Shown here: piece after piece, positions 1 through 64,000 of the stretch | Position numbering within the stretch: position 1 is the stretch's first letter | How the letters are laid out: each line of letters opens with the position of its first letter | Assembly (NCBI GenBank): GCA_018268955.1 | Contig: JAFDVO010000004.1 | Span: 62,001-126,000, forward strand | DNA length: 64,000 nt | Direction of reading: 5' to 3' | Source of the DNA: Acidobacteriota bacterium | GTDB taxonomy: Bacteria > Acidobacteriota > Vicinamibacteria > Vicinamibacterales > CAVVIG01 | Program-made: the position numbers and the translations under genes | Notes under the pieces: model-generated | Told to the model about the DNA's origin: nothing | Seen by the model: the letters and a program-made list of their open reading frames with translations, nothing else | Database searches by the model: none

Positions 1-1241
1 AGTTCGCGGCAGAGCGTCTGCAGATCGACCTGGTGCCCCTGGAACCGCATGGCCGCCGTGCGGGAGACAACGCGGAGGCCGCGGACCTGGCCGAAGGCGG
101 TCACCAGTTCCTCCGCGAGCCCTTCGCTGAAGTAGTCCAGCTCGGCGTCAGGCCCGACATTGGAAAACGGGAGCACCAGGATCGAAGGCAGGTCTCGCGC
201 CGGCGAGGCCTGCAGCGCGAACGACTCGGCCTGCACGCCAAGGTTCATCGAACGGACCAGCGCATCCTGCATGGCGCCCGCGCTCCTGAACCTCCGTGCG
301 GGATCGCGCTCGATCGCCCGGCAGATCACCTGCACGAACGCGTCGGGCAGGTCGGGACGCAGGTCGGCCAGCGGACGCGACGCGCGCTGATGGTGGCCCT
401 CACGGATCTCCTCGATGGAGCGTCCTTCGATCGGAAAGCGTCGGCTGACCAGGTTGAACAGGAGCACGCCGAGGCTGTAGACGTCGCTCGCCACCGACGC
501 CGCACCACCCTCGAAGATCTCGGGGGCGAGATACAGCGGCGTGCCGGTCATGGTGCGCGTGAACGATGCCCGATCGTTGAGGTTGCCGACACCGCCGAAA
601 TCCATGAGGACGACCCGACCGCCCACCGCGCGCATGACGTTCTGCGTCTTGATGTCGCGATGGACCAGCCCGGCGCGATGTACGGCCGCCACGGCGCCGC
701 ACAGGTCGAACCCGATCAGCGCCGCCTCGCTGGCGCTGAACACGCCGCGTTCGTCGAGCGCCGCCTTGAGCGTCAGCCCCTCGATGAACTCCATCGACAG
801 GCCGATGGCGTCGTCATGTTCGTCGATGCCGTGGATGCGCACCACGTTGGGATGCGTGACGCGGGCGAGCAGGCGCCCCTCCTGCAGCACCGCCTCGATC
901 GGCGCGACGTCACCCCGCCGGTGCAGCACCTTCAGCGCCACTTCACGCTCGAGCCCGCGGTCCCAGGCGAGGTAGACCGTCGCGAAGGAGCCGCGACCGA
1001 TCTCGCGCCGGATCTCGAGCGGTCCCCACTGGCTGCCCGGAGCCAGGCCGGGTGGACGCGGCGCAGGTCGATGCCCCTCGGTCCGTGACGCGACGATGGC
1101 GGCGATGGCCCTCAGTTCACGGATGATCGACGAGTCGTCTGGCGAAGCATCCGCGGCGGCACGGTCCCAGTCGACCGAACCGGAGTCGGCCACGGCCGCA
1201 GCGAGGTCCAGGAGGTCCGGGTCGTCGTCAGGGATGGCCAT
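1..1241 (-). CDS. Serine/threonine protein kinase with TolB-like domain (C-terminus beyond window)
   Basis: Cytoplasmic Hanks-type kinase that phosphorylates Ser/Thr on unknown partners. Seen in the translation from the ATG at 1241: glycine loop IGRGSFATVYLAWD (residues 81-94), catalytic Lys in VALKVL (K104), HRDIKTQN (H194-N201), DFG (214-216) and APE (239-241), so every key kinase residue is present. After the kinase domain, at about residue 350, the stretch beginning ILVLPFSNVG and continuing DYFSEGLAEEL matches the TolB/FlgO-like domain that acidobacterial kinases often carry before TPR repeats. The frame is still open at position 1, so the remainder, probably TPRs, lies outside. No transmembrane segment is visible in the part present. 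It diverges from the DUF2235 gene; the 155-base gap must hold both promoters. Family assignment is firm; its signal and targets are unknown. Confidence 0.93.
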   Translation of the reverse strand, partial: MAIPDDDPDLLDLAAAVADSGSVDWDRAAADASPDDSSIIRELRAIAAIVASRTEGHRPAPRPPGLAPGSQWGPLEIRREIGRGSFATVYLAWDRGLEREVALKVLHRRGDVAPIEAVLQEGRLLARVTHPNVVRIHGIDEHDDAIGLSMEFIEGLTLKAALDERGVFSASEAALIGFDLCGAVAAVHRAGLVHRDIKTQNVMRAVGGRVVLMDFGGVGNLNDRASFTRTMTGTPLYLAPEIFEGGAASVASDVYSLGVLLFNLVSRRFPIEGRSIEEIREGHHQRASRPLADLRPDLPDAFVQVICRAIERDPARRFRSAGAMQDALVRSMNLGVQAESFALQASPARDLPSILVLPFSNVGPDAELDYFSEGLAEELVTAFGQVRGLRVVSRTAAMRFQGHQVDLQTLCRE

Positions 1242-1396
1242 GGTCCGATAATCTACCCTCTGGCTCGGCCGTGCGTGCGCATTTCGTGTGGCCGACGTTC
1301 TGTTCCGATGGACACCGGCTCGCATGTGGCCGGACGAAGCGACGTAGCATTGAGAGCCGCGCGACCGCGGCAGCACGATCCTGAGGAGATCCCAGC

Positions 1397-2587
1397 ATGG
1401 CGCTCTATGCCTTCGACGGCACCTGGAACGAAGCGAAGACGACCGAAGACCCGCGATACGAGAACACCAACGTGGTCCGGTTCTACAACGCGTACTCGCA
1501 GCGAACGCCTCCAGGCAGCAACTTCTATGTGGCTGGCGTCGGCACCCGCTACGACACGCTGGGCCGTGTGCTCGGTGGCGCGTTCGGGCTCGGTGAGCTC
1601 TCCCGCATCAAGGAAGGCTTCGACCACCTGTGTCGTCGCTGGGCCGCGGGCGATACCACCATCGACGTCGTCGGATTCAGCCGGGGCGCGGCGACGACGC
1701 TGGACTTCTGCCATTACCTGCAGGAGCGCGGTATCCGGCACCCGGAGACGGGAGAGATGCTCGACGCGGATCCGCAGATCCGCTTCCTCGGCGTGTGGGA
1801 TACCGTGGCGGCCTTCGGCCTCGGGAACCTGGGCAACGAGGTCCTCAACTTCGGCCATCACCTGACGCTGCCGCAGAAGAACCTGAAGTACTGCTTCCAC
1901 GCGCTGGCGCTGGACGAGCGTCGGCTCTCCTTCCTGCCCACGCGGCTGCCTGGCGCCTGCGAGGTCTGGTTCCGCGGGGTCCACTCCGACATCGGAGGCG
2001 GCAACGGCAACCGTGGGCTGAACGACATCACGCTGCGCTGGATGTTCCGCAAGGCGCAGGCCTCTGGTCTGCCCATCGAGGATGCCGACGTGGCCGTGCT
2101 CGCGCCGCAGGTGGTCGAGCCGAAGCCCGCGAAGGATCTTCCGGTCTGCGTGCGTGCGATTGCGTCAACGGATCGGCGCCACTACACGGTCGCGCCGGCG
2201 GCCGAGTGGACCAACCCGCCCGCTACCTGCCCTGTCGAAGACGAACCGGCTGAGAAGCACGCGTCCGAAATCGGCGAGTCGGGGATCGAGCTGCTGCCGG
2301 TGGAGGTCCGCCGCCGGATGGCCGCCATGTGGGAAGCCGCCGATACGGTCGCCCGGGATCGCGGGTTCGACCTCGAGCATGTCCGCGCCTGGCTGCTGAA
2401 CCTGATCGAGGGTCGCGTCATCCTCGTCACGACCGACGCGCAGCTCACGCTCGCGCGCGCCAACATGGGCCGGCTGATTGCCGTCGCGACCGACAACGCC
2501 AGGCGGCGCGACTTCCGGGTGTTGACCGACTTCTTCCTCAACGAGGCGCTCTTCAGCCTGCCCCATCTGTATCCACTGACGGACTGA
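1397..2587 (+). CDS. DUF2235 alpha/beta-hydrolase (Tle1-like phospholipase fold)
   Basis: A 396-residue protein beginning MALYAFDGTWNE, the typical start of DUF2235, a serine-hydrolase family that includes type VI secretion phospholipase effectors (Tle1) as well as many housekeeping-context proteins. The nucleophile elbow is GFSRGA with Ser95, followed by the hydrophobic helix expected after it. FDGTW (6-10) and GVWDTVAAFG (near 136) are further conserved blocks. No signal peptide or membrane segment is visible, and no VgrG, PAAR or immunity-like gene lies next to it, so an effector role is not supported here. An unspecific lipase/esterase activity is the safe inference. A purine-rich GAGGAGATCC lies just upstream of the ATG. 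It is followed by a repeat-rich gap and a convergent operon. Confidence 0.85.
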   Translation: MALYAFDGTWNEAKTTEDPRYENTNVVRFYNAYSQRTPPGSNFYVAGVGTRYDTLGRVLGGAFGLGELSRIKEGFDHLCRRWAAGDTTIDVVGFSRGAATTLDFCHYLQERGIRHPETGEMLDADPQIRFLGVWDTVAAFGLGNLGNEVLNFGHHLTLPQKNLKYCFHALALDERRLSFLPTRLPGACEVWFRGVHSDIGGGNGNRGLNDITLRWMFRKAQASGLPIEDADVAVLAPQVVEPKPAKDLPVCVRAIASTDRRHYTVAPAAEWTNPPATCPVEDEPAEKHASEIGESGIELLPVEVRRRMAAMWEAADTVARDRGFDLEHVRAWLLNLIEGRVILVTTDAQLTLARANMGRLIAVATDNARRRDFRVLTDFFLNEALFSLPHLYPLTD

Positions 2588-2636
2588 GGGAGGGCTCGGG
2601 ACACTGAGGACTCGGCACCCGGCGGCGACGGGACTG

Positions 2637-2690
2637 CCGCATTTCCGCGTTTCGGCTTCCGCGTTTCCGCGTTCAGCGGTTCCGCGTTAG
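2637..2690. repeat. Short tandem array, period about 7 (TTCCGCG-like unit)
   Basis: Between two convergent stop codons the sequence cycles through degenerate copies of TTCCGCG / TTTCCGC. The phase slips once or twice. Just before it (about 2594-2622) another run of GGACTCG-like heptamers is visible. It resembles the longer heptamer arrays at 58580 and 59901. Confidence 0.6.
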
Positions 2691-4153
2691 AGCGTCTTGA
2701 GGTACTCGAGGAGCGCGCGCTTCTCGTCGGGGCCGAGCGTCGTGCCGTATGTGTGCCCGACGTTGCTGTTTCCAGGCTGGCTCACGTCGAAGGGCGTGCC
2801 GACCCGTCGCGCGTCTGCGGTGTCGCTCACGAACCCGACGTGTTCCGCGTCGAAGAGGTCCAGCCCGCGCCAGAACTGGCGTGGGCGGCGCTCCGCCGGT
2901 TCGAGCAGCGCGGCGAGCGTCGGAACGGAGCCGTTGTGCAGGTAGGGGGCGGTCAGCCAGATGCCGTCGAGCGGCACTGACGTGTAGCCGTTCGTCTTGC
3001 GGAAGCCGGTGAACCTCCACGAGTAGCCGTTGCCGTACTGGTTGTAGGCGCTGACGGCGCCGTCGGTCCACATGTCGAGCCGGTGACGGTCGGTCCCGAT
3101 CTCCTCGAGCGGAATCACCGCGCCGAAGCGCTTGCCCTCTGGAGCGTGGCACTCGGCGCAGTGGGTCACATAGATCGGCGCCCCGGCATCAGCGAGCGTT
3201 TTATCAACCGGTAGCGGATACCGTGGCGCGTCGAGCTGGCCAATGTAGTTCATGACACGCCGGAGGCTCGACATGCGCCTCGGGTCGGTCTGGTCCCACT
3301 TCGCAAAGTCGCGCTCCATCCACCTTCGGGTCGCTCCATCACCAAGCGCAGACGACTGCACCACTTCACGGAGCGAGGTGCTCAGGCCGTCCCAGTGATA
3401 GGCGGTGCCATCGCGGCGGGCGAGGTTCCAGAGCGGCATCATGTCGGAGTTGCCAATGGTCTGATCCACGGGCTGTCGCAGGATGCCGAACTTCACCGGG
3501 TTGAACGGGTCGATCCGGCCGCGGCCCCAGTCGGGCCGGGCGTGCATCCAGGCATCCTGATCGCGCAGCCGCAGAAGAGCGCGACGGGTGCCTGGGACGA
3601 TCGCGAACCGGTACAGCAGGCGGTCGACGGCTGACAGGCGCGTGTTCTTCGCGATTTCGGCGAGCAGTGTGCTCGCGGTGAAGCGCGGGTCCTCGGCACA
3701 GCGGATAAGGAACCGCAGGTACTCCTGCTCTCCCGTCTGGTGGGACGCGGCGGCAGGATAGATGGTCGGGATGTCATCCGCGTGCGCCCTGAAGCTCGCC
3801 GCGTGGCACATCGCACAGTTGATGCCGACGCGCGGGAAGCCGACGGTGACTTTCGAGAGCCCGATCGGCATCTCGTGACCGTCTCGTGCCAGGACACCGA
3901 TCGACGCATAGCCGCCGGGGCCGGGCAGGTACTCCGGGAAGACACGCGGAAGCACGAGCCAGATCCAGTACGGAATGCCCTGCTCGGCTTCGGTCCCGAC
4001 CGATCCGTAGAGGAAGTGCTCCTCGTCGGACGTGAAGAACGGCGCGGGCTGCTCCCGGAAGAACTGCGTCCAGACAAACACGCCCGCGACGACGAGCAGC
4101 CCCCCGATCGCGACAAGCAGGCGTCGGCGATCGATCCCGCCAGGCACGCGCAT
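2687..4153 (-). CDS. Membrane-anchored diheme c-type cytochrome (RoxA / di-haem peroxidase-like)
   Basis: A 488-residue protein with an N-terminal membrane anchor (about 10-29) and two c-heme sites: CAMCH (C113, C116, H117) and CAECH (C332, C335, H336). The C-terminal part carries TDRHRLDMW, YLHNGSVPTL and the closing GPDEKRALLEYLKTL, a layout shared with RoxA-type rubber oxygenases and diheme cytochrome c peroxidase/MauG relatives. The globular part should face the periplasm. The start used is the ATG at 4153, whose A is also the last base of the preceding gene's TGA (TGATG), so translation is coupled. It is a paralogue of the 4608-6104 protein; both share WGRGR.D.FNP and the YLHNGSVPTL block. 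Substrate is unknown; the neighbouring Old-Yellow-Enzyme and GMC genes suggest oxidation of a lipid, terpenoid or aromatic compound (inference). Confidence 0.85.
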   Translation of the reverse strand: MRVPGGIDRRRLLVAIGGLLVVAGVFVWTQFFREQPAPFFTSDEEHFLYGSVGTEAEQGIPYWIWLVLPRVFPEYLPGPGGYASIGVLARDGHEMPIGLSKVTVGFPRVGINCAMCHAASFRAHADDIPTIYPAAASHQTGEQEYLRFLIRCAEDPRFTASTLLAEIAKNTRLSAVDRLLYRFAIVPGTRRALLRLRDQDAWMHARPDWGRGRIDPFNPVKFGILRQPVDQTIGNSDMMPLWNLARRDGTAYHWDGLSTSLREVVQSSALGDGATRRWMERDFAKWDQTDPRRMSSLRRVMNYIGQLDAPRYPLPVDKTLADAGAPIYVTHCAECHAPEGKRFGAVIPLEEIGTDRHRLDMWTDGAVSAYNQYGNGYSWRFTGFRKTNGYTSVPLDGIWLTAPYLHNGSVPTLAALLEPAERRPRQFWRGLDLFDAEHVGFVSDTADARRVGTPFDVSQPGNSNVGHTYGTTLGPDEKRALLEYLKTL

Positions 4154-4605
4154 CACAACCTCCAGGGAGACTCGTAGGGGGTCGGCTTGAGACCGCGCGC
4201 TGCCGACGGCGACGCGATGGATGCAAGCAGCGCTGCCTCTGGAACGAAGAACGTGAGATCGAAGTAGCCGAACAGGTGGTACTCGCGCGGCTGGAGCCCA
4301 ACGAAGAAGGCCACGCCGGCGAGGTGCGCCAGCACCGCCAGCCACGCCACCGCGCGGTGCCGCTGCGGGTCGACGGCAGCCGGAATGTAGAAGGCGCTGA
4401 GCAGGACGAGCAGCAGCGCCGAGAACTGCGTCCACACGATGGGGACGGTGATCGGCAGACGGCTCCAGGCCAGCATGCGTGCGGGCATCAGCAGCGTGGG
4501 CAGCGCCATTCCGAGGTTGGCGAGGATACCGAGCCACATCACACGCGAGAACCACCGCGTGAGGTGGGACACGTCGATCGCGACGGCAACAGGCTCCTGA
4601 GTCAT
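4153..4605 (-). CDS. Small four-helix membrane protein of the cytochrome operon
   Basis: A 150-residue protein with about four hydrophobic segments: WLGILANLGMALPTLLMPARM, the VWTQFSALLLVLLSAFYIP stretch, AVAWLAVLAHLAGVAFFVGL, and a fourth in FGYFDLTFFVPEAALLASI. I recognise no named family. It is sandwiched between two paralogous diheme cytochromes: its ATG is two bases after the upstream stop and its TGA shares a base with the downstream ATG. This strict coupling suggests equimolar production with the cytochromes, for example as a membrane anchor or quinone-side partner (inference). No heme-ligand pattern is obvious, so I do not call it a cytochrome b. Confidence 0.75.
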   Translation of the reverse strand: MTQEPVAVAIDVSHLTRWFSRVMWLGILANLGMALPTLLMPARMLAWSRLPITVPIVWTQFSALLLVLLSAFYIPAAVDPQRHRAVAWLAVLAHLAGVAFFVGLQPREYHLFGYFDLTFFVPEAALLASIASPSAARGLKPTPYESPWRL

Positions 4606-4607
4606 GG

Positions 4608-6104
4608 TCAGAACGTCTTCATGTATTCGACGATGGCGCGCTTGTCGTCGGGGGAGAGAGCGGTGCCGTACCTGTGACCACCGTTCCCGTTCCCGGGCAC
4701 GCGCGTGTCAAAGGGTGTAAACAGCTGGCCATTTGCCGCGGGCACGTCGGTCACAAACCCGACCTTCTCCCGATCGAACAGGTCGTACCCGCGGTAGAAC
4801 GTGACCGGCCGGCTCTCCGGCGCGTCGAGCAGGTCGCGCAGCGTCGGCACCGAGCCGTTGTGCAGGTACGGCGCTCGAAGCCAGATGCCATCGAGCGGGT
4901 GGTTCGCGTACCCGTTCGTCTTCCGAAAGTGAGTGAAGCGGTAGGGGGAATCCGGGTAGAGGCCGTACTGGTTCATCGCGAACGTCAGCGTGTAGGAGTC
5001 CAGCCGGTGCCGATCGGTCGCGATGTCGGCAATCGGCACGACCGTGCCGATCCGAGCCCCTGACACAACGCCGTCGCGGAAGCGGTGATCGCCGTGGCAC
5101 ACGGCGCAGTGGGTGGCGTACAGCGGGGCTCCCTGCGCGGCGCGCGCCGCGTCGATCGGGTAGGGATAGGCCGGCGGCGGGAGTGTCCAGATCCAGTCGC
5201 GCACCCGCTTCAGGTTCGGGTGATCCACAGTGACCGGTGTCACGCCGGCCCCGAGTGACGCGCTGAGGTTGCGCTCGTCCACCGAGTCGTTGTCACCGTC
5301 CCAGTGCAGGTGCATGCCCTGACGTGGTTTCTGGTTCCAGATCGATGGGAAGTCCGATGCGCCGATCAGCTCGGAACCAGGCAGTTTCGTGAGGTCCCAG
5401 TTGAACTGGATCGCCTTGTAGGGGTTGAACGTGTCGACCCGGCCCCGTCCCCACCGTGGCAGCGAGGGTGCCAGGATCGGCGCCATCCGGTTCCGCAGGT
5501 TCAGCGTCTGCAGCTTCAGCCGATCGATCAGCCCGGTGCGCATCAGCACGCGCTCGAAGAGCGAGGGACCACCGCGTGCGGGATAGCGGCCACGCACGGC
5601 ATCGGCGGTGAGCCGGTTGTCGAGCGTGCAGTCGAGGACGAACTGGACGAACGCCTGCAGGTCCAGAGTCTGCGCCGGCATGCCGAGCACAATCCGGGGT
5701 GCGCCATCGGGCGTGTCGCGGACGGTGGACGTGTGGCACACCGCGCAGTTCAGGCCGACGTGGTCCACGCCGAACCGGCGCCGTCGCGAGATGCCGACCG
5801 GCAGGTCCTTCCCCGGCTCGGTGACGAACCCGAAGGTCGCGTAGCCACCGGGCAGTCTGTCGGCGCACACGCTGGGCAACGCCCTGAACACCCAGTACGG
5901 CGGCAGCACGCCGCCGATCGGTGCCAGCAGTGAGCCTCCAGGCTCGCTCCCGATCGAGCCGTACTTGAAGTGCTCCTGGATGTCCTCATACAGCACGGGG
6001 CTGTCGCTGTTGATCGAGACCAGGATCCACAGCACGAGGACGGCACCGGCAGCCACGGACACCAGAAGTGCCCATCGCAGCCATGGGCGGAGCCGCGCCA
6101 GCAT
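4608..6104 (-). CDS. Membrane-anchored diheme c-type cytochrome (RoxA / di-haem peroxidase-like), paralogue
   Basis: A 498-residue protein with a membrane anchor at about 10-30 and c-heme sites CAVCH (C120, C123, H124) and CAVCH (C333, C336, H337). Landmarks are WGRGRVDTFNPYK (about 218-230), TDRHRLDSY and YLHNGSVPTL near the C-terminus. The same architecture as the 2687-4153 protein indicates an old duplication kept within one operon. The start ATG at 6104 overlaps the TGA of the flavin reductase gene by one base (TGATG). A periplasmic electron-transfer or oxygenase role follows from the heme sites and anchor; the substrate cannot be read from sequence. Confidence 0.85.
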   Translation of the reverse strand: MLARLRPWLRWALLVSVAAGAVLVLWILVSINSDSPVLYEDIQEHFKYGSIGSEPGGSLLAPIGGVLPPYWVFRALPSVCADRLPGGYATFGFVTEPGKDLPVGISRRRRFGVDHVGLNCAVCHTSTVRDTPDGAPRIVLGMPAQTLDLQAFVQFVLDCTLDNRLTADAVRGRYPARGGPSLFERVLMRTGLIDRLKLQTLNLRNRMAPILAPSLPRWGRGRVDTFNPYKAIQFNWDLTKLPGSELIGASDFPSIWNQKPRQGMHLHWDGDNDSVDERNLSASLGAGVTPVTVDHPNLKRVRDWIWTLPPPAYPYPIDAARAAQGAPLYATHCAVCHGDHRFRDGVVSGARIGTVVPIADIATDRHRLDSYTLTFAMNQYGLYPDSPYRFTHFRKTNGYANHPLDGIWLRAPYLHNGSVPTLRDLLDAPESRPVTFYRGYDLFDREKVGFVTDVPAANGQLFTPFDTRVPGNGNGGHRYGTALSPDDKRAIVEYMKTF

Positions 6105-7429
6105 CAGGCAAAGGGCTGCGGCCGATAGACCGACAGCACTTCCTCCAGCATCGCTTCACGACTCGGAAACCGGCTCTCCTCGTAGCAGCCGAGCGGGTGC
6201 TCGACGACATGCACCAGGCACTTGTTGCAGTAAGTGCAGGGGCGCTCTGCGCGGTCGCGCCCGGCGGCGAACTGGTGGACCAGGTCATTGTTGGCGACGA
6301 GGGGGCGCGCGATGCTCACCGCGTCGCACTGCCCTGCCTGGATGGCGCGGCGAATGACCGACGCGGTCTGGAAGCCGCCCGTGCAGATGACCGGCACGTC
6401 GACCGCTTCCTTGATCACCGCCGCATCCGGCAGGGTGAGCCCTTCGATCGCCGCGGGGTCGACTCCGGCGTCGAGCCACGCCTTGCGGAAGATGTCACCC
6501 GTCACGTCGTTGTGGAACAGCAGCAGGTTCCGGAACGTGTTCGTGCCGCTCGACGCAAGCTGCTCGTAGGTGTGCGACAGCAGGTCCACGTCCAGGTCGC
6601 TGCCCGCCGGATTGCGTGGATGTGGGAACGAGCTGCCGGTGGAGACGTGAATGGCGTCGACGCCAGCCTCCACCAGCCACCGGCAGACCTGTGCCGACTC
6701 GGACACCGTATTGCCGGGGCCCTCGAACTTCGTGAAGAGCAGCGCGTTGTTGAACTCGGTGGCACTGATCTTCATCTGCAGGTGGAAGTCCCGCCCGACC
6801 CGCGTGCGGATGGCCCGGACGATCTCCAGCACGAAGCGCGCACGGTTCTCGAGCGGGCCGCCATACTCATCCTGCCGGTCATTGATGGCCGAGCTGAGGA
6901 ACTGGGTGATGAGGTAGCCGTTGGCGCCATGCAGTTCGACGCCGTCCAGCCCTGCGTCACGTGCGCGGCGCGCCCCTTCGGCAAACGCGGAGACGACCTC
7001 CCGGATGTCCCCGATGGTCATCCGGTCGCATTCGAAACCGTGGAGCGGATCCTTCTTGCTCGTCGAGCTCTGGCCCCGGGGGAACTGCAGGTCCGGCACG
7101 TCCCGCTGCCGGCCACCGTGGCTCAGCTGCAGGATGAACCGGCAGTCGTGTTCGTGGACCGCCTGGCCGAGGGCACGCCAGAACGGGATGCGATCGTCTG
7201 CGTGAATCGTCGCGTAATTGGGGATAATCCGCCCGCGGGGGTGCACCGGGACGAAGGACGAGATGATGGCGCCCACCCCGCCGCGCGCGAACTTCGTTTC
7301 CCAGTTGATGCGGGTCTGCGTCCCCGTGCCGTCGTAGTTGTCGAATCGTCCGGAGATGTTCGACCGGACGATGCGGTTCTTGACGGTCAGGTTGCGAAAC
7401 TGCAACGGCTCGAACAGCACATCACCCAT
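6104..7429 (-). CDS. Old-Yellow-Enzyme family NADH:flavin oxidoreductase with Fe-S motif
   Basis: A 441-residue FMN TIM-barrel enzyme of the OYE / 2,4-dienoyl-CoA reductase group. Seen: HGANGYL (167-173) with the substrate-binding His/Asn pair, SSAINDRQDEYGGPLENR (179-196), and the phosphate-binding CTGGF and SIARPL blocks. A C-terminal set of cysteines C398, C401, C404 and C415 (CTYCNKC followed by GC) matches the 4Fe-4S ligands of dienoyl-CoA-reductase-like members, although the usual extra NAD(P)/FAD domains are absent. It is expected to be cytosolic and to reduce an activated C=C bond. First gene of a four-gene coupled operon with the diheme cytochromes and divergent from the 7583 cytochrome lipoprotein. 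Confidence 0.9.
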   Translation of the reverse strand: MGDVLFEPLQFRNLTVKNRIVRSNISGRFDNYDGTGTQTRINWETKFARGGVGAIISSFVPVHPRGRIIPNYATIHADDRIPFWRALGQAVHEHDCRFILQLSHGGRQRDVPDLQFPRGQSSTSKKDPLHGFECDRMTIGDIREVVSAFAEGARRARDAGLDGVELHGANGYLITQFLSSAINDRQDEYGGPLENRARFVLEIVRAIRTRVGRDFHLQMKISATEFNNALLFTKFEGPGNTVSESAQVCRWLVEAGVDAIHVSTGSSFPHPRNPAGSDLDVDLLSHTYEQLASSGTNTFRNLLLFHNDVTGDIFRKAWLDAGVDPAAIEGLTLPDAAVIKEAVDVPVICTGGFQTASVIRRAIQAGQCDAVSIARPLVANNDLVHQFAAGRDRAERPCTYCNKCLVHVVEHPLGCYEESRFPSREAMLEEVLSVYRPQPFA

Positions 7430-7582
7430 GGACGTCCTCGCTCGCGGGCACCGACGCCTGATGCGCCGTGCTGGATCAAAACGCGCGATGGTCCAGGAAC
7501 GAACACGCGGGCGTGCTCATGTTCCCTTTCGGGGGCTCCGTCGTTTCACCTGCGGGAGCGTACATCCGATGGCGGTGAGCAG

Positions 7583-10036
7583 ATGAAGAGAAAACGCACG
7601 GCGTTCGTGCAGCTCGGCGTTGCCGCGATGCTTGCCGGCCTCGCCGCCGGGTGCGGCGCGCGGCAACCGAAACCAGGCACGGTGCGCGACGAAGCCTTGC
7701 GCGCGCAGCGCACGGTGCAATCGTTTCCCGCCGCGGGCGAGGACTACTTCCACGACATGGACGGTGGCCTCTCCCTGGGCCCCGACGAGATCAAGGGGCG
7801 GAACATGTGGCTCGTGTGGACCGGGGGGAACGATCGACTCTGGGACACGCTGGCCGCGGAGAGCCTCGGGTCGCTCGACTTCCTGAAGACCCTCTCCTCC
7901 CACCCGACGCTGCCCGCCTCGCGCGACAACCGCTGGAACCAGCTCGGTCTGGTCAACGAGCCCTGCTTCACGAAGCCGACCGGGCCCGATCCGGCGCGGT
8001 ATGGCCTGTGGCTCGACGTGCGCGATCCCGCCTGTGCGGCGGACCCCTTCGCCTACACGGCGAAGTACCCGGGGGTGAAGGTCGGCGCTCGCGGCCGCAC
8101 CGTCGACGTGGGCTCCTACTACGGCGAGCCGTCCGGGGTCGTCGGCCTGCGCCTCTTCCCCAATCCGGACTTCGACGAGAAGGCGAAGAAAGCCTGGGAC
8201 TCCGAGCGGTACTACCGGGATCCCTCGTATTACAACCGGCGGGATCTGGTCCGGCCGTACAGGGTCGGGATGTCCTGCGCGTTCTGCCACGTCGGACCGA
8301 ACCCGGTGAAGCCACCGGACGATCCCGAGCGCCCGCACTGGGCGAACCTCTCCTCGAACGTCGGTGCGCAGTACTTCTGGTGGGATCGCGTGTTCGACTG
8401 GAAAGGCCGGACGAACGGCCGGAGCTTCCTGAACCAGGCGCTGCGCACGTCGTTGCCCGGCACGCTGGACACCTCGCTGGTCTCGAGCGACAGCATCAAC
8501 AACCCGCGGACGATGAACGCGGTCTACTACCTCGGCCCGCGCATGGGGCTCGCGCGGCGCTTCGGCAAGGAGCACCTCGCGGGCGGCGAACTGGACAACC
8601 GGCAGTTCAACGACTTCCTCCCGCCCGACCATCCGCTGTCGCAGTTCTTCGCGAAGCCTGACACCACGTGGACGCCGCGTGTACTCAAGGATGGCTCCGA
8701 CTCGGTGGGTGCGCTTGGCGCCCTGAACCGCGTGTACCTGAACATCGGCCTCTTCAGCGAGGAGTGGCTGCTGCACTTCCAGCCGCTGCTCGGCGGGAAG
8801 CCGATCACGCCGATCCGGATCGCCGACGCGCAGAAGAACTCGGTCTACTGGCAGGCGACCGAGCAGCAAACGCCCATGATGGCGGCGTTCTTTCTCAAGA
8901 GCACGGATCCACATCTGCTCGCCGACGCGCCCGGAGGTACCCGCTATCTCTCCGAGGACAACGACCAGGTCACTCGCGGCAAGCTCGTCTTCGCAGACCG
9001 ATGCGCCCGGTGCCATTCGAGCAAGCTGCCGGATCTGCCTGCCGGCCTCGACCTCGAGAACTGCAATGGCAAGGACTACCTGCGGTGCTGGAACCAGTAC
9101 TGGGCCTGGGCGAAGACCGACGCGTTCAAGGCGCCAATGCGGCAGATCGTCCAGCAGCCGGACTTCCTGCGGGACAACTACCTCTCCACCGAACTTCGCG
9201 TGCCATCGACGCTCCTGCAGACAAACGTCTGCAGCCCCATCGCGACGAATGCGATCGCCGGCAACATCTGGGACAACTTCTCGTCGCAGTCCTACAAGTC
9301 GCTGCCGTCGGTCGGCACCGTGAAACTGCGGCATCCGCTCAGCGGCGCTGAATTCGACTTCACGCTGCCTGGCGGCGGCCGCGGGTTCACGCGCCCGGCG
9401 TCGCTCGTGAGCCTCTGGTCCACGGCGCCGTTCCTCCAGAACAACTCGGTCGGGCCCTTCAGGGCGAGCCCGTCGGTCGACACGCGGATGCAGGTGTTCT
9501 CGGCCTCCATCGAGCAGATGCTCTGGCCTGAGCGGCGCGAGATCGACCCGTTGTTCACGAAGCTCGGCATCACGGGTCCCGGTGTCGGCCTCATCCAGCG
9601 CACGAGCGAGGACAGCTACATCCACGTCCCGCGCGGCTACGTGCCGGGCGGCCTGAAGCCGCTCCTCGGGATCGGCGCCCGGCTCTTCCCGATGTTCTTC
9701 AGGGATGGGGAGGTGATGATCGGGCCCATCCCCAAGGGCACGCCGGTCAGCCTCTTCACCAGCCTCGACATCACCGGGGCCGACCTGCCCGAGCCGCAGC
9801 GCGATGCGCAGCAGAAGAAGCTGCTCGCCCTCCTGAAGCAGGTCACGCGTGAGCTGAAGCGCGGCACCGACATCTTCGCGGATCGCAACGTGATGGAGTC
9901 GCTGCTGCAAATGAGCAAGTGCCCGGACCTCGTGATCAACAAGGGGCACTATTTCGGCACCAGCTACTTCGCCGAGGAGCCGGGGCTCAGCGATGCCGAG
10001 AAGACGGATCTCATCGCGTTCTTGAAACGGATGTAG
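7583..10036 (+). CDS. Large c-type cytochrome lipoprotein
   Basis: An 817-residue protein starting at the ATG preceded by GGTGAG. Residues 1-24 form a lipoprotein signal ending LAAGC (Cys24), placing the mature protein on a membrane facing the periplasm. Two c-heme sites are seen: CAFCH (C232, C235, H236) and CARCH (C474, C477, H478). The C-terminal third contains STAPFLQNNSVGPF, the counterpart of the APYLHNGSVPTL block in the two smaller cytochromes across the divergent promoter, so it belongs to the same broad RoxA/di-haem superfamily but is much longer. It ends with a cytochrome-typical DAEKTDLIAFLKRM. The in-frame upstream extension lies antisense to the flavin reductase and is not coding. 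Likely an electron acceptor or oxygenase working with the neighbouring enzymes (inference). Confidence 0.85.
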   Translation: MKRKRTAFVQLGVAAMLAGLAAGCGARQPKPGTVRDEALRAQRTVQSFPAAGEDYFHDMDGGLSLGPDEIKGRNMWLVWTGGNDRLWDTLAAESLGSLDFLKTLSSHPTLPASRDNRWNQLGLVNEPCFTKPTGPDPARYGLWLDVRDPACAADPFAYTAKYPGVKVGARGRTVDVGSYYGEPSGVVGLRLFPNPDFDEKAKKAWDSERYYRDPSYYNRRDLVRPYRVGMSCAFCHVGPNPVKPPDDPERPHWANLSSNVGAQYFWWDRVFDWKGRTNGRSFLNQALRTSLPGTLDTSLVSSDSINNPRTMNAVYYLGPRMGLARRFGKEHLAGGELDNRQFNDFLPPDHPLSQFFAKPDTTWTPRVLKDGSDSVGALGALNRVYLNIGLFSEEWLLHFQPLLGGKPITPIRIADAQKNSVYWQATEQQTPMMAAFFLKSTDPHLLADAPGGTRYLSEDNDQVTRGKLVFADRCARCHSSKLPDLPAGLDLENCNGKDYLRCWNQYWAWAKTDAFKAPMRQIVQQPDFLRDNYLSTELRVPSTLLQTNVCSPIATNAIAGNIWDNFSSQSYKSLPSVGTVKLRHPLSGAEFDFTLPGGGRGFTRPASLVSLWSTAPFLQNNSVGPFRASPSVDTRMQVFSASIEQMLWPERREIDPLFTKLGITGPGVGLIQRTSEDSYIHVPRGYVPGGLKPLLGIGARLFPMFFRDGEVMIGPIPKGTPVSLFTSLDITGADLPEPQRDAQQKKLLALLKQVTRELKRGTDIFADRNVMESLLQMSKCPDLVINKGHYFGTSYFAEEPGLSDAEKTDLIAFLKRM

Positions 10037-10054
10037 AGCACGCCGACATCGAGT

Positions 10055-10094
10055 AATGCAGAAATGCACAAATGCAGAAATGCAGAAATGCAAA
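10055..10094. repeat. Octamer tandem array (ATGCAGAA)
   Basis: Five copies of an eight-base unit close to ATGCAGAA follow directly after the cytochrome stop codon. Related units in opposite orientation recur at 48808-48862. It runs into a purine-rich tract with GGCAGGAAGG motifs (about 10110-10140). Confidence 0.8.
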
Positions 10095-10184
10095 AAAGGC
10101 AGAAACGCACGAAGGCAGGAAGGCCAGGAAGGCGGAGATGCAGGACGGCGGCGACATACGGCACAGCCGTGTGTCCACCCCAAC

Positions 10185-10275
10185 CCTCAACCTCCAACCT
10201 CGAACCTCCAACCTCCAACCTCCAACCTCCGACCTCTGTCCTCTGTCCTCTGTCCTCTGTCCTCTGCCCTCTGAC
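10185..10275. repeat. Heptamer tandem array (CTCCAAC changing to CTCTGTC)
   Basis: Thirteen consecutive seven-base units in perfect phase: first about seven of the CTCCAAC type, then six of the CTCTGTC type. It lies between the cytochrome gene and the GMC gene, ending 20 bases before the GTG start, so it is inside the presumed leader of the GMC mRNA. Not a CRISPR: there are no spacers. Confidence 0.9.
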
Positions 10276-10295
10276 ATCGCCGTCTGGAGCCATCC

Positions 10296-12254
10296 GTGAG
10301 CACACCTGAATCGACCCCTCGCCCCTCCACCTACGACGCCGACTTCATCGTCGTCGGCTCCGGGGCCGGCGGCGGCACCGTGGCGGCCCGGCTGGCCGAG
10401 GCCGGTTTTCAGGTGCTGCTGCTGGAAGCGGGCGGCGATCCCCGGACGTCGATCGGCGACACACCGCAGACGCCGCAGGTGAACACGCTGCCGGACGACT
10501 ACGACGTGCCCGCGTTCCATGCCCTTGCCACGGAGAACGCCGGCCTGCGCTGGGACTTCTGGGTGCGGCACTACAGCGACGATCGGCAGCAGTTCCGTGA
10601 CCCGGCGTACCGCACGGAGAACGAGGGGCGCCCGGTCAACGGCGTGCTGTATCCGCGCGCCGCCACGCTCGGCGGCTGCACGGCCCACAACGCGATGATC
10701 CTGGTCTACCCGCACAACGCGGACTGGGACCAGATCGCGGACCTCACCGGCGACGCCTCCTGGCGAGCGGAACGGATGCGCACGTACTTCGAGCGGATCG
10801 AACGGTGTGAGTACCGGCCCGACGAGAAGCTCGCGAGCCGCGTCGGCGCGAACCCGAGCCGCCATGGATGGGACGGGTGGCTGCAGACTGAGACAGCGCC
10901 GCTGGATCCGGTGTTCAAGGACCGGAACATGCGGAAGGTCATCTTCGAGTCCGCCCGCACAGCGCTCCGGCAGCCCGAACTCGCCCTCACCGACGCCGAC
11001 CGCCGTGCGCGGCTGGACAGCGCACTCGACCCGAACGACTGGCGCGTCGTCTCGGACGACGCGATCGGCATACGGGTCACCCCGCTCACGACGAAGAACC
11101 ATCAGCGCGTGGGCGCACGGGAGCGCGTCCTCGACGTCGCGAAGGTCCGTCCCGACCGCCTGCAGTATCGCTTGAACGCGCTCGCGACAAAGGTCCTGTT
11201 CGACGACACCGGGCGTGCGATCGGCGTCGAGTATCTTGACGGCGAACGCCTCTACGGTGCCCACCCGAGGGCGAGCACGTCTCCGGCACGAACGGCACGC
11301 GTGTTCGCCGCACGCGAGGTGATCCTGGCAGGCGGTGCGTTCAACACGCCGCAACTGCTCATGCTCTCCGGTGTCGGGCCGGCGAAGACGCTCGATGCGT
11401 TCGGGATTCCGGTGCGCGTGGCGCTCGACGGCGTCGGCCGCAACCTGCAGGACCGCTATGAAGTGGCGGTCATGAACCGGATGAACCTCGACGCCTGGGA
11501 GGTGCTGAAGGGAGCCACCTTCACGCGCGACGACCCGCAGTACCGCCAGTGGGCCAAGGACCGGACCGGCGTCTACGCGAGCAACGGCGCCATTCTGTCC
11601 GTGGTCGCGCGTTCGCGGCCGGGCGCTCCCTCGCCGGACCTCTTCCTCTATTGCCTGCTCGGCCGGTTCGAAGGGTACTTCCCCGGGTACTCATCGCTGC
11701 TGGCGGAGAACCCGAATTGCCTCACATGGGTGGTGCTGAAGGCGCACACCAACAACACAGCCGGTGAGGTCACGCTGCGCAGCGCCGATCCGCGCGTGCC
11801 GCCCGCGATCAACTTCCGGTATTTCGACGAAGGCAACGACGCGCGTCACGAGGACATTCAGGGCGTGGCTGCCGGCGTCCGCCTCGCCCGCACGTTGACG
11901 GCCCCTCTCGTGCAGCAGGGCTTGATCACGCGCGAGGAACTGCCTGGACCCGACTACGACAACGACACGCTCGAGGACTTCGTCCGCGATCGCGCCTGGG
12001 GCCATCACGCATCGTGCAGCTGCCCGATTGGCGACCCTGCGTTCGGCGGCGTGCTTGGCAGCGATTTCAAGGTCCACGGGGTCCAGGGGCTCCGTGTGGT
12101 CGACGCCTCGGCCTTCCCCCGCATCCCCGGCTTCTTCATCGTCAGCGCGGTCTACATGATCGGCGAGAAGGCCGCGGACGTCATCGCCACCGAGGCGCAT
12201 GCGGCGGTGCCGCTTGGTCCCGTGACGCCGTTCACAACAGCCGGTCGCTACTGA
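10296..12254 (+). CDS. GMC family FAD-dependent oxidoreductase
   Basis: A 652-residue glucose-methanol-choline oxidoreductase read from a GTG start. The N-terminal dinucleotide motif GSGAGGGTVAARLAEAG follows a short Thr/Pro-rich lead; the second GMC signature is GGAFNTPQLLMLSGVG. The C-terminal active-site region has WGHHASCSCPIG (His pair as base) and VVDASAFPRIPGFF. These enzymes oxidise alcohols (sterols, sugars, choline, terpenoid alcohols) with FAD; the substrate cannot be chosen here. No Tat or Sec signal is visible, so it is probably cytosolic. It lies downstream of the cytochrome lipoprotein on the same strand, separated by repeat arrays, and is followed after eight bases by the decapeptide-repeat lipoprotein gene. 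Confidence 0.92.
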   Translation: MSTPESTPRPSTYDADFIVVGSGAGGGTVAARLAEAGFQVLLLEAGGDPRTSIGDTPQTPQVNTLPDDYDVPAFHALATENAGLRWDFWVRHYSDDRQQFRDPAYRTENEGRPVNGVLYPRAATLGGCTAHNAMILVYPHNADWDQIADLTGDASWRAERMRTYFERIERCEYRPDEKLASRVGANPSRHGWDGWLQTETAPLDPVFKDRNMRKVIFESARTALRQPELALTDADRRARLDSALDPNDWRVVSDDAIGIRVTPLTTKNHQRVGARERVLDVAKVRPDRLQYRLNALATKVLFDDTGRAIGVEYLDGERLYGAHPRASTSPARTARVFAAREVILAGGAFNTPQLLMLSGVGPAKTLDAFGIPVRVALDGVGRNLQDRYEVAVMNRMNLDAWEVLKGATFTRDDPQYRQWAKDRTGVYASNGAILSVVARSRPGAPSPDLFLYCLLGRFEGYFPGYSSLLAENPNCLTWVVLKAHTNNTAGEVTLRSADPRVPPAINFRYFDEGNDARHEDIQGVAAGVRLARTLTAPLVQQGLITREELPGPDYDNDTLEDFVRDRAWGHHASCSCPIGDPAFGGVLGSDFKVHGVQGLRVVDASAFPRIPGFFIVSAVYMIGEKAADVIATEAHAAVPLGPVTPFTTAGRY

Positions 12255-12262
12255 GGAGACCT

Positions 12263-12997
12263 GTGACGTCCAGTTCGCGCTCCATCGTTCTGCTCCTCGT
12301 GTTGGCGACACCGGCCTGCTCGACGGTCACGGCCATCAGGGAGAACACGGCCGCGATCAGCGGCAGCACGCAGACGATCGGCAAGAACACGTCGGCGATC
12401 CAGGACTCGACGAGCGGGACCACCCGCCTCGTCCCGGCGCTGGAAGGCGTCACGAGGCTCGAGACACCGATGCAGTCGCTCGCCAGGCTCGACCAGCCAC
12501 TCAGGGATGTGGCATCGCTGTCCGGGCCCATGAGCCAGGTCGCGGCACTCGATCCGACGATGAGGGCTGTGGCGGGGTTGGCGGATCCCATGACCCGCCT
12601 GGAGCGGCTCGGACCGGGACTCGACGCGGTCAGCCGCCTCAGCGGCCCGATGACGCGCGTGGCCGACATGCGGGAGAGCCTCGACGCGGTGGCGTCGTTG
12701 CGCGACCCGCTCGGCGAGGTCTCCGGCCTCGCGCCCCGCCTGGCGGCCGTGGCGGATCTGCGCGGGCCGATGGAGCAACTGAGCACACTGCGCGTGCCGC
12801 TCGAGCAGGTCGGCGGGCTTGCGGACCCCATGGGTCGGCTGGCACGGCTCGCGCGGGTGCTCGACTCCCCCGCGCTGCTCGTGCTGGGCGCACTCACCGC
12901 GTTGCTCGCGTGGGGGCTCGTCACGTTCGTCGCCGTACGCATGGCCATCATCAGCGCACGTCGCGCCGAGACCAGGCAGGCGGAGGTTGGACGTTAA
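12263..12997 (+). CDS. Decapeptide-repeat lipoprotein/membrane protein
   Basis: A 244-residue protein from the GTG at 12263, which follows GAGGAGAC. It has an N-terminal hydrophobic signal with Cys19 (LATPAC, a weak lipobox), then a Ser/Thr-rich linker, then about 15 uninterrupted ten-residue repeats (residues 55-200) of the pattern x-L-x-x-P-M/L-x-x-V-A. Leu or Met falls at every tenth position from 60 to 200 without a single insertion. A transmembrane segment (about 204-231, starting LLVLGALTALLAWG) and a short basic tail follow. I recognise no named family. The repeat would fit an amphipathic rod or solenoid between two membrane attachments (inference). It is transcribed with the GMC gene. 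Confidence 0.8.
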   Translation: MTSSSRSIVLLLVLATPACSTVTAIRENTAAISGSTQTIGKNTSAIQDSTSGTTRLVPALEGVTRLETPMQSLARLDQPLRDVASLSGPMSQVAALDPTMRAVAGLADPMTRLERLGPGLDAVSRLSGPMTRVADMRESLDAVASLRDPLGEVSGLAPRLAAVADLRGPMEQLSTLRVPLEQVGGLADPMGRLARLARVLDSPALLVLGALTALLAWGLVTFVAVRMAIISARRAETRQAEVGR

Positions 12998-13026
12998 CGC
13001 GACCTCCGACCTCTGTTCTGCGTCCG

Positions 13027-13374
13027 TCAGTCCGGCCGCGACATCGCCGTGCGGACCATGCCCTTGATGCGATCGATGTTGCTGTCGCGGATGGGACAGT
13101 TCGGGTCGGTGGAGACACACTGCGCCAGGCCGAGGCCGCAGCCACACGTGCAACGGGCCGCGTTGGCTTCCTCGAGTGCCGCCTGCTTCTGCTTCGACGA
13201 GAGCCCCTGGAAGTTCACCACCTTGATGTCGTCTTCGTCGAAGGCGACGCCCGACATCTGGCTCAAGCCCCACCCTGCCGCGGCGATCACGACAAGAACG
13301 GCCACGATTGTGAGCGCGCTGCCGCTCCCCTTGCGCTTGCCCTGAGACGCTCTCTGTCGCTGTGCCTTCCCCAC
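13027..13374 (-). CDS. Membrane-anchored Cys-rich protein (CxCGC motif)
   Basis: A 115-residue protein from the GTG at 13374, chosen because AGGAGA lies five bases upstream; an ATG 45 bases earlier is possible. It has a basic N-terminus, one transmembrane helix (TIVAVLVVIAAAGWGL) and a periplasmic C-terminal part with five cysteines: CTCGCG, then LAQC, then PNCPI. This C.CGC...LA.C...C pattern resembles metal-binding or thiol-redox segments that precede thioredoxin-like domains or occur in cytochrome-maturation helper proteins; none of these domains is present here. Function not assigned. It is convergent with the decapeptide-repeat gene. Confidence 0.7.
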   Translation of the reverse strand: MGKAQRQRASQGKRKGSGSALTIVAVLVVIAAAGWGLSQMSGVAFDEDDIKVVNFQGLSSKQKQAALEEANAARCTCGCGLGLAQCVSTDPNCPIRDSNIDRIKGMVRTAMSRPD

Positions 13375-13506
13375 CGGTGTCTCCTGTGTCCTGCCGCCGC
13401 CACGCCGCATGCGCGGCACCGTGCTGCGTCAGTCTACCGTGAGGTGCGACAACGATGCGGCCTCGTCACGGTGACGCAGGAGCGGCTCGAAGTCGAAGGC
13501 CTAGCG

Positions 13507-15042
13507 CTACGCCACCTGCTCCTCGACGGCTACGGTCGGCACCTGCAAGTCGGGCATCGGCGCACCGATGAACAGGCGCCGGACCGCGGTCGCCATCACG
13601 CGCGCGATCCTGGCCGAACGTGCGACGCGCGCGCTGTCGGTCGCGATGCCGGTGTTCGCATACATCTGGCGGTACAGCTTCGAGATCAGCATGAACGCCA
13701 CTCGCGCCTTCATCGAGCGCACCACGCGCGACCGCTCCCAGACGGCAGTCCAGCTGTAGAACTGGTCCCAGGCCCCCTGCGCGCGGACCCGGATTTCCTC
13801 GACACTCATCGTGGGATGCGGCGAGAAGAGCTTCGGGCGGCGCTCCGGGGCGATGAGCCAGTGCTGCGTCACCGGGATGCCGTCGACCGCCACCCCCCGC
13901 TGCTCGGGGCTCGCCGCCCACTTCTCGAAGTCCAGCGTGCCGGGGAACGGCGTGAGCAGCACGAACTGGGCGAACGTCAGGTCCGCCTGCTTCGCCAGCG
14001 CCACCGTTGCGTCGAACGTGGCGGTCGTGTCGCTCGGCAGGCCGAAGATGAAGGAGCCGAGCACGTGCACGCCATGCCGCCGGAAGGTCTTCAGCCGCGC
14101 GACCAGCGCTTCGCCCGCCAGGTTGAAGCCCTTGTAGACGTCCTTGAGGCCCTCTGGCGTGACCGACTCCACGCCGACGAGCGCCCCCCGGATCTTCGCC
14201 TCACGCATGGCATCGAGGAACGCGGGGTCCTCGGCGGCCTCCATCGTGATCTGCGTGAAGAAGACCATGTCGTCCGGCAGCTGGGCGAGTGCGCTCATCA
14301 GCTGGAACCGCTCGCGCCGCAGCGCCTCGAGTTCGCGCAGGCGCGTCGGGTCATGTCGTCGACGGGCCATGGCCAGGTCGTCGAGCGTCACCGGGTAGAA
14401 GTTGTCATCGGCCAGGGCGATGAAGCGGAAGCCGCGGCGGCGAAGCTCCACGATCTCCTCGACCACCACGTCGACCGATCGCTGCCGAGGCGCCTGCCCG
14501 TCGGTCCGCCACACCGAGCAGAACGAGCAGTGCTTCGGGCACCCGCGCACCGTCTGCACCGACGCCCACATGTAGCGCCCTTCCGGCAGGAGGTCCCACC
14601 GGGCGGCGACGAAGCGATCGCCACCGACACGTCCGCCGTCGTACACGGCCTTCGGAGTGCCGGACAGGCAGTCCCTCACCACCTGCGACCAGACCAGATC
14701 GCCGTCACCCGTGACCACCGCGTGCGCGCTCCCCTGCGCATGCGGCTCCTGCGGAAACAGCGAGGCGTGGATGCCCCCGTAGACGACCCACGCGCCCCGC
14801 TCTCGTGCGATGCGGCCGATCTCGTACCCGCGCCGGGCGTTGCCCGTATGAATCCCGATGCCGACCACGTCACCGGCGGCGATGCTGCCGACGTCCATGG
14901 CCTCGAGCGTCTCGTCGACGATGACCGGGTCGCCCCATTCATGACCGGTCGCCGCAGCCAGGACGTACAACCAACGCGGCGTGATCACCGCCACGCCGAA
15001 CGAGAGATGACTCGGGTTCACGAGGTGCACACGTGGGCGCAT
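13507..15042 (-). CDS. B12-binding domain radical SAM protein
   Basis: A 511-residue enzyme. The ATG at 15042 is preferred because GGAGG sits just upstream; an earlier in-frame start adds 17 residues. Residues 1-140 form a cobalamin-binding-like Rossmann domain (VGIGIHTGNARRGYEIGRIA, GGIHAS). The radical SAM cluster motif is CPKHCSFC (C168, C172, C175). A TIM-barrel half follows with the conserved GVES and SFIFGLPSD blocks; the C-terminal 100 residues are basic and helical. The family includes methyltransferases and hopanoid/bacteriochlorophyll enzymes of the P-methylase class; the exact reaction is not readable. It stands alone, so pathway context is missing. Confidence 0.9.
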   Translation of the reverse strand: MRPRVHLVNPSHLSFGVAVITPRWLYVLAAATGHEWGDPVIVDETLEAMDVGSIAAGDVVGIGIHTGNARRGYEIGRIARERGAWVVYGGIHASLFPQEPHAQGSAHAVVTGDGDLVWSQVVRDCLSGTPKAVYDGGRVGGDRFVAARWDLLPEGRYMWASVQTVRGCPKHCSFCSVWRTDGQAPRQRSVDVVVEEIVELRRRGFRFIALADDNFYPVTLDDLAMARRRHDPTRLRELEALRRERFQLMSALAQLPDDMVFFTQITMEAAEDPAFLDAMREAKIRGALVGVESVTPEGLKDVYKGFNLAGEALVARLKTFRRHGVHVLGSFIFGLPSDTTATFDATVALAKQADLTFAQFVLLTPFPGTLDFEKWAASPEQRGVAVDGIPVTQHWLIAPERRPKLFSPHPTMSVEEIRVRAQGAWDQFYSWTAVWERSRVVRSMKARVAFMLISKLYRQMYANTGIATDSARVARSARIARVMATAVRRLFIGAPMPDLQVPTVAVEEQVA

Positions 15043-15109
15043 GGGGCCTCCAGACAGACGACGAGTATGGCCGAGGTCCGGCCTGACAATCATGAATTCA
15101 ACTGCGTGT

Positions 15110-16486
15110 TCAGAACTGGTCAGCGATCGCCTGGCCGGTCCGCGTGAAGAAACGGCCGAGGGATTGCCCGGTGCGCGACGCCGTGTCGGCGGTCGCCAGT
15201 CCTAGTTTCGCGGCGCTCGCTCCTATGCCAGCGCCGCCCGTCGCCGGTCCACCGGATGACGACAGAAACGGGAGCTCACGACGAAGTCCCGGGCTTTCGA
15301 GTACTTCGACAGACGAGGGCGCGGGGGCCACGACGACGGGTGCTCGCGCATCGCTCTCCTGAGTCTCCGTCGATGGACGCGGACGCGGCACGTCAGATAG
15401 GCCCGGTTCAGCGTGCGCATGCACCACGGCGGGTCGGATCCCATGCGAGGACCGCCCCGCTCGAACGGACGGTGGCTCGGGCTGCGCTACGACCACGCGC
15501 TCGGCGAGCGGCGAGGCGGCGAGGACCTCCGCAATGACGGGGGTCGCAATGCCGACGACCGGCGGCAGCGCGAGCCCGGCGACCACACCGGCAACGACGG
15601 CAGCGGCGCCCACGGCGGCACGCGACACGCGCGCAGTACGCGAGACCGGCGCGCCCTCGAGCAGCCGCTGAACGCGGGTGTGCAGCAGACCGGCCGCGGC
15701 CGCACCTGGCGCAAGCGACGGGTGCCCTCCGTGCGTTCGCGCCGCAACGGCCAGCACCTGCACGTAGGTGAGCGCGTCGCCGGTCCGTGACACGACGAAC
15801 TGGTCGCACGCCGCCTCGGCTTCGCGATCGATCGCCCGTGCGCTCCACCACACCGCTGGGTGGAGGCCAGCAATCGCCACGAGCAGACGCTGCGCGACCC
15901 GCGTCCAATCGTCCCATCGAGCCAGATGCGCCGACTCGTGAAGCACCAACGCCGCGAGCGCCGGCTCATCGAGGGTCGTCGCCAGCTGCGAGGACACGAG
16001 CACGCGCGGCCGGAAGAACCCGATTGCACACGCGGCACCGACGTGCGGCGACACCAGCACAGCGGCACGCCTCGCCACCGGTACGGCCACGCCGGTCAGC
16101 GGGCGCGCGGTCGTCACCAGGCGACGGAGGGCCAGCAGCCCGCGCGTGAATCGCAGGCCAGAACCCGCAACCCATATCCCCCACATCGCCAAAACGGCCG
16201 TGCCGATCCAGTCGGCAGGGGGCGCGATCGTGATCAGCGACGACGGCGCACCGAGCGCATCAGCCGCGCTCGCCGCGGGACCCGACATGAAGCCGCCATC
16301 GAAGGGGACAAGCCCCGAAGGCACGCACAGCAGCAGGAGCGGCAGGACAGCCACAGCCATCAGCGTCAGCCACCAGAGCAGGTGCCGTTCGGCCGCCGCC
16401 GTCTGGGGCACGAGTCGAATGCAGAGGTCGGCGACAGCGGCCAGGAGTACGCCCGCGACGAGCCACTGCGCCAGGAGCGGCATCAT
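15110..16486 (-). CDS. BlaR1-like M56 family metallopeptidase without penicillin sensor domain
   Basis: A 458-residue membrane metallopeptidase. Hydrophobic segments (about 5-25, 37-56, 92-110) precede the M56 zinc motif HESAH (H183-H187) and a downstream EAEAACD helix carrying the third ligand. A further membrane segment lies near 285-310. In classical BlaR1/MecR1 a penicillin-binding domain of about 250 residues follows; here only about 140 Pro/Ala/Ser-rich residues remain with no SxxK/KTG motifs. Its start codon overlaps the stop of blaI by four bases (ATGA), so the two are coupled. Expected role: regulated cleavage of the BlaI-type repressor after an unknown signal. Confidence 0.88.
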   Translation of the reverse strand: MMPLLAQWLVAGVLLAAVADLCIRLVPQTAAAERHLLWWLTLMAVAVLPLLLLCVPSGLVPFDGGFMSGPAASAADALGAPSSLITIAPPADWIGTAVLAMWGIWVAGSGLRFTRGLLALRRLVTTARPLTGVAVPVARRAAVLVSPHVGAACAIGFFRPRVLVSSQLATTLDEPALAALVLHESAHLARWDDWTRVAQRLLVAIAGLHPAVWWSARAIDREAEAACDQFVVSRTGDALTYVQVLAVAARTHGGHPSLAPGAAAAGLLHTRVQRLLEGAPVSRTARVSRAAVGAAAVVAGVVAGLALPPVVGIATPVIAEVLAASPLAERVVVAQPEPPSVRAGRSSHGIRPAVVHAHAEPGLSDVPRPRPSTETQESDARAPVVVAPAPSSVEVLESPGLRRELPFLSSSGGPATGGAGIGASAAKLGLATADTASRTGQSLGRFFTRTGQAIADQF

Positions 16487-16881
16487 CGACGCGCCTTGCC
16501 CTTCGCGTGCCGCTCGATGAGCGCCTTCACACGCGCGAGTTCGTCGGCGCTGACCTCTTCGTGCCCGAGCAGGTCCATCACCAGTTCCTCACGTGATCCG
16601 CCAAAGAACCGCGACAGCACGTGAGACAACGCACCCTGGCGCGCCTGCTGCCGATCGATCAACGGGGAGTACACGAACGCGCGGCCATCCTTCTCGTGCG
16701 CGACGTACCCCTTCTGCTCCAGGATGCGCAGGATGGTCAGGACCGAGTTGTACGCAGGCTTCGGCGCAGCGGGCATGCGCTCGACAACCTCGCTCACCGT
16801 GGAGCCGGGGTGGTCCCACAGCACGTGCATGATGCGGTGCTCAGCCTCGGTAAGCGCACGGGATCGCGTGCGGCCAGCCAT
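16483..16881 (-). CDS. blaI: BlaI/MecI/CopY family transcriptional repressor
   Basis: A 132-residue winged-helix repressor: LTEAEHRIMHVLWDHPGSTVSEVVERM (11-37) is the family N-terminus and YNSVLTILRILEQKGYVAHEKDGRAFVYSP the recognition/wing region. The C-terminal helices mediate dimerisation. It is expected to bind the promoter region shared with the divergent metallo-beta-lactamase gene and to be inactivated by the coupled M56 peptidase. Its own promoter ends so close to the ATG that the message is probably leaderless (see promoter entry). No Cys-rich CopY metal site is visible, which argues against a copper-responsive CopY. Confidence 0.92.
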   Translation of the reverse strand: MAGRTRSRALTEAEHRIMHVLWDHPGSTVSEVVERMPAAPKPAYNSVLTILRILEQKGYVAHEKDGRAFVYSPLIDRQQARQGALSHVLSRFFGGSREELVMDLLGHEEVSADELARVKALIERHAKGKARR

Positions 16882-16887
16882 GCCCAG

Positions 16888-16916
16888 ACGATACGTTCGG
16901 CCCTCACCCGTGTCAA
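16888..16916 (-). promoter_or_regulatory. Sigma-70-type promoter of blaI, probably leaderless
   Basis: On the minus strand TTGACA (16916-16911) is followed after exactly 17 bases by TATCGT (16893-16888). The blaI ATG begins at 16881, only six bases past the -10 box, so transcription would start at or next to the start codon. Consensus and spacing are good; the start site itself is inferred. Confidence 0.7.
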
Positions 16917-16917
16917 C

Positions 16918-16927
16918 TAATTAATTA
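16918..16927. promoter_or_regulatory. Candidate BlaI operator: AT palindrome
   Basis: TAATTAATTA is a perfect ten-base palindrome in an otherwise GC-rich gap, abutting the -35 box of blaI and located between the two divergent genes. BlaI-type repressors bind short dyads over such promoters, so a repressor here could control both directions. Binding is inferred from position. Confidence 0.45.
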
Positions 16928-16984
16928 AGAGATAACGGGCATGCTCGCCGCCACCCCAGGCAGGTGCCATGCTACTGTCACGCC

Positions 16985-17857
16985 ATGCGCTCACGGCTCA
17001 CTCACATCGTCCTGGCGACCGTCGTCGCACTCGCATGGGTTGTCAGCGGCTCGGCGCAGGACACCAGTGAGTGGGTGCGGCCATTCCCCGCCTTTCGCCT
17101 GATTGGCAACATCTACTGGGTGGGCACCTACGATCTGTCGACCTATCTCGTCACGACACCGCAGGGTCACATCCTCATCAACACCGGGTTGGCGGACACG
17201 GTGCCTGAGATCCGCAAAGGGGTCGAGCAGCTCGGCTTCAGGATGTCGGACGTGAAGATCCTCACCGCGACACACGGCCACTACGACCATGTCGCCGGGA
17301 TGGCGGCGTTGAAGCGGATGACCGGCGCGCGCGTGCTCGTGAACGAACGCGACCGGCCGCTGCTCGAGACCGGCGGCAAGGCGGACTTCCGGTTCGGGAA
17401 CACACCGGGCGCCCTCTTCGACGCCGTCACGGTCGACGGCACCTTCAAGGATGGCGAGAGCATCTCCCTCGGGGGCACCACGCTCGTGGCACACCTGCAT
17501 GCCGGGCACACGAAGGGAGCAACCACCTTCACGACGACGGTCGTGGAGAACGGGAAGAGCTACCGTGTGGCGATTGCGAACATGGGTTCGATCAACCCCG
17601 GCGTGAAGATGACGGGAATGCCCGGCTATCCGGACATCGCGCAGGACTACGCCCGCACGTTCCTCGCGCAGAAGGACCTGCCCGTGGACGTCTTCTTCGC
17701 GTCGCACGCATCGCAGTTCCGCATGCACGACAAGTACAAACCCGGCGACCCGTACAACGCCGATCGGTTCGTCGACCCGAAGGGCTATCTCGCGGAGGTC
17801 CAGCGGCTCGAGAAGGCCTACCTCGATCAGGTCGCGCGTGAGCGCGCTCCCCGCTGA
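16985..17857 (+). CDS. Subclass B3 metallo-beta-lactamase
   Basis: A 290-residue secreted hydrolase from the ATG at 16985 (an in-frame ATG seven codons earlier is less likely). Signal peptide about 1-25, ending SGSAQ. All zinc ligands of subclass B3 are visible: HGHYDH (H97, H99, D101, H102), GHTKG (H175) and ASHASQF (H241), with GSIN at 201-204 where other classes carry a Cys ligand. The protein should open beta-lactams in the periplasm; its spectrum is unknown. Divergence from blaI and the M56 gene makes induced expression likely. Other B3-fold hydrolases such as lactonases exist, but the ligand set and gene context favour a true beta-lactamase. Confidence 0.85.
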   Translation: MRSRLTHIVLATVVALAWVVSGSAQDTSEWVRPFPAFRLIGNIYWVGTYDLSTYLVTTPQGHILINTGLADTVPEIRKGVEQLGFRMSDVKILTATHGHYDHVAGMAALKRMTGARVLVNERDRPLLETGGKADFRFGNTPGALFDAVTVDGTFKDGESISLGGTTLVAHLHAGHTKGATTFTTTVVENGKSYRVAIANMGSINPGVKMTGMPGYPDIAQDYARTFLAQKDLPVDVFFASHASQFRMHDKYKPGDPYNADRFVDPKGYLAEVQRLEKAYLDQVARERAPR

Positions 17858-17893
17858 TCGTCCGCGCCCGGGACATCACGCCACGACGCTGAC

Positions 17894-19453
17894 TCAGTCG
17901 AGCAGCTCGCCGCCGCACGTCACGATGGTGAGCCGTGGGCCTTCCTGCGATCGCGCGCATCCTGGCCAGCCACTCCCTCTGAATCGGGTCTGCACGAGCC
18001 AGACCAGATCGTCGCGGAGCTGTTCCAGAACAGGGACGAGCGAGACGTCGGGACTCGTGACAATGAGCGCCGTGATTCCCGGGTCGGGCCCCAGCCGCGC
18101 GCGCACGCGGTCGACCATCTCGCCCAGCGCACCGGGGCGGCGCAGCAGGGCGGGATCGACGCGGACCAGAAGATAGATCGGTCCCGACCGATGCCTCAGC
18201 GGATCGAGCACCTCGGACCCATTGCGGCCGTCCAGCCGCAATCGCCTGATCTCGACCTGTGACCGCTCCGCGATGGCACGCTCGAAGGGCCACGCGGCGA
18301 AATCGGGAAAGGCCACCACGGTCGGGTGCGCGGACCCGGTGACGACGTGAGCCGCTGCCTGGGGCCAGGCTTCAAGACCCTCCCACGGCCTGCCTGACAC
18401 CCACATCACCGTCCACGCGATCGCCAGGGCCGCCACCGAGGCATTGGCGAGGCGCCGCCACTTCGCCTCCGACGCGGAGGCGACCGCGATGCCGAACGCC
18501 ACGATGGCGAAGATGACGGCCGGCAGCAACGTTCGTGGCCACCAGACCGGCTGCCAGACCAGCGACGTCGCCGCGACACCGACGACGTAGGCAACCGCTG
18601 CGCCCAGCGGGGCGAGCCACTCCCGCTTGCGCGGCGCCGCCAACACCACGACGAGGGCACCGGCCGCGATCGTCGCGCCGACGATCACTCCAGGGAGGCC
18701 GACGTACGCGCCAGGGTTTGACGCCCCCGCCACCTCCGCGGTCGACCGCCACAACAGGTCCCAGCCCAGCGCCGGCATCCACCAGTCGTCCTGCACGTGC
18801 CGCAGCGCCAGAGGCGACCCGATGAGCACGAGTCCCCACGCGACCACGACGATGCCCATTCCCGTCCACGGCACGCGCGCGAACCGCTGATGTGTCGCGC
18901 CGATCAGGATGAACGCAGCGATGCTCGGAACCAGGAGAACGGCGACGTAGTGGCTCAGGCAGCCGAGCAACAGGATGCCGCAGAGCGCATATCGGTCACG
19001 TCGGTCCACGGCCTCAGGTTTCGCGTCCGCAATCCTCCATGCATAGGCACAGGCACAGACCGTCGTGAAACCCAGGAGCGCATACGCGCGGAGTTCCACG
19101 TCGTATCGCAGCAGGAAAGGTGATGTGGCCAGTAGAACACCCGCGTACGCAGCTGCGCGCCGCGAGGCCTGCCCCGCCCACGCCACACCCGTGAGGACCG
19201 TGGCCATGCCGAGCCCCATCGGCAGCAGCCGGAGCCAGGCCAGGTTGCTCGAGACGCGGCTCCACACCCCCAGCAACGCAGCAAACGCCGGCGGAGTGGT
19301 GTCGTGCACGACTGCAGACAGCCACCCGGCCAACGTCTGTGCCTGGAGCGCCTGCAGGGTGGCCGCCTCGTCGAGCCACGGGGCGCGCGCGACAGCGGGC
19401 AGGCCAAGCGCGAGGGTGGCGGCTGCACAGAGGCACGCGGTGAGGAGCGTCAC
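17894..19453 (-). CDS. GT39/ArnT-like membrane glycosyltransferase
   Basis: A 519-residue protein from a GTG at 19453; longer starts up to 19594 would run across the promoter of the divergent operon. It has about ten hydrophobic segments, and the first periplasmic loop holds APWLDEAAT, matching the acidic loop motif (DE) that lipid-linked-sugar glycosyltransferases of the GT39/GT83 (PMT/ArnT) group use for catalysis. RAYALLGF is another family landmark. The C-terminal about 150 residues are soluble. It probably transfers a sugar from a polyprenyl carrier in the periplasm, consistent with the glycosyltransferase/flippase operon across the promoter. The acceptor is unknown. Confidence 0.8.
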   Translation of the reverse strand: MTLLTACLCAAATLALGLPAVARAPWLDEAATLQALQAQTLAGWLSAVVHDTTPPAFAALLGVWSRVSSNLAWLRLLPMGLGMATVLTGVAWAGQASRRAAAYAGVLLATSPFLLRYDVELRAYALLGFTTVCACAYAWRIADAKPEAVDRRDRYALCGILLLGCLSHYVAVLLVPSIAAFILIGATHQRFARVPWTGMGIVVVAWGLVLIGSPLALRHVQDDWWMPALGWDLLWRSTAEVAGASNPGAYVGLPGVIVGATIAAGALVVVLAAPRKREWLAPLGAAVAYVVGVAATSLVWQPVWWPRTLLPAVIFAIVAFGIAVASASEAKWRRLANASVAALAIAWTVMWVSGRPWEGLEAWPQAAAHVVTGSAHPTVVAFPDFAAWPFERAIAERSQVEIRRLRLDGRNGSEVLDPLRHRSGPIYLLVRVDPALLRRPGALGEMVDRVRARLGPDPGITALIVTSPDVSLVPVLEQLRDDLVWLVQTRFRGSGWPGCARSQEGPRLTIVTCGGELLD

Positions 19454-19519
19454 CGTTCGATGCCGCTCCTGATCTGTTCCTCTCGACGCCGAAGGACAGT
19501 GTCTATCCAAAGGTCGAGC

Positions 19520-19525
19520 TATAAT
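19520..19525 (+). promoter_or_regulatory. Perfect TATAAT -10 box of the PqqD/kinase/flippase operon
   Basis: TATAAT lies 21 bases before the first usable start codon (GTG at 19546) of the operon, in the gap to the divergent glycosyltransferase. The -35 region is poor (CAGTGT at 17-base spacing), which suggests an activator or a weak promoter. Confidence 0.55.
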
Positions 19526-19545
19526 CGCATCTTCCACAACATCTG

Positions 19546-19977
19546 GTGCGCTCCCGTCGGTCGGCCATCGCGGGACATGAGTGCTGGTGCCCACGTTTGT
19601 CAGAGATCACGCTGAATCCCGATGTGGTCTGCAGCCCGCTGCCCGAAGGTGGTGTGCTGCTCGACCTCGATACGAAGCAGTACTTCGCGCTGAACCGTAC
19701 GGGCATGACCGTCTGGCAGCATCTCGAGGACGGCGGGTCGCTCGCGGGTCTGCGTGCGTCTCTCGGCGAAGCGGCCGCAGGCGACCTCGATGCGTTCGCC
19801 GCCTGCCTCATCGGCCACGGCCTGGCCACGCAGGCACCTGCGCGTGAACCCGGCGCCGTCCCGACGGCGCCTCCTGCGCAGGGACCCTGGGATGCACCGA
19901 CGGTGACGCCGCATGGACGTCCGCTGGCTCAGGTCATCCTCTCGCCGTTCGATCCCACGGTTCCGATTCCCGAGTAG
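19546..19977 (+). CDS. PqqD-like (RiPP recognition element) protein with Pro-rich tail
   Basis: A 143-residue protein from a GTG start; a TTG at 19597 (giving MSEITLNP) is an alternative. Residues 20-95 match PqqD: GGVLLDLDTKQYFALNRTG followed by VWQHLEDGGSLAGL. PqqD folds bind leader peptides of ribosomal peptides and hand them to modifying enzymes. A tail of about 45 residues follows, Pro-rich and ending near VPIPE; within it W115-D-A-P118-T-V120-T-P-H-G124 fits the spacing of the lasso leader motif YxxPxLxxxG with W for Y and V for L. First gene of a six-gene operon with an HPr-kinase-like protein, a B2-like/flippase fusion and a nucleotidyltransferase. PqqD homology is solid; a leader-like role for the tail is hypothesis. 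Confidence 0.8.
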   Translation: MRSRRSAIAGHECWCPRLSEITLNPDVVCSPLPEGGVLLDLDTKQYFALNRTGMTVWQHLEDGGSLAGLRASLGEAAAGDLDAFAACLIGHGLATQAPAREPGAVPTAPPAQGPWDAPTVTPHGRPLAQVILSPFDPTVPIPE

Positions 19978-19986
19978 CGATACGTC

Positions 19987-20985
19987 GTGCTCCTGACGCT
20001 GCCCTGGCTCTCGCTGGCTCTCCCCGACCTCACGTCGGCGATCGAGGAACAGATGCGTCGGGCCGCGGCGAAGTTCGCGGCCGGCGAGTCACGGACGGCC
20101 GTTCACCTCGGGGGCGAGTTGGCGTGCGACGATCGCGGAGCTCCCGACGCTGCCGAAGACGTGATGCGGCACGCGAACGTCTCCTTCCAGTTCGTCTCGG
20201 GCATCGAAACGGTCGATGAGGCACGCTATGCCACGCGCGATGGCTCCGTGGTCTGCGTCGACCACGCGGCCCGCCACGTCAGCTTCCGCCTGAACCGGGC
20301 CGTGTTCGATGCGCCGTACTCGACGTGGACCGACCTGTTCGCCGCGCCCCTCGCGGCCACCTGGCGCCATCACGGCTGCTTCCCGCTCCACGCGGCAGCC
20401 GTGGCATTCGACGATGGGACCTCCGTGATGGTGGTGGGCGCCTCCGGGTCTGGCAAGACGACGACGGCGCTCGCCCTTGTGACGGCGGGTGCGACGTGGC
20501 GGGCCGATGACAAGGTGCTGCTGCACCATGCCGGCGCCGGCCTGCTCGCAACCAGCCTCTACGCGAACACCAACCTGGCGCCCCAGACGATCGCCGCCCA
20601 TCCGCATCTCGGGTTTGCACTGGCCCGTCCACCGCTCAACGAGACCAATGAGAAGCGGGCCTGTCTGCTGAGGGAGTTGGGACAGCGGGTCGACCTCTCC
20701 CCTTTCGCGCCGTCCGCGCTGCTCTTCCCCATCCGCGTCACGCGGCACACCTCGTCATTCAGGCCGATCAGCACCATCGACGCGCTCCTCCGGCTTGCCG
20801 AGCAGAGCCCAACGAGCGGGGACCGGACGGTGATGAGGCGGCAGCATGAGCTCCTGGTGACGCTGGCGCGGCGTGCGCCCGCGTGGGAAATTGAAGCTGG
20901 CAGCGACGTCCTCATCGCACCGGGGTCGTTTGCACGGGCCCTCCGCGATGCCGTCAGCCATCACGCGGTGTCCGCGTCCGCATGA
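19987..20985 (+). CDS. HPr kinase-related protein
   Basis: A 332-residue P-loop protein of the HprK-related type. Seen: PLHAAAVAF (133-141), Walker A GASGSGKTT (151-159) and the ADDKVLL segment (173-179) carrying the acidic pair expected of the HprK catalytic region. No HPr protein or phosphotransferase gene is nearby. In lasso-peptide clusters such kinases phosphorylate the C-terminal residue of the peptide precursor; in other PqqD-containing loci their target is unknown. Starts nine bases after the PqqD stop. Its TGA overlaps the GT2 ATG by four bases. The substrate could be the PqqD tail, an unlinked peptide or a sugar-linked group; none is proven. Confidence 0.82.
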   Translation: MLLTLPWLSLALPDLTSAIEEQMRRAAAKFAAGESRTAVHLGGELACDDRGAPDAAEDVMRHANVSFQFVSGIETVDEARYATRDGSVVCVDHAARHVSFRLNRAVFDAPYSTWTDLFAAPLAATWRHHGCFPLHAAAVAFDDGTSVMVVGASGSGKTTTALALVTAGATWRADDKVLLHHAGAGLLATSLYANTNLAPQTIAAHPHLGFALARPPLNETNEKRACLLRELGQRVDLSPFAPSALLFPIRVTRHTSSFRPISTIDALLRLAEQSPTSGDRTVMRRQHELLVTLARRAPAWEIEAGSDVLIAPGSFARALRDAVSHHAVSASA

Positions 20986-21860
20986 GCCTGCTCTTCAGCG
21001 TCGTCATTCCGGTACTCGACATGGCGGACACGATCGGGCCGTGTCTCGACGGGCTCCTCGCCCAGAGCTTGCCGTCTTCGCGGTACGAGATCCTGGTCGT
21101 CGACAACGGGTCGACGGACGGCACCCCCGACGTGGTCAGCCGCTATCCGGTCCGCCTGCTGCATGAGCGCGCACCTGGCGCCTGCAACGCAAGGAATGCG
21201 GGCATCGCAGCGGCTCGGGGCGCATTCATCGCCTTCACCGACGCCGACTGCGTGCCTTCGCGTGGGTGGCTGGCCGCCTTTGCCCGCGCGGTCGCAGACG
21301 ATCAGTGTGATATCGCCGCCGGTTCGCTCGCGGTGCTCGATCCTGGCCAGTCGGTGCTCTCCCGCTACTCGGCAGCGCTGGGTCAGTACGACCCCGAGCG
21401 GACGCTCGCGCATCCAACGTTTCCGTACGCACCTACGGGCAACCTCTGCGTCCGGCGATCGCTGTTCGACGCCGTGGGGCCGTTCAGCCCGGCGTTCCCG
21501 ACCTACGATGCGGCCGAGTTCTTCTGGAGGCTGAAGCAGCGCGGACCGATTCGGGCGCGGGTCGAACGACGGGCACTGGTGTTCTACCGCACCCGCAATT
21601 CCGTGCGCGCGTTCGTGAAGCAGAACTTCGGGTACGGGCTCGGCGCGGGTCGCCTCCTGCGGCAGGCGGCCGGTCGGCATGTCGGAACGTCGCGCGCCGC
21701 GCTTCGCTCGTTTCACACGCGTGTGCGCGACGTACAGGCCATCGCGCAGTCGGATGCCGCCGGTTCGCTGCGACGCAGCGCCGCGTTCATCGGGCTTCAC
21801 CTGCTCCGCGAGACGGCCATTGCCACCGGGTTCATCGCGGCAACGCTCAGGGACGCCTGA
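20982..21860 (+). CDS. Family 2 glycosyltransferase
   Basis: A 292-residue GT-A fold enzyme. FSVVIPVLDMADTIGPCL (5-22) begins the nucleotide-sugar domain, VVDNGSTDGTPDVV (39-52) and FTDADC (metal-binding DxD-like site) follow, and GPFSPAFPTYDAAEFFWRL supplies the acceptor-side catalytic acid region. The last 80 residues are Arg/Ala-rich amphipathic helices that may contact the membrane. Cytosolic sugar transfer, most likely onto a lipid carrier given the flippase next door. Its start overlaps the kinase stop (ATGA); 18 bases separate it from the fusion gene. Confidence 0.88.
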   Translation: MSLLFSVVIPVLDMADTIGPCLDGLLAQSLPSSRYEILVVDNGSTDGTPDVVSRYPVRLLHERAPGACNARNAGIAAARGAFIAFTDADCVPSRGWLAAFARAVADDQCDIAAGSLAVLDPGQSVLSRYSAALGQYDPERTLAHPTFPYAPTGNLCVRRSLFDAVGPFSPAFPTYDAAEFFWRLKQRGPIRARVERRALVFYRTRNSVRAFVKQNFGYGLGAGRLLRQAAGRHVGTSRAALRSFHTRVRDVQAIAQSDAAGSLRRSAAFIGLHLLRETAIATGFIAATLRDA

Positions 21861-21878
21861 CAAACGGGTGCCACACTC

Positions 21879-23684
21879 GTGCCCCCGACAGCCCTCTCCC
21901 TGCTAACCCGGACGCGTCGACGCATCCGCACGTTCGACGAGGCGCTGCTGCTCGTCAGGGTCGCAGCCGTGATGGCGCTCCTGCCCTGGCTCATACGACT
22001 CGAGACCACCCGCATGCTGCGCTGGCTCGAGCGGATCGGGTCCATCGTGCGCGTCGGGATGCGCGCGTCGCCTGACGACGTCGTCCGGATGACGCGGTCG
22101 TGTGGCGGCCTCCACCGCTGGGCGTTCCAGGACAACTGCATCGCCCAGTCGCTGACGCTGTTCACCCTCCTCAACCGTCGCCCGAGGGAACTGGAGGTCG
22201 TGTTCGGCGTCGAGTCCCTTCCTGCCGTCGACGGCGTGCCCCGCCTCGGGCGTCGACACGTGTGGCTCGAGTCGAACGGCCGTCCGGTCTACGAACGCGA
22301 GGCGCTGGATCTCAGCCGATACGCGGTCCAGGCTCGGTACGGTGCGCTGTCCCGTGACGACGCGCCGGGAGCGGCATCGGTGATCGGAGCACTTAGCGTC
22401 TCCGGTGCGGCAAGTGGGCTGAACAGCATCGCCGCGGTTGCCCGGACGAAGATCGTCGCCACCGTGCTGGGGCCGGCCGGAGTGGCGGTGAGCGGCCAGG
22501 TGTCGCAGTCACTGCTGGCGTTGAACTGGCTTGCCACGTTCGGCACGGGCGCCGGAACAACCCGCTTTCTCGCGGAGGCGCTCGCGCAGGATGACGAGGA
22601 CGCTGCCGGAGGCGTCGTACGGAGCGCAGCCGTGTTGCTGGGGGGTACGTCTGTCGCACTAGCAGCCGCGGCGGTCGCCTTCGCACCACAGATGTCACGC
22701 GTGCTGTTCGGCTCACCCGGCCGCGAGTCGTGGGTGTTGTGGATCGCGGCGGCGATCCCTGCCGCCGCCGTGCTGAGCGTCTCGACATCGGTCCTGCGTG
22801 GCGCGGCGCAGCCAGAGCGCCTTGCCGCCGCGCAAGGGATCGGTGCGAGCCTTGCCGTCGGCGCCGCTGTCGCCCTCGTGCGGGGCGCGACCCTCGACGC
22901 GCTCGCCCCCTTGGCGCTCGTGATTACCACCATCCAGGCCACAGCCACGACGGTGGCGGCCTGGCCGCTGCTGCGCCGCTTCGCCTTGCACCGCGGCACC
23001 GGTCGCCACACCGGCCTCATGGGGCGCATTGCCGGGTACGGTCTCGCCAACGTCGTCATGGGGCTCGCGACGGCGGCGTCGACCCTCTACATCGGCCGCG
23101 CGTATCTCGCGTCCGGCGCCAGGACCGAGGCGGGACACATCGCGGCGCTGGCCTGGTTTGCGGAGCCGCTCGCCGGTGCCATCGTGTCCGGCTTCTATGC
23201 GTCGACGTTCCCGGCCTACTGCGCGACACACGGGGAACAGGCTCGCCGCGTGCTGTCGCGGGGCGTTCGAGCGCTGGTCGTGGTTGCGACCCCGCTGCTG
23301 CTCGCATCGTCGCTCCTCTCACGTCCGTTGCTCCACCTGCTGTTTGCGCCCGCCTTCGTGAGCCTCGCCCCGCTTGTGCGAGTGCAGGTGCTGGCGACGT
23401 ACGTGCGGTCCGCCAACGTCCTGCTCGGCGTTCCGCTGCTCGCACGCGGCTACGTCGTTCCGCTGACGCTGCTCCACCTGGCGTGGGCGACGCTTTCAGC
23501 CGCGGCTGCGACGCGGGGGCTTGGCGGACCGGGGAGCTACACGTATGCGCTGCTCGGCGCCGGTGCACTCCAGACGATCGCCCTGGTGCTCGGCCTGCGA
23601 GTCGTGCGAATTCCACTGACGAGAGGTGATCTCGCGTGGCTCGCGGCCGGTGCGGCGCTCCTGGCGGTGGTGGCGGTGGCGTGA
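21879..23684 (+). CDS. Fusion of lasso-B2-like transglutaminase domain with Wzx/MOP flippase
   Basis: A 601-residue single reading frame from a GTG. Residues about 15-155 match the lasso-peptide biosynthesis B2 / transglutaminase-like domain: DNCIAQSLTLFTLLNRR (catalytic Cys87), then FGVES and HVWLESNGRPVYE (His127); the usual acidic third residue is not certain. B2 proteins cut leader peptides. Residues about 165-600 are a polytopic MOP-superfamily flippase (ALSVSGAASGLNSIAAVARTKIVATVLGPAGV is the typical N-terminal helix region), which moves lipid-linked sugars across the inner membrane. The frame is continuous with no stop or obvious shift at the junction, and its TGA shares a base with the ATG of the GT4 gene. 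A protease-like domain fused to this transporter class is unusual. Confidence 0.8.
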   Translation: MPPTALSLLTRTRRRIRTFDEALLLVRVAAVMALLPWLIRLETTRMLRWLERIGSIVRVGMRASPDDVVRMTRSCGGLHRWAFQDNCIAQSLTLFTLLNRRPRELEVVFGVESLPAVDGVPRLGRRHVWLESNGRPVYEREALDLSRYAVQARYGALSRDDAPGAASVIGALSVSGAASGLNSIAAVARTKIVATVLGPAGVAVSGQVSQSLLALNWLATFGTGAGTTRFLAEALAQDDEDAAGGVVRSAAVLLGGTSVALAAAAVAFAPQMSRVLFGSPGRESWVLWIAAAIPAAAVLSVSTSVLRGAAQPERLAAAQGIGASLAVGAAVALVRGATLDALAPLALVITTIQATATTVAAWPLLRRFALHRGTGRHTGLMGRIAGYGLANVVMGLATAASTLYIGRAYLASGARTEAGHIAALAWFAEPLAGAIVSGFYASTFPAYCATHGEQARRVLSRGVRALVVVATPLLLASSLLSRPLLHLLFAPAFVSLAPLVRVQVLATYVRSANVLLGVPLLARGYVVPLTLLHLAWATLSAAAATRGLGGPGSYTYALLGAGALQTIALVLGLRVVRIPLTRGDLAWLAAGAALLAVVAVA

Positions 23685-24829
23685 TGCGCATCCTGCACGT
23701 GAACAACGTGCTTCCGGTGGAGCCGATGGACGGCGGGCGCATGCGCAAGCAGCAGCACCTCGACGCGCTGGCGGATCGGCATGAGGTCTGGGTGATCGGA
23801 CGCACGCCCGACGCGGACGCACGCGACGCACTCGCCAGAACGCATCCTGAGTGGACGCTGATCACGGTTCCCGAGGAGGAGGTGCCGGGGCGCAATCCGG
23901 TGGCCGCGGCGGTCCGCGATCTCGCCGCGCGCGTCGCGTTCGACCTCGTGTTCGTGTCCGGCTTCAGCCAATGGCCAGGCGAGCGCGCGTTCCGCGACAG
24001 CCTCGTCGTGCTCGACATCGACAGCGTCGATGCCACCGTCTTCCAGCGCATGCGCGATACCGACCGGGCCGCTGCCTCGTCGTTCGACATTGCGGCGACC
24101 GAGGCGCTGACGAGGACCGTGTGCCGCCGCGCCGACCTCGTGCTCACGTGCTCGGACGTGGACGCGGCGCAACTCCGTGCGCTCGCGCCCGACGCGAGGA
24201 TCGGCGTGGTCGCCAACGGGATCGATGCGAGATCATTTCGCGGCATGGGTGCCGTTCCGGACGGTCCACCGGTGGTCACGTTCACCGGGTTCCTGGCGTA
24301 CTGGCCGAATGCGGACGCCGCCACGTTCCTGATGGCGGAGATCCTCCCGCTGCTGCGCGCGCGCGTGCCGGAGGTTCGCGTGAGGCTCGTCGGTCGTGTA
24401 CCGCCCGAATCGGTCGTGACGCTCGCACGGCAGCATGGGGTCGAGTTGCACGCGGATGTCCCCGACATGCGTCCCTGGTTCGAGACGACTCATGTCCTCG
24501 TCGCGCCCATCCGCGCAGGGAGCGGCACACGGCTGAAGATCCTGGAGGCATTCGCCGCACGTCGGCCGGTCGTCTCGACCAGCATCGGCTGCGAAGGGCT
24601 GGACGTGCGCGACGGCGAGCACCTCCTTGTCGCCGACACCGCACCCGCCTTCGCCGACGCCGTCGCCCGGCTGCTCTCCGACCGGAACCATGCCGATCGG
24701 CTGGCCATGCAGGCGCACGACCTTCTGCTGGCGCGATACGAACGAAGCGCGCTGGCAGACCATCTTCGCGCGCTGATCGACACCCTTGGTCGCCGCCGCG
24801 CAGAACCGGGCGCCTCCGGGCGGACGTGA
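23684..24829 (+). CDS. Family 4 (GT-B) glycosyltransferase
   Basis: A 381-residue GT-B enzyme from the ATG at 23684 (TGATG overlap with the flippase fusion). N-terminal Rossmann half begins MRILHVNNVLPVEPMDGGRMRK; the C-terminal donor-binding half has VVTFTGFLAYWPNADA and APIRAGSGTRLKILEAFAARRPVVST, with the conserved E of the EX7E-like region. It is retaining and probably transfers a sugar from a nucleotide donor in the cytosol. Followed after two bases by the nucleotidyltransferase gene, so it is inside the same operon. Confidence 0.88.
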   Translation: MRILHVNNVLPVEPMDGGRMRKQQHLDALADRHEVWVIGRTPDADARDALARTHPEWTLITVPEEEVPGRNPVAAAVRDLAARVAFDLVFVSGFSQWPGERAFRDSLVVLDIDSVDATVFQRMRDTDRAAASSFDIAATEALTRTVCRRADLVLTCSDVDAAQLRALAPDARIGVVANGIDARSFRGMGAVPDGPPVVTFTGFLAYWPNADAATFLMAEILPLLRARVPEVRVRLVGRVPPESVVTLARQHGVELHADVPDMRPWFETTHVLVAPIRAGSGTRLKILEAFAARRPVVSTSIGCEGLDVRDGEHLLVADTAPAFADAVARLLSDRNHADRLAMQAHDLLLARYERSALADHLRALIDTLGRRRAEPGASGRT

Positions 24830-24831
24830 AC

Positions 24832-26058
24832 ATGAGTCGTCGCACTCATGCTCATGAGAGCCATGCGCTCGGCACAGCCCGCGCACTGGCTGGCACCGGT
24901 CCATCACACGCGATCGACATCGTCCTCGAGCGCCTCGCGCGAGGCGATGCCGAAGCGGCGCAGACCTGGAGCGTGCTCCTGCACGGGGGCCTGCTGCCTG
25001 CCCTCGCATACGCCTGTGAACAACGTGACGGCCCAACCGTGAATGGGCCGCTCCGCGAGAGCCTCAGGTCGGCGCTCGACGTGAACACGCTGCGCAATGC
25101 GCTGCTGCGCCGGGAAACGATCGAGGCAAGCCGGGCCCTCCTGGACGTCGAAATCACGCCGCTGCTGATGAAGGGGATCTGGCTCGCGCACGAGCGGTAT
25201 CCCCACCCGGGGATCCGCACGATGGCCGACGTGGATCTGATCGTTCCCGTCGGCACACGCGAACGGGCGCGGAGGGCGCTCGAAGCAATCGGCTTCCGTC
25301 GCGTGCCGCCAGCGGGCCCGGATGGTGCCGATACCTGGACCGACACGTTCACGCGCCCTGCCGCTCTGCCAGGCGGTGAGACGTCAGTGGAGTTGGACCT
25401 GCACGACGCGCTCAGGATGTCGCGCGCTCGCGAGTGGCCCGTCGAGCGCCTGTGGCAGCATGCACACCGCACGCGGTTCGGCCCAGTCACGGTGCTCACA
25501 CCATCTCGCGAGGCGGGCCTGCTGTACCTCGCCGCTCATGTCTTCAAGCACGGCTTCGATCTGCGACACGCCCTGGTGGCAATCGGCGACGCCTCCGCCA
25601 TCCTTCACGGCGATGACGGTCTCGACCTGGAGTGGATGGACGCGGAACTGCAGGACACGCGTGACGCGCTGGCGGTGTACCTGCTGCTGACGTACCTCGG
25701 CGACGTGCCCACCTCGCAAGGGCGTGAACTCCACGCGCGCGTGTCGCGACGGCTCGAGCAGCGTGGACTGCGGCGTGATGCGGATCGGCTGCTGGCCGCC
25801 GCATCGCAGCTCACACTCCTCAGCGGGACCGATTTCTCACTGTTCGATGTCGGCGAGCAGCAGTCGATGGTCCTGCTGCTGCGCAGGCTCGTGGCTGGCG
25901 CGTTCCGCTGGCGAGGCCGGGTGCGGCACGGAGAGTCCGGGTCGCTGGAAGGAGTGGGGTTGGCGCGACTCGCTCGTCGCGCCAACTGGAGGTACGCGTA
26001 CACGACGTTCCTGGCGGGACGCCTGCACGCACGGTCGGAGCCGCCTATTCCTTCTTGA
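24832..26058 (+). CDS. NTP_transf_5 family nucleotidyltransferase
   Basis: A 408-residue protein of the PF14907-type nucleotidyltransferase family. LLMKG (111-115), HERYPHPGIRTMADVDLIV with the DxD metal site D133/D135, and a later SVELDLHDAL acidic block define the domain; a helical region follows. Such proteins occur in lasso-peptide and other RiPP loci with HPr-kinase-like genes and can add nucleotides or act on phosphorylated products; here the target is unknown. Last gene of the operon; its final 14 bases overlap the tail of the convergent PCuAC gene. Confidence 0.8.
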   Translation: MSRRTHAHESHALGTARALAGTGPSHAIDIVLERLARGDAEAAQTWSVLLHGGLLPALAYACEQRDGPTVNGPLRESLRSALDVNTLRNALLRRETIEASRALLDVEITPLLMKGIWLAHERYPHPGIRTMADVDLIVPVGTRERARRALEAIGFRRVPPAGPDGADTWTDTFTRPAALPGGETSVELDLHDALRMSRAREWPVERLWQHAHRTRFGPVTVLTPSREAGLLYLAAHVFKHGFDLRHALVAIGDASAILHGDDGLDLEWMDAELQDTRDALAVYLLLTYLGDVPTSQGRELHARVSRRLEQRGLRRDADRLLAAASQLTLLSGTDFSLFDVGEQQSMVLLLRRLVAGAFRWRGRVRHGESGSLEGVGLARLARRANWRYAYTTFLAGRLHARSEPPIPS

Positions 26059-26482
26059 CCGTCGCCTCGACCTCGACCGGAAGGCCGAGTTCCGTCTTCA
26101 GCGTCATGTAGACCTTGTCGCCTTCCTTCAGTTCCTTCTTCAGGTCCGACAGGACGATGTGAATGCCCTTCGGGTTCAGGTAGGCGGCATCGTAGGCGGG
26201 CACGGTCACGTCTTCCTTCACCGCATCGCCGGCGCCTGCGTCGCGGAACTCGATCTTGCCAGCGACGTCCGAGGTGCCCGAGACCAGATACACGGCATAC
26301 ATGCCGGGGTTGTTCACCGTTGCGTACGCGGACGCGCTCTTCGCCCCCGCCTCGGGCAGCTTCACCCAGGCATCGGTCGCCGTCACCGGCTTGTCCTGCG
26401 CGAACGCCACGCCGTGTCCCACGAGGACCAGCAGCGCCGCCGCCAGCACGCTCTTCCGCATCCGCTCGACCACGTTCCTCAT
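26045..26482 (-). CDS. PCuAC-like periplasmic protein with degenerate copper site
   Basis: A 145-residue secreted protein (signal about 1-29, ending AFAQ) with the PCu(A)C fold: TDAWVKLPEAGAKSASAYATVNNPG, then AGKIEFRDAG, then NPKGIHIVLSDLKKELKEGDKV. PCu(A)C proteins deliver Cu(I) to cytochrome oxidase using an H(M)x10Mx21HxM set. Here the first His block reads EFRD instead of ELHE and the last reads HIVL instead of HIML, so most ligands are missing and copper delivery is doubtful. Start chosen at 26482, giving the clean signal peptide. No Sco or oxidase gene is nearby. Confidence 0.82.
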   Translation of the reverse strand: MRNVVERMRKSVLAAALLVLVGHGVAFAQDKPVTATDAWVKLPEAGAKSASAYATVNNPGMYAVYLVSGTSDVAGKIEFRDAGAGDAVKEDVTVPAYDAAYLNPKGIHIVLSDLKKELKEGDKVYMTLKTELGLPVEVEATVKKE

Positions 26483-26601
26483 CTCGACTCCCGTCTTCCA
26501 AGACGCCGACCCACCCGGCGCGCCCATTACTCTAGCGCGACGCGACCAGCCGGGAAAACCCTGGACGGGACGCACCGCCACCACGAACAGGGCTCCGGCG
26601 C

Positions 26602-27258
26602 TCAGCGCCGCCGTTCCGCCCTCACGACAGCGCCCACGGCCACCAGCAGGCCGAACCAGTACAACCACCACGGCCACGTCTTCGGGACGCGATGCGCCAT
26701 GGCGGCTCCAGACTCCACCAGGAAGGACCCGACGATGACGACACACCCCGCAAGCAGCGGCGCGGCGTCCGACCACCGCCAGTGGCGCGGACGATCCGCG
26801 GTCAGGAACAGCCAGCTGCCGACCGTGACGAAGAGGACCGCCACCAGTGACGGCGCCCAGACCGGCGCCACCCACGGCACGGGAATCAGGAACAGGATGT
26901 CCCACGCGCCAAGGCTCTGCGGCCACCCGATGACCACCCGGAGCGTCAGGTAGTACATCAGGTCCCACACCCCAAAACCGACGAGGAACGCGCCCCATCG
27001 TCCCGCTGCGCGCGTGCTGGCGAGCCACCCGACCGAGGCCAGCAGCACCATCGTGCACGCCTCACGGACCAGTTCGAGCCTGACGGTCCATGCGGGGAGC
27101 GCCACCTCGGTCACCTGCAGCGCGGCGCCAGCCCCCGGGACCGGCTCGTGCAGGTAGAGTTCGCGGAGGTAGACGACCACGCACGCTTCGATGAAGCCGA
27201 ACGCGATGGCATACAGCCAGAGGCTGACGTAGTTGCCGACCCGATCCCGCGTTCCCAT
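26602..27258 (-). CDS. Polytopic membrane protein, unknown function
   Basis: A 218-residue protein with about six hydrophobic segments, for example VSLWLYAIAFGFIEACVVVYL and LLAGCVVIVGSFLVESG. Charged/aromatic loops include MYYLTLRVVIGWPQ and WDILFLIPVPWVAP. I recognise no family. The ATG at 27258 is used; a GTG two codons earlier is possible. It lies upstream of the PCuAC-like gene on the same strand and diverges from the PerM-like transporter. Confidence 0.7.
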   Translation of the reverse strand: MGTRDRVGNYVSLWLYAIAFGFIEACVVVYLRELYLHEPVPGAGAALQVTEVALPAWTVRLELVREACTMVLLASVGWLASTRAAGRWGAFLVGFGVWDLMYYLTLRVVIGWPQSLGAWDILFLIPVPWVAPVWAPSLVAVLFVTVGSWLFLTADRPRHWRWSDAAPLLAGCVVIVGSFLVESGAAMAHRVPKTWPWWLYWFGLLVAVGAVVRAERRR

Positions 27259-27333
27259 GGCCACTCACCGCGCACGACCTGTCGCCGGCTCCGCCCGGCA
27301 CCGCCCGCGCGTTCTGGACGACAATAATCCCCG

Positions 27334-28389
27334 ATGCGCCGATCGACCAACCAGTTCTCCGTCGTGATCATGTGGGCGGGACTTGCGCTGCTGGCGTACC
27401 TGCTGTTCCTCATCGTGCAGCCGTTCCTCGTGCCGCTCGGATGGGGTTGCGTGATCGCCGTCCTGATCTACCCGATCCAGCGTGAGTTCGAGCGGCGCAT
27501 GAGCCGCGGCACTGCCGCCGGCGTGTCGACGCTGCTCGCGGCCCTGATCCTCATCGGCCCTTCGATCGCGCTGACGAATGCCTTCGCGCGCGAGATGGTG
27601 GACCTCGCGCAATCACTGCAGGCCTCGTTCAGTGGCGGCACGCCTGCCGTCGTGCAGGAACTGCGGGAACTCCTGCAGAACGTACCGTACGCCTCGCGCG
27701 TCGACCTCGGGAGCATGAGCACCGACGCGCTCCAGAAGACGGCGACGTTCCTGATGTCACAGTCGGGGTCGATTCTCACCAACATCGCCGTCTTCTTCGT
27801 CGACCTCGCGCTGGCCCTCTTCGCGACCTTCTTCCTGCTGCGCGATGCTGACGACATCATGCACGCCGTCCGGCGGCTGCTGCCGATGTCGCCGACAGCG
27901 CGCGAAGCCTTCATCACGCGGACGGCCGATCTGATTGCCGCGGGTGTCACCTCGTCGGTGATCGTCGCGGCGCTGCAGGGTTTCCTCGGAGGCGTGGCCT
28001 TCGCGATCGTCGGCCTGCGGGCGCCGATCTTCTGGGGTGTCGTGATGGGGTTTGCCTGCTTGCTGCCCTTCGGCGCGGCGATCGTGTGGCTGCCGGCCGG
28101 GATCTTCCTCGCGCTCTCCGGTTCCTACACGAAAGCGCTGATCCTGATCGGCCTTGGCGCCGGGGTCGTCAGCATGGTCGACAACGTCGTTCGTCCGCTC
28201 CTGCTCAGTGGACGCGTGCAGATGAACGGGCTCGTCATCTTCGTGAGCCTGCTCGGCGGGCTCAATGTCTTTGGCCTCCTCGGCATCGTCCTCGGCCCGA
28301 TCGTCGTCGTGACCGCGATGGCGCTGGTGTCGAGCTACGTGGAGACGGTGCCGGAAGAAGGCGCGCACTCGCCAATCACGCCGCCCTGA
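27334..28389 (+). CDS. AI-2E family transporter (PerM/UPF0118)
   Basis: A 351-residue inner-membrane protein with the family layout: two N-terminal helices around QPFLVPLGWGCVIAVLIYPI, a long soluble stretch (about 85-145), then six more helices with GLRAPIFWGVVMGFACLLPFGAAIVWLPAG and NVVRPLLLSGRVQMNGLVIFVSLLGGLNVFGLLG. Family members include exporters of autoinducer-2 and Na+/H+ or indole-related exporters; which applies here is unknown. It is a single gene, convergent with the PHP-like gene. Confidence 0.9.
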   Translation: MRRSTNQFSVVIMWAGLALLAYLLFLIVQPFLVPLGWGCVIAVLIYPIQREFERRMSRGTAAGVSTLLAALILIGPSIALTNAFAREMVDLAQSLQASFSGGTPAVVQELRELLQNVPYASRVDLGSMSTDALQKTATFLMSQSGSILTNIAVFFVDLALALFATFFLLRDADDIMHAVRRLLPMSPTAREAFITRTADLIAAGVTSSVIVAALQGFLGGVAFAIVGLRAPIFWGVVMGFACLLPFGAAIVWLPAGIFLALSGSYTKALILIGLGAGVVSMVDNVVRPLLLSGRVQMNGLVIFVSLLGGLNVFGLLGIVLGPIVVVTAMALVSSYVETVPEEGAHSPITPP

Positions 28390-28418
28390 GGCGCCGGTCG
28401 CGAGCTCGCGAGGTACTG

Positions 28419-30767
28419 CTACCTCGAGGCGAGGCGCCTCGGCTGCACGAGGGCGCCGTTGCCCGCCACGTCCCAGACCGCAAAGCGCACCCACTTCGCG
28501 CCGGTGCCGTCCACCGGGATCGAGAAGTGGTGCGAGCCGCGCGCCGGGAGGTCGGACACCGGCACGAGCCTGCGGTCCACCTTCGCGCCGTCACCCCAGA
28601 CAACCTCGACGATCGCGAGCGGGAACGTCCACTCGACGTCGGCCTCGATCGTCTGCGCCTGCCCGCGCTGTGCGATGGCGTACCCCGGAATCAGCACCTC
28701 GCCAGAGGTGACGAAGTAGTCCCCGTTCATCAACGTCGCAATCAGCGGACTGACGTCGTCCGGCGTTGGTAGCGACGCGAGCCGCACGTAGCTGACCGGC
28801 GAACTCGCGTAGATGTCGTCCCCGGGTTGCTGGTGACGCACCTCGGAAATCGAGAGCGCCATCTTCAGCGGCGCTGGCGTGTCGACGAGCCAGTTGGCCA
28901 TGTCGTCGAGCAGGGGCAGGCAGCGGTACTCGCAGAGCCGCGACTCGGAACGGTCGAGCCCCATGCCCCATCGGAACCCGATGCCCTGGTAGTGCGGATC
29001 GCTGAAGGACGGCAGGTGCCGGATCGCGTCGGGGAAGCCGGTCGACCCCTTGGTGCGCGGGTGCGGCATCGTGAAGAGGATGTTCTCGCGCCGTGCCATC
29101 TCCATCAAATCGTCCGCACCGCGCAGGTGGTAGATCGTTCCGTACTTCGGATCGGCCGTCGTCAATGGCGCCGAGGGTCCGCGCCCAGCCTCCCAGTAGA
29201 CCGGGTGCGAGAAAATCAGGTCCGTGTGGCCGCCGAGCGGGCTGCCGTAATACTCCTGCGAGGGCAGCACGAGGAAGTCGGTATCGGAATGCCGCTTCGC
29301 GCCTTCGATGGAATTGAATCGGATCTCGTGCTCGTCGACACGCGGACGCGCAGGCGTGGCGGCACCTGCAGCCGCACCGGGCGTGAGCGGGGCATCCGCA
29401 ACAGGCGGCACCGGAGGGAAACCGGGGTACGCCGCGCCGACCGGCGGGTTCTCTGCCCCGATGCCGACCGAATCGATCTGCGACACGATGTTGATGCCGA
29501 GCGCCTTCAGTGCGACGAGGTCTGGAATGTCGGCGTCCAGGCTGCCCGCGTCCCGGAGACGGCGACCAAGGTCCATGTGGTAATGATGGTTCATCACCTT
29601 GAACCCAGGCAGCGGCTTGTACGTGTCGTCGTGCGTGAAGGAGGAAGCGCGCGCGAACGTCGCCTCAGCCCGTTCGGCGGTCGGATACAGGAAGACGGTC
29701 ATCCGCTGTGTCGTCCCGGGCCGCGCGCTGTAGAGTGCGAAGTTGGCCTGGTTCTCGGATTCGTCCTCGTGTTCGGCCTGGCGGATGCCCACCGAGAAGG
29801 TCCGGTTCGTCTCCTTGCGGTAGTAGTTGTAGCCGAGGTTGATCGCAATCTCCCGGGCCCAGAAGAACGTGTGTGGTGGTGGAAAGACGGCAATCGAACC
29901 AGCGCCCTCGCGCTCGGCGACGACCAGCCGCTGGCTGGCTTTGAGCGGCACCTGGTCGTCGTTGGTCGCCCCGCCAAAGCGGTACTGCTGCCAGGTGTTC
30001 GCGATGTCCTTCCAGACGACGCGCGATCCAGTTGTGCTCAGGCCGCTGAGACCTGCGTGGTACTTGAATGCGACCCAGTTGGCCGACGTGCTGGCCAGCA
30101 CGTCCTGCTGAATCAGGTTCGTGCCCTTGAAGATCGTGTACTGCAGCGAGCCGGAGAACAGACCGGCCGTAACACCCGGGAACTCCACTGTCAGACGGCC
30201 GCCGTCGCTGCGTACGCGGCATGAGGCAATGGCGTACGTAGCGACGATGCGGGCGATCTCGTCGGCGTTACGAGGCAGCCCCGGCTGGTTGGCCACACCC
30301 TGCGCGGGCGGAGGGTTGCTGCTGCGGTTGGCCGTCGCCCCTGTGTCGAGCGGGGCGTCCCAGAACGGGTCCCAGCGGTACGTGTCGACGATGTCGTTGG
30401 TCAGCGGCACGCCAAGGCCGCGGAGCGGCTGCATCTGCTGGTTGCTCATGCGCCGCAACCCGGTGGTGACGCGGTACTCCGGCACGGCGTTCGAGGCAAC
30501 GACAGCCCAGGCGCCGCCCGCCTTCCTGACGGCAAGCTCACGGATGGTTGGCGTCCCTCGCTCGACACCGAACCGGATCCGCAGGTCCTCACGATTGTCG
30601 CCAGCCCACTGGACGACGACGCCGTCGGCGGCTGCCGACGCGGTCAACCCTGGCTGTGCCGTGTAGCCGTCCAGCGAGCACGACAGCGACTGGGCGTGGG
30701 CGGGAATGGTGGCGAAGAGAGCGGAGGCGACGAACGCGGCAACGGTGAGCGTGCGACGCACGTTCAC
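28419..30767 (-). CDS. Large secreted PHP/CehA-like hydrolase, tentative
   Basis: A 782-residue secreted protein from a GTG at 30767 that overlaps the upstream stop by four bases (GTGA). Signal peptide about 1-26 (ending AHAQ). The N-terminal 430 residues have no recognised domain. The C-terminal half has MNHHYHMDLG, LVLPSQEYYGSPLGGHTDLIFSH and TMPHPRTKGSTGF, a His-rich pattern like metal sites of PHP/CehA-McbA metallohydrolases, followed by a beta-rich end region. Third gene of a secreted-protein operon after a phosphotriesterase-like and an NHL protein. The hydrolase call rests on motifs only. Confidence 0.65.
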   Translation of the reverse strand: MNVRRTLTVAAFVASALFATIPAHAQSLSCSLDGYTAQPGLTASAAADGVVVQWAGDNREDLRIRFGVERGTPTIRELAVRKAGGAWAVVASNAVPEYRVTTGLRRMSNQQMQPLRGLGVPLTNDIVDTYRWDPFWDAPLDTGATANRSSNPPPAQGVANQPGLPRNADEIARIVATYAIASCRVRSDGGRLTVEFPGVTAGLFSGSLQYTIFKGTNLIQQDVLASTSANWVAFKYHAGLSGLSTTGSRVVWKDIANTWQQYRFGGATNDDQVPLKASQRLVVAEREGAGSIAVFPPPHTFFWAREIAINLGYNYYRKETNRTFSVGIRQAEHEDESENQANFALYSARPGTTQRMTVFLYPTAERAEATFARASSFTHDDTYKPLPGFKVMNHHYHMDLGRRLRDAGSLDADIPDLVALKALGINIVSQIDSVGIGAENPPVGAAYPGFPPVPPVADAPLTPGAAAGAATPARPRVDEHEIRFNSIEGAKRHSDTDFLVLPSQEYYGSPLGGHTDLIFSHPVYWEAGRGPSAPLTTADPKYGTIYHLRGADDLMEMARRENILFTMPHPRTKGSTGFPDAIRHLPSFSDPHYQGIGFRWGMGLDRSESRLCEYRCLPLLDDMANWLVDTPAPLKMALSISEVRHQQPGDDIYASSPVSYVRLASLPTPDDVSPLIATLMNGDYFVTSGEVLIPGYAIAQRGQAQTIEADVEWTFPLAIVEVVWGDGAKVDRRLVPVSDLPARGSHHFSIPVDGTGAKWVRFAVWDVAGNGALVQPRRLASR

Positions 30768-31957
30768 TTCGCCGGCCCGGTCGCGCCGGGTCGGACCACG
30801 CCCTGGTAGCCGGCCGTCACCTGGCGCAGCCCCTTGTACGCAAACTTCTGGAGGCGCTTCCCCTCCCACGTTTCCGTCGTGTAGAGGTTGCCCTTCGAGT
30901 CGATCGCGATGCTGTGGACCCCGAAGAACTGGCCGACACCACGGCCGCCATCGCCAAAGCTGGTGATCATCTGCAGCGACTGCCGGTCGATGACCGAGAT
31001 CCGCTGGTTCATCCCGTCGGCGAGGAAGAGGTATTTCTGCTGCGGATCCTTGGAGAAGGCGATGTCCCACACGGAGCCCGAGCCCAGCGTCTCCTTCTCG
31101 TAGAACTGCTCCTTGACGAACGTGCCGTCGGGCCTGAAGACCTGAAGGCGGTCGTTCACGCGGTCGCAGACGTAGATCAGGTTGTCGACCGACTTGTCGG
31201 CGCAGTGCACCGGATTGCGGAACTGTTGCGCGGGCGGATCGTGGGGGCGATAGCGCCCCAGGTCCTTGTCGTCGGGCGTGTTGCCGTAGGCGCCCCAGAT
31301 CCGCTTGAACTCGCCGGTTTCAGAGTCCAGGACCACGACACGATGGTTGCCGTACCCGTCGGCGACGTACGCCTCCTTGTTCGGCTCGTCGACGAAGACC
31401 TTCGCGGGCTGCCGGAACGCGAATCGGTCGGTGCTGCCGGCATTCGCCCAGCCGAATCCGATCTGCTTGATGAACGTGCCGTCCCGGGTGAACTTGAGGA
31501 GCTGGCCGTCCTGCGCGCCATTGCCCGCGATCCAGACCGTGCCGTTCGTCTCGACGAAGATGCCGTGGTTGCTCTGGGGCCACTCGTAGCCCTGGCCCGG
31601 CCCGCCCCACGACTGCACGAGGTTCCCCGCCGGATCGAACTCGAGCACCGGCGGCGCCGCCGCGCAGCAGTTCTTCGAGAGCCGGCCGCCGAGCGCGTTC
31701 TCGTTCGGGTCCAGCGTCGAAGCGCCACGATGGATGATCCACACGTGGTCCCGCGTGTCGACCCACACCCCAATCGCGGAGCCGAGGATCCAGTGGTTCG
31801 GCAGCGGCTTCGGCCAGAGCGGGTCGACCTCGAACGCCGGCGCGAGCACCCGACCGGCCGCCTGCGCCTCGGCCGAGCGCGACATGAGCCGCTCGCCTGT
31901 GCCCAGCGCACCCAGGACCGTGACCCAGACCAGCGCCGTCCTGATTCGTCGCCGCAT
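30764..31957 (-). CDS. Secreted NHL-repeat beta-propeller protein
   Basis: A 397-residue protein with an N-terminal signal (about 1-32) and repeated NHL/six-bladed propeller blades: NHGIFVETNGTVWIAGNG, AKVFVDEPNKEAYVADGYGNHRVVVLD, NLIYVCDRVNDRLQVFRPDG, FFGVHSIAIDSKGNLYTTE. Such propellers include peptidyl-alpha-hydroxyglycine lyase-like enzymes and substrate-binding scaffolds; no catalytic set was confirmed. A pair CC (SKNCCAAAPP) sits in an early loop. It lies 11 bases after the phosphotriesterase-like gene and overlaps the PHP-like gene, so all three are one operon. Confidence 0.85.
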   Translation of the reverse strand: MRRRIRTALVWVTVLGALGTGERLMSRSAEAQAAGRVLAPAFEVDPLWPKPLPNHWILGSAIGVWVDTRDHVWIIHRGASTLDPNENALGGRLSKNCCAAAPPVLEFDPAGNLVQSWGGPGQGYEWPQSNHGIFVETNGTVWIAGNGAQDGQLLKFTRDGTFIKQIGFGWANAGSTDRFAFRQPAKVFVDEPNKEAYVADGYGNHRVVVLDSETGEFKRIWGAYGNTPDDKDLGRYRPHDPPAQQFRNPVHCADKSVDNLIYVCDRVNDRLQVFRPDGTFVKEQFYEKETLGSGSVWDIAFSKDPQQKYLFLADGMNQRISVIDRQSLQMITSFGDGGRGVGQFFGVHSIAIDSKGNLYTTETWEGKRLQKFAYKGLRQVTAGYQGVVRPGATGPAK

Positions 31958-31968
31958 GCCGCTACCCC

Positions 31969-33123
31969 TTACCCCTTGCGTGCCTTCTTCGGCACGAAGG
32001 CGAGGAACCGGCGAGGGTTGTCGTTCATGATCTGCTTCAGCACCTTCTCGTCGGCGCCTGCGTCCTTCAGCTTCGGCACGAACACCGTGAGCGCGCGCGC
32101 GTAGCCCGGCCCCTTCACCTGCTTGGTCTGCGCGATGTTGGCGAGGTCCGACGCGATCATGATGTTGTCCGCATAGCCTGCCTCGATGAGCTTGATGACC
32201 ATCGGGACCTGCTGCGCGTCACCGGGCCCACCCTGCCGGTCGAAGCCGATGAAGGCCCCGCGGCGGCAAATCGCGCGGTGCACTTCCACGTTCGCATCCA
32301 CGAGGTTCCCGACATGGCCGATGACGACCTTCTTCGGGTCGACCCCGACGTCCTCGAACAGGTCGAGCTGCTCGAGGGCCGACTTGCCCGGAATGCCCGT
32401 GTGCGTGAAGATCGGCATGTTCGTCGCGACGCTCGCGCGCCCGACCGCACGGAAGACCTTCCGCTCGTCCTTCGTAATCCAGTCCCACGATCCGATCTCG
32501 CCCCAGACGCCGATCGGATCGGTGTCCGCCTGCTTCATCAGCGCCTGGAAGATCTGCTCTTCGCTCCAGGTCGAGATCTCCTTCGGATAGAAGGGCTGCG
32601 TGTAGTAGCCACCGCCCGCGACGATGGGCAGCCCCGACTGCTGCGAGAGCTGGCGCAGGAAGTTGATGTCCCGCCCCATGTCCGGATGGCCGCCGTCGAC
32701 GATGCAGGCGACCCCCTCGGACCTGGCGATCTTCATCTCCTCGACCTGATAGGCGAGGTCCTGCATGAAGTACTTGCCGGACGGCGTGCTCGGCGGGGCG
32801 GGTGGCGGTGCACCGCCGCCCTGGCGCGCAGCGCCCTGACCAGGCTGCGGCGCACCGGGCATGGCGGTCTCGCGACGCGTATCCGCCGCGTAGCCGTTCC
32901 AGCGCGTCATGAAGTCGTCCGCGAAGGACATGTGCTCGTGGAACAGCGTGGCGCCACCCGCGAGTTCCTCGGGTGCGTAGTCCTTCAGGATCGTGCGGAT
33001 GACCGCTCCCTTCGGGAAGGTCAGCGACTGCGCCGACGCGAACTCCGGCAGCGCGGTCGCCGCGATGCCCATGCCCAGCATTCCGAGCGCCTCACGGCGC
33101 GTCCATCCACGAGACTCCGACAT
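31969..33123 (-). CDS. Tat-exported phosphotriesterase-family metallohydrolase
   Basis: A 384-residue amidohydrolase-superfamily protein. The ATG at 33123 is chosen because AAGGAG lies seven bases upstream. It has a twin-arginine signal TRREALGML (8-16). Metal site landmarks: FHEHM (HxH), GEIGSWDW in place of the bridging lysine region, FTHTG, VIGHVGN and IASDLAN (final Asp). A Pro/Gly/Gln-rich insert lies near 90-115. Phosphotriesterase-like proteins act as lactonases or esterases; the Glu in GEIG rather than a carbamylated Lys is seen in some branches. Periplasmic action agrees with the two secreted neighbours downstream. Confidence 0.88.
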   Translation of the reverse strand: MSESRGWTRREALGMLGMGIAATALPEFASAQSLTFPKGAVIRTILKDYAPEELAGGATLFHEHMSFADDFMTRWNGYAADTRRETAMPGAPQPGQGAARQGGGAPPPAPPSTPSGKYFMQDLAYQVEEMKIARSEGVACIVDGGHPDMGRDINFLRQLSQQSGLPIVAGGGYYTQPFYPKEISTWSEEQIFQALMKQADTDPIGVWGEIGSWDWITKDERKVFRAVGRASVATNMPIFTHTGIPGKSALEQLDLFEDVGVDPKKVVIGHVGNLVDANVEVHRAICRRGAFIGFDRQGGPGDAQQVPMVIKLIEAGYADNIMIASDLANIAQTKQVKGPGYARALTVFVPKLKDAGADEKVLKQIMNDNPRRFLAFVPKKARKG

Positions 33124-33182
33124 CCCCATGCTCCTTGACCGAACCGGTCGCGAAATGTGCGGGACTACTCTAAACGAATTCA

Positions 33183-33210
33183 GCAGACTGCAGATTTCAG
33201 ATTGCAGATG
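33183..33210. repeat. Heptamer array (GCAGATT-like), four units
   Basis: Four in-phase seven-base units differing at one or two positions from GCAGATT, followed by G-rich GGCAGG/GGGCGGG words. Located between the phosphotriesterase-like start and the ubiD stop. Confidence 0.7.
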
Positions 33211-33326
33211 CTCAAGGGCGGGTAAGGCAGGTGGGGCGGGTCGGCCTACCTGCCTGTGCGGCCCCCGCCAGCCTGGCCAGCCGTTCCCGATCTCGTCGTC
33301 CCGGCCGTCCAGGCGTTCCCGGCATC

Positions 33327-35126
33327 CTAGTCGAGATGCCCCCGCTCCGAGTCCCCCATCTCCACGCCGCCGTTCGGGAAGTACTCGCGCCAGCGTTGCG
33401 TGACCGTGTCGGCCACCTCCGGCCGACAGCTCACTTCCTTGGGGTACCACGGTTTCATGCGGGCGTCGATGACGATCGGTCCCGTGTAGGAGAGGTGGTT
33501 GCGAACGACCCGCGTCGAGGCTGCGTGAATGTCGGCCGCGGGTTCGAACCGCGTGAAGGTCGTCCAGAGGAAGTTCATCTCGCTCTTCGACGCGCGCACC
33601 GCATCGTCAGTGATGACAACGAGCTGCCATCCGGAGAAGGCGGAGTGCGAGGCGAGGCGGGCGGCCGCTCCGGGCTCATCCGTGTAAGAAGGCGCGCCAA
33701 CGATCAGGCAGCCGCCGCAGAACACACGCACGTCGTTGACGCCCGAGGGGAGCGCGTACGCCTGGAACTCGCGCCGCAGATCGCGCACCGGATCGCCGAG
33801 CCCCAGCCAGACGCCCTTGGACCCCTTGTTCACTTCGGGACCGCTGTAGTCCAGCGTGTCCATCGAGAGGTTCGCGAACACGTAGAGATCGGTTTCCGGA
33901 TTCGTCCGTGCGAGCATGTGCTCGAGCGTCTTCCTGAAATCCTTGAGGTCGACGTCCTGGTCGGTGACCAGCAGGAACTTGGTCAACGAGAGCTGTCCTT
34001 CGCCAAGGATGCGGAACGCGCTGGCCATCGCCTCGCGACCGTAGCGCTGCTTCACAACCGCACCGGCGAGCGAGTGATAGCCCGTCTCCCCGTACGACCA
34101 GAGCTGCCGGACCGCTGGCATCACGACCGGGAACAACGGCGACAGGAGATCCTGCAGCAGGTCACCGATGAAGAAGTCCTCCTGCCGGGGCTTGCCCACC
34201 ACCGTGGCCGGGTACATCGCGTCCCGGCGCCTGGCGATCTGCTTCACGTTGAAGACCGGATACGGGTGCTGCAGCGAGTAGTAGCCGTAATGATCCCCGA
34301 ATGGCCCTTCTGGCCGGCGGACGTTCGGAGGCACCTCGCCGATCAGCGCGAACTCGGCGTTCGCCACGAGCGGATGGGCCCACGGACCCTCCGCGAGCTT
34401 CAGGCGCTCGCCGGCGATCAGCGACGCGAGCATCATCTCGGGCACGTTCTCCGGCAGCGGTGCGATCGCCGAGAGGATGAGTGCAGGCGGACCGCCGAGG
34501 AAGACGGTGACGGGGAGCGCCTGTCCCCGCGCCTCCGCGATCTGGTAGTGAAAGCCGCCGCCCTTCCCGATCTGCCAGTGCATCCCGGTCGTCTTCGCGT
34601 CGTGGATGTGCAGGCGGTACATCCCGAGGTTCGGGCCGCGCCCGTCCGGATGCTGCGTGTAGACCAGCGGCAGGGTGACGAACGGCCCGCCGTCCTCAGG
34701 CCACAGCGTCATCGCCGGGAGCCTGTCGAGGCGGACGTCGCTGGTGACGACCTCCGTGACCGGTCCACCGCTGCCGCGCTTCAGCCCGACTTTCAGCAGT
34801 TCGAACCCGACGTCGCGCGCGCCCCAGATTTTCGCGGGCGTCGGCGGCAGGATCGTCTCGACGAGATGAACGAGCCGCTTGATCAACCGGAGCGGACGCT
34901 CGCCGAATGCGAGCTCCGCGCGCCGCGCGGTCCCGAAGAGATTCGTCACGAGCGGAAAGTCCGCGCCTGTGACGTTCCGGAAGATCAGCGCCGGTCCGTT
35001 CGCCGCGATGACACGACGATGGATTTCCGCCGCCTCTTCGACCGGATTCACAGGGGCATCGATGAAGACGACGTCGTTGTTGCGGCGGAGCTGTTCGATG
35101 AAGGTGCGAAGGTCAGGGAAAGACAC
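33327..35126 (-). CDS. ubiD: UbiD family prenyl-FMN decarboxylase
   Basis: A 599-residue decarboxylase from a GTG start. Landmarks: NLGMYRLHIHDAKTTGMHW (prFMN/metal-binding Arg/His/Trp region), RRPEGPFGDHYGYYS (catalytic Glu/Asp and GYY of the UbiD site), and FLLVTDQDVDLKDF near the C-terminal dimerisation domain. The enzyme removes or adds carboxyl groups on aromatic or alpha,beta-unsaturated acids, for example in ubiquinone/menaquinone synthesis or aromatic catabolism. It needs prenylated FMN made by UbiX; no ubiX gene is visible in this window. Length is slightly above typical UbiD (about 490) because of C-terminal additions. Confidence 0.92.
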   Translation of the reverse strand: MSFPDLRTFIEQLRRNNDVVFIDAPVNPVEEAAEIHRRVIAANGPALIFRNVTGADFPLVTNLFGTARRAELAFGERPLRLIKRLVHLVETILPPTPAKIWGARDVGFELLKVGLKRGSGGPVTEVVTSDVRLDRLPAMTLWPEDGGPFVTLPLVYTQHPDGRGPNLGMYRLHIHDAKTTGMHWQIGKGGGFHYQIAEARGQALPVTVFLGGPPALILSAIAPLPENVPEMMLASLIAGERLKLAEGPWAHPLVANAEFALIGEVPPNVRRPEGPFGDHYGYYSLQHPYPVFNVKQIARRRDAMYPATVVGKPRQEDFFIGDLLQDLLSPLFPVVMPAVRQLWSYGETGYHSLAGAVVKQRYGREAMASAFRILGEGQLSLTKFLLVTDQDVDLKDFRKTLEHMLARTNPETDLYVFANLSMDTLDYSGPEVNKGSKGVWLGLGDPVRDLRREFQAYALPSGVNDVRVFCGGCLIVGAPSYTDEPGAAARLASHSAFSGWQLVVITDDAVRASKSEMNFLWTTFTRFEPAADIHAASTRVVRNHLSYTGPIVIDARMKPWYPKEVSCRPEVADTVTQRWREYFPNGGVEMGDSERGHLD

Positions 35127-35129
35127 GGG

Positions 35130-35178
35130 GAACTTGGACGTTAGAACTTTGACGTTAGAAGTTAGAAGTCAGAACTGC
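35130..35178. repeat. Heptamer array (GACGTTA / GAAGTTA), seven units
   Basis: Seven in-phase heptamers, each starting GA and close to GACGTTA or GAACTTT, lie directly before the ubiD start codon, within its presumed 5' leader. The same GACGTTA unit appears on the opposite strand at 49905-49932. Confidence 0.85.
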
Positions 35179-35211
35179 GGGCCCGCGCCGACGCATGTCC
35201 GCCGCGCGGGA

Positions 35212-35580
35212 TCAGAGTCCGGGCAAGCGCAGGAGCACGATGTCGACGGACACCGCGGCGGTGCCGACCTCGAGCGGACGTTCGATCGGCAGGTATCCGT
35301 CAGCAACGACTCGCAGTTGATAGCGCCCTCGCGCGACATCGGCCATCGCAAAGCGCCCATCCGCGTCTGTCGTCGCCTCCTTGCGGGCTGGGCCGTCGAT
35401 CACCACGGACGCGCCGGTCAGGAATCCCTGGTCGCTGCCGGCAACCGTCCCGCTGAACGTCGTTCCCGGTGCGGCGGCCTGCAGCACGCCGACAGGACCA
35501 TCGGCGAACGCCAGCCAGAGCCACGCACCAACACATCCACCGAGAACCGCGACGCACAGGGTACGACGCTGCGGATTCAT
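35212..35580 (-). CDS. Secreted protein with carboxypeptidase-regulatory-like fold
   Basis: A 122-residue protein with an N-terminal hydrophobic segment (CVAVLGGCVGAWLWLAFA) and a beta-sandwich domain: GTTFSGTVAGSDQGFLTGASVVIDGPARKEATTDADGRFAMADVARGRYQLRVVADGY, the typical 'D-G-R-F ... G-Y' pattern of CarboxypepD_reg-like domains. No catalytic residues are expected. Its ATG overlaps the stop of the CdiI-like gene by four bases, placing it third in the toxin/immunity operon, where its role is unknown. Confidence 0.75.
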   Translation of the reverse strand: MNPQRRTLCVAVLGGCVGAWLWLAFADGPVGVLQAAAPGTTFSGTVAGSDQGFLTGASVVIDGPARKEATTDADGRFAMADVARGRYQLRVVADGYLPIERPLEVGTAAVSVDIVLLRLPGL

Positions 35581-35915
35581 CGACGGTTCCGGTGCGCGAG
35601 CGTCGACAGCCTCGTGGGCACCTGAAGCAGATCGTCCAGCACGGCGCGCGACCGCGGGCGCCAGGCGCCCCCGAGCGAGGCGAATGCGGCACGAACGTCG
35701 GCCCAGGAGGCGTCGGATGCCGCCGCACGGAACCGCTCGAGTTCATCGAGCAGCGCCCCACGCTCCTCGTCATTCGCGTCGCGCAGGAACGCCTTCAGCG
35801 CTCCTTCAGGAGTCTCGTGTTCGAGCGCGAAGTCCTCGTGCAGGTAGCCAGAGAGGAACTCCGTCAGGCGGGGGAAACGTTCGGGGTGCAGCGGTCCGCG
35901 CGCACGGGCGCTCAT
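35577..35915 (-). CDS. CdiI-type contact-dependent inhibition immunity protein
   Basis: A 112-residue cytosolic protein. FPRLTEFLSGYLHEDFALE (about 14-32) matches the FP-L-FL-GY-H-D signature of the CdiI_2 immunity family (PF18593-like), followed by helices containing EERGALLDELERFRAAA. Immunity proteins bind and block a matching CdiA-CT toxin. Its ATG overlaps the stop of the RNase A-like gene by four bases, the usual toxin-immunity order, and its stop overlaps the next gene. The pairing is by position; specificity is untested. Confidence 0.78.
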   Translation of the reverse strand: MSARARGPLHPERFPRLTEFLSGYLHEDFALEHETPEGALKAFLRDANDEERGALLDELERFRAAASDASWADVRAAFASLGGAWRPRSRAVLDDLLQVPTRLSTLAHRNRR

Positions 35916-36442
35916 CGGCTCGTCTCCGGGTACGAGGTCAGCACAATCCAGCGGCGTTCGCGGTCGTGCCACCGGAGCACGATCAGCGCACGTTCCGCCG
36001 GGCGACTGACCCGATCTCCGCGCCGCAACGAGCGGCCCAGCGGCGTGCCGGGACGCTCGGCGTAGTTGAGCACCAGGTTTGGCCGGCTTCCCTGCCGTGA
36101 AGCCCACGCGCGGATGCGCGGCTGCGATTGCCGGATGGCGGCGGCGACGCCCCTGCGCGCCGTGCGTTCGTCGGTCCACGTCGATGCGGCGGAGATGTTC
36201 GGCTCCCGACGCAGTCGCTCGGCCAGCTGTTCGTCGGTGCGCCCCACGTGGCGCGCGAGCGTATGTCCGCCGAGCGCTTCGTCCCGCTGCAGGTCGTAGA
36301 GCTCGGCGTCGTCGGCCGCGACGGCCCGCCCCACAGCAGCCGTGGCCTGCGCGGCATGCAGCGCGACACCGCCCATCGTCGGCACAAGCCACGCGAGCAA
36401 CGCGATCGCTGCAACGACTGCCGACCGGAGGGCGCGTCCCAT
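35912..36442 (-). CDS. Secreted RNase A-like (CdiA-CT type) toxin domain protein
   Basis: A 176-residue protein consisting of a Sec signal (about 1-31, ending ALHAAQA) and one bacterial RNase A-like domain (PF18431-like). Seen: GGHTLARHVGRTDEQLAERL (H60, H65, R68), AASTWTDERTA and the closing VLTSYPE with T169 and Y171. In the Yersinia kristensenii CdiA-CT ribonuclease the active site uses a His, an Arg, a Thr and a Tyr in the same order. Normally this domain ends a CdiA filament of over 2000 residues; here it stands alone with its own signal peptide and a CdiI-like gene behind it. The ATG at 36442 is used; an ATG six codons earlier is possible. Confidence 0.75.
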   Translation of the reverse strand: MGRALRSAVVAAIALLAWLVPTMGGVALHAAQATAAVGRAVAADDAELYDLQRDEALGGHTLARHVGRTDEQLAERLRREPNISAASTWTDERTARRGVAAAIRQSQPRIRAWASRQGSRPNLVLNYAERPGTPLGRSLRRGDRVSRPAERALIVLRWHDRERRWIVLTSYPETSR

Positions 36443-36462
36443 ACTCGAGCAGATTAGCATCG

Positions 36463-37815
36463 CTAGAGCCAGTGCGCGAGGAGTTGCGCCATCCACAGGA
36501 ACACGGAGAAACCGATCACATCCTGGAAGGCGGTCTCGAACGGCCCGGCAGTGGCCGCCGGATCGAAGCCGGCCCGTTTCGACAGCATCGGGATGACCGT
36601 CCCCATCAGGCCCGCCGTCACGATCGCGCAGGTCATCGATGCGCCGACCACGAGGCCGAAGGGCAGGCGACGCGACCAGATCATCGCGACGACCGCGAGC
36701 GAGACACCGGCACAGAGCGCAATCGTCAGCGCGGTCAGCAGCTCGCGCCGCACTGCGGTGGCCCAGTTCGCAAGCGACACATGGCCGGTGTCGAGACCAC
36801 GCACAACGATCGCCGCCGCCTGCAGGCCAACGTTGCCGGACACCGCCGAAATCACCGGCATGAACGACGCCAGCAGGATCACCTCCTGCAGGACGTGACC
36901 GAACCGGGCGATGATGCCGCCCGCGAGGAGTTCGATGGCCATGGTCCCCAGCAGCCACGGCAGGCGCAGCCACGCGACCTGCGCCGGCGTCCGGCGATCC
37001 ATTTCCGCCGCGTCCGACCCCACCAGTTGGGAGATGTCCTCGTTGAACTCCTCGGTCAGCACGTCGAGGACGTCGTCCACCGTGACGATGCCAAGGAGAC
37101 GCCGCTCAGCGTCCACCACCGGCACGGCGACGAAGTCGTACTTGCCGATCAGCCGCGCGACCTCCTGCTGGTCGGTTTCCGGCGAGACGGTGACCACATC
37201 GGCGGTCATGATGCCGTCGACCGGATCGTTCATGCGCGCGAGCAGCAGGTCGCGCACGCTGCACACGCCAACCAGGCGCATGCCGGCATCGACGACGTAG
37301 ACCGTGGTGACCGTTTCGACGGTGCGCGCCGCCACACGGAGGTACTCGAGCGTCCACGCGACCGTGACGCCGGGGCGGACCGCCGCAAAGCGCGACGTCA
37401 TCAGTCGACCGGCGGTCTGGTCGGGGTACTCGAGCAGCCGCTCGACGTCGCGCGCGCTTCCTCCTGGCAGGAGCGCCAGGATCTCGCGGCTCTCATCGTC
37501 CCCGATATCCGCGACGACGTCCGCGGCGTCGTCCATTTCCATGCGGCCGATCTGGGCGGCCACATGCGTGGGCGGTGAAGTCTGGATCAGGTGTCGGCGG
37601 GTGGCCGGCGCCGCCTGCGCGAGCGCCTCAGCCGCACGCTCGTCATCGAGCAGGGCAAACACACGCTCCGCCTCGGGCAGGGTGAGCTCGTCGAGGATCG
37701 CTGCCAGGTCGGACGGATGCAGCGAGGCCACGAGCGTGGGAATCGCACGCACGTCCATCGCGCGGCCGCGCTGCCCCAGGGCTTCGCGGATGTGTTCGAT
37801 CAGGGCCTCGTACAC
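36463..37815 (-). CDS. mgtE: Magnesium transporter MgtE
   Basis: A 450-residue MgtE homologue from a GTG preceded by GGAGGGG. Order: N-terminal helical MgtE_N domain (about 20-125), two CBS domains (about 130-255: GRLMTSRFAAVRPGVTV and IMTADVVTVSPETD), the plug helix, then five membrane helices with ASFMPVISAVSGNVGLQAAAI and TAGLMGTVIPMLSKR. Acidic residues in the N and CBS domains sense cytosolic Mg2+ and gate the pore in the family. It ends 20 bases before the toxin gene on the same strand; no functional tie is evident. Confidence 0.95.
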   Translation of the reverse strand: MYEALIEHIREALGQRGRAMDVRAIPTLVASLHPSDLAAILDELTLPEAERVFALLDDERAAEALAQAAPATRRHLIQTSPPTHVAAQIGRMEMDDAADVVADIGDDESREILALLPGGSARDVERLLEYPDQTAGRLMTSRFAAVRPGVTVAWTLEYLRVAARTVETVTTVYVVDAGMRLVGVCSVRDLLLARMNDPVDGIMTADVVTVSPETDQQEVARLIGKYDFVAVPVVDAERRLLGIVTVDDVLDVLTEEFNEDISQLVGSDAAEMDRRTPAQVAWLRLPWLLGTMAIELLAGGIIARFGHVLQEVILLASFMPVISAVSGNVGLQAAAIVVRGLDTGHVSLANWATAVRRELLTALTIALCAGVSLAVVAMIWSRRLPFGLVVGASMTCAIVTAGLMGTVIPMLSKRAGFDPAATAGPFETAFQDVIGFSVFLWMAQLLAHWL

Positions 37816-37885
37816 CGGCCCCTCCTTCCGTAAACGTCAACGCTGTCGTGAAGCGAGCGCGGAGGGGGGAACGCAGAGGCGCCGT

Positions 37886-37914
37886 CCCCGGCAGGTCGGC
37901 AGACCTGCCCGGGG
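37886..37914. other. Strong hairpin (12-bp stem)
   Basis: CCCCGGCAGGTC (37886-37897), a four-base loop and GACCTGCCCGGGG (37902-37914) pair almost perfectly, with one bulged C. It lies between mgtE (starting 37815, leftward) and the cytochrome stop at 38058, so it is downstream of the leftward cytochrome gene. It has no T-tract; it may be a processing or pausing structure, or a repeat remnant. Confidence 0.55.
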
Positions 37915-38057
37915 CTGCTGCTAGGCGCAGCGTGGAGCGGGGTTGGCCTGCACGACCTGACGCGATCGCATGGTTCTACTGCCGTCGTCAGTCATGCTGT
38001 TCGATAGTAACCCGCCCGCGTGCACGCCTGGAAGCGGGACATGCATCATCGCGAGGC

Positions 38058-38483
38058 TCACTTCTTCTCGAGGTGCAGGTCGTGGCACGCGTTGCAGGTC
38101 GCGCCCATGGCGTCGAAGGCGGTCTGCGCGGCCTTCATGTCGTTCTGCTTCGCGGCAGTGAGCGCCTGTGAGGCCTGCTCGCGCGCATGCCTGGCCAGCC
38201 GCACGCCGTCGCTCGACTTCCTCGCCAACCAGTAGTCTTCGGTCTTCGCCATGAAGTCCTGCAGCTTCGTGAGCGACTCGACTGCGGCTTTCTGGTCCTT
38301 GTCGGTGAGGGCGAAACGGAAATCCTCCTGCGCGTCGGAGGCGTCGTTCATCCATTGCTTGTGCGCAGCCGCGTCAGGGGCCTGCGCTGAAACGCCGAAC
38401 CGTGTCACCAGCGTCAAAAAGCAGGTCGTGAGGCAGGCAGAGACCGCCATGCGCCGTGCACGAGTGGACCACCGCTGTGTCAT
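38058..38483 (-). CDS. Class II-like c-type cytochrome (C-terminal heme)
   Basis: A 141-residue periplasmic protein from the ATG at 38483, seven bases after GGAGG. Signal peptide about 1-34 (ending GVSAQ). The mature part is all-helical and ends with CNACHDLHLEKK, a single c-heme site at the very C-terminus, the arrangement of cytochrome c' / c556-like proteins. It could carry electrons or bind small gases; the sequence does not say which. It diverges from ferrochelatase, which supplies heme, though shared regulation is not shown. Confidence 0.85.
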   Translation of the reverse strand: MTQRWSTRARRMAVSACLTTCFLTLVTRFGVSAQAPDAAAHKQWMNDASDAQEDFRFALTDKDQKAAVESLTKLQDFMAKTEDYWLARKSSDGVRLARHAREQASQALTAAKQNDMKAAQTAFDAMGATCNACHDLHLEKK

Positions 38484-38561
38484 CAGCACGCCTCCAGTCG
38501 AGCGGAAACTGCGGCCCAGTGTAGCGCGCCGTGCGCACCCTCACCTACGATTGATCGCGTG

Positions 38562-39608
38562 ATGCAGACCCGTCGCCCCTTCGATGCCGTCCTTGTGGTT
38601 TCCTTCGGTGGCCCGCAGGGACTGGCCGACATTCGCCCGTTTCTCGCCAACGTGCTGCGAGGCCGCCGCATTCCGCCCGAGCGCATCGAAGAAGTGGTCG
38701 GTCACTACGAACACTTCGGGGGTGTCTCCCCGCTCACCGAGATCACGATGCGGCAGGCCGATGGTCTGCGCGCCAGGCTCGCAGCCGCCGGTCTCGGGGA
38801 GCTGCCTGTTTTCGTCGGGATGCGCAACTGGCATCCACTGCTTCCCGACACGCTCAAGCAGATGGCGGACGCCGGCGTGAAGCGGGCCATAGGGTTCATC
38901 TGCGCAGCCCAGCGGTCGTACTCGAGTTGCACGCAGTACAAGCAGAACGTGCTCGACGCCCGCGCGGAGGCGGTCCAGGCCGGGCGGCACGATGTCGAGG
39001 TCACGTTCGTCGACGACTGGCATCTTCATCCTGGGTTCGTGGAGACCAACGCCCGCCACGTCCGCGCCGCCCTGGCGCAGCTTCCAGAGCCGGTGCGCGA
39101 TCGCGCGCGCGTGGTGTTCACGGCCCACAGCATCCCGGCCTCGATGACAGGTGCTGCGCGGTACCAGTTGCAGCTGCAGCAATCGGCGGAGGCCGTGGCC
39201 GCGCACCTCGGGTGGACGAACTGGTCGCTGGTGTACCAGAGCCGCAGCGGGCGGCCGGAGGATCCGTGGCTCGGCCCGGATGTGTGCGACTACCTCCGCG
39301 AGGAGCACGCGAAGGGGCTTGCGTCCGTCGTGCTCTGCCCCATCGGATTCGTCTGCGATCACATCGAGGTGCTGTACGACCTCGACGAAGAAGCCGCGCA
39401 CGTCTGTCGCGAGCTCGCTCTCCCCATGGTGCGAGCCGAGGCCGTGAACGACGACCCGCAGTTCCTGGATCTGATTGGGAACGTGGTGCTGCAGACGTGG
39501 CGACGCTACCAGTCTGGACGCCCTCTCCCGATCGCCCCGCCTGCGAAGCCTGAGCGGGTCGAAGGACCACCGCCGGCGCGGGGGCGTGCGCCGGAGATCA
39601 GGGGCTAG
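38562..39608 (+). CDS. hemH: Ferrochelatase
   Basis: A 348-residue ferrochelatase inserting Fe2+ into a porphyrin at the end of heme synthesis. Landmarks: VVSFGGPQGLADIRPFLANVL (N-terminal), GGVSPLTE, VVFTAHSIP (catalytic His), YQSRSGRPEDPWLGPD and CPIGFVCDHIEVLYDLDEEA (second metal/porphyrin region with His and Glu). The C-terminus is a short Pro/Arg-rich tail. Whether protoporphyrin or coproporphyrin is the substrate cannot be decided. The ATG at 38562 is used; GTG one codon earlier also fits. The many c-type cytochromes in the window imply a high heme demand. Confidence 0.93.
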   Translation: MQTRRPFDAVLVVSFGGPQGLADIRPFLANVLRGRRIPPERIEEVVGHYEHFGGVSPLTEITMRQADGLRARLAAAGLGELPVFVGMRNWHPLLPDTLKQMADAGVKRAIGFICAAQRSYSSCTQYKQNVLDARAEAVQAGRHDVEVTFVDDWHLHPGFVETNARHVRAALAQLPEPVRDRARVVFTAHSIPASMTGAARYQLQLQQSAEAVAAHLGWTNWSLVYQSRSGRPEDPWLGPDVCDYLREEHAKGLASVVLCPIGFVCDHIEVLYDLDEEAAHVCRELALPMVRAEAVNDDPQFLDLIGNVVLQTWRRYQSGRPLPIAPPAKPERVEGPPPARGRAPEIRG

Positions 39609-39629
39609 AACCCAGAAGTCCAACCGGCT

Positions 39630-39671
39630 GGCTTCCGGCCGCGGGCTGCTGGCTGCTGGCTCTCGGCGCCT
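39630..39671. repeat. Heptamer array (GGCTGCT-like), six units
   Basis: Six in-phase seven-base units starting GGC (GGCTTCC, GGCTGCT, GGCTCTC and similar) sit just after the ferrochelatase stop codon, before the terminator hairpin. Confidence 0.75.
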
Positions 39672-39707
39672 GTCGGCTTCCGCCGGAAACTCACGCTCAC
39701 ACCGAAA

Positions 39708-39743
39708 AAGGGGCAGCACTGGTGATGACCAGCACTGCCCCTT
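39708..39743 (-). terminator. Rho-independent terminator of the molybdenum hydroxylase operon
   Basis: AAGGGGCAG and CTGCCCCTT flank an inner five-base stem with a two-base mismatch between them. On the minus strand the hairpin is followed by TTTTT, so it ends the leftward operon whose last gene stops at 39814. It may also serve ferrochelatase from the other side. Confidence 0.8.
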
Positions 39744-39813
39744 GCTGTGTCTGGAGCCGACCGGGCCTGAAGCCTGGAGCCCAGAGCCGCATATCTGGGT
39801 GCGCGCAGCGCGC

Positions 39814-42294
39814 TCAGATATGCGCCGTGAGCGCCTCCTGTACGGGTCGCCCTTGTTCGAGCGAGGTCAGCACCGTATCGAGATTCACCGGCGCACGACG
39901 GAAGATGTCGTCGCCAAGCGCGTCCGCGATGGCGTTGAGGATCGCGCAGCAGCCGGCGCCGACCGGCGGCTCACCGATGCCGCGCGCACCAACAGGCGTT
40001 TCGGGGTCCGGGATCTCCACCGCTGCCCACTTCATGTTGCGGGGCACGTCGAGGATCGTCGGCGGACGGTTCTGGTACCAGCGACGTGCCAGGGCGACGC
40101 CGTAGTGCTGGTCGTAGACCGTCTTCTGGTTCATGGCGTGTCCCATGCCGAGCGTGGAGCGACCAAGCACCTGACCGCCGAGCGCCCGTGGGTGAATCAC
40201 GGTGCCGACGTCAGCCACCGCCACATAATCGACCAGGTCCCACTTGCCCGTTTCCTTGTCGACTTCCACTTCAGCGAATCCGGCGACATACGAGTACGAG
40301 GCGCCGTCGCGCTTGTAGTTGTCGCGGCCGACGCCGAGCAGCCCCTGACCGGCAAGGTTGGTGGCCGACCGCTTAGTGACCGCGTTGATGTCCTGCGGCA
40401 GTTCGTGGCCGTCGTAGGTGCCGCCAAGCTCGATCGCTTTCTGCGCGACCTGCGCCAGGCTCATCCCCGCGCCCCCACCCTTGCGCTGCACGCGCTCGTT
40501 CTCGAGCACGTAGTCCTCGGGCCGGCCGCCGAGCGCTTTCGCGGCGATCTCCTGGCACTTCTTGATCGCATCGCTGGCTGCCGCATGCGCGGCGCGCGTG
40601 TGCGCGTGGGTCGTCTGGCTGCCGCCCGACACGCAGGACCACGGAAGGTTGTTCGCGGTGTTGCCCCAGTTGACCACCACCTTCTCCCACGGCATGCCCA
40701 TCATCTCGGCCGCGACGCGCATCGTGTCCGAGTAGGACTCGGTGCCAAGGTTGCCGACACCCGTGTAGATGTACATGTGCCCGTCGGGCTTGATGACGAA
40801 GAGGCCGTCGAACCCGGTGGACCCGGCGACGAAGGTGCTCACCGCCACGCCGACACCGCGCACCTTCGTGCCGTTCACCTTGCCGGTGCCCGACTTCCGC
40901 TGGTCCCACGCGAAGAGTTCCTTGCCCTTGTCGAGCGCCTCCTGGACGAACGCGCTCGTGGCGTAGCCACGCTGGCCGCGGGCGTTGGCGGGACCGACCT
41001 TGGCCTTGCCGACCGGCGCGTTGATCCGGCGGATCTCCACCTGATCGATTCCGAGCTTCCGCGCGGCCTTCGCCATCACGGGTTCCATCAGCGTGATGCC
41101 CTGCATGCCCCCGGGCTGGCTCTGCGCACGCCGGGGCGGCGTGTTGGTCAGCACGGCCACACCGCGCCACCGCATGGCTTCGGGCTGGTACATCAGCGAG
41201 GCGATGCGACCGGTCTGGCCGGTGTCGCCCTGCTGCTCGAACGGCCCGTTCTCGCAGATGACGAACATGTCGACCGCGAGCAGCTTGCCGCTCTTGTCGA
41301 AGCCCGCCTTCACCCGGCCGTGCACCGCCGGACGATAGCCGCCGATGAAGTGCTCGTCCTCGCGGCTGACGTGCATCAGGACCGGGGCGTTGACCTTCTT
41401 GGCCAGCAGCGCCGGGATGATGGACTGGATCGTGCCGGTTGCCTTGCTGCCGAACCCGCCGCCGGTGTACTCGCTGACGATGACCACGTCGGTCGGCTCC
41501 ATGTGGAGCCACCGTGCCACCGACGCAACGGTCTGCACTGTGCTCTGCGTCGAGCAGTGCAGGAAGAGCTTGCCATTCTGCCAGTACGCCAGTGAACTGC
41601 GGGGTTCAAGCGTCGAGTGGCTGTTGTTCGACGTGGAGAAGGTCTCGTCGAGGACGAGCGCCGCCTTCTTGAAGTTGCCGTCAACGTCGCCGTACGCCCA
41701 CTCGTCGGTCGGCTTGCCCATGGGGAGCTTGCCTTCCGCGTACTCGGCGAAGTCCTTCTCTTCCCACTTGAGCAACTGCACTTCAGGCGCACCCGGCTGC
41801 TGCCCAGGCGCCGCAGGCGGACGGCCCCACACGTTCCCTTCCGAACGCGCGGTGGGTGTGCCGGGGCGCAGCGAGTCGATCGGATCCACGTTGAACGGAA
41901 GCGGCTCCCAGTCGATGTCGATCAGCTCGATCGCCTCGATGGCGGTCTGCTCGTCAACGGCGGCGACCGCCAGGACCGGCTCGCCCTGGTAGACCGGCTC
42001 GTCGGAGAGCGCCTTCTCACCGCGCGGGTCGGCCTTGATGACCGCACCGAGGTCGGTGACGATGTCGGCTGGGCTCGGGATCTCGGTCGGCAACAGGATG
42101 CCCTTCACGCCCGGCAGCGCCAGCGCGCGGCTGACGTCGATGTTCCGGGCCTTCGCGTGCGGCAACGGGCTGGTCAGCAGGCGCGCGTGCAGCATGCCGT
42201 CGACCTTGTAGTCCTCGACGTACTTCGCGCGCCCCGTCACCTTTGCCACGAGGTCGGGGGTCTGGTAGTTCTGTCCGACAAGCTTATTGGCCAT
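39814..42294 (-). CDS. Molybdopterin-binding subunit of xanthine dehydrogenase/aldehyde oxidase family (copy 1)
   Basis: An 826-residue large subunit carrying the molybdenum cofactor. The ATG at 42294 follows GGGAGGA. Begins KLVGQNYQTPDLVAKVTGRAKYVEDYKVDGMLHARLL (aldehyde oxidase hammerhead domain); SEYTGGGFGSKATG and GGMQGITLMEPVMAKAAR contact the cofactor; the catalytic Glu lies in ARGIGEPPVGAGCCA near the C-terminus. The reaction is hydroxylation of an aldehyde or N-heterocycle with water as oxygen source. It is the last gene of a five-gene operon and a paralogue of the 43766 and 60483 proteins. It has no signal peptide of its own; it would be exported with the Tat-bearing Fe-S subunit, as in PaoABC. 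Confidence 0.93.
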   Translation of the reverse strand: MANKLVGQNYQTPDLVAKVTGRAKYVEDYKVDGMLHARLLTSPLPHAKARNIDVSRALALPGVKGILLPTEIPSPADIVTDLGAVIKADPRGEKALSDEPVYQGEPVLAVAAVDEQTAIEAIELIDIDWEPLPFNVDPIDSLRPGTPTARSEGNVWGRPPAAPGQQPGAPEVQLLKWEEKDFAEYAEGKLPMGKPTDEWAYGDVDGNFKKAALVLDETFSTSNNSHSTLEPRSSLAYWQNGKLFLHCSTQSTVQTVASVARWLHMEPTDVVIVSEYTGGGFGSKATGTIQSIIPALLAKKVNAPVLMHVSREDEHFIGGYRPAVHGRVKAGFDKSGKLLAVDMFVICENGPFEQQGDTGQTGRIASLMYQPEAMRWRGVAVLTNTPPRRAQSQPGGMQGITLMEPVMAKAARKLGIDQVEIRRINAPVGKAKVGPANARGQRGYATSAFVQEALDKGKELFAWDQRKSGTGKVNGTKVRGVGVAVSTFVAGSTGFDGLFVIKPDGHMYIYTGVGNLGTESYSDTMRVAAEMMGMPWEKVVVNWGNTANNLPWSCVSGGSQTTHAHTRAAHAAASDAIKKCQEIAAKALGGRPEDYVLENERVQRKGGGAGMSLAQVAQKAIELGGTYDGHELPQDINAVTKRSATNLAGQGLLGVGRDNYKRDGASYSYVAGFAEVEVDKETGKWDLVDYVAVADVGTVIHPRALGGQVLGRSTLGMGHAMNQKTVYDQHYGVALARRWYQNRPPTILDVPRNMKWAAVEIPDPETPVGARGIGEPPVGAGCCAILNAIADALGDDIFRRAPVNLDTVLTSLEQGRPVQEALTAHI

Positions 42295-42317
42295 GCGTTC
42301 CGTCCTCCCGGGCCACG

Positions 42318-42740
42318 TCACTTCGGCGTGACAATGACATCGACCGGCTCCTCAATCGTGAACGTCCAGTCCAGGTTCCTGGCATCGACGACGGCAAAGA
42401 ACACGCGAGGGTCGTCGCTGAAGAACGCGGTGCCCTCGCCGTCGCCGGAGTGGTCGACCACCGTCTGCATGGGTCGGCCACTGATGGCGCTGTGGATGGT
42501 CAGCTGAAACGAACTGTCCGGCCCCGCGTGGCTCGTGCTCCAGCGGATCCGCATCGCGCCCGAATCGCTCGGCCACGACTCGGTCTGGAGCCGGGCCCGG
42601 CCGGTCCACGTGTTGACCGCGCGCCAGTAGGTTTCCCTGCGCGAGGCCGCCTTGGGTTTCTCCGTGCACCCCGGCAGCCCCGTGCACGCGGCCATGATGG
42701 CCACTCCGGCCACCACGGCCCGCAACGTGCGACGTACCAA
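42318..42740 (-). CDS. Small lipoprotein inside the molybdenum hydroxylase operon
   Basis: A 140-residue protein with a lipoprotein signal ending GLPGC (Cys25). The mature part is beta-rich (ARLQTESWPSDSGAMRIRW, SSFQLTIHSAISGRP, DWTFTIEEPVDVIVTPK) and resembles no family I can name. It lies four bases after the FAD-subunit stop and 23 bases before the second large subunit, so it belongs to the operon. A periplasmic anchor or assembly helper for the enzyme is a reasonable inference. Confidence 0.8.
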   Translation of the reverse strand: MVRRTLRAVVAGVAIMAACTGLPGCTEKPKAASRRETYWRAVNTWTGRARLQTESWPSDSGAMRIRWSTSHAGPDSSFQLTIHSAISGRPMQTVVDHSGDGEGTAFFSDDPRVFFAVVDARNLDWTFTIEEPVDVIVTPK

Positions 42741-42744
42741 CGGC

Positions 42745-43755
42745 CTAGGTCGTGGCCTGAGCGTTCCCGCGGATGGCGCGCTTGACGAGGTTGCGCATCA
42801 GCGGAATCTTGTAGGCGTTGTAGCGAAGCGGGGTCGCGCCCTGAATCGCCAGTTCGCCCGCCGCGCTCGCCGTCTCTTCCGTCCGCGGCTTCCCCTTGGT
42901 CGCCGCTTCCACCGCCGTCAGCCGCAGCGGCCGTGCCGCCACCGCCCCCACCGCGATCCGCACGTCGCTGATCGTCGTTCCCGACAGCTTCATCGCCGAC
43001 GCCACGTTCACCAGCGGGAAGTCCCACACGTTGCGGTCCCGCACCTTCTCCCAGTAGAACTGCGCGTTCGCCCAAGTCGCGGGAATCCGGATCGCCGTCA
43101 GCAGTTCCCCCGGCCGCAGCACCGTCATGTGCGTGATGTCGATCTGCGGGCCGAGGAAGTAGTCCTCCGCCTTCACCACGCGCTCTCCGCCCTTGCTCCG
43201 GATCACGAACTCCGCGTCCAGCGCCACCAGCGCCGGCGCCGTGTCCGACGGGCTCACCGCCACGCACCGGTCCTGCTGCAGGATCGCGTGCTCCCGGTTG
43301 ATCGCCGTCGGCGTGTCCGCGTAGCAGATGTTTCCACCCGCCCGGTAGCACGACCATCCGCTCCGGTAGTACCAGCAGCGCGTGTCCTGCGACACGTTCC
43401 CGCCCAGCGTCGCCTGGTTCCGGATCTGCGGCGAGGCCACCACTTCCGCCGCCTCCGCCAGAATCCGGAACTTCGCCTGCACCGCCGGGTGGTGCACCAC
43501 CTCGGTCAGCGTCGTCATCGCGCCGATCTCGAGGCCCCCGTTGGCCTCCTTGATCCCGCGCAGCTCGCCCACCTGGCTCAGGTCCACCACCGTGCTCACC
43601 CGCTTGGTGCGGTCCTTCAACCAGTCGAACGAGTCCATCCCGCCCCCGAGCACCCACACGTCGCCCTGGTGCGCGTCCAGCAGGTTCAGCGCCTCGTCGA
43701 TGCTCGCCGGCTGGAACAGCTCGAACACCGGCATCATGTCGCGAATCACAGCCAT
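42745..43755 (-). CDS. FAD-binding subunit, molybdenum hydroxylase, with extra Cys cluster
   Basis: A 336-residue medium subunit. FAD motifs: WVLGGGMDSFDWLKD (34-48) and the ATLGGNVSQDTR block (115-126). Between them and the C-terminal domain lie C127, C136, C144 and C164 (RCWYY, SCYRAGGNICYA, DRC), the arrangement used by PaoB and 4-hydroxybenzoyl-CoA reductase beta subunits to hold a 4Fe-4S cluster. The subunit passes electrons from the 2Fe-2S protein to the external acceptor. The ATG at 43755 has AGGAG eight bases upstream. It lies ten bases after the upstream large subunit gene. Confidence 0.92.
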   Translation of the reverse strand: MAVIRDMMPVFELFQPASIDEALNLLDAHQGDVWVLGGGMDSFDWLKDRTKRVSTVVDLSQVGELRGIKEANGGLEIGAMTTLTEVVHHPAVQAKFRILAEAAEVVASPQIRNQATLGGNVSQDTRCWYYRSGWSCYRAGGNICYADTPTAINREHAILQQDRCVAVSPSDTAPALVALDAEFVIRSKGGERVVKAEDYFLGPQIDITHMTVLRPGELLTAIRIPATWANAQFYWEKVRDRNVWDFPLVNVASAMKLSGTTISDVRIAVGAVAARPLRLTAVEAATKGKPRTEETASAAGELAIQGATPLRYNAYKIPLMRNLVKRAIRGNAQATT

Positions 43756-43765
43756 CTTGGTGCTC

Positions 43766-46255
43766 CTAGATGTTAGCGGTCAGCGGTTCATGCACCGCGT
43801 GCCCGGCCTCGAGCGCGGTGAGGATGATGTCCGCCTGCACAGGCATGCGGCGGAATGCGTCGTCTCCGACCGCCGCCGCAAGCGCGTTCAGGATGGCGCA
43901 GCAGCCGGCACCGACCGGCGGTTCGCCGATGCCGCGCGCACCGACGGGCGTTTCCGGATCGGGCAGGTCGAGCGCGGCCCACTCGTACTTCTGGGGCGCG
44001 TCGAGAATCGACGGCGGCTTGCTGTAGTGGAAGCGCTTGGCGAGCGGCACGCCGTAGTGCTGGTCGTACACCCACTTCTGCGAGGTGGCGTGCCCGATGC
44101 CGAGCATGGACCCGCCGAAGGTCTGCCCCTTCAGGCTGCGCGGGTTGATGACGGTGCCGACATCGGCGACGGCGGCGTACTCGAGGATCGTGTACTTGCC
44201 GGTCTCGACGTCGACCTCGACCTCGGCGAACCCGACGACGAACGACCGCGTCTGGCCATCGCGCTTGTAGTCGTCCTTGGCCGCGACCACGAGCCCCTGT
44301 CCTGCAAGCGCGCTCACCGACGTCTTGGTCCAGGCGTTCACGCCGTCCGGCGCTTCATGGCCGTCGTAGATGCCGCCGAGTTCGATGGCCTTCTGGCCGA
44401 TCTGCGCGAGCGTCATCGTGCCGCCCTGGCCCGAGACCTTGCCGTCCGCCACCTTGTAGGCCGCCGGGCTGCCGCCCTTGGCCTTGGCCGCGACCTCCTG
44501 AATCATCTGCACCGCACGGGTGCCGACCGCATGAGCCGCGCGCGTCATGGCGTGGGTCGTCTGGCTGCCGCCGGACGCGCAGGTCCAGGGCAGGTGCTTG
44601 CTGGTATTGCCCCAGACCACCTCGCACTGGTCCCACGGGACGCCCATGATCTGCGCGGCGACGCGGTGCACGTCGATGATGGCGTGCGTGCCGAGGTTGC
44701 CGATGCCCGACTGGAACTGCACCTTGCCGTCGGGACGGACGATCAGCAGGCCGTCGAAGCCGACCGATCCAGCCGAGTATGCGCTCACGGCGACGCCGGA
44801 ACCGCGCACCTTGGACCCGACGCGCTTGCCGCTGCGCGCCTTCTTCTCGTCCCAGTTGAACAGCTCCCTGCCACGGTCGAGCGCCTCACGGACGAAGGCA
44901 CTGGTCGTGTACTGGCGCTGGCCACGCTGGTTCGCCGCGCCGAAGGTGGCCTTGCCGACGGGCGCATTGATCTTGTGAATCTCGACCTCGTCGACGCCGA
45001 GCTTGCGCGCGGCCTCCGCGAGGATCGGCTCCATGATCGCCTGCCCCTGCATGCCGCCCGGTGCGCGCTGCGCACCGCGGGGCGGCGTGTTGGTCAGGAC
45101 GTTCACGCCGCGCCAGCGCATGTTCTTCGGCTGGTACGACAGCGAGATCGTGTCCCCTGCTGAACGCCCGTCACCCACCTGGTCGAACGGACCGTTCTCG
45201 GTGACCACGAAGAGGTCCACGGCGGTGACGCGACCGTCCTTGGCAAAGCCGACCTTGCAGCGCGAGTGCAGCGCGGGACGGGCACGACCGATGTAGTGCT
45301 CCTCCTCGCGGGTGATGCGCATCATCACCGGCGCCTGCGCCTTCTTCGACAGCAGCGCGGGAATGGCCATCGCGATGTAACCGGGAATCCGGCTGCCGAA
45401 GCCACCACCCGTGTACTCGCTGATCAGGACGACCTCTTCCGGCTTGATCCCGACCCAGCGTGCGACGTTCGGCACGGTCTGGACCGTGCTCTGCGTGCCG
45501 GCGTGCAGGAACAGCTTGCCGTTCTGCCAGTACGCCATCGCCGAGCGTGGCTCGAGCACCTGATGGCTGGTGTTGTTCCCCACCCAGGTCCGCTCGAGCA
45601 CCAGCGCCGCCTCCTTAAACCCGGCGTCGATGTCGCCGACCACCCACTCGTCAGCCGGCTTGCCCAGTGGCAGGTGCCCGGCAGGGGCGTTGGCGAAGTC
45701 GTCTGCGGTCCACTTCAGCTCGAGCACGTCAGGACGTGGGGGCGGGGCGGGCTTGCCGTCTGCCGATGCCGGCGCCGCCGGCGGCCGCATCCAGACGTTG
45801 CCCTGCGTGCGTGCGTTCGCGCTGCCCGGGCGGAGGCTCTCGACCGGGTCGACCGCGAACGGTAGCGGCTCGTACTCGATCTCGATCTTCTCGATCGCTT
45901 CCGCGGCCGTGAGCTCGTCGACTGCCGCCACGGCGAGGATCGGCTCGCCGTGGTACATCGGCTCCATCGTGAGGCCGCGCTCGCTCAGCGTGCTGGCGGT
46001 GATGCCTTCGCCGAGCGAGGCGCCGGCGACCGGGGATGGCAGGTCGTCCACCGTGACGATCGCCTTGACGCCCGGCATCGCGAGCGCAGCGCTCGTGTCG
46101 ATGTTCTTGACGCGCGCGTGCGGGAGCGGGCTCAGGAGCAGCTTCGCGAAGAGCATCCCGTCGACACGGAAGTCCTCCGCGTACTTCGCCTTGCCCGTGA
46201 CCTTCGCGACGATGTCCGGGGTTGTGTAGTTCTGTCCAATCAGCTTGTCTGCCAC
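43766..46255 (-). CDS. Molybdopterin-binding subunit (copy 2)
   Basis: An 829-residue large subunit from a GTG two bases after the Fe-S subunit stop. N-terminus KLIGQNYTTPDIVAKVTGKAKYAEDFRVDG; cofactor loops SEYTGGGFGSRIPGY and GGMQGQAIMEPILAEAAR; catalytic Glu in ARGIGEPPVGAGCCA. Closely similar to copy 1 throughout, with the same GAGCCAIL C-terminal helix. Having it next to the S and M subunits suggests it forms the main heterotrimer, with copy 1 as an alternative catalytic subunit (inference). Substrate not readable. Confidence 0.93.
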   Translation of the reverse strand: MADKLIGQNYTTPDIVAKVTGKAKYAEDFRVDGMLFAKLLLSPLPHARVKNIDTSAALAMPGVKAIVTVDDLPSPVAGASLGEGITASTLSERGLTMEPMYHGEPILAVAAVDELTAAEAIEKIEIEYEPLPFAVDPVESLRPGSANARTQGNVWMRPPAAPASADGKPAPPPRPDVLELKWTADDFANAPAGHLPLGKPADEWVVGDIDAGFKEAALVLERTWVGNNTSHQVLEPRSAMAYWQNGKLFLHAGTQSTVQTVPNVARWVGIKPEEVVLISEYTGGGFGSRIPGYIAMAIPALLSKKAQAPVMMRITREEEHYIGRARPALHSRCKVGFAKDGRVTAVDLFVVTENGPFDQVGDGRSAGDTISLSYQPKNMRWRGVNVLTNTPPRGAQRAPGGMQGQAIMEPILAEAARKLGVDEVEIHKINAPVGKATFGAANQRGQRQYTTSAFVREALDRGRELFNWDEKKARSGKRVGSKVRGSGVAVSAYSAGSVGFDGLLIVRPDGKVQFQSGIGNLGTHAIIDVHRVAAQIMGVPWDQCEVVWGNTSKHLPWTCASGGSQTTHAMTRAAHAVGTRAVQMIQEVAAKAKGGSPAAYKVADGKVSGQGGTMTLAQIGQKAIELGGIYDGHEAPDGVNAWTKTSVSALAGQGLVVAAKDDYKRDGQTRSFVVGFAEVEVDVETGKYTILEYAAVADVGTVINPRSLKGQTFGGSMLGIGHATSQKWVYDQHYGVPLAKRFHYSKPPSILDAPQKYEWAALDLPDPETPVGARGIGEPPVGAGCCAILNALAAAVGDDAFRRMPVQADIILTALEAGHAVHEPLTANI

Positions 46256-46257
46256 GT

Positions 46258-46893
46258 CTACGCGCTCCGGAGGTTCTCAGCGCCCTTCATCAGCGCCGTG
46301 AGAATCTTGTCGTAGTCCTGGCAGCGGCACAGGTTCCCGGAGACGCCGTGCGCCAGCTGCTCACGCGTCGGGTTCGGGTTCGTCTTCAGGTAGCCGACCG
46401 CCGACATCACGAAGCCCGGCATGCAGAACGCACACTGGAAGCCCTGCTCGTCGACCACGCCCTGCTGCACCGGATGCAGCGTGCCCTCGGGCGACGCCAG
46501 CCCTTCGATCGTCACGATCTTCTTCGTGCGCACCGTGTGCGTCAGCACCGAGCACGCATAGTGCGGCACGTCATCGATCAGCACGGTGCAGGCGCCGCAC
46601 TCCGCGCGATCGCATCCGAGCTTGGTCCCGGTCAGCCCCAGCTTGTACCGCAGGGTCTGCGCCAGCGTCTCCTGCTTCATCACGTCGACGCGGCGCTCCT
46701 GGCCGTTCACCGACAGCGAGATCAGGCGCTCCACGCTGCCCGGCGCCGACGCGGTCTGCGTCTGCCCGGCCGCATTGGTGCGAAACAGATAGCTGGCCGA
46801 AGACACCGTCGCGCCTGCGGCGATGACTCCCTTGATGAAATTGCGGCGTGACGGGTTGTTCGGCGTCTCTTCCGTCTTGTTCATGTCGTCCAT
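46258..46893 (-). CDS. Tat-exported 2Fe-2S subunit of molybdenum hydroxylase
   Basis: A 211-residue small subunit from the ATG at 46893. Twin-arginine signal PSRRNFIKGVIAAG (14-27). Plant-type ferredoxin cluster ligands C94, C99, C102 and C114; second cluster ligands C154, C157, C189 and C191 (CAFCMPGF and CRCQ), the standard two-cluster layout. The Tat signal indicates the folded complex is carried to the periplasm, like E. coli PaoA. First gene of the operon S-L-M-lipoprotein-L. Confidence 0.94.
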   Translation of the reverse strand: MDDMNKTEETPNNPSRRNFIKGVIAAGATVSSASYLFRTNAAGQTQTASAPGSVERLISLSVNGQERRVDVMKQETLAQTLRYKLGLTGTKLGCDRAECGACTVLIDDVPHYACSVLTHTVRTKKIVTIEGLASPEGTLHPVQQGVVDEQGFQCAFCMPGFVMSAVGYLKTNPNPTREQLAHGVSGNLCRCQDYDKILTALMKGAENLRSA

Positions 46894-47074
46894 GCCAGGC
46901 ACCTCTCGGGCAGGCTTTGCCCACAGATAGTTGCTAGACGTTACCCCCATCGAGCGGCGAATTCAACAGGCCGCTGCCGGAATTCCGCAAGCTCGGCTGC
47001 CGACGCGCCTCGAGCATGGCTGTGCGCCGGGAACGCTCGTCGTGCTGGTCGTGGAGGTTCGAGTGGTGGGAGCA

Positions 47075-47100
47075 CCCTGGGGAGCGCGGACCCCCCAGGG
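47075..47100. other. Hairpin downstream of the HPF-like gene
   Basis: CCCTGGGG (47075-47082) pairs with CCCCAGGG (47093-47100), 17 bases beyond the stop of the leftward HPF-like gene. There is no T-tract, so termination is only possible. Confidence 0.4.
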
Positions 47101-47116
47101 CGGGTTGGATGAAAGG

Positions 47117-47590
47117 TCAGCGGCCGACGGCGGCGCGCACGCGTCTCGTGGCCGAGCCGCCAGCGGCGGTTGCCGCGGCGACGCGCGGCGGCGGCCCGTG
47201 CCGCTTCACCTCACGCCGACGGAGCTGCGCGTAGTCCCGGAGCTGGCGCTTGGCCGCATCGAAGGCGTCGACCAGCACGACCTTCACGTCACGCTGCGTC
47301 GCCTCGACGTCGAAGCGCTTGGCCCAGGCCTCTTCGTCCAGATCCTTCGCCACACCGTGCACGTTCGCGTCGCGGGTGATCGCGAGGTCCTCGCCGGGCA
47401 CGGCCAGTTCAATGCGGATGCTGAACCGATTGCCGCGCTGGTGGCGCCGGTGCGGAATATCGACAACGACCCGGCACGAGAGGATGTCCTTGAACAGGAC
47501 CTTCAGTCGCTCGACCCGTTCGTGGATCTCGGCCTCGAGCCAGGGGCTCGCCTTGCTCTTGGGAAACGTGACGGTGATAGGCGTCGTCAT
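47117..47590 (-). CDS. HPF/RaiA-like ribosome-associated factor
   Basis: A 157-residue protein preceded by an excellent GGAGGTGA. Residues 1-115 follow the S30AE fold: ITVTFPKSKASPWLEAEIHERVERLKVLF, IPHRRHQRGNRFSIRIELAVPGEDLAITRD and VKVVLVDAFDAAKRQLRDYAQLRRREVKRH. Such factors bind the decoding centre and shut ribosomes down in stationary phase or stress. The last 25 residues are Ala/Arg-rich. It is shorter than long HPF (no C-terminal dimerisation domain) and has an unusual Arg/His-rich insert. Divergent from the 47759 gene. Confidence 0.82.
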   Translation of the reverse strand: MTTPITVTFPKSKASPWLEAEIHERVERLKVLFKDILSCRVVVDIPHRRHQRGNRFSIRIELAVPGEDLAITRDANVHGVAKDLDEEAWAKRFDVEATQRDVKVVLVDAFDAAKRQLRDYAQLRRREVKRHGPPPRVAAATAAGGSATRRVRAAVGR

Positions 47591-47758
47591 GATGGGTCAC
47601 CTCCACCCTGGTGGTGCAGACTGCCGGAATGCCGGGAGCTGGGCACGTTTACGGAGCTGTGCTGCAAGCCACGAGCCCGGGCACAGCCCTTGCCCCATCT
47701 ATTCGCACCGAGGGCTGACTGACGGGACTCCGGCAGCGGCATCGGGCGGAGGGCTGTC

Positions 47759-48010
47759 ATGACTGAGAATCAGGGAGCTGCCAACTGCCGGTGGGGCGTG
47801 CCGACGTTGCTGCTGAACAACCAGGCGTGGACCGACGCCGACCAACGCCCATGGTCCTGCCTGCGGGACGGAACCCCGCAGGAACTCGAGACGACCGAGC
47901 CATGCCGCACCTGCATGGCATGGGAAGCCAGACCGGAGAAGCCGGTGTCATTCGGTGAGCCGTGCGATCACCTGAGGAGTGAGCCCTATTTTCTGGACAT
48001 CCTCTCGTAA
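47759..48010 (+). CDS. Small Cys/Trp-rich protein, unknown
   Basis: An 83-residue protein with GGAGGG six bases before its ATG. It contains four Trp and five Cys: NCRWGVP, PWSCLRDG, CRTCMAWE and EPCDHLRSEP. The CRTC pair plus flanking Cys and His could form a small zinc site. No family recognised. Evidence for coding is the good ribosome site and the aromatic/Cys content; it is short and could be spurious. Confidence 0.5.
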   Translation: MTENQGAANCRWGVPTLLLNNQAWTDADQRPWSCLRDGTPQELETTEPCRTCMAWEARPEKPVSFGEPCDHLRSEPYFLDILS

Positions 48011-48090
48011 CCACGTTCAGAAGGTAGAGCCTGTTCCAAAGCTCCACCACGGAGATCACGTCTGCCTTCTGAGTTCATCGAGGTGCTCCA

Positions 48091-48543
48091 ATGCGTCCGT
48101 GCATGGTCGTCGCGTGGATAGCCCTTGGGCTCGCACCGGCTGCCGCAGCACAGCCCCCTTCGTTCGTGATGGCCGCGTGCGCGGGAGAGGCGACGCACGT
48201 TGCGGACGTGCGGTTGCCGCACGCGGTGCTGGCCGACGGCAAGGCCCTACCGGCTGGTGCGTACGAGGTGCGTGCCACAGCCCAGCACCCGTCGGCGGTG
48301 CCCGGCGCTGACGCGCAGGCCACCTGCTGGGTCCAGTTCCTGCAGGGCGGCGAACTGAAGGGGCGCGAACTGGCCACGGTCGTCAGCGAGGAGGACGCGC
48401 GCGCCATCGCGAAGGGTCCGGTTCCGGCCCGGAACGCCGCTCGCGTCGATCAGCTCAAAGGGGGCGACTACTACCGCATCTGGATCAACGCCGACGGGAC
48501 GCACTACATCATCAACCTTCCGCCGGTCCAGACGGGGCCATGA
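48091..48543 (+). CDS. Secreted small protein, unknown
   Basis: A 150-residue protein with a signal peptide (about 1-20, ending AAAAQ), then a beta-rich region: VRLPHAVLADGKALPAGAYEVRATAQHP, WVQFLQGGELKGRELATVV, GDYYRIWINADGTHYIINLPP. The 'LPAGAYEVR' block is common in periplasmic proteins of acidobacteria with no known function. The stop is 35 bases before the cold-shock gene ATG, so co-transcription is possible. Confidence 0.7.
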   Translation: MRPCMVVAWIALGLAPAAAAQPPSFVMAACAGEATHVADVRLPHAVLADGKALPAGAYEVRATAQHPSAVPGADAQATCWVQFLQGGELKGRELATVVSEEDARAIAKGPVPARNAARVDQLKGGDYYRIWINADGTHYIINLPPVQTGP

Positions 48544-48578
48544 CGCTCCGGGGCCCGGCTGGTTCGGGGAGAACGGTC

Positions 48579-48782
48579 ATGAACGGCACCATCAAGAAAC
48601 TCACGCGCGACCGCGCCTACGGGTTCATTCGCGCGGAAGACGGGGTCGATTACTTCTTCCACGAAAGCGAACTGCACGGCGGGATCGTCTTCGACGACAT
48701 CCACGAAGGCGAGCGCGTCGTCTTCGAGCCGCAGCAGGGCCCGAAAGGACCGCGAGCGGTGGACATCAGGCGAGCGGCCTGA
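48579..48782 (+). CDS. Cold-shock-domain protein
   Basis: A 67-residue single CSD protein starting at the ATG preceded by GGGGAGAA. RNA-binding motifs are YGFIRAED (RNP1-like, replacing KGFGFI) and YFFHESEL (RNP2-like). These proteins melt RNA structure in cold or stationary phase. Near the usual 66-70 residues, but the first strand reads GTIKKLTRDRAYGFI, a diverged form seen outside the CspA core. Confidence 0.88.
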   Translation: MNGTIKKLTRDRAYGFIRAEDGVDYFFHESELHGGIVFDDIHEGERVVFEPQQGPKGPRAVDIRRAA

Positions 48783-48807
48783 CGCAGGCCACTGGCGCCA
48801 ATGCCAC

Positions 48808-48862
48808 AATGCAGGAACGCAGTAATGCACGGCACGGCCCCGCATTGCTGCATTCGAGCATT
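48808..48862. repeat. Imperfect inverted repeat of octamer-type units
   Basis: A 21-base left arm (48808-48828, AATGCAGG-like units) and right arm (48842-48862) are about 80 percent complementary around a 13-base loop. It lies between two convergent genes and could fold into a terminator-like stem. The units match the array at 10055-10094. Confidence 0.65.
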
Positions 48863-48889
48863 GCTGCTTCCACAGCACGGATGCGGCGG

Positions 48890-49816
48890 CTACTTCCCTC
48901 CCGCCTCGGCTGCGATTGCGCGGATGAACCGCTCGGACGTCGTCGCACCCTGCGGGACCTTGCTGTCCCACTCGGCCGTCGGCCTGGCGGCGACGATCTC
49001 GTCGGCGGTCCTGCCCTGCTTCACGAGCGCGACCACCTTCTCGCGAATGGCGATCGCCATGTCGCGGTGGGCGAGGATGTCCGACTTGCTGACCACGGTA
49101 CCGTGGCCAGGCACGAACCTGGTGCCGGGGCCCCCCGCGTCAGCCAGCTGCGTGAGCCCATCGATCAGGCCCTGCACCGATCCGCCGCTGTTCCGATCCG
49201 GAAACGGATAGCCGACCTGCCGGTAGAAGTCGCCGGTCATGATCACGTCGGCCTTGGGGAACTTCACCATGGTGTCCCCGTCGGTGTGGGCGTTGCGGAC
49301 ACGAATCAGCTGGATGTCCTCGCCGTCCATGTGCACAGTGACCGGGCCGTCGTACGTGATGGTCGCCAACGCGCCGGGAGGCGCGGGGCGGGCCCCGCCG
49401 GCAAGGCGGCTCCGCAGCTGGTCGCTCGAGAGGAGCACCACGCCAAGCTTCGCGAAGTTCTCGTTGCCGCCGGTGTGATCGGGATGCACGTGTGTGTTGA
49501 CCATGAAGCGGATCGGCGCGTTGGTGATCTGCTTGATGGCCGCGACGATCTTCTCGGTGAGCGGCGCGTACTGCGTGTCGACCATGAACACGCCATCGGG
49601 GCCAACCAGGATGCCGATGGTGCCGCCCGATCCCTCGAGCGTGTAGAAGTTCTCCGCGAGCTTCGTGGCCTTGATCTCGACCTTGCTGAAGTCCTGCTGC
49701 GGCGCGGCCGCCGGCGCCGCCGGCGCCTGCGCGAGGGCCGCTCCGGACAGGAGCGCCACCACGCTGCACGTGCCGATCGCGATCCTGCTGACCCGCAATA
49801 CTGTGGTGCTCTTCAT
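48890..49816 (-). CDS. Secreted MBL-fold metallohydrolase
   Basis: A 308-residue protein from the ATG at 49816 (GAGGGGC just upstream). Signal peptide about 1-30 (ending AALAQ). Zinc motif THVHPDHTGG (HxHxDH), then RNAHTDGDTMV and VPGHGTVV supply further ligands. The layout fits the group of periplasmic MBL proteins found in acidobacteria (quinoprotein-relay/cyclase type) rather than the B3 lactamase at 16985; it has a D/H set but no B3-specific C-terminal SHA block. Substrate unknown. It is separated from peroxiredoxin by a heptamer array. Confidence 0.85.
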   Translation of the reverse strand: MKSTTVLRVSRIAIGTCSVVALLSGAALAQAPAAPAAAPQQDFSKVEIKATKLAENFYTLEGSGGTIGILVGPDGVFMVDTQYAPLTEKIVAAIKQITNAPIRFMVNTHVHPDHTGGNENFAKLGVVLLSSDQLRSRLAGGARPAPPGALATITYDGPVTVHMDGEDIQLIRVRNAHTDGDTMVKFPKADVIMTGDFYRQVGYPFPDRNSGGSVQGLIDGLTQLADAGGPGTRFVPGHGTVVSKSDILAHRDMAIAIREKVVALVKQGRTADEIVAARPTAEWDSKVPQGATTSERFIRAIAAEAGGK

Positions 49817-49904
49817 GTGCCCCTCGCTGTCGTTCGATGGTCCCAATGCACGAAGGGCAGCAGGTCCCCGGGAGACGCCTGCTGCCCACCGCACGCTTCC
49901 GATT

Positions 49905-49932
49905 TCTAACGTCTGACGTCTAACGTCTCACG
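49905..49932. repeat. Heptamer array (TCTAACG), four units
   Basis: Four in-phase units close to TCTAACG, read GACGTTA-like on the other strand, the same unit as at 35130-35178. Located just after the peroxiredoxin stop codon (49945, leftward). Confidence 0.8.
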
Positions 49933-49944
49933 TCGGAACGCACC

Positions 49945-50577
49945 CTACTTCGGCTGCTGCGTCACCCGCAGGTACGGCTTCTTCGCCACGTATCCCGGGA
50001 ACCGCGTCTTGGCATCCTCGTCCGACACGTTCAGCGCGATGATGACGTCCTCGCCCGGCTTCCAGTCTGCGGGCGTGGCGACCGAGTGCTTCGCCGTGAG
50101 CTGCAGCGAGTCGATGACGCGAAGCAGTTCGAGGAAGTTGCGGCCGGTGCTCGCCGGATAGGTGAACGTCAGCTTCAGCTTGTTGTCGGGACCGATGATG
50201 AACACCGAACGGACCGTGGCCGTGTCGCTCGCGTTGGGGTGAATCATGTCGTACGCGTTGGCGATCGACTTGTCCGGGTCCGCGATCAGCGGGTAATTCA
50301 GCGCGTGTCCGGTGACGTCGCAGATGTCACCGACCCAGCGATTGTGCGAGTCGAGCGGGTCGACGCTGATGCCGATCACCTTCACGTTCCGCTTGTCGAA
50401 CTCCGGCTTCAGCCCGGCAACGGCCCCCAGTTCCGTGGTGCAGACCGGCGTGAAGTCCTTCGGGTGCGAGAAGAGGATCGCCCAGCTCCCCTCCTTCCAC
50501 TTGTGGAACGAATCGATGTGGCCAGCCGTGGTATCGGCCGCGAAGTCCGGGACCACGTCCCCGAGTCGAAGTGGCAT
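49945..50577 (-). CDS. 1-Cys peroxiredoxin (Prx6 type)
   Basis: A 210-residue thiol peroxidase with the ATG at 50577 eight bases after AAGGAG. Catalytic block HPKDFTPVCTTEL with the peroxidatic Cys46. No resolving Cys in the usual 2-Cys position is visible, consistent with Prx6-type enzymes. The C-terminal domain ends GYVAKKPYLRVTQQPK. It detoxifies hydrogen and organic peroxides in the cytosol; an external thiol must reduce it. Located 36 bases after the TlpA-like gene on the same strand, so co-expression is possible. Confidence 0.94.
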   Translation of the reverse strand: MPLRLGDVVPDFAADTTAGHIDSFHKWKEGSWAILFSHPKDFTPVCTTELGAVAGLKPEFDKRNVKVIGISVDPLDSHNRWVGDICDVTGHALNYPLIADPDKSIANAYDMIHPNASDTATVRSVFIIGPDNKLKLTFTYPASTGRNFLELLRVIDSLQLTAKHSVATPADWKPGEDVIIALNVSDEDAKTRFPGYVAKKPYLRVTQQPK

Positions 50578-50613
50578 CGTCAATCTCCTTGAGTGCGGAA
50601 AGCGCTGATTGTA

Positions 50614-51843
50614 TCAGTGGCTCGTCGGGACCTTCTCGGCGAGCAGGCGCTCGATTTCGGCGCGCATCTCCTTCTTGCTCTCCGCGTGCACGGTGCCGGT
50701 CGCCACGCTCGCGAACCCGGCGTGCACGGTGCGGACACGCCCATCCTTCCCCAGCACGAACGTCGTCGGGAACGCGTTGAGGTTCTCGGCCTGCGCGAGC
50801 TTGGCCGGCGCATCCTCCGGTTCACCGACGAGCAGGTACGGGTACTCGATCCCGAACTGCTTGATGAACGCTTTCGGACGCACGGGGTTCTTCAGCTGGT
50901 CCGGCTCCTCGAAGCCGAGCGCCACGATCTCGAGGCCACGCTGATGGTAGGCCTTGTACAGCTCGACGAGGAACGGCGCCTCGTCGTGGCAGTTCGGGCA
51001 CCAGCTGCCAGTGACGCTGATCAGCACGACCTTGTTCCGGAACCGCTCGTCGGTGTTCGACACGGTCTTGCCGGTGAGGTCCGGATAGCTGAAGCGGAAG
51101 GGCTCGGAGGGATTCTTCATCCGCGTGAACTGGGTCGGGCTTGTGGGCGCCGCCTGGTTCGCACGGGGATCGCTCAGCTTGTACGCGGGCAGTTTCTGCT
51201 GGCCGTTCTGCAGCAGTTCGAGGCTGCCGTCCGCGTTCACGGTGATCTCGTACTTCACCGGGCGCGCACCGGAGAAATGGCTGATGAGGAACTTGCCGTT
51301 CGCGTACCGTCCGCTCAGCGTGCCGGTGTCGCCGTCGATGCGGAGGATCGACGCCGACACCTCGGCGCCGGACTGCCGGACGATGAAGCGCCAGGCAGAC
51401 TCGCCCTTGGAGCTCTTCGTCGGAATCCGCCACTCGCCGGCGATGTTCGGTGCCTTCTCCGCCGCCGCCCTGCTGGCGACTGCGCGGGTCGCACGGAACG
51501 GGTAGGCCGCACCACGCGTGCCGCGGTCGTACTTGCCCTCGAGCGCGTCGCCCTTGAGGGTGGCAATCACGCGTGCGCCGTACTGGTCGAACCGCAGGTC
51601 CACCGTGCCGTTCTCGAAGGTGCCGGGCTGCGAGGGCACCTTGACGTCGCCGTCGAAGAAGTAGCCGCGGTAGGTCCCGTTCGTGTTGGAGATCTCGAAC
51701 CGGAACGGGATCTCGATGGTGTTGTTCGACACGCTGACTACGCCGTCCCACTGCCCCGCGGGTGAGGCGGTCTGCGCCGCGAGCGGCGCCGCAAGGGCGA
51801 GCACCAGTGCCGCGGTCGGAGTCAGCCGAGCAAAGACCTTCAT
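50614..51843 (-). CDS. Periplasmic TlpA-like thioredoxin-fold protein with N-terminal beta domain
   Basis: A 409-residue secreted protein: signal peptide about 1-24, an N-terminal beta-rich region with two similar halves (SVSNNTIEIPFRFEISNTNG and KSSKGESAWRFIVRQSGAEVS), then a C-terminal TlpA-like domain (about 250-400) with the redox motif WCPNC (W281-C285) and LNAFPTTFVLGKDGRV. It acts as a disulfide/thiol redox protein in the periplasm, fitting cytochrome c maturation or peroxide defence. Next gene on the strand is peroxiredoxin. Confidence 0.86.
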   Translation of the reverse strand: MKVFARLTPTAALVLALAAPLAAQTASPAGQWDGVVSVSNNTIEIPFRFEISNTNGTYRGYFFDGDVKVPSQPGTFENGTVDLRFDQYGARVIATLKGDALEGKYDRGTRGAAYPFRATRAVASRAAAEKAPNIAGEWRIPTKSSKGESAWRFIVRQSGAEVSASILRIDGDTGTLSGRYANGKFLISHFSGARPVKYEITVNADGSLELLQNGQQKLPAYKLSDPRANQAAPTSPTQFTRMKNPSEPFRFSYPDLTGKTVSNTDERFRNKVVLISVTGSWCPNCHDEAPFLVELYKAYHQRGLEIVALGFEEPDQLKNPVRPKAFIKQFGIEYPYLLVGEPEDAPAKLAQAENLNAFPTTFVLGKDGRVRTVHAGFASVATGTVHAESKKEMRAEIERLLAEKVPTSH

Positions 51844-51897
51844 GCGTCCTGTCCTTTCGTGACGTCAGCCTGAACGGATCCGGGCGCCAAAACAAAA

Positions 51898-51929
51898 AAG
51901 CCCGGAAAGGATAAACCCTCCGGGCTTCG
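51898..51929 (-). terminator. Rho-independent terminator after threonine synthase
   Basis: AAGCCCGGA and TCCGGGCTT form a nine-base stem with an AT-rich loop; on the minus strand it is followed by TTTTTT. It lies about 150 bases downstream of the leftward threonine synthase stop and just before the TlpA-like gene's leader. Confidence 0.85.
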
Positions 51930-52077
51930 GTCGATCACTGTGTGTCTGGTTCTGGCAACGCGTTACGGCTGCAGGCACAGCAAGGCCGGGCTGGAGGGAT
52001 CTCCGCCACAACAACAGGCTGCGCAGGCGAACCGGACGTGCATGGCGGTCAGTTGTACGCGACGCTGAAGGCCGCTG

Positions 52078-53259
52078 TCAAGACCGGCCCGCGAGCGCAT
52101 CGAGGTACTTCAGCGCGCCGCCGGTGTTGAAGAGCACGACGCTCTCGTGCCGCTGGATGATGCCGCGGGTCAGCAGCCGCTCGAGCGCGGCGAGTGCGGC
52201 GCCCCCCTCGGGCGCGGCGCTGACCCCTTCCGCGGATCCAATCCTGATCATCCCGTCGATCATCTCGGTGTCGGGCACCGAGAGCGCCGTACCGCCGCTC
52301 TCCCGCACGGCCCGCAGGATGAGGAAGTCCCCGATGGCGCGCGGCACGCGCAGCCCATCGGCGACGGTCGCCGCATGCTCCCACATCGGGGCCTTCTCGA
52401 GCCCCTGGTCGAAGGCTCGGACGATCGGTGCGCACCCGTCGGCCTGGACAGAGACCATGCGCGGGCGCTGCTGCGGGGCGACCCAGCCGATCGCCTCCAT
52501 TTCCTCGAACGCCTTCCACATGCCGACCATGCCGGTACCGCCGCCGGTCGGGTAGAGAATCCAGTCCGGATAGCGCCAGCCCATCTGCTCAGCCAGCTCG
52601 TACGCCATCGTCTTCTTGCCTTCGATGCGGTACGGCTCCTTCAGCGTGGAGACGTCGTACCACCCGAGTGGCGCCCCCTTCTCCGCCGCGACGCGGGCCG
52701 CATCCGTGATGAGGCCGTCGACAAGCGTCACCGCCGCACCGTAGAGGAGGCACTCGCGCGCGAACGGGGTCTTCACATCCTTCGGGAGGAAGACCTCGGC
52801 GCGCAGTCCCGCTTTCGCCGCGTACGCCGCCATCGCGTTTCCGGCGTTGCCGGCTGACGGCACCGACACCGTCTCGACGCCGAGGCCCCTCGCGCGGGTG
52901 ATGGCGGCCGACTGGCCGCGTGCCTTGAACGAGTTGGTGGGATTCAGCGACTCGTCCTTGATGAACAGCCGCTCCATCCCGAGTCGGCCACCCAGCCGCG
53001 TGGCGTGGACGAGCGGCGTGAACCCCTCGCCGAGCGACACTGGCCTCTCCCCGTCGAAGACCGGCATCAGCTCCCGATAGCGCCACATGGTCGGTTCGCG
53101 CCCGACCAGCGACTCTCGCCCCCACACCCGTGCGGCGGCGAGATCGTACCGGGCGAGCAGGGGCGCTCCGCAGCGGCACAAGTGGTGGCGAGCGCGAGGG
53201 TCGAGGGGCGGCGCCCCGCACGGAACAGCACATTCGAGGTGAGTGAACCAGGTCGGCAC
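52078..53259 (-). CDS. thrC: Threonine synthase
   Basis: A 393-residue PLP enzyme converting O-phosphohomoserine to threonine. The GTG at 53259 is chosen because AAGGAA lies eight bases upstream. Zinc-ribbon-like N-terminus with cysteines in LECAVPCG and HLCRCGAPL. PLP lysine in NPTNSFKARGQSAA; phosphate-binding SAGNAGNAMAAYAAKAG; C-terminal VVLFNTGGALKY. The zinc-ribbon form resembles class II threonine synthases of archaea and related bacteria. Single gene, terminator downstream. Confidence 0.93.
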   Translation of the reverse strand: MPTWFTHLECAVPCGAPPLDPRARHHLCRCGAPLLARYDLAAARVWGRESLVGREPTMWRYRELMPVFDGERPVSLGEGFTPLVHATRLGGRLGMERLFIKDESLNPTNSFKARGQSAAITRARGLGVETVSVPSAGNAGNAMAAYAAKAGLRAEVFLPKDVKTPFARECLLYGAAVTLVDGLITDAARVAAEKGAPLGWYDVSTLKEPYRIEGKKTMAYELAEQMGWRYPDWILYPTGGGTGMVGMWKAFEEMEAIGWVAPQQRPRMVSVQADGCAPIVRAFDQGLEKAPMWEHAATVADGLRVPRAIGDFLILRAVRESGGTALSVPDTEMIDGMIRIGSAEGVSAAPEGGAALAALERLLTRGIIQRHESVVLFNTGGALKYLDALAGRS

Positions 53260-53396
53260 GCGTTGACGTTCCTTCGTGATGCCGCGCAGTGTCAAGCGGC
53301 GCCGTGCATCTGTATTAAATTCCTGTAGCTATCCTCCAGTTCCGCCGACACAGGAAGTTACGCGCCGGGCTGTCCGGCGCGAGGAGAACTCAATCG

Positions 53397-54935
53397 ATGC
53401 TCAAGAAAGTCGCGATAGGGCTGGTCGTCCTGATGCTGGTGCTCGGCGTTGGCGGGTTCTTCTGGGCCCGCTCGGTCCTGGCCACCGACGCGGTCCGCAC
53501 TGCGCTTGCCGATCAACTGTCGAAGGCGCTCGGGCAACCGGTGACGGTCGGGTCGGTCGCTGCGACCATCTATCCGCGCGTCACCGTGTCGCTGACCGAC
53601 GTGACCATCGGGAAGGACGCGCCGATCAGGATCGGTGCGCTCGACGTCGGCACCGACTTCCGTGCGCTCCTGTCGCGGCGGATCGAACATGCGGCCCTGC
53701 ATGTCGATCGGTCGCGCATCCAGCTGCCGCTGCCGCCGCTGGCGCTCGGGTCAAGCCAGCCCTCGTCGAGCGGCGCGCCGGTGGAACTCGTCTCCGTCGA
53801 CGAAGTCGTCTTCTCGAACGTGGAACTGGTCAGCCGCGGCCGGGTGCTCTCGGGTGACATCGAGCTGGTGCCGCGCGGCACGACCGCCCTGACGCTCCGG
53901 AAGGTGGCCCTCGTGGCGGACAGCGCGCGCATCGAGGCGACCGGCGACATCGCGGACATCAGCGGTCCGCGCGGCACTCTGGACATCAAGGCAGGCGCCC
54001 TCGATCTCGATCAGCTTCTCACCTTCGCGTCCGACTTCGCGGAAGGCAGCGGCGCCGCCTCGCCTGGCACAGCGGCCACGAGCACGCCGTCTACAGGGGC
54101 GGCGTCGGCCGACCTGACCGTCTCGCTCAGCGCCGATCGCGCGACGATGGCCGGAGTGTCGCTCGAGAAGGTGAGCGGGCGTGCGCACCTGAAGGGCGAG
54201 GACGTAACGGTCGAGCCTCTGACCTTCGGCCTGTTCGGTGGCACCTACAACGGGACGCTGCGCGCGAACCTCGGCGCTGCGCCCACCTTCGGGTGGAAGG
54301 CCGCGCTCGCCAACGTCGATGTCGCGGCGATGACCGCGTTTGTCGGGAATCCGGGTGTGATCAGCGGGCGGCTCGGCGCGACGGTCGATGTCGCCGGCAG
54401 TGGGGTCGACGCGGCTACCGCGATGAAGACGGCCCGCGGCACTGCGAAACTGACAATCACGAACGGCAGCGTCAAGAACCTCGCGCTCGTCCGCAGCGCG
54501 GTCGCGGCCACCTCGGGGAATCCCCAGGCGGTCCTCGCCGCAGCGCAGGGCCAGCCGGTCGACGAGCCATTCACCGAGCTGGGCGCCTCGATGTCGATTG
54601 CGAACGGGACCGCGAGCACGCCGGACCTTCACTTCATCTCGAAGGACATCCGTCTCGATGCCGGAGGGGCCCTCAAGCTCGATGGCTCAGGGGTCACCCT
54701 GCAGGGCACAGTGCAGTTGTCCCAGGAACTCTCGAAGCAGGCGAACCCCGCCATCGTGCGGGTCGCCGGCCAGGATGGGCGCATCACACTCCCCGCGATC
54801 GTTCGTGGCAACACGAGCAAGTACCAGATCGAGATCGACACCGCCGCCCTGCTCAAGCAGGCGGCCACCAACGAAGTGAAGGCACGTGCGTCCGAGGCGG
54901 TGAAGAAGGGGATCGGCGGATTGCTGAAACGCTAG
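53397..54935 (+). CDS. AsmA family protein
   Basis: A 512-residue protein with an N-terminal membrane anchor (LKKVAIGLVVLMLVLGVGGFFWARSVL) and AsmA repeats: ALADQLSKALGQPVTVGSVAATIYPRVTVSLTDVTIG, later GTLRANLGAAPTFGWKAALANVDVAAM and LDGSGVTLQGTVQLSQEL. The family forms bridges that move phospholipids between inner and outer membrane. A GGAGAACTC box lies upstream of the ATG. It stands alone with a bidirectional terminator after it; its length is medium for the family. Confidence 0.88.
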   Translation: MLKKVAIGLVVLMLVLGVGGFFWARSVLATDAVRTALADQLSKALGQPVTVGSVAATIYPRVTVSLTDVTIGKDAPIRIGALDVGTDFRALLSRRIEHAALHVDRSRIQLPLPPLALGSSQPSSSGAPVELVSVDEVVFSNVELVSRGRVLSGDIELVPRGTTALTLRKVALVADSARIEATGDIADISGPRGTLDIKAGALDLDQLLTFASDFAEGSGAASPGTAATSTPSTGAASADLTVSLSADRATMAGVSLEKVSGRAHLKGEDVTVEPLTFGLFGGTYNGTLRANLGAAPTFGWKAALANVDVAAMTAFVGNPGVISGRLGATVDVAGSGVDAATAMKTARGTAKLTITNGSVKNLALVRSAVAATSGNPQAVLAAAQGQPVDEPFTELGASMSIANGTASTPDLHFISKDIRLDAGGALKLDGSGVTLQGTVQLSQELSKQANPAIVRVAGQDGRITLPAIVRGNTSKYQIEIDTAALLKQAATNEVKARASEAVKKGIGGLLKR

Positions 54936-54985
54936 TGGTTGGTGAGCTGGTGAATGGTGAAGTAGCGCAACGGCTCACACGAAAA

Positions 54986-55021
54986 AAGGCCCGCTCCCCT
55001 CTAACGAGGAGCGGGCCTTTC
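54986..55021. terminator. Bidirectional hairpin terminator
   Basis: AAAGGCCCGCTCC (54986-54998) pairs with GGAGCGGGCCTTT (55009-55021), a perfect 13-base stem. A T-tract follows on the minus side (six T) and three T on the plus side. It lies between the convergent asmA-like and mtrB-like genes and would end both. Confidence 0.85.
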
Positions 55022-55027
55022 ACGTCC

Positions 55028-55113
55028 CGACCTTCCTGGCCTTCCCGGCCCTCCTGGCCCTGCCGGCGTTACCTGCCGCCCGGCCTTCCTGCCGCCCAGG
55101 CCTCCAGGCCTGA
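55028..55113. repeat. C-rich array, period about 9-10 (CCTTCCTGGC-like)
   Basis: After the terminator the sequence cycles CCTTCCTGGC, CTTCCCGGCC, CTCCTGGCCC and similar words. It is the complement of the G-rich decamer array at 59229-59298 and of words near 10110 and 33220. Confidence 0.6.
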
Positions 55114-55134
55114 GCGACCGGAGGGAGGTGAAGG

Positions 55135-57384
55135 CTAGAAGAAGTACAGCAACCGCACGAACGCGGTGCTGCCCTTGTACGGGCGGTTCCCGTAGCCCGT
55201 GCCGAGGAAGCCGAGGTAGTCAATCCGCGGCACGCCGGTCGCGGCGGTGATGCCCACCGGGCCGTTCGTGTCGATGGTCGCGTAGTCGGTGATGTCGAAC
55301 TTCTCGTACCAGTAGCCGAGCGCCGCACCGACCTTCTTCGTGAAGTGATACTGGAAGTCGGCGGAGAGCTTCTGCCACTTGTTCGTGACGTTCGGCAGCG
55401 GGAGGAACTGGCCGAGGGCCGCCAGGCTCGTGATGCGCGGGCCACCGAAGAGGAAGCCGTTGTCCGAGTCGGCGTAGTCGTAGTTGAACCGCACCGTCGT
55501 CTTCTCCACGAGCTTCGAGAGGGTCACGAAGACGTCGACGTTGTTCACCTGCTCTTCGTTCTTCAGCGTCCAGTCGCGGTTCGCGTCGGTCCAGGTCGGG
55601 TCCGGCGGCGGGTTCGCGTTGCGGGACTTCTGGTTGGAGACGAAGCGATCGCGCCCGTAGCTGGCGCCCATGTCCACGCCGTCCATCGGCGCGAGGCCGA
55701 TCGCCAGCGTCACGTTCGTGTTGTCGTTGTCGAGCAGCCCGAACTCATGCCCTTCGCCGTTGTAGGTGTCCTTGCCCTTCGAGACGGACGCGGTGATGTC
55801 CATGATCCCCGTCGGGTTCACGACCAGCAGCAGCGTGCCGCGGTTCCGCTGACGGTCCGCCTCGTCGTAGAAGCGGAGGCCCGGCTGTGCGCCGCCGTCT
55901 TCGATCGAGGCCTGTGAGAAGCCCGCACCGATGCGGTTGGTGTGCTCGAACGCGCCACGCAGGGTCACGTACTGGTTGCCGACCGTGTCGATCGACGTCT
56001 TGAACGTGTAGTCGCGCATGTCGCTGAAGGCGCGGCCGGTCCTGGCGTAGTCGTCGTAGGTGTAGCCCACGTTGATCGCGGTGTACTTGATCAGGTTCAA
56101 CGTGCCCGTCAGGTCGAAGGTGTTCTGACGGATGTTGAAGTTCTCCGTCTCACCGCCGGTCTCCTCGGGAACCGCATCGAAGCGCACGTACTCGCGGGCG
56201 TCGAACTCCGGCGTGAGGTTCCGGTGATCGTTGAAGCGGTACCGCATGCGCAGCCCGAAGTAGCGATTCGGCCGCGAGGTGAAGTTGAACATCGCGTTCA
56301 CGCCGTGCACCTTGGCTTCCGCCGTATCACGCGGCAAGGCCCGCAGACCCGGGAACACCGCCCACACGCCCGCGTTGTTGATCGCACCGTTCGTGGTCCA
56401 CGGAATCAGCTTGTCGTTCTGGTTCATCGCGGTGAACGAGACGACGCCGTTGATGACCGTGTGCGCCGGCATCTTGTAGAGGCCGGTCAGGTTGACCGAG
56501 TTCATGCTGTTGCTGGGCGGCACGGACATGCGGCCGAATGCCGGGCCGTTGCCGTTGCTGTAGCCGCTCGCGTCGAACGGGGTGGTATCGGTCGCCCGCA
56601 GCGGGTTGTCCCACAGCACTTCCTTGATCTTGTTGTTGAAGAACGAGGCGTCCCAGGCCACGCGGATCATGCCTTCCGTCCGGACGTATTCGAGGCCCGC
56701 AGACAGGTCGTTGGTCCGGTTGTCGAGAGGCATCGGCAGTTCGTTCCCGTTGTTGAACGCGAACGACATGCCGAACGGCTGGTTGCCGCTCTTCTTGGTG
56801 GAGGTAAACGCGAGGTTGAAGCCCAATTCCGGCTTCAGGTCGCGTGCGTAGCGGAAGCCGAGCGCTTCACGCTTCGATTGCAGGTCGAAGGGTTGCGCCA
56901 GCCCGACGTAGATGGATCGGGTCGCGAGTTGCGCCGCATTCTGCGGCACCCCCACGACGCCCGGCACCTTGTTCTGGACCTGCAGCCGCGCCGCGGCATC
57001 CAGCGTGAAGATCCCGGTCTGGGTTTCCCGCCACGGGCTCGACGTCAGGTAGCTGTAGTTCAGCGGGATGGAGTCGAAGAACCCCGAGTACCTCGCTTTC
57101 CCGTCGGTGTAGCTGGCGTGGTAGTTCTGGTCCCGGTACCCGATGTTCCAGGCGCCGAAATCGAAGATGGCCTTGTCAGTGGCTTTTCCGAACTGGACCC
57201 GTGAGAAGGCGCCGTTTCGCAGGTCCTGATAGCGCTCGTACCTGGCGAAGTCGCCTTCCGTGGTCCCTGCCCGGACACCGATGTCGACAATGCCTGCCGG
57301 CTCGGTGGTCGCAGCGTCCTGTGCGTGGGCGAGAGGCGCCGCACACATCAGCGCTGCTGTCAGCATCATCAGCTTGTTGCGCAT
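55135..57384 (-). CDS. MtrB/PioB family outer-membrane beta-barrel porin
   Basis: A 749-residue outer membrane protein from the ATG at 57384, six bases after GGGGGAGG. Signal peptide about 1-22 (AHAQDAATT follows). The rest is alternating amphipathic strands ending in a C-terminal FVRLLYFF, the typical last strand of outer membrane barrels. It matches MtrB/PioB, which sheathes a decaheme cytochrome so electrons cross the outer membrane. The gene for such a decaheme lies immediately upstream, 15 bases away, in the same operon. No MtrC-like surface cytochrome is visible. Confidence 0.9.
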   Translation of the reverse strand: MRNKLMMLTAALMCAAPLAHAQDAATTEPAGIVDIGVRAGTTEGDFARYERYQDLRNGAFSRVQFGKATDKAIFDFGAWNIGYRDQNYHASYTDGKARYSGFFDSIPLNYSYLTSSPWRETQTGIFTLDAAARLQVQNKVPGVVGVPQNAAQLATRSIYVGLAQPFDLQSKREALGFRYARDLKPELGFNLAFTSTKKSGNQPFGMSFAFNNGNELPMPLDNRTNDLSAGLEYVRTEGMIRVAWDASFFNNKIKEVLWDNPLRATDTTPFDASGYSNGNGPAFGRMSVPPSNSMNSVNLTGLYKMPAHTVINGVVSFTAMNQNDKLIPWTTNGAINNAGVWAVFPGLRALPRDTAEAKVHGVNAMFNFTSRPNRYFGLRMRYRFNDHRNLTPEFDAREYVRFDAVPEETGGETENFNIRQNTFDLTGTLNLIKYTAINVGYTYDDYARTGRAFSDMRDYTFKTSIDTVGNQYVTLRGAFEHTNRIGAGFSQASIEDGGAQPGLRFYDEADRQRNRGTLLLVVNPTGIMDITASVSKGKDTYNGEGHEFGLLDNDNTNVTLAIGLAPMDGVDMGASYGRDRFVSNQKSRNANPPPDPTWTDANRDWTLKNEEQVNNVDVFVTLSKLVEKTTVRFNYDYADSDNGFLFGGPRITSLAALGQFLPLPNVTNKWQKLSADFQYHFTKKVGAALGYWYEKFDITDYATIDTNGPVGITAATGVPRIDYLGFLGTGYGNRPYKGSTAFVRLLYFF

Positions 57385-57399
57385 GTGCATCCTCCCCCG

Positions 57400-58350
57400 C
57401 TATCGCAGGAACGCCTTGCCGTTCGGCGAATTCGATCCATGGATCTGCGAATGGCAGACCGTGCACGACCGGCCGAAGATCTTGTTGCCGTTCGTGGAGT
57501 TCTGGAGCAGGAACCCTTCATAGACCGTTGGAGGATGCCGCGAGGTCACATGGCACCGCTGGCAGAGGAATGGCTGCTTCGCCTGGAGCATGCGGTCGTT
57601 GTTGCTGCCGTGCGGGTCGTGGCAGGTCACGCAGGCATTGGCCACCGGTGCGTGCTCCCACAGGTACGGTCCGCGCTTCTCCGCGTGGCAGCTCGTGCAG
57701 GACTCGTCAACCGTGGTCCCGGTCTTCAGCAGCCGGACGTTCGTCGACCCATGGACGTTGTGGCAGGAGGAGCATTCGAGCTTGCCCTCGCGCACCGGCA
57801 TGTGGTTGAACCGGTTCTGCTTGTTGACGATGTTCTTGTGGCAGGTGCCGCACTGCTCGCGCTGGCTCGCCGCCTTCAACTGCGTCTCGCCCTTCGGGTG
57901 ATGCACGCTGTGGCAGGACAGGCAGCCGACGTTACGCTGGTCGTGCTGGCTCCCGGCGAACAGGGCGTGCGTCCCGCGGTCGTGGCACGACGTGCAGTAC
58001 TCGCTCGCTTCCTGTGGCTTCAGCTGGGCGAGCCGGACGATCTTGCTCGTGTCACCACCGGCTTCGGCGTGTGCCTTGCCCGGGCCGTGACAGCTTTCGC
58101 ATCCCCTGCCGGCGGCCGGCGTGCGGGGGTTCGACGCCAGGCCGTGCATGGTGCCCTTGTACGTCTGGCTCTCGTGACACGTCAGACACGTGTCCTGACC
58201 GGCATAGTCCCCGGCGTCCTGCGAAAACGCGACCGCCCTGGCTGCCTTTCCCGCCGCCGACACTGACGACGGGAGACAGAACAGGGCGATGGCGATCCCG
58301 ATGACGACGACGGCCAATCCGGCGCGTTGATGATGGCGGGTCGACAACAT
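57400..58350 (-). CDS. Decaheme c-type cytochrome (DmsE/MtrA family)
   Basis: A 316-residue periplasmic cytochrome with a signal peptide (about 1-33) and exactly ten CxxCH sites (CLTCH, CESCH, CTSCH, CLSCH, CGTCH, CSSCH, CTSCH, CVTCH, CQRCH, CTVCH). Extra distal His residues are spread between them, as in bis-His MtrA/DmsE/PioA. It threads the MtrB-type barrel and moves electrons from the inner membrane to the outside, for extracellular acceptors, or inwards in PioA systems. The ATG at 58350 has GGAG upstream. The partner porin follows at 57384. Confidence 0.95.
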   Translation of the reverse strand: MLSTRHHQRAGLAVVVIGIAIALFCLPSSVSAAGKAARAVAFSQDAGDYAGQDTCLTCHESQTYKGTMHGLASNPRTPAAGRGCESCHGPGKAHAEAGGDTSKIVRLAQLKPQEASEYCTSCHDRGTHALFAGSQHDQRNVGCLSCHSVHHPKGETQLKAASQREQCGTCHKNIVNKQNRFNHMPVREGKLECSSCHNVHGSTNVRLLKTGTTVDESCTSCHAEKRGPYLWEHAPVANACVTCHDPHGSNNDRMLQAKQPFLCQRCHVTSRHPPTVYEGFLLQNSTNGNKIFGRSCTVCHSQIHGSNSPNGKAFLR

Positions 58351-58752
58351 GGAGTTCGCTCCTCCGCAGCGCGTTCACACCCTCCGCGGGCCTGCACGCA
58401 CTCCTGCGGCTTGCCTGACGATTCGCAAGCGGCAGACCAACCACGACCATACTGTCGGCACACCGACACACTGTTTTTCCTAGGGAAATCGCCTGGTGGC
58501 GAGAAACCGCCCACGCACGGATTGGCGGCAGTGTCAGCTCTCCGGAAGAATTCGCTGGCCCCGTGCCGGGAATCCGGCAGGACTCGGAATTCTGAATGCG
58601 GAACTCGGGGCTGGAAACTCGGGACTCGGGGTTCGGAACTGGGGACTCGGAACTGGGGACTCGGAACTCGGAACTCGGAACTCGGGACTCGAGTCCGACG
58701 CGGCGCAGGCCTGTTCGGCGATCGGAGGGCGCTTGGATATGATGTCGACGCG
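58351..58752. other. 402-base gene-free gap with heptamer array
   Basis: Divergent gap between the decaheme operon (leftward) and the 58753 membrane gene (rightward). A few A/T-rich runs near 58440-58490 (CTGTTTTTCC) may belong to the cytochrome promoter. Most of the right half is the heptamer array at 58580-58690. No open frame with credible coding features was seen. Confidence 0.7.
58580..58690. repeat. Heptamer array (GGACTCG / GGAACTC), about 16 units
   Basis: About 16 consecutive seven-base units of GGACTCG, GGAACTC, GGAACTG or GGGACTC type, with one six-base unit breaking phase near 58608. It precedes the membrane protein gene by 60 bases. The same unit fills 59901-59984. Confidence 0.9.
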
Positions 58753-59226
58753 ATGTATGCGAACGTCCTTCTGATTCACAACTGGCTCCGCTGGTTCACG
58801 CTGGTGGCGTGCATCGGCGGGATTGTCTACGCGATGAAACCGGCGCCCGCAGCGGCGCCTGATGCGGATGGCTTCGAGCTGCCGGGCAAGCGGTGGGACT
58901 CGTACCTGATGCTCGCCGTGGACCTGCAGATGCTGACCGGCCTGATCCTCTACTTCGGCCTGAGCGACTTCACGAAGGTGGCGATGGAAAACCCGGGGAT
59001 GGCGTGGCAGGAGCCGTCCGTGCGGTACTGGTCCATCCTGCATGCCGGCGCGATGTTCGCGTCGCTGCTGACGGTCCGCGTGGCACGGGTGCTCGCGCTC
59101 CACGCTCCGACCCCAGACCTGGCCCAGAAGCGACGGCTGATCTGGTTCATCATCTCGACCATCGTCATCCTCACCGCGATCCCGTGGCCGTTCCTGAGCA
59201 ACGGGCGGCCGCTGTTCCGGTTCTGA
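58753..59226 (+). CDS. Four-helix membrane protein, unknown
   Basis: A 157-residue protein with four hydrophobic helices: VLLIHNWLRWFTLVACIGGIV, the YLMLAVDLQMLTGLILYFGL segment, RYWSILHAGAMFASLLTVRVARVLAL and RLIWFIISTIVILTAIPWPF. Histidines in helices 1 and 3 (LLIHNWLRW, WSILHAG) could bind heme b, but no cytochrome b family is certain. The gene sits between the heptamer array and a decamer array and is followed by the lipocalin gene. Confidence 0.75.
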   Translation: MYANVLLIHNWLRWFTLVACIGGIVYAMKPAPAAAPDADGFELPGKRWDSYLMLAVDLQMLTGLILYFGLSDFTKVAMENPGMAWQEPSVRYWSILHAGAMFASLLTVRVARVLALHAPTPDLAQKRRLIWFIISTIVILTAIPWPFLSNGRPLFRF

Positions 59227-59228
59227 GG

Positions 59229-59298
59229 GCGGGCAGGAAGGGCGGGAGGGCAGGTAGGGCTGGCAGGGCTGGCAGGGCTGGTAGGCCTGTAGGGCTGC
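59229..59298. repeat. G-rich decamer array (GGGCTGGCAG)
   Basis: Directly after a stop codon, words such as GGCAGGAAGG and GGGCTGGCAG repeat with a ten-base period (about six copies, the last three nearly identical). It lies 45 bases before the lipocalin start. Confidence 0.8.
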
Positions 59299-59342
59299 CG
59301 AAGGATGGCGACGCCACGCGGCCGACCGACGTCGTAAGGAGC

Positions 59343-59900
59343 ATGACACGCTCCACCCTCTGGCTCTGCGCGTTCGCGCTCGGCACGCTGCTCGCAACCA
59401 CGCCTCTCATGGCCGCCCCTGACGTCCGCCCCATCGCGAGCGTCGACCTGGACCGCTACGCCGGGCGCTGGTTCGAAATCGCCAAATACCCCAACCGTTT
59501 CCAGAAGGACTGCGTCGCGGACACGACGGCGGAGTACGCGTTGCGCCCAGACGGACGAGTCACGGTAACCAACCGCTGCCGTCAGGCCGATGGCTCGATG
59601 AAGGAGGCGGTCGGCATCGCCCGCTGGCGCGAGCAACCGCCGAGGGACGCGACGCTGAAAGTCCGCTTCGCTCCCGCCTGGCTCTCTTTCGTCCCGCAGG
59701 TATGGGGCGATTACTGGATTCTCGCCCTCCCGGCCGACTACCGCTACGTCGTTGTCGGAGAGCCGTCGCGCAAGTACCTGTGGATCCTCTCGCGCACGCC
59801 GCAGATGACCACCGGAGACTACGAGGAGGCCCTCGCCGCTGCCACCGCGAACGGCTACGACACGGCGAAGCTGGTCAAGACACCGCAGGGGGCGAGGTAG
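59343..59900 (+). CDS. Lipocalin (Blc-like)
   Basis: A 185-residue secreted lipocalin: signal peptide about 1-25 (ending PLMAAPD), then the family signatures SVDLDRYAGRWFEIAKYPNRFQKDC (first GxW block), AEYALRPDGRVTVTNRC, VWGDYWILALPADYRYVVVGEPSRKYLWILSRTP (TDY-like and R blocks). Bacterial Blc proteins bind lyso-phospholipids or other hydrophobic molecules in the envelope. There is no lipobox Cys, so it is likely soluble in the periplasm. AAGGAG lies immediately before the ATG. Confidence 0.92.
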   Translation: MTRSTLWLCAFALGTLLATTPLMAAPDVRPIASVDLDRYAGRWFEIAKYPNRFQKDCVADTTAEYALRPDGRVTVTNRCRQADGSMKEAVGIARWREQPPRDATLKVRFAPAWLSFVPQVWGDYWILALPADYRYVVVGEPSRKYLWILSRTPQMTTGDYEEALAAATANGYDTAKLVKTPQGAR

Positions 59901-59984
59901 GGTTCGGGGCTCAGAGCTGGGAACTGGGGACTCGGGACTCGGGACTGGGGACTCGGGACTCGGGACTGGGGACTCGGCATTGGA
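59901..59984. repeat. Heptamer array (GACTCGG), 12 units
   Basis: Twelve in-phase seven-base units begin at the base after the lipocalin stop codon; seven of them are exactly GACTCGG or GACTGGG. Same family as 58580-58690, from which it is separated by two genes. Confidence 0.92.
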
Positions 59985-60022
59985 GCCGCGCGCGGCCGCA
60001 TCGGTGCTGTTTCGCAGCGACG

Positions 60023-60304
60023 TCACTCCACCGGCTGGATGCGAATCTGCGCTTCGAGGATCCTCGTCCCGCGGCACGAGGGGCACTTCGACGGCTTCGT
60101 GAGCTTGCTCGCGTCGAAGGTGAAGCCGCACGTGCGGCAGACCGCCGGCTCGATCGCGACGTCGTGCCCCGCTGCGCGAGCGGAGCGAATGAGGTGACGC
60201 AGGTCCTCTTCCACATCCCCCTTGGGCAGCCGCAGCTCCCGCGCAATCGACGAGACGGACCGCCACTCGTGCTGCAGCAGCTCCAGCAGATCCTTCCGGA
60301 ACAC
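60023..60304 (-). CDS. HTH/zinc-ribbon transcriptional regulator (COG3357-like)
   Basis: A 93-residue protein from a GTG at 60304 (a TTG 21 bases earlier is possible). The N-terminal half is a winged-helix-like region (LLELLQHEWRSVSSIARELRLPKGDVEEDLRHLIRSA) and the C-terminal half a zinc ribbon: CRTCGF then CPSCRG, both CxxC. Small HTH plus Zn-ribbon proteins of this shape are common in archaea and sporadic in bacteria. Target unknown. It diverges from the orphan molybdenum subunit gene, which may be its target (inference). Confidence 0.78.
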   Translation of the reverse strand: MFRKDLLELLQHEWRSVSSIARELRLPKGDVEEDLRHLIRSARAAGHDVAIEPAVCRTCGFTFDASKLTKPSKCPSCRGTRILEAQIRIQPVE

Positions 60305-60322
60305 ACCGCGATCATACGACCC

Positions 60323-60349
60323 CAACCTCTAACCTCCCGCCTCCGCACG
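60323..60349. repeat. Short heptamer run (CAACCTC-like)
   Basis: Three to four in-phase units of the CAACCTC type, also seen at 10185. A second patch (CCAACCC, CCCAACC) lies at about 60393-60410. Both are within the gap upstream of the orphan large-subunit gene. Confidence 0.5.
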
Positions 60350-60482
60350 AACGCGAGCACGCCTACGGCGCTGTGCTTCGGCGGGCAAGCCAACCCCCCA
60401 ACCTCCAGCGTGTCCCCCGCCGTTGACGCACTCAGGGGCCGAGCGTATCGTTGGCCGCACGGCGCCGCGCCGGGAGGTGAGA

Positions 60483-62942
60483 GTGGCTGACGAGAAGCTC
60501 ATCGGGACGAACTACCTGCCGCCGGATCTCGTGGCCAAGGTGACCGGCCGCGCGAAGTACGCAGAGGACTTCCGCGTCGACGGCATGCTCTTCTGCAAGC
60601 TGCTCCTCAGCCCGATGCCACATGCGCGCGTGACGCGCCTCGATGCGAGTGAGGCGTTGGCCATGCCCGGCGTGAAGGCGATCCTCACCGCGAACGATCT
60701 GCCCGAGGCCGCCAAGCGGGACATCCCTGCGCTGACCAACGAGCCGCTCTATGAGGGCGAGCCGATTCTTGCTGTTGCCGCGGTCGACGAACTCACGGCC
60801 GCACAGGCCATCGAACGCATCGTCCTCGAGCTCGAGCTGCTTCCGTTCGTCACCGACCCGCTCGAGAGCCTGCGCCCAGGCGGACCCAATGCGACCACGC
60901 AGGGCAACGTCCTCGCACCATCCCGTGGACCGGCAAAGCGCGACCTCGAAGGGGCGGTTGCGAACCAGACCGAACTGCGCACGCTGAAGTGGACCGAGCA
61001 GGACTTCGCCGATGCCAGCGACGGCCAGTTGCCGATGGGCGACGCTCCGGAAGAGTGGACTGTCGGCGATGTCGACGCAGCCCTCAAGGAGGCCGCGCTT
61101 GTCGTCGACGAGACCTTCGTCGTCCAGGCCACGAGCCATCAGACACTCGAGACGCGCAGCGCCCTTGCGTACTGGCAGAACGGCAAGCTGTTCCTCCACG
61201 GCTCGACCCAGAGCACGATGCGGACGCATCCGCTCGTCGCGAGCTGGGTCGGCATCGATCCGTCCGATGTGGTTTTCGTCTCGGAGTACACCGGTGGCGG
61301 GTTCGGGGCGAAGGGCGGCGGCGCGGTGTCGATGTGCATTCCGGCCCTGCTCGCGAAGAAGGCCAATGCGCCGGTCATGATGCGCGTGAGCCGTGAGGAC
61401 GAGCACTACATCGGCCACGCCCGCACCAACATGACCGGGCGTGCGAAGGTGGGCTTCCGGGCCGACGGCCGCATCACCGCCCTCGACCTCTTCATCGTGC
61501 AGGACAACGGCGCACGCGGCGAACGCGGCGACCATCGCGCGGCGGGCATGGCGACCTCGCTGCTCTACCAGCCGCTCGCGATGCGCTGGCGTGCCGTCAA
61601 CGTCCTCACCAATACGCCGACGCGCCTGTTCCAGCGCTCACCCGGCGAGATGCAGGGCATCGCCATCGTGGAGCAGGCGATTGCGAAGGCCGCGCACCAG
61701 CTCGGGATCGACCCGGTGGAGCTGCGGAAGATCAACGCCCCTGCCGGGAAGGCCCCCTTCGGTCCCGCGCGCGGCGCACAGCGCGGCTACACGACCAGCG
61801 CCTTCGTGCGCGAAGCGCTCGACAAGGGAGCCGCGCAATTCAAGTGGAAGGAGCGGCTGGCCCGCGCGGGCCAGCGGCAGGGCGGCACGGTACGAGGTGT
61901 GGGCGTCTCCATCGGCACGCACACGTCAGGGTCCATCGGCCATGACGGGCTCTTGACAATTCGACCCGATGGGCGGCTCTACGTCCAGAGCGGCGTCGGC
62001 AACCTCGGCACCCACTCCGTGTTCGATCTCGCCAGGGTCGCTGCGGAACTCCTCGGCATGCCGTGGGACAAGGTCGAGGTCGCGTGGGGCAACACGAGCA
62101 AGCACCTGCCCTACTCCTGCCTCTCGGTCGGCAGCCAGACGACGCACGCGATGACGCGCGCCAACCACGCCGCGGCGATGGATGCCAGGCGCAAGCTCCA
62201 GGAGATCGCGGCACGCACGCTTGGCGGGAATCCCGAAGACTATGAGCTCGGCGGCGAGCGGGTGTTCCGACGCGGCAGTCCCACGCGTGGACTCTCCTAC
62301 GCCGAGGCTGCCACGCGGGCGATTGCGCTCGGCGGCCCGTTCGACGGCCACGCGCTGCCGGAAGACATCCACCCGACGACGAGAGCCGCCGCGACGGCGC
62401 TGGCCGGGCTGGGGCTGATGGGCGTGGCGAAGGACACCTACCCTCACGACGGCACCACCTATTCGTTCGTTGTCGGGTTCGCGGAGGTCGAGGTCGATCT
62501 CGAAACGGGGAAGCCGACGCTCGTCGACTACCTGGGGATGGCTGACATCGGCACCGTGATCAACCCGCGCAGCATGGTGGCGCAGGTCTGCGGCGGCAGC
62601 TGCCTCGGGATCGGTCACGCGCTCACCCAGAAGTGGGTGTACGACCCGCACTATGGGGTGCCGCTGGCGAAGCGCTTCCACCACACCAAGCCGCTCACCA
62701 TCCTCGATGTGCCGTCCCGGATGCATGCGGACGCCGTCGGGCTGCCGGATCCCGAGACGCCTGTCGGTGCGCGCGGCGTCGGTGAGCCGCCGGTGGGCGC
62801 TGCCTACGGGGCGGTGATGAACGCGATTGCCAGCGCCGTCGGCGTCGACGCGTTCCGCCGGGCGCCGGTCACATCGGACGTCCTGCTGATGACGCTCGAG
62901 CACGGCGGGCGCCAGCACGCGCCACTGCAGGCGCACCTGTAG
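60483..62942 (+). CDS. Molybdopterin-binding subunit, orphan third copy
   Basis: An 819-residue large subunit from a GTG preceded by a strong GGAGGTGA. N-terminus KLIGTNYLPPDLVAKVTGRAKYAEDFRVDG; loops SEYTGGGFGAKGGG and GEMQGIAIVEQAIAKAAH; catalytic Glu in ARGVGEPPVGAAYGA. It resembles copies 1 and 2 across its length but lacks their GAGCCAIL cysteines (GAAYGAVM instead) and has no S or M subunit beside it. It would have to borrow the Tat-exported S and M subunits encoded at 46893-42745, or serve another complex. The longer in-frame extension upstream lacks a ribosome site. Confidence 0.92.
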   Translation: MADEKLIGTNYLPPDLVAKVTGRAKYAEDFRVDGMLFCKLLLSPMPHARVTRLDASEALAMPGVKAILTANDLPEAAKRDIPALTNEPLYEGEPILAVAAVDELTAAQAIERIVLELELLPFVTDPLESLRPGGPNATTQGNVLAPSRGPAKRDLEGAVANQTELRTLKWTEQDFADASDGQLPMGDAPEEWTVGDVDAALKEAALVVDETFVVQATSHQTLETRSALAYWQNGKLFLHGSTQSTMRTHPLVASWVGIDPSDVVFVSEYTGGGFGAKGGGAVSMCIPALLAKKANAPVMMRVSREDEHYIGHARTNMTGRAKVGFRADGRITALDLFIVQDNGARGERGDHRAAGMATSLLYQPLAMRWRAVNVLTNTPTRLFQRSPGEMQGIAIVEQAIAKAAHQLGIDPVELRKINAPAGKAPFGPARGAQRGYTTSAFVREALDKGAAQFKWKERLARAGQRQGGTVRGVGVSIGTHTSGSIGHDGLLTIRPDGRLYVQSGVGNLGTHSVFDLARVAAELLGMPWDKVEVAWGNTSKHLPYSCLSVGSQTTHAMTRANHAAAMDARRKLQEIAARTLGGNPEDYELGGERVFRRGSPTRGLSYAEAATRAIALGGPFDGHALPEDIHPTTRAAATALAGLGLMGVAKDTYPHDGTTYSFVVGFAEVEVDLETGKPTLVDYLGMADIGTVINPRSMVAQVCGGSCLGIGHALTQKWVYDPHYGVPLAKRFHHTKPLTILDVPSRMHADAVGLPDPETPVGARGVGEPPVGAAYGAVMNAIASAVGVDAFRRAPVTSDVLLMTLEHGGRQHAPLQAHL

Positions 62943-62977
62943 GGCACGTCCGACGAGGACGCGCCCAGCGGCTCCGC

Positions 62978-64000
62978 TCAGCGCAGCACGTCGAACAGGT
63001 GCGAGTACTTGATGATGAATGCGCGGTTCACGGGGCCGAGCCCGTTGAACGCCTCCGTGTCGTTGTAGACCACGTAGAGGCCGGTCGCCGCGTCACGCTG
63101 CCAGTTGAAGCGCAGGTTGGTCGACCAGCGGCGCGTGACGTCGTTGTACTGGATCAGCGCCTGCGCATTCACCATTGGCGAGAAGTTGTAGGCGAACCGG
63201 AAGCTCCCGAGGTTCGTCTGGAAATCGCCCTGGGGCAGGTGGATGTCGCTGATCGTCCAGCGGATGCTCGACGTGAACGCGGCCCCCTTCCGGATGTTGA
63301 GCTGCGGTGCCCAGCTGTTCTGCGTGCCTGAGAGGAAGCCACCGACATTGTACGAGCCGCTCACCGAGATCCACTTGCGGCGATCGGTGTTGAACAGTCC
63401 TGCGGCGTAGGGGCTCCGGTAGCTGCCGGCCGGCACCGTCACCGAGCGGCCGCCGCTCCTGTAGACGGTGAACGGCTGGCGCAGCCCTTCCCACTGCACG
63501 TTGACGGCCGGGCTGACGCTGTAGCCCTTCTCGAAATCCCACGCGTTGTCGACGTGCAGCGTCGCCGTCTCCTGGAAGCCGTCGAAGCCCCAGAAGCTCT
63601 CGTAGCTGTAGTGCGGACGCCACTCACGCAGGCCGTGCCTGGTGAGCCATGGCGTGCGGACGTTCTCGTACCACCCCGTGAAGAACTGCCGGAAGCCATC
63701 GCCTGGCCGCTCCAGGAAGCCGACCTCCGGGTTGAAGTCGGCGCCGACCTCCGTGTACTCGTAGAACGTACGGCGCGCCCGCGTCTGGTACTGGATGCCG
63801 CTGCTGAAGGCGTGTTCGCTGCTCGTGGCGCCTGGCGTTTCGGTGCGTGCCGCGAAGCCGGTCCAGGTCCACTTCTCGCCCATGCCCCACTTGCCGTCCA
63901 CGCCCCAACTGCGGTTCCAGTTGTCCTTGCCGGCCAGGTCTCCGGTCCCGACGCGGCTCACGAACATCGCGCCGACGCTCGAGCGGTTCGGCAGGTCCTT
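62978..64000 (-). CDS. DUF5916 outer-membrane barrel protein, C-terminal part
   Basis: The C-terminal 341 residues of a longer protein whose start lies beyond the window. Alternating strands with many Tyr/Trp residues form a barrel; the end reads LYVVYNDTEAFNGLGPVNRAFIIKYSHLFDVLR, the conserved terminus of DUF5916 proteins, which often carry an N-terminal carbohydrate-binding (CBM9-like) domain. It is likely an outer-membrane protein; no function is established. It is convergent with the orphan molybdenum subunit gene. Confidence 0.85.
   Translation of the reverse strand, partial: KDLPNRSSVGAMFVSRVGTGDLAGKDNWNRSWGVDGKWGMGEKWTWTGFAARTETPGATSSEHAFSSGIQYQTRARRTFYEYTEVGADFNPEVGFLERPGDGFRQFFTGWYENVRTPWLTRHGLREWRPHYSYESFWGFDGFQETATLHVDNAWDFEKGYSVSPAVNVQWEGLRQPFTVYRSGGRSVTVPAGSYRSPYAAGLFNTDRRKWISVSGSYNVGGFLSGTQNSWAPQLNIRKGAAFTSSIRWTISDIHLPQGDFQTNLGSFRFAYNFSPMVNAQALIQYNDVTRRWSTNLRFNWQRDAATGLYVVYNDTEAFNGLGPVNRAFIIKYSHLFDVLR

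Follow-up and report, generated by a model that had tools for sequence, protein, structure and literature searches.

A leader-like tail fused to a PqqD-type recognition element in cyclase-free, glycosyltransferase-containing gene cassettes of Acidobacteriota

The clusters for linear polyphosphorylated peptides (LPP) of Bacillota, published in 2026, have an enzyme set similar to that of the locus described here, and their HprK-like kinase phosphorylates a Ser residue of a linear precursor (PMC13381572). The leader motif bound by discrete lasso-type recognition elements (RREs) is [Y/W]xxPx[L/V/I/F/A] (PMC13381572). In the biosynthesis of pseudomycoidin, PsmK adds a phosphate to the C-terminal Ser, and the attachment of one or two hexoses there requires PsmN (PMC9266682). 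Of the discrete lasso-type RREs in UniProt, which number roughly 8,000, about half are found without a co-occurring lasso peptidase and cyclase (PMC7470986).

The window analyzed here is a 64,000-nt stretch of contig JAFDVO010000004.1 of an Acidobacteriota bacterium, and the coordinates of its genes are given as window positions. Six genes, all intact, collinear, and tightly packed, occupy positions 19597 to 26058 of the plus strand, encoding in order a PqqD-type RRE, an HprK-like kinase, a GT2 glycosyltransferase, a fusion of a B2 peptidase with a MOP flippase, a GT4 glycosyltransferase, and an NTP_transf_5 protein (Table 1). The successive junctions measure +9, −4, +18, −1, and +2 nt, the last becoming −4 if NTP_transf_5 starts at GTG 24826 instead of ATG 24832. 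The PqqD reading frame probably starts at TTG 19597 and not at GTG 19546, because of its homology with the corresponding protein of a second genome, G050 (see below). While a preliminary description of this DNA placed the whole operon after one TATAAT promoter, and the hexamer is indeed there, a promoter scan found no complete sigma-70 match, and the single promoter is therefore unproven. The neighboring genes, which include those for a metallo-beta-lactamase-fold protein, a PCuAC copper chaperone, and an AI-2E transporter, show no apparent relation to the operon.

Table 1. Features of the six-gene operon (window positions)
Feature	Position	Strand	Basis
PqqD-type RRE protein with C-terminal tail, 126 aa	19597..19977	+	Pfam PqqD; TTG start inferred from G050 homology
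Leader-like tail of PqqD, residues 98-126, WDAPTVTPHGRPLAQVILSPFDPTVPIPE	19888..19974	+	Conservation versus G050; gap-free register with 25 other tails and lasso precursors
HprK-like kinase, P-loop GASGSGKT and DD motif	19987..20985	+	Profile comparison; tree
GT2 glycosyltransferase	20982..21860	+	Glycos_transf_2, 101 bits
B2-like (Transglut_core3) peptidase fused to MOP flippase, 601 aa	21879..23684	+	Pfam; fusion kept in G050
GT4 glycosyltransferase	23684..24829	+	Glyco_trans_1_4, 87 bits
NTP_transf_5 nucleotidyltransferase-like protein	24832..26058 (or GTG 24826 start)	+	PF14907, 125.8 bits
TATAAT hexamer upstream of operon, possible -10 element	19520..19525	+	Sequence

Pfam cut-offs are exceeded by PqqD (30.2 bits; cut-off, 23.4), by the Transglut_core3 and MatE parts of the fusion (30.9 bits at residues 32 to 145 and 25.2 bits at residues 191 to 325; cut-offs, 26 and 24.9), by NTP_transf_5 (cut-off, 31.2), and by both glycosyltransferases. 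The fusion narrowly misses the NCBIfam B2 model (28.5; cut-off, 33); its B2 domain contains Cys87 and His127, with Glu139 as a possible third residue. The closest NCBIfam models to GT2 and GT4, MftF of mycofactocin and stp1 of the PEP-CTERM/XrtA system, were matched below the cut-off of each model. The preliminary description had made its RiPP reading depend on significant scores for the B2-like and HprK-like domains: B2 lies over its Pfam cut-off, but HprK stays under those of the libraries (Hpr_kinase_C, 23.5 bits against 33.3 in Pfam; HprK_rel_B, 35 against 200 in NCBIfam), and its assignment is backed by profile comparison. RiPP-type enzymes in a glycan context, as first described, are present.

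An identical six-gene order was found in G050, a genome from another family of the same order. Identities between the two are 53% for PqqD, 46% for HprK, 54% for GT2, 46% for B2, 34% for the flippase, 50% for GT4, and 36% for NTP_transf_5, and the G050 flanks have no nucleotide match to the window. All six frames are intact and conserved with many synonymous changes, and the B2/flippase fusion is kept, with C87, H127, and E139 invariant. Because the order is maintained at 34 to 54% identity per gene, chance is excluded, and we regard the six genes as a confirmed, conserved unit, in agreement with the operon originally proposed. The RiPP reading was also to fail if homologous loci contained just polysaccharide genes with a transglutaminase-free flippase; it survives, since G050 keeps the fusion. 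Searches of 162 genomes from the order and 396 from the phylum detected the fusion in these two genomes only, all other matches being to the flippase half alone. One of them, the flippase of G161, was rejected as a relative, as it matches in the flippase part only and no RRE, HprK, or B2 was detected nearby. A scan of 84,980 species by domain patterns, not by the tail, returned the G050 contig only, and a search of plasmids with the window RRE gave no match.

Consistent with the preliminary description, neither an Asn-synthetase-like cyclase nor a free YxxP precursor lies within several kilobases of the window operon, and no such cyclase was found in the stretches examined around the window or G050 cassette. 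The operon has no separate small open reading frame with [Y/W]xxP; its sole match is the C terminus of PqqD itself. This C terminus is a conserved tail bearing WxxPxV, a form of the [Y/W]xxPx[L/V] motif, and it ends in approximately LSPFDPTVP[I/V]PE in both genomes. Window and G050 PqqD are identical at 23 of 30 positions in the tail (residues 97 to 126), 5 of 20 in the linker, and 43 of 76 in the domain, so that the tail is better conserved than either of the other parts. The tail, which the preliminary description missed, removes the need for a separate precursor; that description was right to see the likely target in a peptide or in a substrate bound to PqqD. AlphaFold2 models from two-sequence alignments had pLDDT values of 40 for the RRE protein with its tail and 38 for the B2/flippase fusion, too low for either model to be informative.

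Tails of this kind are not confined to the window pair. A first search, within Acidobacteriota, returned seven PqqD proteins with long tails, all seven with the motif and all in cyclase-free loci, in contrast to the 28 Asn-synthetase-linked PqqDs, all of which had tails of at most 16 aa and no motif. After shuffling, a mean of 0.73 of 7 tails had the motif, with a maximum of 4 in 2,000 shuffles, a test that is descriptive rather than blind because the motif was written once the first tails were known. Nineteen further tailed loci came from a Crinalium plasmid (1), the G379 class (6), and wider searches (12). The profile of these later searches includes the tail and so is biased to tailed proteins; the comparison with cyclase loci is that of the first search. 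The total of 26 tail-bearing RREs comprises 25 Acidobacteriota loci and the one cyanobacterial plasmid, sampling beyond Acidobacteriota being of plasmids only, and at E ≤ 1e−20 tailed RREs occur in 12 of 395 genomes of the phylum. Asn synthetase was found in none of the 26 loci within the stretches examined, some of them short. The motif takes the form aromatic-xxPx-hydrophobic in 21 tails and LxxP in 2, and it is lost in 3.

Several cyclase loci encode separate YxxP precursors (e.g., YTAPRLQRYGHLTKLTQSGG), which occur in tandem in L064 (three, at 11032 to 11772) and L098 (two, at 6339 to 6854). The search that finds them there detected no separate YxxPxLxxxG...T precursor near the window cassette or in locus L009. 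Tails and precursors share position 0 (mostly aromatic), position 3 (Pro), position 5 (Leu or Val), and usually a ring residue at position 8; beyond these, precursors continue with LT and a Gly-rich core, while tails continue with a hydrophobic block and [D/S]P. The genome of the window has a lasso-like locus of its own on contig C27 (L008, 6290 to 9924 and 16281 to 17036), with a tail-less PqqD, Asn synthetase, HprK, and B2. NTP_transf_5 is encoded close by, and an exosortase lies about 6 kb beyond. Between the cyclase and HprK of this locus lies a precursor, WTTPSLKRVGHVGEVLQGGGG, with WxxPxL. The operon might act in trans on that precursor, which carries the same type of leader motif, and some lasso RREs are known to be relaxed in their choice of leader (PMC13381572). 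Since C27 has its own PqqD, HprK, B2, and cyclase, and since the conserved tail would stay unexplained, we consider action in trans highly improbable.

By sequence, the window RRE matches RREs with solved leader complexes. In an alignment to PbaB1 and LppB (leader complexes 9x90 and 9x8z; PMC13381572), most of its pocket positions are hydrophobic as in those proteins, including the cleft-dividing Phe, and the Asn of LppB is kept; the window protein has a shorter helix 2-3 region, lacks two of the contact positions, and retains the first pocket only in part. The window RRE is probably still able to bind a leader.

The window kinase is closer to those of tailed loci than to lasso kinases. In profile comparison, it reached 99.2% against HprKs of tailed loci and 97.5% against lasso HprKs, and in the tree, tailed-locus HprKs and two radical-SAM-associated ones split from lasso HprKs with 94/96 support, the window protein falling among the former, apart from the lasso HprK encoded in the same genome. 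That every accessory gene of the operon is also known in lasso clusters, and that a separate lasso-like locus exists in the genome, would fit a lasso cluster in decay, with cyclase and precursor already lost. Given this tree position outside the lasso branch and six intact frames conserved in G050 with many synonymous changes, we find such decay hardly credible. Two further loci, L078 (8985 to 12214) and L101 (8685 to 12563), contain a tail-less PqqD, HprK, NTP_transf_5, and a weak B2-like match without Asn synthetase, L078 having an additional radical-SAM-like protein between these genes; their HprKs cluster with those of tailed loci.

In most tailed loci, the RRE is accompanied by an HprK-like kinase, GT2, and NTP_transf_5, as assigned by profiles that were built here and include the query sequences; in most of the loci other than the window pair, no B2 peptidase was seen. 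In L141, the GT2 and NTP_transf_5 genes of the tailed cassette flank an ABC exporter (2271 to 4000, minus strand) that is encoded in two overlapping frames, one for the membrane part and one for the ATPase part, and that recalls the MsbA-like exporter of LPP clusters. GT2, GT4, and the MOP flippase belong to glycan pathways; a flippase is also present in tailed loci L100 and L142, the latter having in addition a priming transferase and an O-antigen ligase. An ordinary polysaccharide cassette might therefore be envisaged, in which kinase, nucleotidyltransferase, and glycosyltransferases make a lipid-linked glycan that the flippase exports, with PqqD and B2 as relics or acting on the glycan. This is improbable in our view, as neither a priming transferase nor a polymerase was found among the six genes or their scanned neighbors and the RRE tail is strongly conserved. 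Moreover, compact stand-alone cassettes of a tailed RRE, HprK, GT, and NTP_transf_5 occur in other genomes (L143, L168, and L172), and in L143 neither flippase nor polymerase was detected.

From the gene set and its order, their conservation, the leader-like register of the tail, the cleft residues, and the lack of tails at cyclase loci, we tentatively propose, at a little under even confidence, that the operon makes a phospho-glycosylated peptide that is fused to its own RRE, by a route resembling the lasso and LPP pathways but lacking a cyclase. Through WxxPxV, the tail would be bound by the PqqD domain of the same protein or of a second copy, and its conserved end would so be presented to the enzymes. 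The HprK-like kinase would put a phosphate on the tail, as PsmK does on its peptide, NTP_transf_5 would attach a sugar (compare PsmN), and GT2 and GT4 would lengthen the glycan. The B2 domain would free the tail from the RRE during export through the fused flippase. By analogy with the described pathways, we infer that the tail is a substrate that is bound, modified, cut, and exported; by sequence, it is a candidate for a modified, released ribosomal peptide.

The tail could instead be a docking or regulatory peptide that fills the RRE cleft in auto-inhibition or holds the HprK-like kinase, with the cassette modifying a glycan or another acceptor. This is a serious rival because the tail end is unusually conserved: it is almost invariant across phyla and hardly varies within the wider group (DPIHEVD..GW), in contrast to the cores of typical RiPPs. 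Tails of the wider group also lack a conserved Ser/Thr, which is found in the window pair only, and most other tailed loci show no peptidase; the first RRE pocket, partly kept, and the short helix 2-3 region likewise speak against a self-carried substrate. In a gap-free alignment, Ser116 of the window (tail position 18, in “LSP,” also in G050) falls at the same position as the Asp of “LDP” in most other tails, which speaks against the proposed reading. Yet there is a position-by-position match between the tail and precursor leaders; the tail occurs where precursors were not found and is absent where cyclases are present, and the window pair has a domain of the leader-peptidase family. We regard docking as quite possible, though less probable than the tail as substrate.

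It is tempting to assume a peptide class in which the C-terminal tail of an RRE is phosphorylated and glycosylated in cis and, in the window type, cut and exported by one peptidase-flippase protein, although we judge such a class somewhat unlikely. If it exists, a lipid-glycan flippase fold exports a glycopeptide, and some of the many orphan, cyclase-free lasso-type RREs are precursors themselves. A cis-fused leader-like tail would account for part of these orphans and provide every such RRE with a substrate that can be tested. Glycan loci repeatedly contain enzymes for RiPP phosphorylation and glycosylation, and the tail would be relevant to this as well; what LPPs and paeninodins do there is stated to be unknown (PMC13381572). 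Overall, the preliminary interpretation is partly supported: the system is cyclase-free and not a standard lasso cluster, but it does have relatives, namely, cyclase-free loci with RRE, HprK, GT, and NTP_transf_5 and the LPP clusters of Bacillota (PMC13381572), and nothing supports a “peptidoglycan-like” system.

Compared with known systems, the operon shares with LPP clusters a discrete lasso-type RRE, an HprK-like kinase, an NTP transferase, a leader peptidase, an exporter, and the lack of a cyclase, and LPP clusters often lie inside capsule loci, akin to the glycan context here. LPP precursors are separate and contain YxxPxVLxHQxIxFETxxS, whereas in the window the PqqD tail takes their place and continues differently after the motif; the SipW-like signal peptidase (SpI) and MsbA-like transporter of LPP clusters are not among the six genes, which have the B2-like peptidase fused to a MOP flippase instead. 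RRE, B2, HprK-like kinase, and nucleotidyltransferase are also common to the paeninodin and pseudomycoidin lasso peptide clusters (PMC9266682), where phosphate and then hexose are placed on a peptide Ser, as proposed for the window tail. An Asn-synthetase-like cyclase and a separate precursor also belong to those clusters (PMC9266682); of these lasso hallmarks, the window operon has the B2 leader peptidase, by Pfam, and neither cyclase nor separate precursor. As an RRE-dependent RiPP locus in the wide sense, it has an RRE with a predicted leader-binding cleft. Wzx/Wzy exopolysaccharide clusters, one of which surrounds tailed locus L142, share GT2, GT4, and the MOP flippase; they have a priming transferase and a polymerase, whereas the window operon lacks both and adds RRE, HprK, B2, and NTP_transf_5. 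In borosins, the substrate peptide is the C-terminal tail of a methyltransferase of the pathway, while the window tail is fused to the recognition element. In peptidase-containing ABC exporters (PCATs), which couple cutting and export, leader peptidase and exporter are joined in one polypeptide as a C39 peptidase and an ABC transporter; the operon pairs a B2-like peptidase with a MOP flippase. Among open-access papers, we found none relevant to an RRE-precursor fusion. Loci with RRE, HprK, GT, and NTP_transf_5 but no cyclase form a wider set, and the new point is the leader-like peptide fused to the RRE.
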